This document shows, one piece after another, positions 1 through 43,799 of a DNA stretch of 43,799 nt. The first letter of the stretch is position 1. Every line of letters begins with the position of its first letter. Origin of the DNA: an uncultured Bacilli bacterium (GTDB lineage Bacteria > Bacillota_I > Bacilli_A > RF39 > UBA660); the NCBI GenBank assembly GCA_947629815.1, contig CANRFG010000007.1, positions 1 through 43,799 on the forward strand, given 5' to 3'. The position numbers and the translations under genes are program-made. Below the pieces are notes generated by a model that saw only the letters and a list, made by a program, of their open reading frames with translations, had not been told where the DNA came from and did no database searches.

Positions 1-85
1 TTTCAATAATATCTAAAATTTTTCAAAATAAAAGACAAATAAGTAATTTATTTTACCTATTTGTCAACAGTCTGAAAACGTGATT

Positions 86-313
86 TTAATTCACGTTTAT
101 TACATCAATAACCTCAGGTACTTCTTCTTTAATAGCTGCCTCGATTCCTTCTTTTAAAGTAATATCAAGCATGTAGCAGTTTGAACATGCACCCATCATT
201 TTTATATAAACTATGTTGTTTTCATATTTTACAAATTCTATGTTTCCACCATCATTTATTAAAAATGGTCTTAATTTGTCAATTATATCTTTAATTTTTT
301 CTTCTGTGTTCAT
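86..313 (-). CDS. NifU C-terminal-domain-like Fe-S scaffold protein
   Basis: 75-aa ORF with NifU-type GGNIEFV...GACSNCYM...LK.GIE motif. Confidence 0.85.
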   Translation of the reverse strand: MNTEEKIKDIIDKLRPFLINDGGNIEFVKYENNIVYIKMMGACSNCYMLDITLKEGIEAAIKEEVPEVIDVINVN

Positions 314-477
314 ATTAATGAATCATTCCTTTCTTTCTTTTTGATTATACACATGTAGTGATGAAAATAATTATTTTTTAGGTTAACAACCAAATATATT
401 ATACGTATAAAAAAAGTGTAAGTAAAGCTTTTTTTAATAATAATATTATGTTATAATTTTTATTGAGGTGCATATTG

Positions 478-849
478 ATGTATAAAGAAGGAGAAGTTGT
501 AAGAGGCACAGTTACGGGTATAGAAAGTTATGGAATATTTGTATCATTTGATGAATTTTATAGTGGTTTAATACATATTTCTGAAATTTCTGATAATTTT
601 GTAAAAAATATATATGATATTGCTAAAGTTGGAGATGATATATATGTAAAGATTATTGGCGTAGATAATAAATCAAATCATTTAGTATTAAGCATAAAAG
701 GTATTCAATATAAATCTACTGAAAATAGATTAAAGAAAAAAATAAAAGAAACAAGTCTTGGATTTAAAACATTAAAATATAATTTACCTATTTGGATAGA
801 GAAGGGTTTAAAAAAACTAGAAAAAAGTGAAGATTCTCTTGACAAATAG
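478..849 (+). CDS. S1 RNA-binding domain protein (general stress protein 13 / YugI-CvfD-like)
   Basis: MYKEGEVVRGTVTGIESYGIFVSF S1 fold signature; GAGGTG RBS just upstream of ATG 478. Confidence 0.8.
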   Translation: MYKEGEVVRGTVTGIESYGIFVSFDEFYSGLIHISEISDNFVKNIYDIAKVGDDIYVKIIGVDNKSNHLVLSIKGIQYKSTENRLKKKIKETSLGFKTLKYNLPIWIEKGLKKLEKSEDSLDK

Positions 850-887
850 TTTCATAAATGATATAGTTAATTACGTCAACGTTTTAT

Positions 888-964
888 GGGCGATTAGCTC
901 AGTTGGTTAGAGCACTTGCCTTACAAGCAAGGGGTCATAGGTTCGAGTCCTATATCGCCCACCA
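888..964 (+). tRNA. tRNA-Val(TAC)
   Basis: Cloverleaf by eye; anticodon loop CTTACAA; encoded CCA. Confidence 0.95.
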
Positions 965-969
965 TTAAT

Positions 970-1045
<76 letters not shown>

Positions 1046-1052
1046 TTTATAT

Positions 1053-1136
1053 GGAGGGATAGCGAAGTGGTCAAACGCGGCAGACTGTAAATCTGTTCTT
1101 TCGGGTTCAATGGTTCAAATCCATTTCCCTCCACCA
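1053..1136 (+). tRNA. tRNA-Tyr(GTA)
   Basis: Class II cloverleaf with long variable arm; loop CTGTAAA; encoded CCA. Confidence 0.95.
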
Positions 1137-1151
1137 TTTTTTAGGTTAGAT

Positions 1152-1226
1152 TGCCTCGTAGCCAAGCGGTAAGGCACCACACTTTGACTGTGGCATGCGC
1201 TAGTTCGAATCTAGCCGAGGCAGCCA
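1152..1226 (+). tRNA. tRNA-Gln(TTG)
   Basis: Cloverleaf; anticodon TTG; encoded CCA. Confidence 0.93.
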
Positions 1227-1241
1227 TAATTATTATAAAAT

Positions 1242-1317
1242 GTCCCGTTAGCTCAGTAGGTAGAGCATTTGACTTTTAATCAAAGGGTCGGCGATTCGAG
1301 TTCGCCACGGGACACCA
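1242..1317 (+). tRNA. tRNA-Lys(TTT)
   Basis: Cloverleaf; loop CTTTTAA; encoded CCA. Confidence 0.95.
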
Positions 1318-1329
1318 TTAAAGAATTAG

Positions 1330-1360
1330 CCTTTTTGTTTCTAAAAAGGTTTTTTATTAG
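1330..1360 (+). terminator. Rho-independent terminator between two tRNA sub-clusters
   Basis: CCTTTTTgtttctaAAAAAGG followed by TTTTTTATT. Confidence 0.6.
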
Positions 1361-1418
1361 AATGTTGTATTTTTCGTATCCTTTTTTTCACAAAATTGAA
1401 AAAAAGTATCAAAAAGTC

Positions 1419-1447
1419 TTGCTAAATTTAATAAGATGTAATATAAT
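1419..1447 (+). promoter_or_regulatory. SigA-type promoter for second tRNA sub-cluster
   Basis: TTGCTA-N17-TATAAT upstream of tRNA-Leu. Confidence 0.65.
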
Positions 1448-1480
1448 TAAATAGTCTTATAGTTTTTAAGACATTTTGAT

Positions 1481-1569
1481 GCCTGAGTGGCGGAATTGGT
1501 AGACGCACAGGACTTAAAATCCTGCGAAGGTCATACTTCATGCCGGTTCAAGTCCGGCCTTAGGCACCA
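1481..1569 (+). tRNA. tRNA-Leu(TAA)
   Basis: Class II cloverleaf; anticodon TAA; encoded CCA. Confidence 0.95.
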
Positions 1570-1604
1570 TTTATTTTTTTTAGATTATATTTATTTATTG
1601 ATAA

Positions 1605-1695
1605 GGAGAAATACCCAAGTCTGGTTGAAGGGACCGGTCTTGAAAACCGGGAGGTCGGAAACGGCGCGGGGGTTCGAATCCCTCTTTCTCCGCCA
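1605..1695 (+). tRNA. tRNA-Ser(TGA)
   Basis: Class II cloverleaf; loop CTTGAAA; encoded GCCA. Confidence 0.95.
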
Positions 1696-1720
1696 CTAAT
1701 AATTATAATTAACAAAATAT

Positions 1721-1797
<77 letters not shown>

Positions 1798-1800
1798 AAT

Positions 1801-1876
1801 GGTTCCGTGGTGTAGCGGTTATCACGTCTGCCTGTCACGCAGAAGATCGCGAGTTCAATTCTCGTCGGAACCGCCA
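1801..1876 (+). tRNA. tRNA-Asp(GTC)
   Basis: Cloverleaf; loop CTGTCAC; encoded GCCA. Confidence 0.95.
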
Positions 1877-1883
1877 TTATTAT

Positions 1884-1959
1884 GGCTTCATAGCTCAGTC
1901 GGTAGAGCAAAGGACTGAAAATCCTTGTGTCGGTGGTTCAATTCCACCTGAAGCCACCA
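1884..1959 (+). tRNA. tRNA-Phe(GAA)
   Basis: Cloverleaf; loop CTGAAAA; encoded CCA. Confidence 0.95.
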
Positions 1960-1996
1960 TAAAATAAATATTAGGTGTGTACCCAATAATTAATAT

Positions 1997-2073
1997 GCGC
2001 TCGTAGCTCAGCTGGATAGAGTATTTGGCTACGAACCAAAGGGTCAGGGGTTCGAATCCCTTCGGGCGCACCA
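1997..2073 (+). tRNA. tRNA-Arg(ACG)
   Basis: Cloverleaf; loop CTACGAA; encoded CCA. Confidence 0.95.
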
Positions 2074-2077
2074 TTAA

Positions 2078-2154
2078 CGGGAAATGGCTCAACTTGGTAG
2101 AGCACTTGGTTTGGGACCAAGGGGTTGCAGGTTCAAATCCTGTTTTCCCGACCA
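2078..2154 (+). tRNA. tRNA-Pro(TGG), attachment site of integrated element
   Basis: Cloverleaf; loop TTTGGGA; its 3' end lies in a 19-bp direct repeat copied at 5165-5183. Confidence 0.95.
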
Positions 2155-2156
2155 TT
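2138..2156 (+). repeat. attL direct repeat
   Basis: TCCTGTTTTCCCGACCATT, exact match to 5165-5183. Confidence 0.9.
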
Positions 2157-2211
2157 TAAGTAAAACCTCTAAAAACGCCTAAAAACAGGGTAAAATAGGC
2201 TATTAGAGTTT

Positions 2212-3135
2212 TTATAGAGTATGTAATGAATTAAAAGTGTCCAACACTTTTTTTTCATAATCATTGATTAAATGAGTATAGGTTTTAATAGTCATATTAA
2301 TATCACTATGTCCTAAACGCCTACTAACCTCAATAATAGGAATATTATTTTGAATTAAAAATGTAGCGTTTGAGTGCCTAAAATCATGTAATCTAATATT
2401 TTTTAGTTGAGCAAGTTCACAATACTTTTTTTTACGACGCTCAATAGATGTAATACTTAAAGATTTATAACCACCGAAGATATAAAAAGAATTGTCAAAA
2501 TCTTTATAAGTATTAATATAATATTTTTTTAAATCATAAAGTGAATTTAATAAAAAATTGTCAATTTTAATATGTCTAATAGAAGATTTTGACTTTGGTG
2601 TTAAAATAACTTTATGACCATTGTAATGCTCTTTAGATATTGTTTTACATATAAAAATACTATTGTCATGTAAATCATCAAAAGTTAATGCTAAACATTC
2701 TCCTAATCTACAACCTGTATGAAATAAAAAAATAAAAAAAATTTTATATACAAAATCAATATCTTCAAAAATATTAATAAATCTATAAAACTCATCATAA
2801 GACCATATATTTAATTCTTTAGGAATATCATCATTTTTAAAATTTCCAACTTTTCTAGGGACATTATCATTAAAATTATGAAATAAACCTAAATATGAAT
2901 AAAACGAAACCATTGTGTAATGTAAAGCCTTTTTATAGGCATAAGTTAAATTTTTATTATTAATTTCTTTTTGCCAATTAAAATATATAACAGGGTTAAT
3001 ATCTTCAATTTTATAATTTTTAAAATAAGGCAAAATATAAAAATTAAATCTTGATTTAATACTATTTATAGATGAAATTTTTAATTTAAAAGAAATATAA
3101 TCAATATAATCAATATATAATTTCTCAAAGTTCAT
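2212..3135 (-). CDS. Tyrosine recombinase/integrase
   Basis: C-terminal catalytic motifs HTGCRLGE...LHDFRHSNATFL...LGHSDINMTIKTYTH. Confidence 0.95.
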   Translation of the reverse strand: MNFEKLYIDYIDYISFKLKISSINSIKSRFNFYILPYFKNYKIEDINPVIYFNWQKEINNKNLTYAYKKALHYTMVSFYSYLGLFHNFNDNVPRKVGNFKNDDIPKELNIWSYDEFYRFINIFEDIDFVYKIFFIFLFHTGCRLGECLALTFDDLHDNSIFICKTISKEHYNGHKVILTPKSKSSIRHIKIDNFLLNSLYDLKKYYINTYKDFDNSFYIFGGYKSLSITSIERRKKKYCELAQLKNIRLHDFRHSNATFLIQNNIPIIEVSRRLGHSDINMTIKTYTHLINDYEKKVLDTFNSLHTL

Positions 3136-3254
3136 AGATACCACCTATAAAATTTAACATAATAGTTTTAATATTTGTAAAAATACAAATATTTCTCATG
3201 AGTTTTAAATTTCCTCCCTTCATATGAAATAGTCAGATAAACCGACTTAAATAA

Positions 3255-3283
3255 ATTATAGTATAATAATTTTAACTTGACAA
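3255..3283 (-). promoter_or_regulatory. SigA-type promoter of integrase
   Basis: Minus strand TTGTCA-N17-TATAAT upstream of int. Confidence 0.6.
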
Positions 3284-3366
3284 GTATTTTAATTGATAAT
3301 ATAATTAATTTAGAGTTTTAAATTTAAAAATGAAAAGTTATGAAATAGTAGATAATACCAAAACTC

Positions 3367-3400
3367 GTAAAAAAAGCCGTTTAAAAGGCTTTTTTATTGT
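3367..3400. terminator. Bidirectional terminator-like hairpin
   Basis: AAAAAAGCCgtttaaaaGGCTTTTTT. Confidence 0.55.
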
Positions 3401-3411
3401 GTTTATTTAAA

Positions 3412-3512
3412 GCGTGGGGAAATTTCTAAAAAATTCTATTTTTTGTTTTCTCTCCCTAAAGGGAAAGACAAGTCAAAAAATAACGACTTTTTATAAGAAA
3501 TTTCTTTCACGC
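3412..3512. other. Extended fold-back structure in non-coding part of the element
   Basis: Arms GCGTG-N3-AAATTTCT (3412-3427) and AGAAATTT-N4-CACGC (3496-3512) enclosing a TCCCTAAAGGGA hairpin. Confidence 0.4.
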
Positions 3513-3589
3513 AATAACCCTCTCTTTATTTTTTACTTTTTAAAAAAAGTAAACAAAAATTTTTTTAAACACTCGCCGTTATGGGCAAC

Positions 3590-3629
3590 AAAAACAAAAA
3601 AAATGATGTTATCACTTTTTTTTGTTTTT
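3590..3629. other. Long hairpin in non-coding core of the element (candidate replication origin or regulatory structure)
   Basis: AAAAACAAAAAAAATGAT-GTT-ATCA(C)TTTTTTTTGTTTTT; 18-bp stem with a 1-nt bulge, flanked by near-direct repeats TTATGGGCAACAAAAA / TTATGGGGCAAACAAAAA. Confidence 0.5.
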
Positions 3630-3757
3630 ACAAACAACATTATGGGGCAAACAAAAATATCAATAGACTTTCACGGCATATACTCACATACTTCGTATGC
3701 TCCGTTATTCCATGTTCTATTGACATTTTTTTATTGCTTATTATATCTTGAATTATT

Positions 3758-4009
3758 CTATTTATCTAAAGTTTTATTAAATAAAATAGAATAATATAAA
3801 ATAGTTCTGTTCATAATATTTTTAGAAATTTCATCATTTCTATTTCTGTTAACTAAATTACAAAAATTAAGAACATAAAAAATTAGTTCATAATCTTTTT
3901 TTGTAATTTTCTTTTTAAATAAAATAGGTTGAATTAATTCTAAAAGATATTTACAACATGATATTTTATCATGTTCAAATAAAAAATTTATGTAATATAA
4001 TTCAAACAT
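3758..4009 (-). CDS. Hypothetical protein of integrated element
   Basis: 83-aa ORF with GGGGGG-type RBS on the minus strand before its ATG; no recognised domain. Confidence 0.5.
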   Translation of the reverse strand: MFELYYINFLFEHDKISCCKYLLELIQPILFKKKITKKDYELIFYVLNFCNLVNRNRNDEISKNIMNRTILYYSILFNKTLDK

Positions 4010-4070
4010 AAATACAACCCCCCAATTATTAAAATTTAATAATGAGAGGAGACTAAAGAGGATGCGCTAC

Positions 4071-4098
4071 TTGACATAAATAAAATAAATGATATAAT
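4071..4098 (+). promoter_or_regulatory. Strong plus-strand promoter pointing antisense into the 3' end of rep
   Basis: TTGACA-N16-TATAAT. Confidence 0.6.
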
Positions 4099-4137
4099 AA
4101 ACATTGTTGAAAACCAAACCAAACCTTTCAACTAAAG

Positions 4138-5016
4138 TTAAAGATATTCATCAAATGAAATTAAATCTCCGTCATAAGAATTTTGATATATATTATTATA
4201 TATCAATTTTTTTTGCCCTAAAATTCGTTTAAAATATTCAAGATGTTTTTCATTTGATAAATTCAAATAAGAAACAATTGGTTTTGTTAAGTTTTTAGAA
4301 TATAAATACCTATGTTTAGTAAAAAATCTATCGTCTATATCTTTAGTCATATATTTGCTAATATAACCAATTATTTTCTTTATGTCGCCTTTAACAATTT
4401 CAACATTGTTAAAGCCATAATTCCAATATTTAATATGCAAAAATTTATTATTATCTTGTTGCCTATAAATTAAATCAGAATTTTCAATATCAACATTAGT
4501 TAGCATGTGATAATGTACTATACCACTTTTATGAAATTCAGGAACAGCAATATATTTAAAATCTTTAAACTTTTTCCTAACTTTAATAATAAATTTTTTA
4601 AATTCATAATTAGTAAAGGAAATGTCTTTAAGATTAATAGAAAATTTTTTAGGGTCAAAAGTTAAAGTTATAAATGTTCTCCAAATTTCAGAGTTACATT
4701 TAGCCAACCTTTGACAAGAAAGTTTACTCCTAGTTAAATTTTTAGGTTCTATTTGTTGCAAACTAATACCTACTTTTTTTAAATTATCAGTATCAACATC
4801 TAAAATGTTTTTAATATTACTATCTTTCTTTTCATCTTTTTTATCATTTTTAATTTTATCATCATTAAATTTATATACCTGTAAATACTCGCCACAATTA
4901 ACAATTTTAATGTTATAAATACTCTTGTTAGATATTTTTTTAGTAAAAAAAGTTTCCAAAATGAGACTACTATCAAGTAAGGCGTCTCCTTTTTCGTTAA
5001 TTTTTTTATTGTTCAT
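4138..5016 (-). CDS. HUH-type rolling-circle replication initiator (Rep)
   Basis: Motif I FITLTFDP; motif II PEFHKSGIVHYHML (HUH); motif III YISKYMTKD; downstream HRYLYSKNLTKP. Confidence 0.8.
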   Translation of the reverse strand: MNNKKINEKGDALLDSSLILETFFTKKISNKSIYNIKIVNCGEYLQVYKFNDDKIKNDKKDEKKDSNIKNILDVDTDNLKKVGISLQQIEPKNLTRSKLSCQRLAKCNSEIWRTFITLTFDPKKFSINLKDISFTNYEFKKFIIKVRKKFKDFKYIAVPEFHKSGIVHYHMLTNVDIENSDLIYRQQDNNKFLHIKYWNYGFNNVEIVKGDIKKIIGYISKYMTKDIDDRFFTKHRYLYSKNLTKPIVSYLNLSNEKHLEYFKRILGQKKLIYNNIYQNSYDGDLISFDEYL

Positions 5017-5047
5017 TTGTGTTTTTTAAAACTATAAGAAAATATAA

Positions 5048-5082
5048 TGCAACGCAAGAGACTGCGTCTCTCTTGCGATGCA
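5048..5082. other. Perfect-type stem-loop immediately upstream of rep
   Basis: TGCAACGCAAGAGA-ctgcgtc-TCTCTTGCGATGCA: 14-bp stem with one mismatch, 7-nt loop. Confidence 0.65.
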
Positions 5083-5164
5083 AGTATATTAAATATTAAA
5101 ACTATATGCTTATATGCTTATTTTAAGGCTATTTTGGGCTATTTTAAGCAAAATACCGAGTTAT

Positions 5165-5183
5165 TCCTGTTTTCCCGACCATT
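5165..5183 (+). repeat. attR direct repeat
   Basis: TCCTGTTTTCCCGACCATT, exact match to 2138-2156. Confidence 0.9.
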
Positions 5184-5189
5184 ATGTTT

Positions 5190-5218
5190 ATAAGCCTTAT
5201 TTTATAAGGCTTTTTTAT
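5190..5218. terminator. Terminator (ancestral end of the tRNA operon, shared with the 5202-5387 minus-strand ORF)
   Basis: AAGCCTTAttttATAAGGCTTTTTTATTTT directly after attR. Confidence 0.7.
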
Positions 5219-5387
5219 TTTCTTGGTCTTGCTTTTGGTCTTGCTTTTTTGTTTTTAAATTTAACCTGAACCCCTTTAAATGTGCCATTTGCTTAAACTT
5301 TATAATTGTTTCCATGTTAATGGTGCCTGACCCTTTGGTTATATCAAGATAATTTGGTAATATACTTAATATATTGGAATTTAACAT
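5202..5387 (-). CDS. Small hypothetical protein overlapping the end of the restriction endonuclease gene
   Basis: 61-aa ORF whose ATG overlaps the upstream stop (ATGTTAA); lysine/glutamine-rich tail from a 12-bp tandem repeat. Confidence 0.45.
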   Translation of the reverse strand: MLNSNILSILPNYLDITKGSGTINMETIIKFKQMAHLKGFRLNLKTKKQDQKQDQENKKAL

Positions 5388-6148
5388 GTAATTGAACCAC
5401 CTTTGATTTTATCTATAGACATATTATCATATAATTTATTTATACAATTTTTTTTGATTATGAAAGTAGTTCCATGGTCATATATTTGACCAAATTTTTT
5501 CCCTGATTTGTATACACCTATTTTGAATGAAACTCCAATATTACCACTTTTTATTAGTGACAAAAATGTATCAAAATTTTTAAACTTATAAAAATTTATA
5601 TTATTGTATTTAAAATATTTAATACCATTAATTTTTTTTCTATCAGCTTCAATAACTGCTAAATTTGTTAATTTACGTTCTATTTTTTCAATAAGCAAAT
5701 CAAAACTCCATGCAGTCTTATCATCTATTAATTCATAATATTGATTAAAAACTAATAATTTTAATTGTTTTTTTTCTTTATCTATATGCAAACTGAAATG
5801 AAAATTTTCAACATAATGACTAACCTTGTTATAGTATATTGGCATTTGAAATATTTTAAATTGTGGCATATTTTTATCAGGGTATGAATATAATTCATGA
5901 ATCCTTTTTATTTCAAATAAATAACTATCAGGTGTCGCACTGAATAATGATATTGTTCCTTTTTTGTATGGACCATGTACTTTTATTTCTATACCCTCAT
6001 AATCTGGAATTTCAAAATTTTCTATTTCTTTACCAAGTAGTTTTTCAAAAGTTATTCCAATGGCGCCATTTCCATTGCCTAGACTTTTTATCCAACCCAT
6101 TTTTTTGATTTCTATAAATTTTTCATATAAATCTATAAAGTTATTCAT
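5381..6148 (-). CDS. MvaI/BcnI-family restriction endonuclease-like protein
   Basis: GNGAIGITFEKLLG...PDYEGIEIKVHGPYKKGTISLFS resembles MvaI/BcnI nuclease core; full length (255 aa). Confidence 0.7.
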   Translation of the reverse strand: MNNFIDLYEKFIEIKKMGWIKSLGNGNGAIGITFEKLLGKEIENFEIPDYEGIEIKVHGPYKKGTISLFSATPDSYLFEIKRIHELYSYPDKNMPQFKIFQMPIYYNKVSHYVENFHFSLHIDKEKKQLKLLVFNQYYELIDDKTAWSFDLLIEKIERKLTNLAVIEADRKKINGIKYFKYNNINFYKFKNFDTFLSLIKSGNIGVSFKIGVYKSGKKFGQIYDHGTTFIIKKNCINKLYDNMSIDKIKGGSITC

Positions 6149-6274
6149 TTATTTCACCTCAAATACAATATACAACATATTTTTTATCTTTCCTTTAGTC
6201 ATATTAAAAATTATAGTTATTAATCTAATTATTTATTTTCATATAGAATATTTTTAATTTAAAATTTTATTTAA

Positions 6275-6320
6275 TAAAAAAATGCACAAACTTTTTAATG
6301 TTAAATGTGCATTTTTTAAT
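6275..6320. terminator. Terminator-like hairpin
   Basis: AAAAAAATGCACA...TGTGCATTTTTT. Confidence 0.6.
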
Positions 6321-6363
6321 ATTAATTAATTTTTGGGAAATAATAAGAGTATTAACTACTTAA

Positions 6364-6594
6364 TTATAATTCTTTTCTATTTATATTATCAGAAGTTAAA
6401 ATTATTTCTTTATTTATGAATCTAACTTCAAATCCACAATGTTTAGAAATCATTTCAACAGTTTTATAATTAGGCTCAAATTTAGAATTTTCATATTGTG
6501 AGATAGTATTTTGAGGTATACCTGTTAGCGCTGATAATTCTTTCTGAGTTAACCCTTTTATTTTCCTCATAGTTTTAAGTATCTTTCCAATCAT
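6364..6594 (-). CDS. XRE-family HTH transcriptional regulator
   Basis: LTQKELSALTGIPQNTISQYENSKFEP HTH_3 signature. Confidence 0.9.
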   Translation of the reverse strand: MIGKILKTMRKIKGLTQKELSALTGIPQNTISQYENSKFEPNYKTVEMISKHCGFEVRFINKEIILTSDNINRKEL

Positions 6595-6680
6595 AAAATC
6601 ACCATCAAAAATATTATCTCATTTAAAGATATAAAATTCTTGAATTATCTTATTAGCAGATATATAATATTTATAAAATA

Positions 6681-6911
6681 CTATAATTCTTTTCTATCAA
6701 TGTTATCAGATGTTAAAATACAATCATTATTCTTGAATTCAATTTGAAATCCACAAGCTTTAGATATTTTTAATATCATTCCATAAGTTGGTTGTATTTT
6801 ACCTGTTTCATATTGAGATAAAGTATTTTGTGGAACACTTATGGCGCTTGATAATTGAGATTGCGTCATATTATTCATCTTTCTCATAGTTTTTAAAATT
6901 TTTCCTATCAT
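6681..6911 (-). CDS. XRE-family HTH transcriptional regulator (paralog)
   Basis: MTQSQLSSAISVPQNTLSQYETGKIQP; same LTSDNI.RKEL C-terminus as 6364-6594. Confidence 0.9.
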   Translation of the reverse strand: MIGKILKTMRKMNNMTQSQLSSAISVPQNTLSQYETGKIQPTYGMILKISKACGFQIEFKNNDCILTSDNIDRKEL

Positions 6912-7014
6912 AATTATCACCTTTCGACTAGATTATCTCAAGACTAGATAGAATATTGTCGTATTATCTATAATTAAGATAGTTAATATTTATATATGAA
7001 TCAAAGGAGGAAAA

Positions 7015-7287
7015 ATGAAAGAATATTTAAAAGATTGTTTAGTGAATTATATTTTAAAAAATTATGATAAGTATAAAAAAGAAGGATTTATTATATGGGC
7101 TCATGACGATTATTATAGAATAAAATATAATCATAAGATATATAAAGTTAGTATAATAAATGAAAATGAAAAATTATATTGGAAACTAAGACCTTATAAT
7201 AAATCATATTTTACAACAGAGATAAAAGATTATAATTCATTTGAAAATGTTATATTCGCTATAAAAGAAAACGATAAAATTTTTTAA
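7015..7287 (+). CDS. Hypothetical protein
   Basis: 90-aa ORF with AAAGGAGG RBS, followed by terminator ACGATAAAATTttttAATTTTATCGTTTTATT. Confidence 0.65.
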   Translation: MKEYLKDCLVNYILKNYDKYKKEGFIIWAHDDYYRIKYNHKIYKVSIINENEKLYWKLRPYNKSYFTTEIKDYNSFENVIFAIKENDKIF

Positions 7288-7388
7288 TTTTATCGTTTTA
7301 TTAAACAATTAAAATTATTGATTTTTTTTATACCTCATATAAAATAGTAGAAAGATTAAAAAATCTTTCTTAGAAGGAAGTTGATAAA

Positions 7389-7694
7389 ATGCAAATATGG
7401 GTTGGTTTAATATGTACTGTTGCCGGTATAATAATAAGCTCTGCTACTTTTTACATTAATCAAAAAACAAGGGTAAAAAATGATATAACTTCAAATGCAG
7501 AAAGAAATATAAGATTAGAAGTAAAAATAGATAATATTCATAATAATTTAAATCAAATAATGGTGGAACAAAAAGAAATATCAAATGTATTAAATAAGTT
7601 AAATGAAAAAGTTGCGTTACTTGAACAATTTATGAATGAGCTAGAAAAAAGAATAAATAGATTAGAAAGCGCAAGTGATATGAAAAATGGTTAA
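7389..7694 (+). CDS. Phage-type XhlA-like membrane/coiled-coil protein
   Basis: N-terminal TM followed by coiled coil; overlaps start of the next holin-like ORF. Confidence 0.5.
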   Translation: MQIWVGLICTVAGIIISSATFYINQKTRVKNDITSNAERNIRLEVKIDNIHNNLNQIMVEQKEISNVLNKLNEKVALLEQFMNELEKRINRLESASDMKNG

Positions 7695-8025
7695 TATAAC
7701 AACAACTTTATATATGATATTATTACTAGGAATTACAGTGTTAATAAATACAATTTTAGGAGTACTTATTGCTTCTTCAAACAAAGAATTTAATATTAAA
7801 AAATTATTATATGGAATATTAAAATCAATTATAGTAGCAATTTGTTTATTTTTATTTACTCTTACATTAGAATTACTTCCTTTAGTGTTATCTAAAGTAA
7901 ATATACAAATACCAGATGGAATACCTGAAGTAATAGAAATCGTTGTTACATGTTTAACTGCTTATAAAAAATATGCTTTAGACTGCTTTGAAAAATTTAA
8001 ACTTATTTTAAATGGTACAATATAA
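7687..8025 (+). CDS. Holin-like membrane protein
   Basis: Small multi-TM protein overlapping the XhlA-like ORF. Confidence 0.5.
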   Translation: MVNITTTLYMILLLGITVLINTILGVLIASSNKEFNIKKLLYGILKSIIVAICLFLFTLTLELLPLVLSKVNIQIPDGIPEVIEIVVTCLTAYKKYALDCFEKFKLILNGTI

Positions 8026-8089
8026 AATAAAAATTATTGTAAGTATAATAAAAAACAAATAACTGCAAAAAATATTAAAGGTGATTATA

Positions 8090-9025
8090 GTGAAAATAAG
8101 ACTAGGTTATGTGGCACTTTCAAAAACATTGGATATAACATCATCCAAAACAATTACATATACCAATTATTTAAAAGAAAAAAATATAGAAAAAATATAT
8201 GAAATAATAAATGAAAATTTAGAAAATTTATATAGCATTTTAAACTATAATTTAAAAAATAATATACATTTTTATAGAATGAGTTCTAAATTAATACCAC
8301 TTGTAAATTTAGAAGGAGTAGATTTTGATTATATAAATAAATATAAAGATAAATATAAAAAAATATCTAAAATAATAAATGAAAATAATATGAGAGTAGA
8401 TTTTCATCCAGACCAGTTCACTATTTTAAATAGTACAAAAAAAGAAGTAGTAGAAAATACAATTAAAATATTAGAACATCACTATAAATTATTAGAAGCA
8501 ATGAATATTAAAAATAAAATAATAGTTTTACATTTAGGTAGTAGTGTCTTTGGAAAAGAAAATTCAATAAAAAGATTTATAAACAATTTTAATAAATTAC
8601 CAAAACATATTACAAATTGTATAGCGCTTGAAAATGATGACAAAATATATAATATTGAAGATATAATCAATGTATCAAAACAATTAGATATACCAATCGT
8701 GTTAGACATACATCACCATAACTGTAATAATATAAAATCTATAGAATATTACCTTGATGATGTCATTAAATCTTGGAAGTATGAAAATCCCAAAATTCAT
8801 TTTTCCACCCCCAAAAATAAAACTAAAAAAGACTTTAGAAGTCATAATGAATATATAAATGTTGATGATTTTATAGATTTTATAAATATATTAAAAAAAT
8901 ATGATAAAGATATAGATATAATGTTAGAAGCAAAAGGAAAAGACGAAGCATTATTTAGATTGGTTAGATTGTTAAAATATAAAACAAATTTTAAATTTAT
9001 TGACGAAACTACATTTATAGTTTAA
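8090..9025 (+). CDS. uvsE: UV damage endonuclease UvsE/UVDE
   Basis: RLGYVALS...RMSSKLIPL...FHPDQF...LHLGS...LENDD...LDIHHH...MLEAKGKD; probable GTG start at 8090. Confidence 0.93.
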   Translation: MKIRLGYVALSKTLDITSSKTITYTNYLKEKNIEKIYEIINENLENLYSILNYNLKNNIHFYRMSSKLIPLVNLEGVDFDYINKYKDKYKKISKIINENNMRVDFHPDQFTILNSTKKEVVENTIKILEHHYKLLEAMNIKNKIIVLHLGSSVFGKENSIKRFINNFNKLPKHITNCIALENDDKIYNIEDIINVSKQLDIPIVLDIHHHNCNNIKSIEYYLDDVIKSWKYENPKIHFSTPKNKTKKDFRSHNEYINVDDFIDFINILKKYDKDIDIMLEAKGKDEALFRLVRLLKYKTNFKFIDETTFIV

Positions 9026-9049
9026 TACATATAATATATTGGTGATTAG

Positions 9050-9670
9050 ATGTTTATAGCGCATCGAGGAAATGGAAAACATAAATTTTTAGAAAATACT
9101 AAGGAAGCTATTATTAATGTTTTAAATGAAGATGTTGATGGAGTAGAATTTGATATTAGAATGACTAAGGATAAAAAATTTGTAATACATCATGACCCAA
9201 TAGTAAAAGGATTAATAATAAAATTTACTAAATTAAAAGATTTAAAAAAAATATATTTAAAAGATAATATAAAAATATCTACATTGCAAGAAGTTTTAAG
9301 CAAATTAAAAACTGATAAAAAAATATTAATAGAAATAAAATCCGAATTAGATGATTATGATTTAATTACAAAAAATTTATATAACATATTAAAAAAACAT
9401 AAATTGAACATATATTTATGCAGTTTTAATAAAAAAGTAGTTGATAGTTTAATTTCAAAATTCGATAAAGTAGGATTAATAGTAGGATATTATATAAATA
9501 AAGATGACTTAATAAATAGTTATAATTACAATATAATACATTATGATTATAGGAATAAAATAGATAAAACTAAAGAAACTTTTATATTCACAATAAATGA
9601 TAAAGATAAATTAAAAAATATAAATTATAAATCAAATATAATTACAGATAGGTACTATTTAATCAAATAG
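9050..9670 (+). CDS. Glycerophosphodiester phosphodiesterase family protein
   Basis: AHRGN...ENT.EAI...GVEFDIRMTKD...HHDP. Confidence 0.9.
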   Translation: MFIAHRGNGKHKFLENTKEAIINVLNEDVDGVEFDIRMTKDKKFVIHHDPIVKGLIIKFTKLKDLKKIYLKDNIKISTLQEVLSKLKTDKKILIEIKSELDDYDLITKNLYNILKKHKLNIYLCSFNKKVVDSLISKFDKVGLIVGYYINKDDLINSYNYNIIHYDYRNKIDKTKETFIFTINDKDKLKNINYKSNIITDRYYLIK

Positions 9671-10123
9671 TACTTTTTCTATTATTACTGTTGAATTTTC
9701 ATCTATTTGTTTGATTATTTTTCTTACTTTATTTTTATTTTTTCTTTTTGTTAAAATTACCATTTTATCAGCCTCATTAAGTTCTATTATTTTATAATTG
9801 TTTGTAATTAAAATATTTTTAATTTTATTCTTTAATTTTGAATTTATAACACATGTAATCATAATGTTTCCCATGGCCATTTTTTGTTCTATTAAACTTC
9901 CAATATAAGAACCAATAGAAGAACCTAATATAAAAGCAATAGCCTTAAAATAATCTTTATTTATATCTATTATTACAATACTTGTAGTTACAATCCAAAC
10001 AATAGATATAAATACTTGCAATATAGCGCCCATTATTTTTCTTCCATTAGCAACTACTATTACTCTAAGCGTACCTAAAGCACTTTCTATAACCTTTGAT
10101 AAGAATATAAAAAAATATATCAT
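9659..10123 (-). CDS. UPF0316 / DUF5698 membrane protein
   Basis: VIESALGTLRVIVVANGRKIMGAILQVFIS; TM segments plus C-terminal domain. Confidence 0.75.
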   Translation of the reverse strand: MIYFFIFLSKVIESALGTLRVIVVANGRKIMGAILQVFISIVWIVTTSIVIIDINKDYFKAIAFILGSSIGSYIGSLIEQKMAMGNIMITCVINSKLKNKIKNILITNNYKIIELNEADKMVILTKRKNKNKVRKIIKQIDENSTVIIEKVLFD

Positions 10124-11292
10124 ATACTAACTCCTGTATAATAATGTTTTAAAATTTGTATATAGTTATATCCCATCTTTGCCATTTCGTTTGCGCCATA
10201 TTGACTCATTCCAATGCCATGACCATATCCATGTGTTGTAATAGTTACACTATTATTATCAATGTCTATACTAAAATCAGTAGAATATAATTTTAGAAGT
10301 TTTTTGAATTCGATACCTTTGTATATTTTATTATTAACTATTATATTTTTAACTCTTCCAGATTTATTTCGTGTTATTTTATATTTAATTGATTTTTGTA
10401 CATTTAATCCTAGTAATGTACAAAATTCTTCTATTGAAAAATTAACTTTATTTTCAAATGATTTGGAATTTTTATCAAAACTGCTATCAACACTTTTTAA
10501 ATATGGTATATACTTTCCCAATACATTTATGCTATCTTCTGTTTTACCATTACTTATAAGGTGGTAAATCGCATTTATATAATTATTTTTATATTTTATT
10601 ACTTGACCTTTTGTAGTAGTAACTGCTTCTTTTATTTTTTTATAATATTTGTTAAAATTTTTCTCCCATTGTAATTTTAATTGTGATATATCTTTATAAC
10701 TTTGAGTTGAAAAAACTTTAAATTTTTTATTTTCATGAATATTTTTAAGTGCATGTGTTCTGCAAACAACTGCTTGTGCCTTAAGGGCTTCAATGTTAAA
10801 TGTCGCAGGCATTTGTGAACTTACTACACCTATTATGTAATCTTCTAATTTTAGTTTAAGTATATTACCATTATTTCTATACAATGTAACTATAATTTCA
10901 TTATTTTGTTTTACATTTGTCTTTTTGTTTACATCATTTTTGCGTTCATTTTCAAAAATATTACCTTTTACCTTACTATTACATTGTATATTTATTTCAT
11001 AATCTGTTAAATTATTGTTATTAAAATCATGAATTATAATTTTTGTAATATAATCATATACTGCTTTTTGACTCAAACTTTCTATTTTAAGTGGATTTAT
11101 AAGTAGTGTACAAATTATTATTCCAGATGATACAATAAAAATTTTTTCCCCTTTAAAATTTATATTTTTTATAAACTTTTTAATTGTTAAAAATAAAGTT
11201 TCTTTTTTTTTATTTTCAAATTTATTGAAGTCAATATATAAAAATAAAATGTCTTCATTTTTTTGCTTTATTATTTTATATCCACTAATCAT
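10120..11292 (-). CDS. spoIID: SpoIID/LytB-domain protein (stage II sporulation protein D)
   Basis: LEDYIIGVVSSQMPATFNIEALKAQAVVCRTHAL and GHGIGMSQYGANEMA. Confidence 0.88.
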   Translation of the reverse strand: MISGYKIIKQKNEDILFLYIDFNKFENKKKETLFLTIKKFIKNINFKGEKIFIVSSGIIICTLLINPLKIESLSQKAVYDYITKIIIHDFNNNNLTDYEINIQCNSKVKGNIFENERKNDVNKKTNVKQNNEIIVTLYRNNGNILKLKLEDYIIGVVSSQMPATFNIEALKAQAVVCRTHALKNIHENKKFKVFSTQSYKDISQLKLQWEKNFNKYYKKIKEAVTTTKGQVIKYKNNYINAIYHLISNGKTEDSINVLGKYIPYLKSVDSSFDKNSKSFENKVNFSIEEFCTLLGLNVQKSIKYKITRNKSGRVKNIIVNNKIYKGIEFKKLLKLYSTDFSIDIDNNSVTITTHGYGHGIGMSQYGANEMAKMGYNYIQILKHYYTGVSI

Positions 11293-11468
11293 AGAAATCA
11301 CCAATTTTATTATTTGTAAAAAAGTAAAAAAAATACAATTGTTATTAATATTAAGGTATATTGTAATTAATTTAATTTATTGTGCATAAATTTATTACAT
11401 GGAAAAATAAAAAAAGTATTAAAAAATGTCGAAATTTGTGATATCATTATATAGTAGAGGTGATTGTT

Positions 11469-13184
11469 ATGGATTCAATATTATTGATACTTATTACAAT
11501 ATATGTAGTTGCCGTAGTTTCATCTGTATTAGTTCTTAATATTATACAAAATTATAAAAGTTCTAAAGTTAGAAAGCGTTTAGATGCATTAGAAATACAA
11601 AAAAATGAAATAAATAGTATGCCTATCGCACCTGAACTTTCTAAACTTGAAGCATTTTTAAAAAATGAAAAATTAGAAGGTATGTATTCTGAATGGAAAG
11701 ATAGACTTAATGATATTAAAGATAATCAAATACCTAAAATAACTGAAATGATTATTGAAACTGACTTTGTTCTAAGTCAAAAAGATTATAAAAATGTTTT
11801 ACATAAATTAGCTAAGCTTGAACTTGAACTTTGCAAAGTTCAAACAGATTCTACAAATTTACTTGATGAGATTAAAGAAATAACAGGTAGTGAAGAAAAA
11901 AATCGAGCAATAATTACTGATTTAAAATCACAATATAGGCAATTATATACTAAGTTTACTGAAACAGAAACTGAATTTGGTGATATAGCTAAACCTGTAC
12001 ATTTACAATTTGAAAAAATATCAAAGAATTTTGAGGCTTTTGAGCAAGCCATGGAAAATAATGAATATATAGAAGTTACTAAAATAATTAGGTCAATTGA
12101 CGATATGCTTAAACATATGCAAACAATAATTGAAGAAGTACCTGCTATTGTTGTTATGGCAAATAGTGTAATTCCAAATAAAATAAAAGATTTACAGGCA
12201 GAATATAAAAAAATGGTAGAAGCAGGCTATCCACTTGATTATTTAAATGTTGAATATAATATAGAAGAAGCAAATAAAAAAATAAAAGAAATTGTAGATA
12301 ATGCAAAAGTATTAAATTTGGAAGATGGATTATTTGAACTTAAAGTATTGCTTGAATATTTTGATTCAATGTTTAATGATTTTGAAAAGGAAAAAATTGA
12401 TTGTAGTAACTATGATGAAACAAACAACAAATTTAAAAATAAATTAAGAAAACTTGATGAATTAATGAAAGATATTTTCTCTCAAATAAATGACATAAAA
12501 AATATTTATAATTTATCACCAGAGGATATTAAATTACTAGAAGATTCAAGAGTAGACTTAGATAAATTAAAAGATGATTATAAGTTACTTATGGACCATA
12601 CAAGAAATAATACTTTTGCTTTTTCAAAATTGACTAGAGAAATAGATAACTTATTTAATCGATTAATTGTAATAGAAGATAGAGTTGATAATACATTAGA
12701 TGTAATTGGTGGAATGAGAGAAGATGAAGCAAGAGCAAGACAACAATTAGAAGAGATAAAAACAATACTTAAAAATTCAAAAAATAAAATTAGAGAATAT
12801 AATTTACCTGTTATTCCAAAAGTATACTTTGTCGAACTTAAAGAAGCACAAGCAGCAATTAAAGAGATAATCAAAGAACTTGATAAGAAACCAATAACTA
12901 TAGAAACTTTGAATACAAGAGTTGATACTGCAAGAGATTTAGTTTTAAAGCTATTTACTAGAACTAAAGAAATGATGAAAACAGCTATGTTTGCAGAAAT
13001 GGCTATTGTTTATGGAAATAGATACAGAAGTTCTATTGAGGACTTAGATAAATGTTTATCAACTTCAGAAATGTTATTTTTTAAGGGAGAATATAAAAAA
13101 TCTTTAGAATTAAGTATAAATTCTTTGAATAGAATAGAACATGGAATATATGATAAACTTTTAAAACTATATGGTGTTGAATAA
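11469..13184 (+). CDS. ezrA: Septation ring formation regulator EzrA
   Basis: N-terminal TM then long coiled coil with EzrA-type segments (LEAFLKNEKLEGMYSEWKDRLNDI); ATG 11469 with GAGGTG RBS. Confidence 0.85.
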   Translation: MDSILLILITIYVVAVVSSVLVLNIIQNYKSSKVRKRLDALEIQKNEINSMPIAPELSKLEAFLKNEKLEGMYSEWKDRLNDIKDNQIPKITEMIIETDFVLSQKDYKNVLHKLAKLELELCKVQTDSTNLLDEIKEITGSEEKNRAIITDLKSQYRQLYTKFTETETEFGDIAKPVHLQFEKISKNFEAFEQAMENNEYIEVTKIIRSIDDMLKHMQTIIEEVPAIVVMANSVIPNKIKDLQAEYKKMVEAGYPLDYLNVEYNIEEANKKIKEIVDNAKVLNLEDGLFELKVLLEYFDSMFNDFEKEKIDCSNYDETNNKFKNKLRKLDELMKDIFSQINDIKNIYNLSPEDIKLLEDSRVDLDKLKDDYKLLMDHTRNNTFAFSKLTREIDNLFNRLIVIEDRVDNTLDVIGGMREDEARARQQLEEIKTILKNSKNKIREYNLPVIPKVYFVELKEAQAAIKEIIKELDKKPITIETLNTRVDTARDLVLKLFTRTKEMMKTAMFAEMAIVYGNRYRSSIEDLDKCLSTSEMLFFKGEYKKSLELSINSLNRIEHGIYDKLLKLYGVE

Positions 13185-13260
13185 CTATATAGTTTTTTAT
13201 TGTTTAGTAAATCAAATTGTGTTATAATTCTATAATAGAGTAAGCATGGGAGGTGAGCCT

Positions 13261-16200
13261 ATGAGGTATGATAGTAATTATAATCCAGTGGATGAATTAT
13301 TTGGAAAGCAAAGAGATACAAATGCTAATAATTTGAATGTAAGTAATATAAATGGGAATATGCAAACAAGTTTAAATAATTCTAATAATAGTGATAAAAA
13401 TATAATGTCACAAAGTATAAATGAAAATAATCAACAAAACAATACAAATTTTTATAATGCAAATAATATGAATAGTACAAATAGTACTCAAAATACTATG
13501 ATATACGATAATGGATATAATTCAAATGATATTAAAAATAAAAAACATAAAAAAATAAATTATTTGGTTGTTTTTGGAATACTATTATTTATATTAATAA
13601 CTATAGTAATAGTGATATTTGTACTAAACATAAGAAAACAAGAAGAGGAAATAAAAGAAGAAGTGTCAATATTGACAGATAAAATAGAAATAAGTGCGAC
13701 AGGATTTGAATTTGACTCACCATTTGACCAAAGTAAATTAGTATATAATTTAAATATAGATACAAAAAAAGTCCAAATAAAATGTACAAAAAAAGAGAGA
13801 GTAGAAGGCTGTAATAAACTAGTAGATATGAGTGATAAAACTAGTTATGACCATATAATAAAATATACAACACTACTAGGAGATGTGTATACATATACGA
13901 TACATATAACAAGAGGGGAACAAAAAGGGCCAATAAAAATAGACTCATTGTTAGTAGATAATACAGATTATACAAGTGGGAAAAATAAAGTAGTAGTAAA
14001 TGCAGAATCAGAAAATAAAAAAAATCTACAATATTCATTTGATGGAGGAAACACATGGCAAGAAAGTAATGAATATGAAGTAGAAGAAAATACAGAATTA
14101 GATATAGTAGTAAAAGATGAAGATAATAATATAACAGAAAATAAAACAGTAGAAGTTGAGAATATAGATAAAGAAAAACCAACAGTAACATTATCAATAA
14201 AATCGAAAACAACAAATAAAATAGTATTATATGCAGATGCAAGGGATGAGACATCGGGGGTATCAGGATATAGTTGGAATAATTCTGAATATACAAATAA
14301 TAGTACATATGAAGTAACAAAAGCAGGAACATATACAGTAAAAGTAAAAGATGAAGCAGGAAATGTATCAGAAGAAGCAAAAATAATAATACCAGAAAGT
14401 GAATTTAATAAAAAAGTAGAAAAAGTAAAAATGACATATACTGTAACAATAGAAGGTAATGGAGCGAGCGTAGAAAAAACAAACGTAAGTTGTACGACAA
14501 CAGAATCTGAATGTACAGTAACATTACCAAAAATAAATAGAGATGGATGGACGATAATAGGATATTCATCAACACCAAATTCACAGACATCGTCATATTC
14601 AAATCAACAACAAATAAAAATAACACAAGATATGAAATTATATGCAATAACAAGAAAAGAAATAAAAGTGACATATAATTCAAATGGAGCAACACTAAGT
14701 GGAGGAAAAGAAAATTGTTATATATATAATAAAGATACAAAATGCAAAATAAAGACACCAACAATAACAAGAAGTGGATGGGAAGGAGTTGGCTATTCAG
14801 ATAATGCAAATGCAACAACAGCAGCTTATGGACAATCACAAGACATAGAAATATCTTCAAATATAAATTTATATGCAATAACATCTAAAAAAGTAATTAT
14901 TACACTAGATAAGAATGGTGCAACAAGTATTGGAAAAAACTCCATTGAATGTAGTATATATAATAGTTCAAATTCATGTACAGTAACGCTTCCAACAATA
15001 ACAATTACAGGTGGAAATGTTATTGGATGGTCAGATGATAAAAATTCTACAACTGCTCAATATAAAGTTAATGAGAAAATAAGCGTTTCAAATAATAAAA
15101 CATTATATGCTATAACTAAAAAAACAGTAACATACACTATTACTTATGATGCAAATGGAGGTATAAATCCACCCCCAAAACAAACAAAAACTTCAGGTAA
15201 TCCAATTTCTATTTCAACAACCACGCCAATTAAGATAGGATATAAATTTTTAGGTTGGAGTACAAATAAAACAGGAAGTGTTAATTACAAAAGTGGTGAT
15301 AAATATACATCAGATAAAAACTTATATTTGTATGCTATATGGCAAGATTTGTATATAGATAATACTTCATATACGCATAATAGTATAACTAAATCAGATA
15401 AATTGTTATTTAACAAGACAACACAATCTGGTATATATAATTATGCGCCAACTGCAATTAAAGATGACAATGGAGAAATTCATATCTTTTATGTTGGAAA
15501 CAAAGATAGTCGTAGTAATGTGGACCACATATATCATAGAACAGTAAAGAAAAATAGTTCAACAGGATATTATTATTCAAGTGAAAATTTGCTTTTAACG
15601 CATAGTAGTAGTGGTTGGGACAGTGTCCAAGCTTGCGACCCAACTATTATAAAAGGTAACTTTAAATATAATGGTGTATCTTATAAATACTTAATGGTAT
15701 ATCTTGGTGTTGCTAATCATAATAATTCCTTAAATGAAATAGGCTTAGCTGTATCTAATAATTTAAATTCACAATTTATAAGAGTATCAACAAATGCACC
15801 ATTTATTAAATATCCAGCTAATTCTGCTTGGGGAGTAGGACAACCTACTGCAGTTAATTTAGATGGAAATGATAGAGTACTAATATCATATACACAAGGA
15901 TTAACAAATAAAACAAGTCAATATTTTGGAATATATGATTTATCAAATTTAAATAGTCCAACAGTAATAAAAAGCCCTGTTGAGATTTCCACAGTAGGTT
16001 CATTATCGTATATATCAAATGCAGATATTGCAATAGATTTAGTTAATGATAAAATATGGATGACTGCTCATCAAGGAAAAACATATGAAAAAAATAGTGT
16101 TACAGGAACTACTAATTATGTTCCTACAAAATCAATGGTAATGAGTAAAAAGTTAAATTTAAAATCGTTTAATTCATTAACGGATGCAGTTTATAATGCA

Positions 16201-16401
16201 TTAACAACTTCAACAAATCCTTGGAGTTCAACAGAATTATCAAATAGTAGTTATTTAATTCATAATACAGGATTTATTAGAGATGGCTACGGATATATAA
16301 ATGGAACAAGTAATATATATAATAATTTATTAATTAGTACAGCTTCTAAAAATGGAAGCCAAACTGACCAATTATATAGTTATCAAATTCGTTTATATTA
16401 A
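13261..16401 (+). CDS. Large membrane-anchored surface protein: Asn-rich cytoplasmic N-terminus, TM, Ig-like and Listeria-Bacteroides-type repeats, C-terminal beta-propeller/glycosidase-like domain
   Basis: TM VFGILLFILITIVIVIFVL; repeats like TYDANGG...GYKFLGWSTN...YAIW; C-terminal DPTIIKGNFKYNG.SYKYLMVYLGVA. Confidence 0.75.
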   Translation: MRYDSNYNPVDELFGKQRDTNANNLNVSNINGNMQTSLNNSNNSDKNIMSQSINENNQQNNTNFYNANNMNSTNSTQNTMIYDNGYNSNDIKNKKHKKINYLVVFGILLFILITIVIVIFVLNIRKQEEEIKEEVSILTDKIEISATGFEFDSPFDQSKLVYNLNIDTKKVQIKCTKKERVEGCNKLVDMSDKTSYDHIIKYTTLLGDVYTYTIHITRGEQKGPIKIDSLLVDNTDYTSGKNKVVVNAESENKKNLQYSFDGGNTWQESNEYEVEENTELDIVVKDEDNNITENKTVEVENIDKEKPTVTLSIKSKTTNKIVLYADARDETSGVSGYSWNNSEYTNNSTYEVTKAGTYTVKVKDEAGNVSEEAKIIIPESEFNKKVEKVKMTYTVTIEGNGASVEKTNVSCTTTESECTVTLPKINRDGWTIIGYSSTPNSQTSSYSNQQQIKITQDMKLYAITRKEIKVTYNSNGATLSGGKENCYIYNKDTKCKIKTPTITRSGWEGVGYSDNANATTAAYGQSQDIEISSNINLYAITSKKVIITLDKNGATSIGKNSIECSIYNSSNSCTVTLPTITITGGNVIGWSDDKNSTTAQYKVNEKISVSNNKTLYAITKKTVTYTITYDANGGINPPPKQTKTSGNPISISTTTPIKIGYKFLGWSTNKTGSVNYKSGDKYTSDKNLYLYAIWQDLYIDNTSYTHNSITKSDKLLFNKTTQSGIYNYAPTAIKDDNGEIHIFYVGNKDSRSNVDHIYHRTVKKNSSTGYYYSSENLLLTHSSSGWDSVQACDPTIIKGNFKYNGVSYKYLMVYLGVANHNNSLNEIGLAVSNNLNSQFIRVSTNAPFIKYPANSAWGVGQPTAVNLDGNDRVLISYTQGLTNKTSQYFGIYDLSNLNSPTVIKSPVEISTVGSLSYISNADIAIDLVNDKIWMTAHQGKTYEKNSVTGTTNYVPTKSMVMSKKLNLKSFNSLTDAVYNALTTSTNPWSSTELSNSSYLIHNTGFIRDGYGYINGTSNIYNNLLISTASKNGSQTDQLYSYQIRLY

Positions 16402-16484
16402 ATTAAAAACAGCAAATATATTTTGCTGATTTTTTCTATTGATAATATTTAAAAATTTTGATATTCTTTTAAAAGAGGTGAATT

Positions 16485-17657
16485 ATGCAAAAACTATTAT
16501 TAATAAAATATGGTGAATTAACAACTAAAAAAGGCAATAGAAAATTTTTTATAAAAACATTATGTAAAAATATAGAAAAAAAACTAGATGGAATTGAATA
16601 TAAAATGGAACAAAATTTATCATGCATGTATATATATATAAATTCTTCAGATTTAGATTTAGTATTAAATAAATTACTTAAAGTTTTTGGTATTCATAGT
16701 ATAGCTGTTTGTGAAAAAGTAAATAATAATATTGAAGATATAGGAAATAAAACAGTAGAAATTTTAAAAGACAAAAAATTTAAGACATTTAAAATAGAAA
16801 CAAAAAGGTCAGATAAAACATTTCCTATTAATTCATTAGAAGTAAGTTCAAAAATAGGTGGATATGTTTTAAAAAACATAGAGTGTTTAGTAGATGTGCA
16901 TAATCCAGATATTGTAGTAAACATAGAAATAAGAAAAGAAGGAACTTATATATACTCAGATTTAATTAATGGACTTGGTGGATATCCTGTTGGAATACAG
17001 GGAAAAGGACTTCTTATGTTAAGTGGCGGTATTGATAGCCCTGTTTCTGGATACTTATCATTAAAAAGAGGAGTAGATATAGAATGTTTATATTTTGAAT
17101 CTCCACCACATACAAGTATAGAAGCAAAAAATAAAGTTTTAAAACTTGCGCAAATACTAAGTGAATATTCATCAAATATAAGAGTACATGTAGTACCATT
17201 TACAGAAATTCAAGAACAAATTTACAAAAATTCAGTTGATAGTTATATTATAACCATTATGAGAAGAATGATGTATAGAATAGCTGATAGATATTCAAAA
17301 AAAATAAAATGTAAAGTTATATTAAATGGTGAAAGTATAGGTCAAGTAGCAAGTCAAACATTAACTAGTATGGTAGTTATAAATAATGTTACAAATACTC
17401 CTGTTATAAGACCTGTTGCTTGTATGGATAAATTAGAAATAATAGAAATATCAAAAAAAATAAAAGCATACGAAACAAGCATTTTACCATTTGAAGATTG
17501 TTGTACTATATTTTTACCAAAGCATCCTATAATAAATCCAGAACTTAAAAAATGTATTGAAATAGAACAAAAATTTGATTATGAAAAACTCATAAATGAA
17601 GCTATAAATAATATAGAAATAATAAATATAAAAGCTCAAAAAAATGATTTGTTGTAA
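16485..17657 (+). CDS. thiI: tRNA 4-thiouridine synthase ThiI
   Basis: [35 protein letters not shown]-loop. Confidence 0.95.
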
Positions 17658-17734
17658 ACCATAATTTACCAATAAAAAAAATGTATGAAATCACAACTTG
17701 TACACATGATATTAGTGTACAGGAGGTGAAAACC

Positions 17735-17944
17735 ATGAATAAATCAAGTAACAGTAAATTAGTAGTTGCTGGAGCAAAACAAGCTATCGAAAGAATGAAA
17801 TATGAAATAGCTAGTGAATTAGGAGTTAACCTAGGACCAGATGCAACTTCAAGAGCTAATGGATCAGTTGGTGGAGAAATCACTAAGAGATTAGTTCAAA
17901 TGGGTGAACAACATTTAGGTGGTTCAAATTACCAAGCAAAATAA
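17735..17944 (+). CDS. Alpha/beta-type small acid-soluble spore protein
   Basis: [51 protein letters not shown] before ATG 17735. Confidence 0.95.
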
Positions 17945-18186
17945 TGAAATTGGACAGTTGAAATAACTGTCTTTTTTTAAAAAAAGTTAAAAAAAGATGC
18001 AAAAGTTATACAAAATAATGAAATTTGGACAAAATTTATTAAATGCATCTCCTTTATTATTTTTAGCAGTTAAATCTATTATATTAGTGACATAAATTAC
18101 TATTATTATATAATAAATATTGGTATTAATTGGTTCGTTAAATAAGGTTTAATTGGGCATAATATTAATAAAGGAAGGTGAATTTA

Positions 18187-18375
18187 ATGAGTAATAAATT
18201 AATTGTTCCTGGAAGTAAACAAGCAATTGAAAATTTAAAATATGAAATTGCAAATGAACTTGGAATAACATTAGGTGCTGATACATCTAGTAGATTAAAT
18301 GGCACAGTAGGTGGGTATATGACTAAAAAATTAGTAGAACTTGGAAAACAATATTATACTGATACAAATAAATAA
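18187..18375 (+). CDS. Alpha/beta-type small acid-soluble spore protein
   Basis: KQAIENLKYEIANELGITLGADTSSRLNGTVGGYMTKKLVE. Confidence 0.95.
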   Translation: MSNKLIVPGSKQAIENLKYEIANELGITLGADTSSRLNGTVGGYMTKKLVELGKQYYTDTNK

Positions 18376-18420
18376 TAAAATTAAAAATGAAATTGTATAC
18401 CTATAATTTCATTTTTTTAA

Positions 18421-18987
18421 TTACAAAATTTTATCAATTAAACCATATTCTAAAGCTTCATCTGCATCTAAAAAATGGTCCCTTTCAGTATCAAGTTCGA
18501 TTGTTTTTAAATCTTTACCTGTTTGACTTGATAATAATTTATTTAATTTTTCTTTAAGTTTTAATATTCTTTCAGCAGCAATTTTTATTTCAGTTGCCTG
18601 ACCTTGTGCTCCACCAAGTGGTTGGTGAATCATAACTTCGCTATTAGGAAGAGCATATCTTTTACCTTTTTTCCCACTTGAAAGTAGAAATGCAGCCATG
18701 CTTGCGCACATTCCAATACATATAGTAGATACATCACTTTTAATAAAATTCATAGTATCATATATAGCCATTCCAGCTGTTATTGAACCACCTGGTGAAT
18801 TTATATATAAACTAATATCATCATGATTAATTGAATCTAAATACAATAATTGTGCAACCACGATATTTGCGTTATTATCATTTATTTCATTTGTTAATAT
18901 TATAATCCTATCTTTTAATAATCTAGAATATATATCATAAGCTCTTTCACTATTATTTGATTTTTCTATAACTGTTGGTATAAGCAT
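18421..18987 (-). CDS. clpP: ATP-dependent Clp protease proteolytic subunit
   Basis: [19 protein letters not shown]...[14 protein letters not shown]...[12 protein letters not shown]. Confidence 0.97.
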
Positions 18988-19101
18988 TTTATCATCTCCT
19001 TTTATATGATAGTTAATAAAACTATAAAATATTCATCAAAATATGTGACAAATAGTGTTTTTTTTGGTAAAATAAAATATGAATAGAATAAGAGGGATTT
19101 T

Positions 19102-20766
19102 ATGGAAAAATATATTAAGGTTAACTTTAGAGATTTAGATGCAAAAGAATTTTTAGAAGGTACTTCTTTTTATGAAATAAGTCAAAGTTTTCAAAAATAT
19201 TTTAATTATCCAATATTAGTAGCAAGAGTAGATAATAACTTAGTTGATTTAAGTACTAAACTAACAAAAAAATGTAATGTTGAATTTTATGATAGAAGTA
19301 GTACTGTAGGTAATAGTATATACGCTTGTAGTGTCGAATTTTTAATGACTGTGGCGCTTAAGAAACTTTATCCTGAATCTGAAGTTATAATTCAAAATTC
19401 TATAGATAAAGGAGTATATTGTGACCTTGTAAATTTAAAATTAACTAAACAAGAATTAAAAAATGTAGAAAATAAAATGAGAGAAATACATAATGAGAAC
19501 TTGATTTATACTAAAGTAAGTGTAGATAGGTTAGATGCAATATCATTTTTTAGAAAGAAAAAACAATATGATAAGGTTAAAGTTTTAAAATATATAAGTA
19601 ATAGTTATATAAATTTATATAGACTTGATGATATATATGATTATTATTTCAGTGATATGGCATATAGTACAAGCGCTATAGATGATTTTAAATTAACATA
19701 TATAAAAGAAGATGGATTTGTATTAAGTTGGCCAAATATATATAATCCAGAATGTACTTTAGATTATGTACATAAACCTATGGTAGCAGATACATTCGCA
19801 TCGTATACAAAATGGGGAAGTATTGTAAATATATCAAATGCAGCAGATTTAAATGAAATTGTTTCACAAGGAAAATATAATGATATAATTCGTTTAGCTG
19901 AGGCGTATTTTGATAGTCAATTATCAACTATTGCAGAACAAATATATGAAAGAAGGAATGATGTTAAGTTTGTACTTTTGGCAGGACCTTCTTCAAGTGG
20001 TAAAACTACTACTGCAAAGAAACTAGAAGTTTATTTACAAAGTAGAGGTCTTAAAACTCATAGTATTTCAATTGATGATTATTTTGTGAATAAAGATGAT
20101 ACTCCAAAAGATGAATTTGGAGAATATGATTTTGAAAGTTTGAAGTCAATTGATTTAAATTTATTCAATAGACATTTAACAAAATTATTAGAAGGCGAAA
20201 AAGTTCAACTACCAGAATACAATTTTATAAAAGGTAAAAGGGAATATAATAAAAAGTATTTGCAATTAGAAAAAGATGATGTTGTTATTATAGAAGGATT
20301 ACATGGCTTAAATGATGAACTTACTATGGCTATAGATAGAGTAAATAAGTTTAAGATATTTATTGGACCATTTACTCAATTAAATATTGATAACCATAAT
20401 AGAATACATACAAGTGATACTAGAAGACTTAGAAGAATTGTTAGGGATAACAAAACAAGAGGTTATAATGCAGCAGATACATTAAGAATGTGGAAAAAAA
20501 TAAGAGAGGGAGAAGAAAAGTATATATTCCCTTATCAAAATGATATTGATGCAGTTATAAATTCTGCATTACTCTATGAACTTGGTGTTTTAAAAACATA
20601 TGCTGAACCTTTATTATTTTCTGTTCCAGAAGATGATGAGATGTATCCAGAAGCAATTAGATTAATTAATTTTTTGAGAAACTTTTTACCAATACCTAGT
20701 GATGAGGTTCCAAAAGATTCAATATTAAGAGAATTTATTGGTGGAAGTGGATTTGAAAGAAAATAG
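19102..20766 (+). CDS. Uridine kinase-like nucleoside kinase (TGS-like N-terminus + P-loop kinase)
   Basis: [57 protein letters not shown]. Confidence 0.88.
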
Positions 20767-20780
20767 AAAAGAGTGAAAAA

Positions 20781-21794
20781 ATGATTAAAGTAGCAATAAA
20801 TGGTTTTGGAAGAATAGGAAGGCTTGTATTTAGAGAAATATTTAAAAAAGAAGGATATGATGTAGTAGCAATAAATGATTTAACTAGCCCTGATATGTTA
20901 GCGCATTTACTTAAATATGATTCAGTTCAAAAAAAATATGAAGGTCATGATATTACATCAGATGAAAATTCAATAATTGTAGATGGAGAAAAAATAATAA
21001 TATATAAAGAACCTGATGCATCTAAATTACCTTGGAAAGACTTAGATATAGATGTAGTTATGGAATGCACAGGATTTTATAATTCTTATGAAAAATCAAT
21101 GGCTCATATAAATGCTGGAGCAAAAAAAGTTATTATTTCAGCACCTGCAGGAGATGATTTAAAAACAATAGTTTATGGAGTTAATGAAAGTATATTATGT
21201 AAAGATGATTGTATTATAAGTGCAGCTTCTTGTACAACTAATTGTTTAGCGCCTATGGCAAATGCTTTAAATAATTATGCTCCTATTAAAAGTGGAATTA
21301 TGACAACTGTACATGCTTATACAGGAGACCAAATGATATTAGATGGACCACATCGTAAAGGCGATTTAAGAAGAGCAAGAGCAGGTGCTATAAATATTGT
21401 TCCAAATTCAACAGGAGCAGCAAAAGCAATTGGTCTTGTAATACCTGAGTTAAAAGGGAAACTAATTGGTTCTGCTCAAAGAGTACCTGTTCCAACAGGG
21501 TCTACTACTATTTTAGTTGCAGTTGTAGAGGGAAATAATATAACAAAAGAATCTATTAATGAATATATGAAATCTGTTTCTAATGAAACATTTGGTTATA
21601 CAGAAGACCCTATTGTATCATCTGATGTTATAGGAACTAGATATGGTTCATTATTTGATGCTACACAAACAATGGTTACAAAAATAAGTGATAATTTGTA
21701 TCAAGTACAAGTAGTTGCTTGGTATGATAATGAGTATGGTTATACTTGTCAAATGGTAAGAACTGCAAAATATTTAATGGAATTAAGTGAGTAA
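20781..21794 (+). CDS. gap: Glyceraldehyde-3-phosphate dehydrogenase
   Basis: [36 protein letters not shown]. Confidence 0.98.
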
Positions 21795-21863
21795 TCACTT
21801 TTTTTCTTGTAAAAAACTTAAAAAAAATATATACTTATATATAGATAGTATAAGAGGTGTTAT

Positions 21864-23561
21864 ATGAAGAAAGGGTTTACTTTAATTGAACTTTTAGCGG
21901 TAGTAGTAATTATTAGTTTGATAATTGTTTTTGTTGTACCTTCTATAATGAATAGTGTTAAAAATTCTGATGATTTAGAATATAAAAATTTTTTGGAAAC
22001 TTTATCTATGGCAGGTGAAACATATTATCAAAGTAATAAGGATATATGTGATTTTTCTAATTCTAATGTGTGTTATTTAGAAGTTGGAAATTTGCTTTCT
22101 TCTGGGTTAATTGAACAGGATTTAATTAATCCTAAAACTGAGAAACAAGTTTTATCTAATGATACTATTACTATTTTAAAAGATGAGTATGGTACTTTGA
22201 CATATAGTTATTCTAGTAATGAAAATTATGTTAAAGATAATTTAATATTACATTATGACGCAATAAATAATACAGGAAATGGACATAGCAATAATACAAC
22301 AACATGGGAAGATTTAAGTGGAAATAATAATGATGGTACTATTTATTCTCAAAAATGGGGAAATAATTCGCTAACATTTGATGGAACAAATACATATGTA
22401 TCTACCCCAATTACAAGTATAAATGAAAGTGTTACATTTGAAGTAGTTGCAAAAATACCTGAAGTTGTTTCAGTAGATGAACAATATCTAATTGCTTTTT
22501 CTCCTGAAGTTTATAATTATACAGGAATTTCTTTTATGAATACTGGTATGATGCGACCATTAAGTTATTATCAATCTGAAATGCATAATTATATTGATTA
22601 TACTAAATACATAGGAAAAACTATTACTTTTACTTTAGTAGCTAGAAAAAATGGAGCATCAGCTTTTTATATAAATGGTAAAAAAGTACTTGACTATACA
22701 TCAGGAGATGTGTCTCCTGGAACAGTAAATTTAACTATAGGTGATTTAAGAGCAAATAGAGGATTAAAATTTAAAGGTGATGTATATAGTGTTAGAGTAT
22801 ATGATGGTACTTTAACAGAACAAGAAGTAAAACAGAATTATGAAATAGACGCAAATAGATATGGAATTGCTCAAAATACAACAGATGATTATGTTCAAAA
22901 TAATTTAGTATTACATTATGATGCAATAAATAATACAGGAAGTGGGCATAGTAGTGATACAACAACATGGAAAGATTTAAGTGGGAATAATAATGATGGG
23001 ACTTTACAAGGATTTTCTTTTGATATAAATAATGGTTGGACATCTAATTCATTAAAAATAAATGGTAAAAATTTTGTTACTGCTTCTAATGCTGAATTAA
23101 CTAATTTTACAAGTAGTGATTTTACTATAGAAGTTGTATTTAAAAATATAGGTAACTATTCTAGTTACAATCCTTTGATAGTTTCAAATGGATGGTATCA
23201 AACATATGGATATTATGTTCAATTTAGAGGAGATGGAAGAGTTAGTATTAATACTAATCAATCTGGTACTTCTCAAGACCTTTATACTTCACAAAATAAA
23301 ATAATCAGTAATAAAAATATCGCAGTAACATTTGTAAGAAAAGGAACAAACATGAAAGTTTATGTGAATGGGATTTTAGATGGACAGGTGAATAATATAG
23401 TTGACCCTGCTACTTCAACTACGCCATATACAATAAATGCAAATAAAAATTGGAATGGTGAATTAATGAATACTAGAGTATATAATAGGGCACTAACAGA
23501 ACAAGAAATAACTGATAACTTTAATTTAGATAAAATAAGATATAATATTAAAGAGGCATAA
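21864..23561 (+). CDS. Type IV prepilin-like protein with two tandem LamG/concanavalin-like domains
   Basis: MKKGFTLIELLAVVVIISLIIVFVVPSIM prepilin motif; duplicated LHYDAINNTG.GHS..TTTW.DLSGNNNDGT. Confidence 0.85.
   Translation: MKKGFTLIELLAVVVIISLIIVFVVPSIMNSVKNSDDLEYKNFLETLSMAGETYYQSNKDICDFSNSNVCYLEVGNLLSSGLIEQDLINPKTEKQVLSNDTITILKDEYGTLTYSYSSNENYVKDNLILHYDAINNTGNGHSNNTTTWEDLSGNNNDGTIYSQKWGNNSLTFDGTNTYVSTPITSINESVTFEVVAKIPEVVSVDEQYLIAFSPEVYNYTGISFMNTGMMRPLSYYQSEMHNYIDYTKYIGKTITFTLVARKNGASAFYINGKKVLDYTSGDVSPGTVNLTIGDLRANRGLKFKGDVYSVRVYDGTLTEQEVKQNYEIDANRYGIAQNTTDDYVQNNLVLHYDAINNTGSGHSSDTTTWKDLSGNNNDGTLQGFSFDINNGWTSNSLKINGKNFVTASNAELTNFTSSDFTIEVVFKNIGNYSSYNPLIVSNGWYQTYGYYVQFRGDGRVSINTNQSGTSQDLYTSQNKIISNKNIAVTFVRKGTNMKVYVNGILDGQVNNIVDPATSTTPYTINANKNWNGELMNTRVYNRALTEQEITDNFNLDKIRYNIKEA
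22236..22340 (+). repeat. Intragenic direct repeat copy 1 (LamG module start)
   Basis: ~105 nt, roughly 89% identical by eye to 22899-23003. Confidence 0.85.
22899..23003 (+). repeat. Intragenic direct repeat copy 2 (LamG module start)
   Basis: ~105 nt matching 22236-22340; differences almost all transitions. Confidence 0.85.
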
Positions 23562-23572
23562 GCCTCTTTTAA
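23548..23572 (+). terminator. Terminator after prepilin-LamG gene
   Basis: AGAGGCataaGCCTCTTTT. Confidence 0.6.
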
Positions 23573-23701
23573 TATAATAATTTGTAAATAACACTTGTAT
23601 CTTATTATAAGATATTGTGTAATGATGTTGAGATATATAAGATAGTTAGGTGTTTTCCTCTATTCATTTGGTGTTTTAGCCTAGAATAGAGGTGATGTCC
23701 T

Positions 23702-23773
23702 ATGAAAGAGATATATATGGAGTATATAGTTTTAATACTTATACTACCTTATTTATTGAAAGAAGACGAATAA
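23702..23773 (+). CDS. 23-aa hydrophobic peptide MKEIYMEYIVLILILPYLLKEDE
   Basis: ATG with AGAGGTG RBS at 23688-23694 inside a hairpin arm; TM-like core with charged C-terminus. Confidence 0.55.
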   Translation: MKEIYMEYIVLILILPYLLKEDE

Positions 23774-23778
23774 AAGAA

Positions 23779-23808
23779 AAGCACCTACTTAAGTATGGTG
23801 TTTTTCAA
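23779..23808. terminator. Hairpin/terminator after short peptide ORF
   Basis: GCACCTACTTAAGTATGGTGTTTTT. Confidence 0.55.
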
Positions 23809-23828
23809 AGACAAAATAAATTTTGGAT

Positions 23829-23867
23829 AGAGATTAACACCTAACATAGAAAGTGTATCTCTTTTTT
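23829..23867 (+). terminator. Terminator hairpin containing anti-leader segment
   Basis: AGAGATtaACAC-ctaacatagaaa-GTGTATCTCTTTTTT. Confidence 0.6.
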
Positions 23868-24151
23868 ATTGTATGTGATTTCTCACATCTGTATACATGG
23901 TAACATATTTTTTTATACGAATCAATATGTTTAATTAGACATTTTTTTTATTATAATTTTTAATATTACTATAATAATGTAGTATAAATGTTTTTTTTAA
24001 ATATTTTATTTAAAGTGAAAGTGTTTTTGAATTCCTTTATTGATATATATAATAATATATCTCTAATATGTAAAGTTTTAAACTTTTTTAAGTTTATGAT
24101 AAAAAATGTGCTATAATTGTTATGTATATGTCATATATTAAGGAGAATATT

Positions 24152-25342
24152 ATGAAGAAGACAATTCGTGATTATGATTTAAACAATAAAAAAGTTATTA
24201 TTAGAGTTGATTTTAATGTACCTATAAAAGATGGTGTTATTTTAGATGATAATAGAATAAAAGAAAGTTTAAAAACTATTAATTATGCAATAGATAATAG
24301 TGCAAAAGTAATATTATTATCACACCTAGGTAGAATAAAAACAGAAGAAGATAAAATTAAAAATACACTAGAACCTGTAAGTAAAAGATTAAGTGAATTA
24401 TTAGATAGAAAAGTAATATTTGTAAAAGAAACAAGAGGTAAAAAATTAGAAGAAATAATAAACAACATGAATAAAAAAGATGTTGTCTTAATTGAAAACA
24501 CTAGATATGAAGATTTAATAAATAAATGCGAAAGTTCAAATGATAAAGAACTAGGAAAATATTGGGCAAGTTTAGGAGATATATTTATAAATGATGCATT
24601 TGGAACTTCTCATAGAGAACATGCATCTAATGTTGGAATTGCGAGTAACCTTCCAAGTGGTATAGGATTCCTTGTTGAAAAAGAATTAAATATGCTTCTT
24701 CCTACTATAAAAGAGCCAAAAAGACCTTTTACTGTAATACTAGGTGGTTCAAAAGTAAGCGATAAAATAGGAGTGATAAAAAATTTAGTACAAATAGCCG
24801 ATAATATTTTAATAGGTGGAGGAATGGCTTTTACATTTTTAAAATCCTTTGGACTTCAAGTTGGTTCATCACTAGTAGATAATGATAACATTGAATTTTG
24901 TAAAGACATGCTAGAAAAATATAAAGATAAAATAATACTTCCAATAGATGTTGTAACCTCAGATGAGATATCAGAAAATTCAAATTCAAAAGAATGTTTT
25001 ATAAGTGATATTAAAAATGATGATATTGGACTTGATATAGGAAAAGAAACCTTAAAATTATTTAAAGAATATATAGATAGTAGTAAAACTATTATTTGGA
25101 ATGGGCCAGTAGGTATGTTTGAAATAGAAAAATTTTCAAATGGAACAAAACAATTATTAGAAATGATTTCAAAAACAGATTCTTTAACTATAATAGGTGG
25201 TGGAGATACTGCATCTGCTGCAATAAATTTTGGATATAAAAATTCTTTCTCACATATTTCAACAGGTGGAGGAGCAACATTAGAATTATTAGAAGGAAAA
25301 ACTTTACCAGGAGTTGAAGTTATAGATGAGAAAGAAGCTTAA
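24152..25342 (+). CDS. pgk: Phosphoglycerate kinase
   Basis: VIIRVDFNVPIKDG; LLSHLGR; GGGDTASA...HISTGGGATLELLEGK. Confidence 0.98.
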   Translation: MKKTIRDYDLNNKKVIIRVDFNVPIKDGVILDDNRIKESLKTINYAIDNSAKVILLSHLGRIKTEEDKIKNTLEPVSKRLSELLDRKVIFVKETRGKKLEEIINNMNKKDVVLIENTRYEDLINKCESSNDKELGKYWASLGDIFINDAFGTSHREHASNVGIASNLPSGIGFLVEKELNMLLPTIKEPKRPFTVILGGSKVSDKIGVIKNLVQIADNILIGGGMAFTFLKSFGLQVGSSLVDNDNIEFCKDMLEKYKDKIILPIDVVTSDEISENSNSKECFISDIKNDDIGLDIGKETLKLFKEYIDSSKTIIWNGPVGMFEIEKFSNGTKQLLEMISKTDSLTIIGGGDTASAAINFGYKNSFSHISTGGGATLELLEGKTLPGVEVIDEKEA

Positions 25343-26339
25343 AAGTAAGTTAAATTACCTATTACTTATAATAATTACAATTATAGTTTTGTATTTTTCA
25401 TTAAAAGATAACTTTGAAGTTACAATAAATGAATTTAAAAACATAAACTTTATTTGGTTTTCAGTAGGAGTATTGTTTATAATAATTTATTGGTTATTTA
25501 GAACATTATCAATACATTCATTTATAACTACTGTAAAAAAAGATTTTACCTTTTTTCGTTCATTTAAATTAATGATGACGACAATATTTTTTGATGGGGT
25601 AACGCCATGTTCATCTGGTGGACAACCCTTTCAAATTTATTATTTAAAAAAACATGATATACCAATTGTAAAAGGCACTAACATAGCCATACAAAACTTC
25701 ATTGTATTTCAGGTTGCGCTTGTTTTAATAGGTTTGGTAGCGATTGTATCAAATTTTATATTCCATATATTTCCAGCTAGTAATATATTAAAAGGATTAG
25801 TTATACTAGGATTTATAATAAATTTAGCTGTTACAGTAGGTCTATTTTTAATAGCGTTCTTAAAAAGATTTAATAAATTTATATGCAAAATAGTAATAGG
25901 TTTACTTCATAAATTAAAAATAATAAAAAATAAAGAAGAAACAATAGAAAGATTTAATAAATATGTATATGAATTTAATTTAGGAGCAAAAGAATTAATA
26001 AAAAATAAAAGATTACTTATAAATGGGGTAATATATAATATAATGGCACTTTTATGTTATTATACAATTCCTATAGTAATTTTATTTTCAATGAGTGATT
26101 TTTCAAGCATAAATTTATTTTATACAATAGTCACATCAGCATATGTAATGTTAATAGGGTCATTTGTACCAATTCCAGGTGGTAGTGGAGGCTTAGAATA
26201 TGGTTATATTGCTTTCTTTGGAAATTTTATACAAGGTGGTAAATTAACAGCTTCAATGTTACTTTGGAGATTTACAACTTATTATTTAGGAATAATAGTA
26301 GGTGCAGTAATAATGAATATTAAAGAAAAGAGAAATTAA
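25326..26339 (+). CDS. Lysylphosphatidylglycerol synthase TM-region / UPF0104 flippase-like membrane protein
   Basis: Multi-TM with PCSSGGQPFQIYYL and PIPGGSGGLEYGYIAFF. Confidence 0.85.
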   Translation: MRKKLKSKLNYLLLIIITIIVLYFSLKDNFEVTINEFKNINFIWFSVGVLFIIIYWLFRTLSIHSFITTVKKDFTFFRSFKLMMTTIFFDGVTPCSSGGQPFQIYYLKKHDIPIVKGTNIAIQNFIVFQVALVLIGLVAIVSNFIFHIFPASNILKGLVILGFIINLAVTVGLFLIAFLKRFNKFICKIVIGLLHKLKIIKNKEETIERFNKYVYEFNLGAKELIKNKRLLINGVIYNIMALLCYYTIPIVILFSMSDFSSINLFYTIVTSAYVMLIGSFVPIPGGSGGLEYGYIAFFGNFIQGGKLTASMLLWRFTTYYLGIIVGAVIMNIKEKRN

Positions 26340-26340
26340 T

Positions 26341-27561
26341 ATGAGAATAGGAATATTTACAGATACTTATCCACCATATATTAATGGCGTTTCAACAAGT
26401 ATATTAATGCTTCAACATGCACTAGAAAAACAAGGACATCAAGTTTTTGTTGTAACCGTTAATAATGAAAAAATGTCATATAAATATGAGGATAATAACA
26501 AAATAATAAGAATACCTGGTATTCCAACAGGTATATATGATTATAGATTAACAGGAATATATCCATTTAAAATAATAAGTAAAATAAAAAAATGGAACTT
26601 AGATGTTATACATTCACATACAGAATTTGGTGTAGGTACTTTTGCTAGAATAATTGCTAAACAATTTGGAATACCACTTGTACATACATATCATACTATG
26701 TATGAAGATTATGTTCATTATATAACAAAAGGATATTTTGATGGAGCAAGTAAAAAAATAGTTGAATATTTGACAAAATTTTATTGTGATAAAACAACTA
26801 CTGAATTGATAGTACCAACTAAAAAAACATATGATTTATTTAAGCAAAAATATAAGTTTGATAGAAATGTACATATAGTTCCAACAGGAATAGAAATAGA
26901 AAAATTTTATAAAGAAAATAATAAAGTAAAAGAAATAAACGAATTAAAAGAAAAACTAGGATTAAAAAAAGAAGATTTTGTTATAATCTTTGTAGGAAGA
27001 ATAGCAGAAGAAAAAAATGTACCATTTTTATTAGATGCACAAAATACATTATATAAAAAATATAAAAATTGCAAATTACTTGTTGTTGGAGATGGACCAG
27101 ATTTATCAAAATTAAAAAAACAATATTCGAAAAATCCATCAATAATTTTTGTAGGTAAAGTGCCTTTAGATAGTATACAAAAATATTATCTATGTTGTAA
27201 TGCTTTCGCAACTGCATCTACTACTGAAACACAAGGACTAACAGTTATAGAAGCATCAGCAGCTTCAATAGTACCTGTATGTATAAATGATGAAAGCTTT
27301 ACATCTGTTGTAATAGACGATTTAAATGGAAAAATATTTAATAATAAAAGAGAATATATAAAAATAATGGAAGAACTTATCAACGATAAAGATAAGCTTA
27401 ATAGATTATCAAAACAAGCAAGAGTTAGTAGTGAGGCATATTCATCAAAATATTATGCAAACAGAGTTTTAGATGTTTATAACATGGCTATTAAATCAAA
27501 GAATAGCAAAAAAGGTTTTTTATCAAAATTAAGAGAAAAAAAAGAAGTAAGAGAAGATTAG
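26341..27561 (+). CDS. Glycosyltransferase family 4 (diacylglycerol glucosyltransferase-like)
   Basis: FTDTYPPYINGVSTS; HSHTEFGVGTFARIIAK; FVGRIAEEKNV; TETQGLTVIEA. Confidence 0.88.
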   Translation: MRIGIFTDTYPPYINGVSTSILMLQHALEKQGHQVFVVTVNNEKMSYKYEDNNKIIRIPGIPTGIYDYRLTGIYPFKIISKIKKWNLDVIHSHTEFGVGTFARIIAKQFGIPLVHTYHTMYEDYVHYITKGYFDGASKKIVEYLTKFYCDKTTTELIVPTKKTYDLFKQKYKFDRNVHIVPTGIEIEKFYKENNKVKEINELKEKLGLKKEDFVIIFVGRIAEEKNVPFLLDAQNTLYKKYKNCKLLVVGDGPDLSKLKKQYSKNPSIIFVGKVPLDSIQKYYLCCNAFATASTTETQGLTVIEASAASIVPVCINDESFTSVVIDDLNGKIFNNKREYIKIMEELINDKDKLNRLSKQARVSSEAYSSKYYANRVLDVYNMAIKSKNSKKGFLSKLREKKEVRED

Positions 27562-27610
27562 TAAGTAAAAAATATGAAGTTGTAGAAAAAAGCAACTTCT
27601 TTTTAGTTTT

Positions 27611-27627
27611 TTCGACAATTTTCGACA
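27611..27627. promoter_or_regulatory. Tandem 0A boxes upstream of spo0A
   Basis: TTCGACA (complement of consensus TGTCGAA) at 27611-27617 and 27621-27627. Confidence 0.65.
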
Positions 27628-27707
27628 AAACTAGAGCATTTTTGCTATAGTTAAAATAAGTATTTAGGTAGTATAATATATGTTGTCAATAGAATAGGAG
27701 AAAATAT

Positions 27708-28469
27708 ATGATTAGATTATTAATGGTAGATGATAATGTAAATTTAGTTAATATGGTTTGTGAGTATTTTAAAGATAAAGAAAATATATCTGTTGATTTT
27801 ATCGCACATGATGGTAAAGAGGGAATAGAACTAATAGAAGAAAAACAAAATGAATATGATGTTATATTATTAGATTTAATAATGCCTAAAAAAGATGGAT
27901 TATATGTGTTAGAAGAAATGAAAAAAAGGGGAATAAATAAAAATGTAATAGTAGAAACAAGTTATAATACACAAGATGTAATAAAACAAGTTTCAGATTA
28001 TGGTGTAAATTATTTTATATTAAAACCATTTGAATTAGATGATTTAGAACAAAGAATAATTAATTTATCTAATAGAAAAGAAGATTCTAAAACTTTAGAT
28101 TTTTATCATAACAATTTACAAGTTTCAATAACAAAAATACTTCATGAATTAGGTATTCCTTCACATATAAAAGGATACCAATATATAAGAGAAGGGATAA
28201 GTATAATATTTGAAAGACCAGAAACTATTGGTGGAATAACTAAAGAATTATATCCAGAACTTGCAAGTAAATTTGATACTACTGTATCAAGAGTTGAAAG
28301 AGCTATAAGACATGCTATTGAAGTTAGTTGGAATAGAGGAGATTGGAGCTTAATGGAAGAAATATTTGGACATAGTGTTGATATTGATAAGGCAAAACCA
28401 ACTAATTCTGAATTTATAGTTACTGTTGCAGATAAATTAAGATTAGAACATTACAAAGTTAAAAATTGA
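27708..28469 (+). CDS. spo0A: Sporulation master regulator Spo0A
   Basis: Receiver domain + [24 protein letters not shown] and [23 protein letters not shown]-binding domain. Confidence 0.96.
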
Positions 28470-28541
28470 TAACTGGGACTAAAATTTAGTCTTTTTCTTT
28501 ATAAAAAATCATTAATGTGTTAAAATAAATATGGTGATGAT

Positions 28542-30035
28542 ATGAAGACATTTGTACTTTGCATATTAGATGGTGTAGGAATAAGAAAAGAAGAAAAAGG
28601 TAATTCTGTTTTACTTGCAAATACACCTACGCTTGATTATTTATTTAAAACATATCCTAATAGTTTACTACAAGCAAGTGGTACTAGTGTTGGGTTACCT
28701 AGTGGTCAAATGGGTAATAGTGAAGTTGGACACTTAAATATAGGAGCAGGTAGAGTTGTATATCAACCATTACAATTTATAACTAAAAATATAGAAGATA
28801 AAACATTTTTTGAAAATAAGAATTTACTTGATGCAATAGAACATTCTAAAAAAAATAATTCGAAACTTCATATTTGTGGATTATTAAGTGATGGTGGGAT
28901 ACATTCACATATGAAACACTTATTCGCACTTTTAGATATGTGTAAAAAAGAAAACATAACTAATGTTTATCTTCATCTTTTTACAGATGGTAGAGATACA
29001 TTACCAAGATGTGCATTAAAGTTTTTTGATGAACTAAATAAAAAAATAAAAGAAGTAAATATTGGAACAATTGCTACTATATCAGGTAGATATTATGCTA
29101 TGGATAGAGATAATAATTATGATAGAATTAAAAAATCTTATGACGCAATAGTATTTGGAAACGCTAAAAAATATGATAATTATACTGATTTATTAAATGA
29201 TAATTATTCAAATAATATAGATGATGAATTTATAATACCGGGTGTTATAGATAGTAATGGAACTATTGAATCTAAAGACTCAATTATTGTATTTAATTAT
29301 AGACCAGATAGATTAAGAGAACTTTTTTCATCTATTACTAATAAAAATTTTAACTTTTTTGAAACAAAAAAATTAGAAGATATTAAATTAGTTACAATGA
29401 TGCCTGTAAGTAGTGAAGTAATATGTACTAATGCTTATAATCTTCCTGTATTAGAAAATACATTAGGAGAATATATAAGTAATAAAGGATTAAAACAATT
29501 AAGAATTGCAGAAACAGAAAAATTCGCACATGTTACTTATTTCTTTGATGGTGGAGAAGATAAAAAATTAAAAAATTGTGATAGAATTTTAATACCTTCG
29601 CCTAAAGTTGCTACATATGATTTAAAACCTGAAATGAGCGCATATGAAATAACAGATACTTTAATAAATAAAATTGAAAACTATGATTTAGTAATATTAA
29701 ATTATGCTAATGGAGATATGGTAGGTCATACAGGTAATTTAGAAGCCTCTATAAAAGCAGTTGAAACATTAGATGATTGTCTTAAAAAGTTACATGATAA
29801 AATTAAAGAAATAGATGGTAATTTATTAATAATAGCAGACCATGGTAATTGTGAATATATGATAGATGATGATGGTAATAAAGTTACAAGCCATACGACT
29901 TCTTTAGTGCCATGTATATTATGTAATAATAATTATAGTTTAAAAGATGGTGCATTATGTGATGTTGCGCCTACTATTTTAAAAATTATGAATATTGATA
30001 TACCAAAAGAAATGACAGGTAAAAGTTTAGTTTAA
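28542..30035 (+). CDS. gpmI: 2,3-bisphosphoglycerate-independent phosphoglycerate mutase
   Basis: GQMGNSEVGHLNIGAGRVVYQ; DGRDTLP; NYANGDMVGHTG; IADHGNCE. Confidence 0.97.
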   Translation: MKTFVLCILDGVGIRKEEKGNSVLLANTPTLDYLFKTYPNSLLQASGTSVGLPSGQMGNSEVGHLNIGAGRVVYQPLQFITKNIEDKTFFENKNLLDAIEHSKKNNSKLHICGLLSDGGIHSHMKHLFALLDMCKKENITNVYLHLFTDGRDTLPRCALKFFDELNKKIKEVNIGTIATISGRYYAMDRDNNYDRIKKSYDAIVFGNAKKYDNYTDLLNDNYSNNIDDEFIIPGVIDSNGTIESKDSIIVFNYRPDRLRELFSSITNKNFNFFETKKLEDIKLVTMMPVSSEVICTNAYNLPVLENTLGEYISNKGLKQLRIAETEKFAHVTYFFDGGEDKKLKNCDRILIPSPKVATYDLKPEMSAYEITDTLINKIENYDLVILNYANGDMVGHTGNLEASIKAVETLDDCLKKLHDKIKEIDGNLLIIADHGNCEYMIDDDGNKVTSHTTSLVPCILCNNNYSLKDGALCDVAPTILKIMNIDIPKEMTGKSLV

Positions 30036-30043
30036 GGAGATTT

Positions 30044-30370
30044 ATGACAAAATATATTAAAAAATTTACTTTAGATTTAGAAAATAAAATAAAAGATAAT
30101 TACAAATTTAATTCAAAAGAAATATCTATAATAAGAGAAAAAATAAGTGATTTTCAACATGAAAGATTAATACATTTATTAGTAACTTTATTTTATACAA
30201 TTTTTACTTTTATAATTCTTGCTTTAAGTTACTTAAATAGTCTTTTCATAATACCTTTCTTTATTTTAATTGTATTTTTAATTTTTTATGTGAGACATTA
30301 TTTTTTCCTAGAAAATTCTGTACAATATATTTATACTTTATATGACAAAATAATTAAAAATAATAATTAA
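30044..30370 (+). CDS. Hypothetical membrane protein
   Basis: 108-aa ORF with two TM segments, closely following gpmI. Confidence 0.65.
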   Translation: MTKYIKKFTLDLENKIKDNYKFNSKEISIIREKISDFQHERLIHLLVTLFYTIFTFIILALSYLNSLFIIPFFILIVFLIFYVRHYFFLENSVQYIYTLYDKIIKNNN

Positions 30371-30381
30371 GGGGTTATTTT

Positions 30382-30951
30382 ATGGATAAAGTAAAAGTAA
30401 AGTATTATGGAGATAATGGTGTTTTTTATGAATTAAGAATTCCAAAAAATTTGAATTGGTTTATTATAAGTCGTTATTTTAATGAAAATAATAATGATTA
30501 TGAGGCAGTTCATCTTATTTATAATGGAAATATAATATTTAATAGTTATTCATATAAAAAAGATGAAAAAGTTAAAAAAATTTATAGTAAAAATGAGAAA
30601 TGGGAAATTCAAAAAGTTTTTGCTCATGATTTATTAAAGAGTCTTGGTATTAATTCTTTTACTTTGCAAATTTTAGATAAACTACAATTTGATATTAATT
30701 ATATAAAAATGAAATATTGGTATATTTATTTAAATAGTAAAGTATATCACTTGGATAAAAATTTAAAATGCAATAACAAATATGAAACATATGATATTTT
30801 ATATAACGCTGCTAATTTAGGTAGATTATATATAAACAATGGTAATGTTTATATTGAAGTAAACAAAGGTAATAGATTTGATATATTATCTTTATTTAAA
30901 GCTAAAACAAATGAAATAGGTAATCATAAGAAGTTTTTACTTTTTAAATAA
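30382..30951 (+). CDS. Hypothetical protein
   Basis: 189-aa ORF with plausible RBS. Confidence 0.6.
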   Translation: MDKVKVKYYGDNGVFYELRIPKNLNWFIISRYFNENNNDYEAVHLIYNGNIIFNSYSYKKDEKVKKIYSKNEKWEIQKVFAHDLLKSLGINSFTLQILDKLQFDINYIKMKYWYIYLNSKVYHLDKNLKCNNKYETYDILYNAANLGRLYINNGNVYIEVNKGNRFDILSLFKAKTNEIGNHKKFLLFK

Positions 30952-31052
30952 ATTTACATGTAATTTTTATGGTAAATTATATTATTTTTAAAAATCTTGA
31001 CAAAGAAATAAAAAGTGATAAAATAATCGTTGTTTAGAAGTGAGGGGTAAAT

Positions 31053-31892
31053 ATGGTTGAAAATATTAAGATATTAGGTCATAAAGGAAATCAAGGATTT
31101 GATGTAGAAAATTCTTACGATGCAATAATGAATTGTTCAACTTCAAAAGATATAGATGGAGTAGAATTATACATAAGACCAACTTTAGATGATAAAATAG
31201 TTGTAATGCATGATTCAACAATAAATGGGTATAAAGTTCAAAATTTGTCTTTTAATGAATTAAATAAAATGCAATTTAAAACAAAAAGTATTGATGTATT
31301 CCTTCAAAGATTGTTTAATTTAGCAAATATAGATAGATACTTTTTTAATAGATATGGTTGTTTATCTGGACAACATTGTAGTATAGAAAAATTTGATAGA
31401 ATTATAAAAAATTTTTCTAAAGATAAGCATATGCTTATAGAATTAAAATGTTCACTACAAGAATATTCAGGATTAAAACAAGAAAAATTTGAACAAAATG
31501 TTGTGGAACTATTACAAAAGTATGATTACAAAAATAGAAATTTAGCTATACAAAGTTATAATTATAATGCACTATTTAGAATAAAAGATAAATTACCAGA
31601 TTTAAATGTGGTAACGCTTATAAATAAATACTCTAATTTTAATACATTAGATATGGGATTTGATGGTGCGAATATAAAATATAATTTAATAAATGAAAAT
31701 GCAATAGAAAAAATCATTAAAAATAAGATGTCATTGTATTCATGTGATGATAAAACACCTAGACCTCATTATAGAAAAGCAAACTTTATTTCTAAAGAAT
31801 ATGGAAATGAAATAAAAAATGGTGAATTACCTTTCTATGTTATAACTGATTTCCCATTAAAAGTAAAAGAGTATATAAAAATAAAAAAATGA
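31053..31892 (+). CDS. Glycerophosphodiester phosphodiesterase-like protein (divergent)
   Basis: GHKGNQGFDVENSYDAI...DGVELYIRPTLDDKIVVMHDSTING. Confidence 0.8.
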   Translation: MVENIKILGHKGNQGFDVENSYDAIMNCSTSKDIDGVELYIRPTLDDKIVVMHDSTINGYKVQNLSFNELNKMQFKTKSIDVFLQRLFNLANIDRYFFNRYGCLSGQHCSIEKFDRIIKNFSKDKHMLIELKCSLQEYSGLKQEKFEQNVVELLQKYDYKNRNLAIQSYNYNALFRIKDKLPDLNVVTLINKYSNFNTLDMGFDGANIKYNLINENAIEKIIKNKMSLYSCDDKTPRPHYRKANFISKEYGNEIKNGELPFYVITDFPLKVKEYIKIKK

Positions 31893-31953
31893 AATTAAAA
31901 AAAATTAATTTCTTTTTTTTCTTATAAATTATATAATGTAAATGGTGATTCAA

Positions 31954-33042
31954 GTGGTAAAATCAATATATATTCATATACCTTTTTGTAATAATATTTG
32001 TACATATTGTGATTTTTGTAAAATGTATTATAACAAAAAATGGGTAGATAACTATTTAAAAGAATTAGAAAAAGAAATATATAAAAATTATAAAAATGAG
32101 ATAATTAATACATTATATATAGGTGGTGGGACACCTACTTGTTTAAATTTAGAACAACTACAAAAATTATTTAATATTATAGGAAAAATAAAAAAAAGTA
32201 AAAATATAGAATTTACTTTTGAATGTAATATAGAAGATTTAAACGAAGAAAAATTAAAATTTTTATTTAATAATGGTGTAAATAGATTAAGTATAGGTAT
32301 TCAAACATTTAATGAAAAATATTTAAAATTTTTAGGTAGAAATTATAAAAAGAAAGATATAGTAAAAAACATTTCTTTAGCTAAAAAGATAGGATTTAAA
32401 AATATAAATGTAGATTTAATATATGCAATTTATGGTCAAACAATAAAAGATGTAGAAAAAGATATAGAAAATATAATAAAATTAGATATAAATCATGTAT
32501 CTACTTACTCATTAATTATAGAAGAAAATACAAAAATATACATAGATGGAATAAAAAATATAGATGAAGATATCGACTATGAAATGTATAAACTTATAAA
32601 TAAAAAATTAAAACAAAATGGTTTTATACATTATGAAATAAGTAATTATTGTAAAAGGGGATATGAATCTAAACATAATTTAAACTATTGGAATAATAAT
32701 GAATATTATGGATTTGGACTTGGTGCAAGTGGATATGTTAATAATATTAGATATGAAAATACAAGAAATTTAAACAAATATTTAACTGGTAATTATATAT
32801 ATTGTAAAAATGAAATATCATATAAAGAAAAAATGGAAAATGAATTTATACTAGGTTTTAGAAAAATAAAAGGAATTAATAAAAAAGAGTTTAATAATAA
32901 ATATACAAATATTAAAGATATAAAACAAGTTAAAGAATTATTAGAAAGTAAGCAATTACTTGAAAATAAAAATAACATATACATAAATCCAAAATATTTA
33001 TATACACAAAATCAAATACTTGTTAATTTCATTGATACTTAA
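31954..33042 (+). CDS. hemW: HemW-like radical SAM protein
   Basis: KSIYIHIPFCNNICTYCDFCK; YIGGGTPTCL; NRLSIGIQTFN. Confidence 0.93.
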   Translation: MVKSIYIHIPFCNNICTYCDFCKMYYNKKWVDNYLKELEKEIYKNYKNEIINTLYIGGGTPTCLNLEQLQKLFNIIGKIKKSKNIEFTFECNIEDLNEEKLKFLFNNGVNRLSIGIQTFNEKYLKFLGRNYKKKDIVKNISLAKKIGFKNINVDLIYAIYGQTIKDVEKDIENIIKLDINHVSTYSLIIEENTKIYIDGIKNIDEDIDYEMYKLINKKLKQNGFIHYEISNYCKRGYESKHNLNYWNNNEYYGFGLGASGYVNNIRYENTRNLNKYLTGNYIYCKNEISYKEKMENEFILGFRKIKGINKKEFNNKYTNIKDIKQVKELLESKQLLENKNNIYINPKYLYTQNQILVNFIDT

Positions 33043-33075
33043 GCATAAATGTGTTAAAATGAGATAGGTGGTAGT

Positions 33076-33657
33076 ATGAATAAACAAGATGTATTTAAAA
33101 GAGAATTTAGTTATATATTAAATTCAAAATATTTGGAAAATGCTAAAAAATTAGTGGAAATGTTACCAGATTATTTTTTTGAAGTACCTGCTAGTTCAAC
33201 AGGAAAATATCATCCTAAGTTTTCATTAGGAACAGGAGGATTAGTAAGACATACTAAAGTAGCTGTAAGAATTGCTTATGAACTTTTAAATAATGAATCT
33301 ATAGGTAGTGTTTTTACTAACGATGAAAAAGATTTAATGTTAATTGCTTTAATACTTCATGATGGTTGCAAATCAGGACTTGTTAAAACAGAATATACAG
33401 TTGCTAATCATCCACTAATAGTTTCAAAATTAATAAAAGACAATAAAGATAAATTAACACTTACAGAAGGTGAACTTGAATTTTTATGTTCCTGTATAGA
33501 AACACATATGGGACCTTGGACTAAGGATTATAAAGGTAATGCTATTTTGCAAGCACCTAAAAATAAATATCAAAAATTTGTTCATATGTGTGATTTTTTA
33601 TCTTCAAAGAAGTTTCTTGATGTAAAATTTTTAAATAATGAAATATCAGAAGATTAG
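33076..33657 (+). CDS. HD-domain hydrolase
   Basis: LVRHTKVAVRIA...LIALILHDGCKSG. Confidence 0.8.
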   Translation: MNKQDVFKREFSYILNSKYLENAKKLVEMLPDYFFEVPASSTGKYHPKFSLGTGGLVRHTKVAVRIAYELLNNESIGSVFTNDEKDLMLIALILHDGCKSGLVKTEYTVANHPLIVSKLIKDNKDKLTLTEGELEFLCSCIETHMGPWTKDYKGNAILQAPKNKYQKFVHMCDFLSSKKFLDVKFLNNEISED

Positions 33658-33667
33658 GAAGGATTGT

Positions 33668-34375
33668 ATGAAAGGGAAAATAATTTTAATAGAAGGTGTT
33701 GATTGTTCTGGAAAAGAAACACAATCAAAATTAATTGTTAAAAGATTAAATGAAAAGGGAATTAAATGTGAATATTTTTCATTTCCTAATTATGATTCTC
33801 CAACAGGCAAAATAATAGGAGGACCATTTTTAGGTAAGGAATATATTTCAAAATCTTACTTTGAAGAAGGAAGTATAAATGTAGACCCTAAAGTGTCTTC
33901 ACTTTATTATGCTGCAGATAGATTATATAATATAAATTTAATAAATAATTTAATTGATAATGGTATTACTGTTATATTAGATAGATATATATATTCCAAT
34001 ATGGCATTTCAAGGCTCTAAAATAACTGAAGAAAAACAAAGAAAAGAAATGTATAAATGGATAGAAAACCTTGAGTTTGATTTTTTAAATTTACCTGCGC
34101 CTGATATGACATTTTTTCTTCATCTTCCATCTGAAATTAGTATAGAATTACTTAATAAAAGAGGAGAAAAAGCTGATGGAAATGAATCTGATAGTTCATA
34201 TTTAAATAAGTCAGAACAATCTTATTTAGAATTATGTGATATATATAATTTTATAAAAATTGAGTGTTTTAAAAATGGTGAATTAAGAAAAATAGAAGAA
34301 ATAAACGACGAATTATTAGATAATATAGAAAGGGGTTTAAAAATTGAGAAAAGTAATGTTCATAGAAAAAGCTAA
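33668..34375 (+). CDS. Thymidylate kinase-like nucleotide kinase
   Basis: IILIEGVDCSGKETQSKLI; DRYIYSNMAFQGSK. Confidence 0.85.
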   Translation: MKGKIILIEGVDCSGKETQSKLIVKRLNEKGIKCEYFSFPNYDSPTGKIIGGPFLGKEYISKSYFEEGSINVDPKVSSLYYAADRLYNINLINNLIDNGITVILDRYIYSNMAFQGSKITEEKQRKEMYKWIENLEFDFLNLPAPDMTFFLHLPSEISIELLNKRGEKADGNESDSSYLNKSEQSYLELCDIYNFIKIECFKNGELRKIEEINDELLDNIERGLKIEKSNVHRKS

Positions 34376-34592
34376 AAATGGAGAACCTGGTTATGATATA
34401 AATAAAAGTTTAGCTTATAATTTAGATAAAACTTATTGTGGTGAAGAATATGCACCTGGGCAACGCACATGGGAAGATATTGTTACAGAATTAGGAAATC
34501 AGGCAAAAGAAGAAGGTATATTGCAAAATTTCTGTAGAGATTATACAGAATCCATAGGTGAATTTGATGAAAATAGAGTCCAAGTTAGATAA
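34344..34592 (+). CDS. Small hypothetical protein overlapping kinase and rnhB
   Basis: 82-aa ORF, possible TTG start after AAAGGGG. Confidence 0.5.
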   Translation: MRKVMFIEKAKNGEPGYDINKSLAYNLDKTYCGEEYAPGQRTWEDIVTELGNQAKEEGILQNFCRDYTESIGEFDENRVQVR

Positions 34593-35220
34593 TTATAAAT
34601 ATGAGCATGAATTATGGGAAAGTGGTATAAATAATGTTGCTGGTGTAGATGAAGTTGGAAGAGGACCTTTAATTGGACCAGTAGTAACTGCTTGCGTTGT
34701 TTTACCTCATGATTTTAAATTAGATGGATTAACTGATTCAAAAAAATTGACTGAAAAAAAAAGAAATGAATATGCAGAATATATTAAAGAACATGCCATA
34801 GGGTATTCTATAGGTATAGTTGGTCCAGATGAAATAGATGAAATAAATATATATCAAGCAAGTAAAAAAGCAATGATTTTGGCTATTGAAGATTTAAGAA
34901 AAAAAATAAAAATTGAACATGTTTTAACTGATGCAATGCCTCTTGAATTAGATATTCCAACGACTTCTATAATAAAAGGCGATTTAAAGAGCATAACTAT
35001 TTCTGCAGCAAGTGTAATTGCTAAAGTTACTAGAGATAGTATGATGTATGAACTTGATAAAAAATATCCAGAGTATGAATTTGGTAAACATAAGGGGTAT
35101 CCTACTAAGAAACATATAGAAGCAATTAAGAAATATGGACTTATAGATGGATATAGAAAAACATATGGACCTGTTGAGGAGATAATAAAGGAGAGAAAAT
35201 CTAATGCTTTTTCAAAATAA
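34567..35220 (+). CDS. rnhB: Ribonuclease HII
   Basis: VAGVDEVGRGPLIGPVVTACV; ISAASVIAKVTRD; GKHKGYPTKKH. Confidence 0.96.
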   Translation: MKIESKLDNYKYEHELWESGINNVAGVDEVGRGPLIGPVVTACVVLPHDFKLDGLTDSKKLTEKKRNEYAEYIKEHAIGYSIGIVGPDEIDEINIYQASKKAMILAIEDLRKKIKIEHVLTDAMPLELDIPTTSIIKGDLKSITISAASVIAKVTRDSMMYELDKKYPEYEFGKHKGYPTKKHIEAIKKYGLIDGYRKTYGPVEEIIKERKSNAFSK

Positions 35221-35410
35221 TTTTGGTAAAAATAATAATACAAAAATAGTACCTAAAAAAACAACATTTACATATTCAAAAAAAACACCAGAAGAAATAG
35301 TAGAAGAAAGAGAAATGAAAAGAACAAATGCTTTATTTAATGAAATTAATAAAGATAGAAAATCTACACGAATAATAAATAATAATTTCTTTAAAAATAG
35401 ATTAAAGTAG
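35204..35410 (+). CDS. Small hypothetical protein
   Basis: 68-aa ORF overlapping the end of rnhB. Confidence 0.45.
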   Translation: MLFQNNFGKNNNTKIVPKKTTFTYSKKTPEEIVEEREMKRTNALFNEINKDRKSTRIINNNFFKNRLK

Positions 35411-35556
35411 TAATTTACAAGTTAGAATTTATGTTTTAACTTGTTTTATTTTGTATAAAAATGCAAAACTTATCGATTTTTAAAAAATTATTCCACTTGA
35501 CAAATATCATGGTGGAGGTCATAATATAAGTAAACAATAGAAAAGAGGAAGTAAAA

Positions 35557-37122
35557 ATGAAAAAAGGTTTTACATTAGTAGAGTTATTAGCAGTAATAGT
35601 AATACTTGCAATAATAGCGTTGATAACAGTACCAATAATAATGAATATAGTAGAGTCATCTAAGAAAGCAACATCAGTAGAAAGTGCGAATGGATATGTA
35701 AGAGCAGTAACAAACTATTTAATAATGAATGTAGTAGATGATGGAGTATATAGTGTATTTGATAGTAACATAAAAGCAGAATATACAGGAACAAAAGTAA
35801 GTAATGGAAGTATAACAATAGAAAAAGGAGATATAAAGAAAGCCAATTTATGTATAAATGATTATTCAATAGATTATATAAATGGAGTATCAAGTATATC
35901 AAATAATGATTATTGTAAAGATACGAATAATAAAACATTAATAGTAAAGAAAAATAATGAAGAGTTAAAAAGCATATATATAGGAGAAAGTACAAATACA
36001 GAAATAGAAAAAGAAGATGTAACAAATATAGTATGTAATAATGGAGTAACTTTAAAGGAAGAAAATGGAAAAATAAAAGTAGAAAATATACTAAGTAATT
36101 CAGAATGTAATTTTAATAGTAATTTAGAAGATACAATAAACAATATAGATAATACAACAAATAACATATTATTATTAAATGATATAGAGTTAGAAACCAC
36201 TTTGACTATTCCAAAAGGAAAAGATGTAGTAATAAACTTAAATGGAAAAAGTGTTAGTTCAGAAAAAGATACAATTTCTAGTAAAGGTTATTTAACAATT
36301 GATGATACAACAGGTGGTGGAATAATAAATACAATTGGAAATAATACAAAAGTAATATCTAGTGATGGAACTAAATCTAAATTAGTAATTAAAAATGGTT
36401 ATATAAAAGGTACTTCAACTTGCAGTGAGTGGTATTGCACTCCTATTTATGTTGTAAATGAAAGTAATTTAGAAATATCTCCTGTAAAGGAAACTATTTT
36501 TGAAGATGGAGAATATAAAGATGGAGTTTATATAGAAAGTACTTATGGTATTACTGTGTGGGTAGCAAGTGCATCAAATGGCGTTATAAATGGTGGAACA
36601 TATAAAGCAATTTCTTTGGATAATGCTACTGCTTGGCAAAATCTAGTATGCTCTGTATGTAATACATTGACAATTAATGATGCTACTGCTCTTGGTGAAG
36701 GCTCTACTATTAGAGGACAAAAAAGTGGACATATAATCGTAAATGGTGGAAATTATGAGTCATCATTGAGAGGTACTATTATGAATGATAGTGATTTTAT
36801 AGGTTTAATTGATATTAATGGTGGTGTGTATGAATCAAATGGTTTACCTGTAATCTCTTGTAATGGTGCTTCAACTATAAACATTAAAAATGCTGAAATA
36901 ACTGTAAATGGTGAGTCTGTTCCAGCTGTTTCTAATAATTTTGATGGTTGTGTTGTCAATATATGTAGTGCTACAATTAAAAACGCTGATTATGATTTAT
37001 CTGCAGTTGGCACAATTAACTATAATCCATCTACTATAACTTGGTCTAATAATAAGCTAGAGCCTACAATTAAATCAGGTGAGGAATATATAAAAAGTAA
37101 TAATGAATTAAAATGTGATTAA
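35557..37122 (+). CDS. Type IV prepilin-like protein with beta-helix-like C-terminal region
   Basis: MKKGFTLVELLAVIVILAIIALITVPIIMNI; C-terminal repeated INGG.Y / VNGGNYES rungs. Confidence 0.8.
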   Translation: MKKGFTLVELLAVIVILAIIALITVPIIMNIVESSKKATSVESANGYVRAVTNYLIMNVVDDGVYSVFDSNIKAEYTGTKVSNGSITIEKGDIKKANLCINDYSIDYINGVSSISNNDYCKDTNNKTLIVKKNNEELKSIYIGESTNTEIEKEDVTNIVCNNGVTLKEENGKIKVENILSNSECNFNSNLEDTINNIDNTTNNILLLNDIELETTLTIPKGKDVVINLNGKSVSSEKDTISSKGYLTIDDTTGGGIINTIGNNTKVISSDGTKSKLVIKNGYIKGTSTCSEWYCTPIYVVNESNLEISPVKETIFEDGEYKDGVYIESTYGITVWVASASNGVINGGTYKAISLDNATAWQNLVCSVCNTLTINDATALGEGSTIRGQKSGHIIVNGGNYESSLRGTIMNDSDFIGLIDINGGVYESNGLPVISCNGASTINIKNAEITVNGESVPAVSNNFDGCVVNICSATIKNADYDLSAVGTINYNPSTITWSNNKLEPTIKSGEEYIKSNNELKCD

Positions 37123-37184
37123 AATACCTTATAAAAGTACGATTTTTCGTACTTTTTGTTTTAAATAAAAAAAATTTTTATTTT

Positions 37185-37211
37185 TTAGCACTCATATCTT
37201 GACAATGCTAA
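37185..37211. promoter_or_regulatory. CIRCE-like HrcA operator 1
   Basis: TTAGCACTC-N9-CAATGCTAA (left half perfect). Confidence 0.7.
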
Positions 37212-37227
37212 CATATAATAGTATACT
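37199..37227 (+). promoter_or_regulatory. SigA promoter of hrcA operon
   Basis: TTGACA-N17-TATACT between two CIRCE-like elements. Confidence 0.75.
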
Positions 37228-37231
37228 GAAT

Positions 37232-37258
37232 ATAGCATTCGACAAATAGGAGTGCTAA
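37232..37258. promoter_or_regulatory. CIRCE-like HrcA operator 2
   Basis: ATAGCATTC-N9-GAGTGCTAA (right half perfect). Confidence 0.75.
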
Positions 37259-37272
37259 TAAGAGGTGATTAT

Positions 37273-38259
37273 ATGTTAAATGAAAGACAGACAGAACTTC
37301 TTAAATTAATAGTAGAGGATTATATAAAAACAGCTAGACCAATAAGTTCTAATTCTTTATGTAAAGCACTAAATTGTTCAAGTGCAACAATAAGAAATGA
37401 AATGGCTTTGCTAGAAGAAATAGGACTAATTGAAAAAACACATATTTCATCAGGTAGAGTTCCAAGTGAAAAAGGTTATAGATATTATGTTGATAATATT
37501 ATGAAACCAAAAGAATTAACAGGAGAAGATGTTTTAAAACTTCAACAAGTATTTCAAAATAAGTCATTGGTTTTGACTGATGCAATAAGTAAAAGTATGG
37601 AAATAATTTCAGAAATTACAAATTATACCACAGTAGTACTTGGACCATCTTCACAAGATAATAGACTTACTAAAGTAGAAGTTGTACCTATAACAGAAAG
37701 AGAATTAGTCGCAATTGTTATTACAGATAAAGGACATGTTCAACATAAAAATATAATGCTTAGTGAAAATGTCCCACTTAATGAGATAAAACAAACAGTC
37801 GACTTAATAAATAAACTCGTTATTGGAACACCTATAAGTGAAGTAAGTACAACACTTGAATACGAAGTAAAACCTATAATTGCAAATTATGTTAAACAAC
37901 ACGAAGTTTTATATAATGCTTTCTACAATGCGTTTTCAGATTTTGCATCTGCTAGTAATGTACAAATGAATGGTAGAAAAAATATACTTATGCAACCTGA
38001 ATTCGATAATACTGAAAAAATAAGAGAAATAATAAATAAATTTGATGATAAAGAAATAATAAATAGTATTAAAGAAGAAGGGAATGGTATAAATATATAC
38101 ATAGGTAGTGAAAATGACATAGACGAAGATTTAACAGTAATTAAAACAAAATACAACAATAATGGAGAAGAAGGAACTATCGCTTTAATAGGTCCAAAAA
38201 GAATGGAATATGACCATGTTGTAACATTACTTGATTATATAAAGCAAAATTTAGAATAG
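37273..38259 (+). CDS. hrcA: Heat-inducible transcription repressor HrcA
   Basis: LNERQTELLKLIVEDYIKTARPISS...SSATIRNEMALLEEIGLIEKTHISSGRVPSEKGYRYYVD. Confidence 0.97.
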   Translation: MLNERQTELLKLIVEDYIKTARPISSNSLCKALNCSSATIRNEMALLEEIGLIEKTHISSGRVPSEKGYRYYVDNIMKPKELTGEDVLKLQQVFQNKSLVLTDAISKSMEIISEITNYTTVVLGPSSQDNRLTKVEVVPITERELVAIVITDKGHVQHKNIMLSENVPLNEIKQTVDLINKLVIGTPISEVSTTLEYEVKPIIANYVKQHEVLYNAFYNAFSDFASASNVQMNGRKNILMQPEFDNTEKIREIINKFDDKEIINSIKEEGNGINIYIGSENDIDEDLTVIKTKYNNNGEEGTIALIGPKRMEYDHVVTLLDYIKQNLE

Positions 38260-38268
38260 GAGGTTGTT

Positions 38269-38865
38269 ATGGAAGAAAATACACAAACAGAAAATAAAGA
38301 ACAAGAAGTAAATCAACAAGAGGTAAATAACCAACAAGTTAATAAAGTAGAACAAAAACATGAAAGTGGAAAAAAAGAAGAAAAACATAAAAAAATTAAA
38401 GATAAACGATTAGATAAATTAAATGATGCTTATAATAAAATAAGTGAGTTAGAAGATAAATTACTTAGAGAAAAAGCAGAAAATATAAATTATAGAAAAA
38501 GAAAAGAAGAAGAAGTAAGCAGAATGCTTAAGTATTCTAATGAAGACTTAATAAAGGAAATGTTACAAATAGTAGATAATTTTGAAAGAGCAATAAATAT
38601 GGATGATGACAACTTAGAAGATGAAGTTTCAAAATTTTTATCAGGATTTAAAATGATTTATTGTAAATTAATTGCTACTTTAGAAAAATTCGAAGTGAAA
38701 GCAATCGATGGAAATAATAAACCATTTGACCCAACTTATCATCAAGCAGTCATGACTGAGGCAAGAGAAGGTATAGAGCCAGGTATGGTACTTGATGTAT
38801 TACAAAAAGGATATCTATATAAAGATAGAGTTATAAGACCAGCTATGGTCAAAGTTAGTGAATAA
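38269..38865 (+). CDS. grpE: Nucleotide exchange factor GrpE
   Basis: AENINYRKRKEEE; VDNFERAI; FDPTYHQAV; VLQKGYLYKDRVIRPAMVKVS. Confidence 0.95.
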   Translation: MEENTQTENKEQEVNQQEVNNQQVNKVEQKHESGKKEEKHKKIKDKRLDKLNDAYNKISELEDKLLREKAENINYRKRKEEEVSRMLKYSNEDLIKEMLQIVDNFERAINMDDDNLEDEVSKFLSGFKMIYCKLIATLEKFEVKAIDGNNKPFDPTYHQAVMTEAREGIEPGMVLDVLQKGYLYKDRVIRPAMVKVSE

Positions 38866-38876
38866 AGGAAAGGTGA

Positions 38877-40703
<1,827 letters not shown>

Positions 40704-40751
40704 AATGAAGTTCTAGTTAATCTAGAACTTCTCTAATATGGGAGGAAAAAA

Positions 40752-42545
40752 ATGAATCAAAAACTTCGTAGTGAAATAAGTGATGAGTATAAATGGGATA
40801 TATCAAAAATTTATAGTAGTAAAGATTTATTTGAAAAAGATTTAGTAAAATGTTTAGAAGAAATAAAAAAAATAAAAAATCATACTAATTTAATGGAAAG
40901 TGCAAATAATTTATATGAATGTTTAAAACAAGAATATGAAACTGCTAGAATGTTAGATAAACTATATATGTATGCACATTTATCACTTGATACTGATACA
41001 ACTAACACAGAATCACAAGAAATGGTTGGAAAAGTTAAAAATTTATTTAAAGAATTTGATGAAGCAACATCTTTTATAAAACCAAGTTTATTAAAATATG
41101 ATTATGATGTAATCTTAAAATTTTATAATGAACAACCTAAATTAAAAGAATATGAAGTTGTTTTAAAAGATTTATTTAGATATAAAAATCATACTTTAAG
41201 TGAAAATGAAGAAATTTTAATTTCAAGATTAAGTAAAGCACTATCAAGTTCTTCAAACACATATGAAAATTTAACTGATTCTGATATGACTTTTGGAAAA
41301 ATAGTAGATGAAAATAATGAGTCAGTAGAACTTACAAGTAGTAATTATTCTAAATATATAAAATCAAAAGATAGAAAAGTTAGAAAAGATGCTTTTGATT
41401 TGATGTATAAAACTTATGAAAAATTTAAAAATACTATTGCATCTTCTTATGTTGGAGATGTAGAAGCAAATTCTTCACTTGCTAAAATATATAACTTTTC
41501 ATCTGCTTTAGAAGCATCATTATTTGCAGATGAAATAAATGTAGAAGTATATGATAATTTAATTAAAACAGTTTCAAATAACCTTAATTATATTTATAAA
41601 TATTATGATATTAAAAAGAAAGCATTAAATCTTGAAGAATTACATTTATATGATACTTATGTACCTGTAGTTGATGAAAGTACTAAAGAATATTCTTTTG
41701 AACAAGCAGTTGATATTGTTAAAGATGCTTTAAGTATTTTAGGTGATGAATATTCAAAAGATTTAGAAAAAGCATTTAAAGAAAAATGGATAGATGTATA
41801 TAATAGTAAAGGTAAAAGAAGTGGAGCATATTCTAGTGGTTCATATGATACAAATCCATATTTGCTTTTAAATTTTGAAGGTACATTAAATGATGTTTCT
41901 ACTTTAGCGCATGAATTAGGTCATTCAATGCATAGTTATTATTCAAAGAAAAATAATTCATTTCAAAATAGTGGGTATAAAATATTTGTTGCAGAAGTTG
42001 CATCTACAGTAAATGAGTTACTTCTTGCATTTCATTTACTTAATAAAACAGAAGATAGAAATGAAAAATTAGTTATTTTAAACAATTTACTTGATTTGTT
42101 TAAATCTACTATATATAGACAAACAATGTTTGCAGAATTTGAAAGAGAAATGTATAAGAAACATGAAAATAACGAAGTTTTAACACACGAAGTTTTAAGT
42201 GATTTCTATTATAATTTAAATAAAAAATATTTTGGTGATGGAGTTATAATAGATGACTATATTAGATATGAATGGGAAAGAATACCACATTTTTACTATA
42301 ATTTTTATGTATATAAATATGCAACAGGATTAAGTGCTGCATGTTATATAGTAGATAATATACTAAAAAATACAAACAACATGAAAGAAAATTATCTTAA
42401 ATTTTTAACTTTAGGTGGTTCTATGCCCCCTTTAGAGGAATTAAAAGTAATGGGTATAGATATGACTGATAGTGTAGTAGTAGAATCAGCTATTAAAATG
42501 TTTGATTCAATATTACAACAATTTGAACAATTATTAGAGAAGTAA
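40752..42545 (+). CDS. pepF: Oligoendopeptidase F (M3 family)
   Basis: [12 protein letters not shown] zinc motif; PepF N-terminal pattern. Confidence 0.93.
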
Positions 42546-42556
42546 GAGGTGAAAGT

Positions 42557-43654
42557 ATGAATAAAAGGGACTATTATGAAGTTTTAGGAGTTCCTAAAAC
42601 AGCTACTGAAGATGAAATAAAAAGTGCTTTTAGAAAGATAGCTAAAAAATATCACCCAGATGTTTGCAAAGAACCAGGCGCTGAAGAAAAATTCAAAGAA
42701 GCACAAGAAGCTTACGCAGTTTTGTCAGATGCAAGTAAAAGAAAACAATATGATCAATTTGGTCATGCAGCATTTTCAAATGGTTCAGGAGGTGCTGGAT
42801 TCGACTTTTCAGATTTTGATTTTTCAGATATATTTAGTGATATATTTGGAGGAGGATTTGGTGGATTTAATTTTGGTGGAAGGTCATCAAATCGAGCAAG
42901 AAAAGGTAGAGATAGTGTAGTAGATGTAAATCTTACATTTGAAGAGGCTGTATTTGGATGTAAAAAAACTATAAATGTTACTGTAAATGAAGATTGTAGT
43001 GACTGTAATGGTAAAGGTGGACATGGTGAAAAGAAGTGTTCAAATTGTAATGGAACAGGAACAGTTACTACAGAACAAAGGTCTTTATTTGGTGCTTTTA
43101 TGACAAGGACTACTTGTTCTGAATGTGGTGGAACAGGTAGAACATATGAAAGAACTTGTAATACTTGTAGAGGAACAGGAAAAGTAAGAAAAAATAAAGA
43201 TTTAGAAGTAAAAATACCTGCAGGAGTTGATACAGGCAATCAATTGAGACTTTCAGGTAAAGGTGAGGCTGGAGTAAATGGTGGGCCTAATGGAGATTTA
43301 TATTTGGAATTTACTGTTAAAGAACATCCAATATATAAAAGAGACGATATAGATATTTATTTAGAATATCCAATTTCTATATCAGATGCAGTTTTAGGGT
43401 GTAAAAAAGAAGTTCCAACTTTATATGGCACTGTTAAACTTACAATTACTCCAGGGACACAAACTAATGATAAGTATCGATTAAAAGGAAAAGGAATAGA
43501 AGATGTACATTCATCTAAAAAAGGTGATATGTATGTTATAATGAAAGTTATCATTCCAAGTAAACTTACTCGTGATCAGAAAAAATTATTTGAGCAATTG
43601 TCAAAAACTGAACTTGATGATGAAGAATTAAAAAAAATAAATAAATATATATAG
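42557..43654 (+). CDS. dnaJ: Chaperone DnaJ
   Basis: J-domain HPD; four CxxCxGxG zinc motifs. Confidence 0.98.
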
Positions 43655-43673
43655 AACTTATTTTAAAGTTCTT

Positions 43674-43716
43674 TCAGACTGTTGACAAATGAAAAATTTG
43701 AAAACAGTCTTTTTTA
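43674..43716 (+). terminator. Terminator-like hairpin downstream of dnaJ
   Basis: AGACTGTT...CAAAT...ATTTG...AACAGTCTTTTTT. Confidence 0.65.
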
Positions 43717-43732
43717 AATTCAAAAAATATAT

Positions 43733-43793
43733 TATAATAAGAATGTAAGGTTGCTTATTGTACCTAAATTAAGCTTACAAACCTTACTTTTTT
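43733..43793 (+). ncRNA. Candidate ~50-nt transcript or attenuator at window edge
   Basis: TATAAT at 43733-43738 directly followed by GTAAGGTT...AACCTTAC-TTTTTT hairpin, with alternative TGTAAG/CTTACA pairing. Confidence 0.35.
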
Positions 43794-43799
43794 ATTGGA

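Follow-up and report, generated by a model that had tools for sequence, protein, structure and literature searches.

The locus and its parts

The locus lies between a gene for a pilin-like protein with a LamG-type domain (21864-23561) and a gene (24122-25342) that, from reading its sequence, we take to encode phosphoglycerate kinase (PGK), in a window of 43,799 nucleotides, which is the whole stretch of DNA that was analyzed. On the plus strand it holds a predicted sense gene for a small hydrophobic peptide, and on the minus strand a predicted convergent antisense gene. The feature is larger than the sequence-only reading had first described: the outer ends of the sense RNA pair as well (GAGATA at 23630 with TATCTC ending at 23861), and the antisense gene reaches about 23925. 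Its parts are as follows.

23595-23623, plus: promoter of the putative toxin mRNA, placed by aligned flanks; -35 TTGTAT at 23595-23600, 17-nt spacer, -10 TGTAAT at 23618-23623
23630-23868, plus: putative toxin mRNA of about 240 nt, GAGATA to T-run, predicted from sequence
23630-23644, plus: end5, outer 5' arm GAGATATATAAGATA; covaries with end3 in the 63 homologous elements and in 18 representatives
23645-23654, plus: L, leader arm GTTAGGTGTT; covaries with R and with M1
23657-23665, plus: arm5, anti-Shine-Dalgarno arm CCTCTATTC; pairs with the Shine-Dalgarno arm or with arm3, and both pairings covary
23684-23696, plus: Shine-Dalgarno arm GAATAGAGG (23684-23692) and Shine-Dalgarno sequence AGAGGTGAT; covaries with arm5
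23702-23773, plus: 23-aa ORF MKEIYMEYIVLILILPYLLKEDE; in homologs its start is that of an out-of-frame leader ORF
23717-23773, plus: conserved toxin-like peptide frame MEYIVLILILPYLLKEDE, 18 aa; coding selection in homologs
23776-23806, minus: M1/M2 hairpin, antisense terminator; M1 GAAAAGCACC at 23776-23785, M2 GGTGTTTTTC at 23797-23806
23825-23832, plus: arm3 GGATAGAG, partner of arm5 by covariation
23836-23845, plus: R AACACCTAAC, partner of L by covariation
23846-23867, plus: end3 and T-run; GTATCTC at 23855-23861, TTTTTT at 23862-23867
23766-23890, minus: predicted convergent antisense RNA (putative antitoxin), about 125 nt; fold z -3.7
23888-23873, minus: antisense 5' hairpin ATGTGA-GAAA-TCACAT; its stems vary complementarily among elements
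23897-23925, minus: antisense promoter; -35 TTGATT at 23925-23920, 17-nt spacer with TG, -10 TACCAT at 23902-23897

The start of the sense mRNA was placed from the position of the -10 element, and its end from the T-run at 23862-23867. In order, this RNA would carry end5 (GAGATACATTTGATA), L (GTTAGGTGTT), arm5 (CTCTATTC), the Shine-Dalgarno (SD) arm, the leader start, and the peptide ORF, followed by the M1/M2 hairpin, arm3 (GAATAGAG), R (AACACCTAAC), end3 (..TATCTC), and the T-run.

A family of homologs

The sequence-only reading had proposed a covariation search in related genomes, and that search returned 63 distinct homologous elements, whose pairings covary and whose peptide ORF is under selection as coding sequence. 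All come from uncultured Bacilli/Tenericutes genomes of one taxonomic family; the set draws on 193 genomes of that family, a pattern search of the order, and a pattern search of GTDB contigs, and in the contig search many host records are from samples named Lapin. The genome of the window has two more copies, in tandem, on another contig (C17), and several of the 63 elements form tandem arrays. Neighboring genes differ between genomes. One element (L150, on CANQID010000007.1) is the syntenic ortholog of the window copy, with a PGK that is 95% identical. Upstream of the predicted sense start, promoter-like hexamers are found in 49 of the 63 homologs, compared with 15% in shuffles, and the -10 element reads TATAAT in the C17 copies.

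That the locus looks undescribed, as had been noted, is borne out by every collection searched. Rfam covariance models gave no match at gathering score or at E values up to 1. Nine family peptides queried against Pfam and NCBIfam gave only sub-threshold noise (one query, MEYLIIAVIILVVILLMIIAVKK, is one residue different from the peptide of L148, MEYLIV..., which leaves the outcome unaffected). No family element was found in the phage and plasmid collections, and among 295 genomes sampled across Bacillota it was found only in the window's own genome. No paper turned up in a literature search that combined type I toxins with RF39. Four viral-contig pattern matches, and others in Bacillus fonticola, an Aerophobetes metagenome-assembled genome (MAG), and a Crocinitomix MAG, were rejected as chance matches without a leader arm and SD. 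Similarity searches detect type I modules poorly, a bias that is believed to shape their known range (PMC12390103). The window locus appears to belong, as one copy, to an undescribed family of genes that resemble type I toxin-antitoxin loci and whose hosts are uncultured gut Bacilli. Although it has no match in Rfam, Pfam, or NCBIfam, this family recurs in many genera of a gut lineage whose genomes measure about 1 Mb; further members can be sought with the pattern ACACCTAAC, 8-24 nt, GTATCTCTTTT.

The peptide and its leader

The 23-aa ORF on which the sequence-only reading had centered is present at 23702-23773, but the family peptide starts at the inner ATG at 23717 and is here 18 aa long. 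Across the family the peptide has 17-28 residues, mostly 18-24, and is hydrophobic with one predicted membrane span; it mostly begins M-E-Y/L, followed by a hydrophobic core and a tail that ends in D, K, or N, and TTG or GTG starts are frequent. Among 25 disjoint nearest pairs, peptide differences number 83/45/135 at codon positions 1/2/3, and this ORF is therefore coding. The strong SD serves a leader ORF instead; of the 57 copies with a leader start, 53 have this ORF in frame +1 relative to the peptide, and the distance from leader start to peptide start varies widely despite this conserved frame.

Covarying helices in the sense RNA

Each of the six sequence statements in the sequence-only reading proved correct at its given position. 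The predicted window transcript folds at -67.3 kcal/mol, versus -43.5 kcal/mol in shuffles (z -6.0; 0/200). The hairpin said to hold the ribosome site, CCTCTATTC (23657-23665) with GAATAGAGG (23684-23692), is present as placed, with a local fold of -15.9 kcal/mol (z -3.2), and it covaries. So does the reported complementarity between leader and 3' end, in which GTTAGGTGTT (23645-23654) and CTCTATTC pair with AACACCTAAC (23836-23845) and GGATAGAG (23825-23832); the second partial complement, AAAAGCACCTA, was likewise found at 23777-23787.

Are these pairings more than chance? In a swap test, which corrects only partly for relatedness, the duplex energy of each arm with its element's own partner was compared with that obtained when partners were exchanged between elements. 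Own partners were better for end5:end3 (-14.8 versus -11.5 kcal/mol), L:R (-11.4 versus -10.4), arm5:arm3 (-10.1 versus -5.9), and arm5:SD (-11.0 versus -7.7), with 0 of 2000 permutations as good in each case; the control pair SD:arm3 was null (-0.8 own versus -0.9 swapped kcal/mol). When each of 18 clusters was represented by a single element, in three separate draws, all four helices were still significant (1-8/5000 for L:R and 0/5000 for the other three). Compensatory pairs such as GTTAAGCGTT/AACGCTTAAC and GTTGGGTGTT/AGCACTCAAC illustrate the compensation. Because these pairings covary across 63 homologs, they are not chance. In the 49 elements whose middle hairpin was recognized, taken all together rather than as representatives, covariation extends to L:M1 and M2:R, so that one word serves four times, as L, M1, M2, and R.

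The anti-leader segment had also been assigned to a terminator hairpin. The sequence is there, but the local hairpin alone is weak in the window copy (z -0.8), and we rejected its stem as a covarying helix: the signal is weak in all 63 elements and is not robust among the 18 representatives, where there is no clear excess of covariation.

In ensemble folding of the full-length RNA, the closing helix is predicted to be nearly complete in almost all members, with about 13 end pairs and a mean L:R probability of 0.91, and arm5 is predicted to be split between SD (mean 6.4 pairs) and arm3 (mean 4.1). The SD is about 80% paired in every form folded, the truncated form included, so that simple ensemble folding does not reproduce an activation step. 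The two competing pairings of arm5 noted earlier thus both covary, but we claim no simple thermodynamic on/off switch because the SD is predicted to be occluded in both forms. More likely, the arms would serve to sequester the SD during transcription and then to close the RNA, as shown for aapA3 (PMC6733600). In a short class of elements (L080, L083, L094, L103, L076, and L077), leaders are GTTAAGCGTT or short CCTC, and there is a small SD hairpin only, with little arm5:arm3 pairing; the shared-arm switch is therefore not universal. The natural variation of the family can be used to test which helices matter.

A predicted convergent antisense gene

The sequence-only reading had set the locus apart from Fst as not convergent, and this needs correction: the sense gene is faced by a conserved, predicted antisense gene that has a promoter, a 5' hairpin, and a terminator of its own. 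Of 49 elements, 38 have a T-rich tract after the M1/M2 stem when it is read on the minus strand, and 1 has such a tract when it is read on the plus strand; the predicted antisense terminator falls at the stop codon of the peptide. At the other end, the motif TTGAYT-N14-TGnTAnnAT occurs on the minus strand, at a near-fixed distance downstream of the sense T-run, in 34 of the 63 elements versus 4.6% in shuffles; the pattern was not found in about half of the 63, which have another downstream flank. An alternative promoter abutting GAGATAC, with the T-run as discriminator, was rejected, as aligned flanks place the promoter further out. The 5' hairpin has a GAAA loop in 20 elements by script count and in the window copy also, and such a loop favors the minus strand as the transcribed strand. 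The predicted antisense RNA would overlap the mRNA 3' end by about 100 nt.

The window copy

In the window copy, unlike 53 of 57 homologs, leader and peptide are in one frame. Relative to L150, a TA insertion brings the leader start into the frame of the peptide, a leucine in the membrane core is replaced by proline (found in the window copy alone among the 63), and the segment between R and end3 (GTATCTC) is shortened; the end helix is weak, at -9.5 versus a mean of -14.8. Judged from its sequence, this copy is probably a recognizable but attenuated or decaying member, and the TA insertion may be an assembly error at a TA repeat. As a separate observation, the sense promoter spacer of the three copies in this genome (upstream of window 23595, L009:84, and L009:462) contains an inverted repeat, TATCTTA-TTT-TAAGATA, a possible operator.

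Comparison with known systems

In hok/mok/Sok of Escherichia coli plasmid R1, the mRNA folds back on itself and hok translation is coupled to mok (PMC8167048). Like that system, the family has 5'-3' mRNA closure (the covarying end5:end3 and L:R helices), a short membrane peptide, and several copies per genome, and, as with mok and hok, a leader ORF overlaps in another frame (+1 in 53 of 57 homologs, although the window copy lacks this). Unlike hok, the peptide has no Hok/Gef family match in Pfam or NCBIfam. It is also under half the length of the Hok peptide. Whereas the Sok type targets the leader, the predicted antisense RNA would start from a promoter downstream and run only to the stop codon of the peptide; the hosts of this family are Bacillota.

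The aapA mRNAs of Helicobacter combine 5'-3' closure with metastable hairpins (PMC6733600). The family shares with aapA/IsoA the long-distance 5'-3' interaction, the SD hairpins expected during transcription, and the multiple loci, but its 3' arm pairs with the anti-SD arm and the leader rather than with the SD (the null SD:arm3 control), and its antisense RNA is positioned differently; the text consulted describes no overlapping leader ORF for aapA (PMC6733600).

The systems bsrG/SR4, txpA/RatA, and bsrE/SR5 of Bacillus subtilis (PMC6562991) likewise are Firmicutes systems with an occluded SD, a small membrane toxin (here putative), and a convergent antisense RNA of about 100-140 nt on the mRNA 3' end. 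Those systems lack the overlapping +1 leader, and the family peptide is shorter than TxpA (59 aa) and YonT (58 aa); Pfam/NCBIfam profile searches found no similarity to TxpA/BsrG above noise. With fst/RNAII of the Enterococcus par locus (PMC8167048), the family shares convergent genes and a short membrane peptide with a charged tail. It may also share a short repeat through which the antisense RNA could recognize the 5' leader: L is repeated in M2 and covaries with M1 (49 elements). Unlike fst/RNAII, the middle hairpin would terminate only the antisense RNA and is not bidirectional (minus 38/49, plus 1/49); Fst has 33 aa, and no sequence similarity was found. In sum, profile searches place the elements in none of the known families compared, and each of these families is set apart from them by one or more of the defining features tested.

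Interpretation and proposed mechanism

The type I traits legible in the sequence are a coding, hydrophobic, single-span peptide ORF and a predicted minus-strand antisense gene complementary to its mRNA; from these we infer a type I toxin-antitoxin-like locus, together with its expression, toxicity, and mechanism. We think it probable that the elements form a new lineage-specific family of type I modules that would join hok/AapA-style mRNA self-closure with a convergent antitoxin of the Bacillota style, like that of TxpA and BsrG.

A small, nontoxic regulatory membrane peptide under the same RNA control, its level tuned by the antisense RNA, is an unlikely alternative. Several small membrane peptides are regulators, and the coding test shows only that the peptide is selected. 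However, layered repression, tandem arrays, and a lineage-restricted, multicopy pattern fit a toxin better, as does a copy in which a helix-breaking change accompanies lost control features. Much less probable is a miniature mobile element, with end5-L and R-end3 as terminal inverted repeats that mimic an RNA helix: the many dispersed copies, the inverted repeats at both ends, and the genome-specific neighbors would suit it, but homology extends outward through the promoters on both sides, the inner part holds a selected ORF, the arm5:SD and M1:M2 helices covary independently, and the bases abutting the repeats (promoter spacer and T-run) are unlike target duplications. The whole unit may be mobile by other means. 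The sequence-only reading is supported in its mRNA for a small hydrophobic peptide of type I toxin character, with an occluded ribosome site and competing 5'-3' pairings. Its tandem alternative, with a second plus-strand RNA made from the 3' segment and pairing with the leader as antitoxin, is scarcely credible: that complementary segment accounts for the mRNA's own closure, the only listed plus-strand promoter-like site in the locus is in the ORF with none in the 3' segment, and it is the minus strand that has a conserved promoter and terminator.

For the type I module, we posit that the sense gene would be transcribed into an mRNA of about 240 nt that encodes a membrane peptide with a single span, mostly of 18-24 aa. 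As the RNA emerges, arm5 would pair with the strong SD and block it; covariation supports the pairing, and the timing is our conjecture. After synthesis of the 3' end, this end and the leader would zip together, a pairing that covariation again supports, and the full-length mRNA would be a closed and presumably silent reservoir. By analogy with hok and AapA, trimming of the mRNA 3' end would be required to activate it. On the active mRNA, ribosomes would load at the leader start and reach the peptide start in the conserved +1 frame by what may be translational coupling. RatA and SR4 pair at the 3' end of their toxin mRNAs (PMC6562991); like them, the convergent antisense RNA of about 125 nt, which would cover the whole 3' UTR, is expected to capture the mRNA for RNase III decay, and its complement of the repeated word GGTGTTTT could reach the 5' leader too.

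We advance more tentatively a further idea, on which we lean slightly toward doubt. A single short word, present four times in alternating sense as L, M1, M2, and R, would underlie the mRNA, and the lock, the terminator of the antisense RNA, and a possible contact of that RNA with the leader would then share a motif and have to coevolve. One leader arm, which covaries on both sides, would be shared by the SD and the 3' end, so that an RNA switch and a mok-like +1 leader would jointly gate a toxin of about 20 aa.

Other features of the window

Elsewhere in the window, two alpha/beta-type small acid-soluble spore proteins, Spo0A, and a SpoIID-domain protein are encoded (17681-17944, 18178-18375, and 27708-28469 on the plus strand and 10120-11304 on the minus strand); sporulation genes are kept in a genome of about 1.1 Mb. 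The segment 2212-6920, beside the tRNA cluster, resembles a small integrated element: it encodes a phage-type integrase, a REP_ORF2/G2P-type replication protein, an MvaI/BcnI-family restriction endonuclease, and two similar small HTH-like proteins. Genes for two large proteins resembling pilins, both bearing N-methylation signals, lie at 21864-23561 and 35557-37122; one of the proteins has two LamG-type stretches, an unusual pilin cargo. Finally, going by names assigned from reading the sequences, an M3-type oligopeptidase-like gene (40752-42545) interrupts the order hrcA-grpE-dnaK-dnaJ between the dnaK-like and the dnaJ-like gene.
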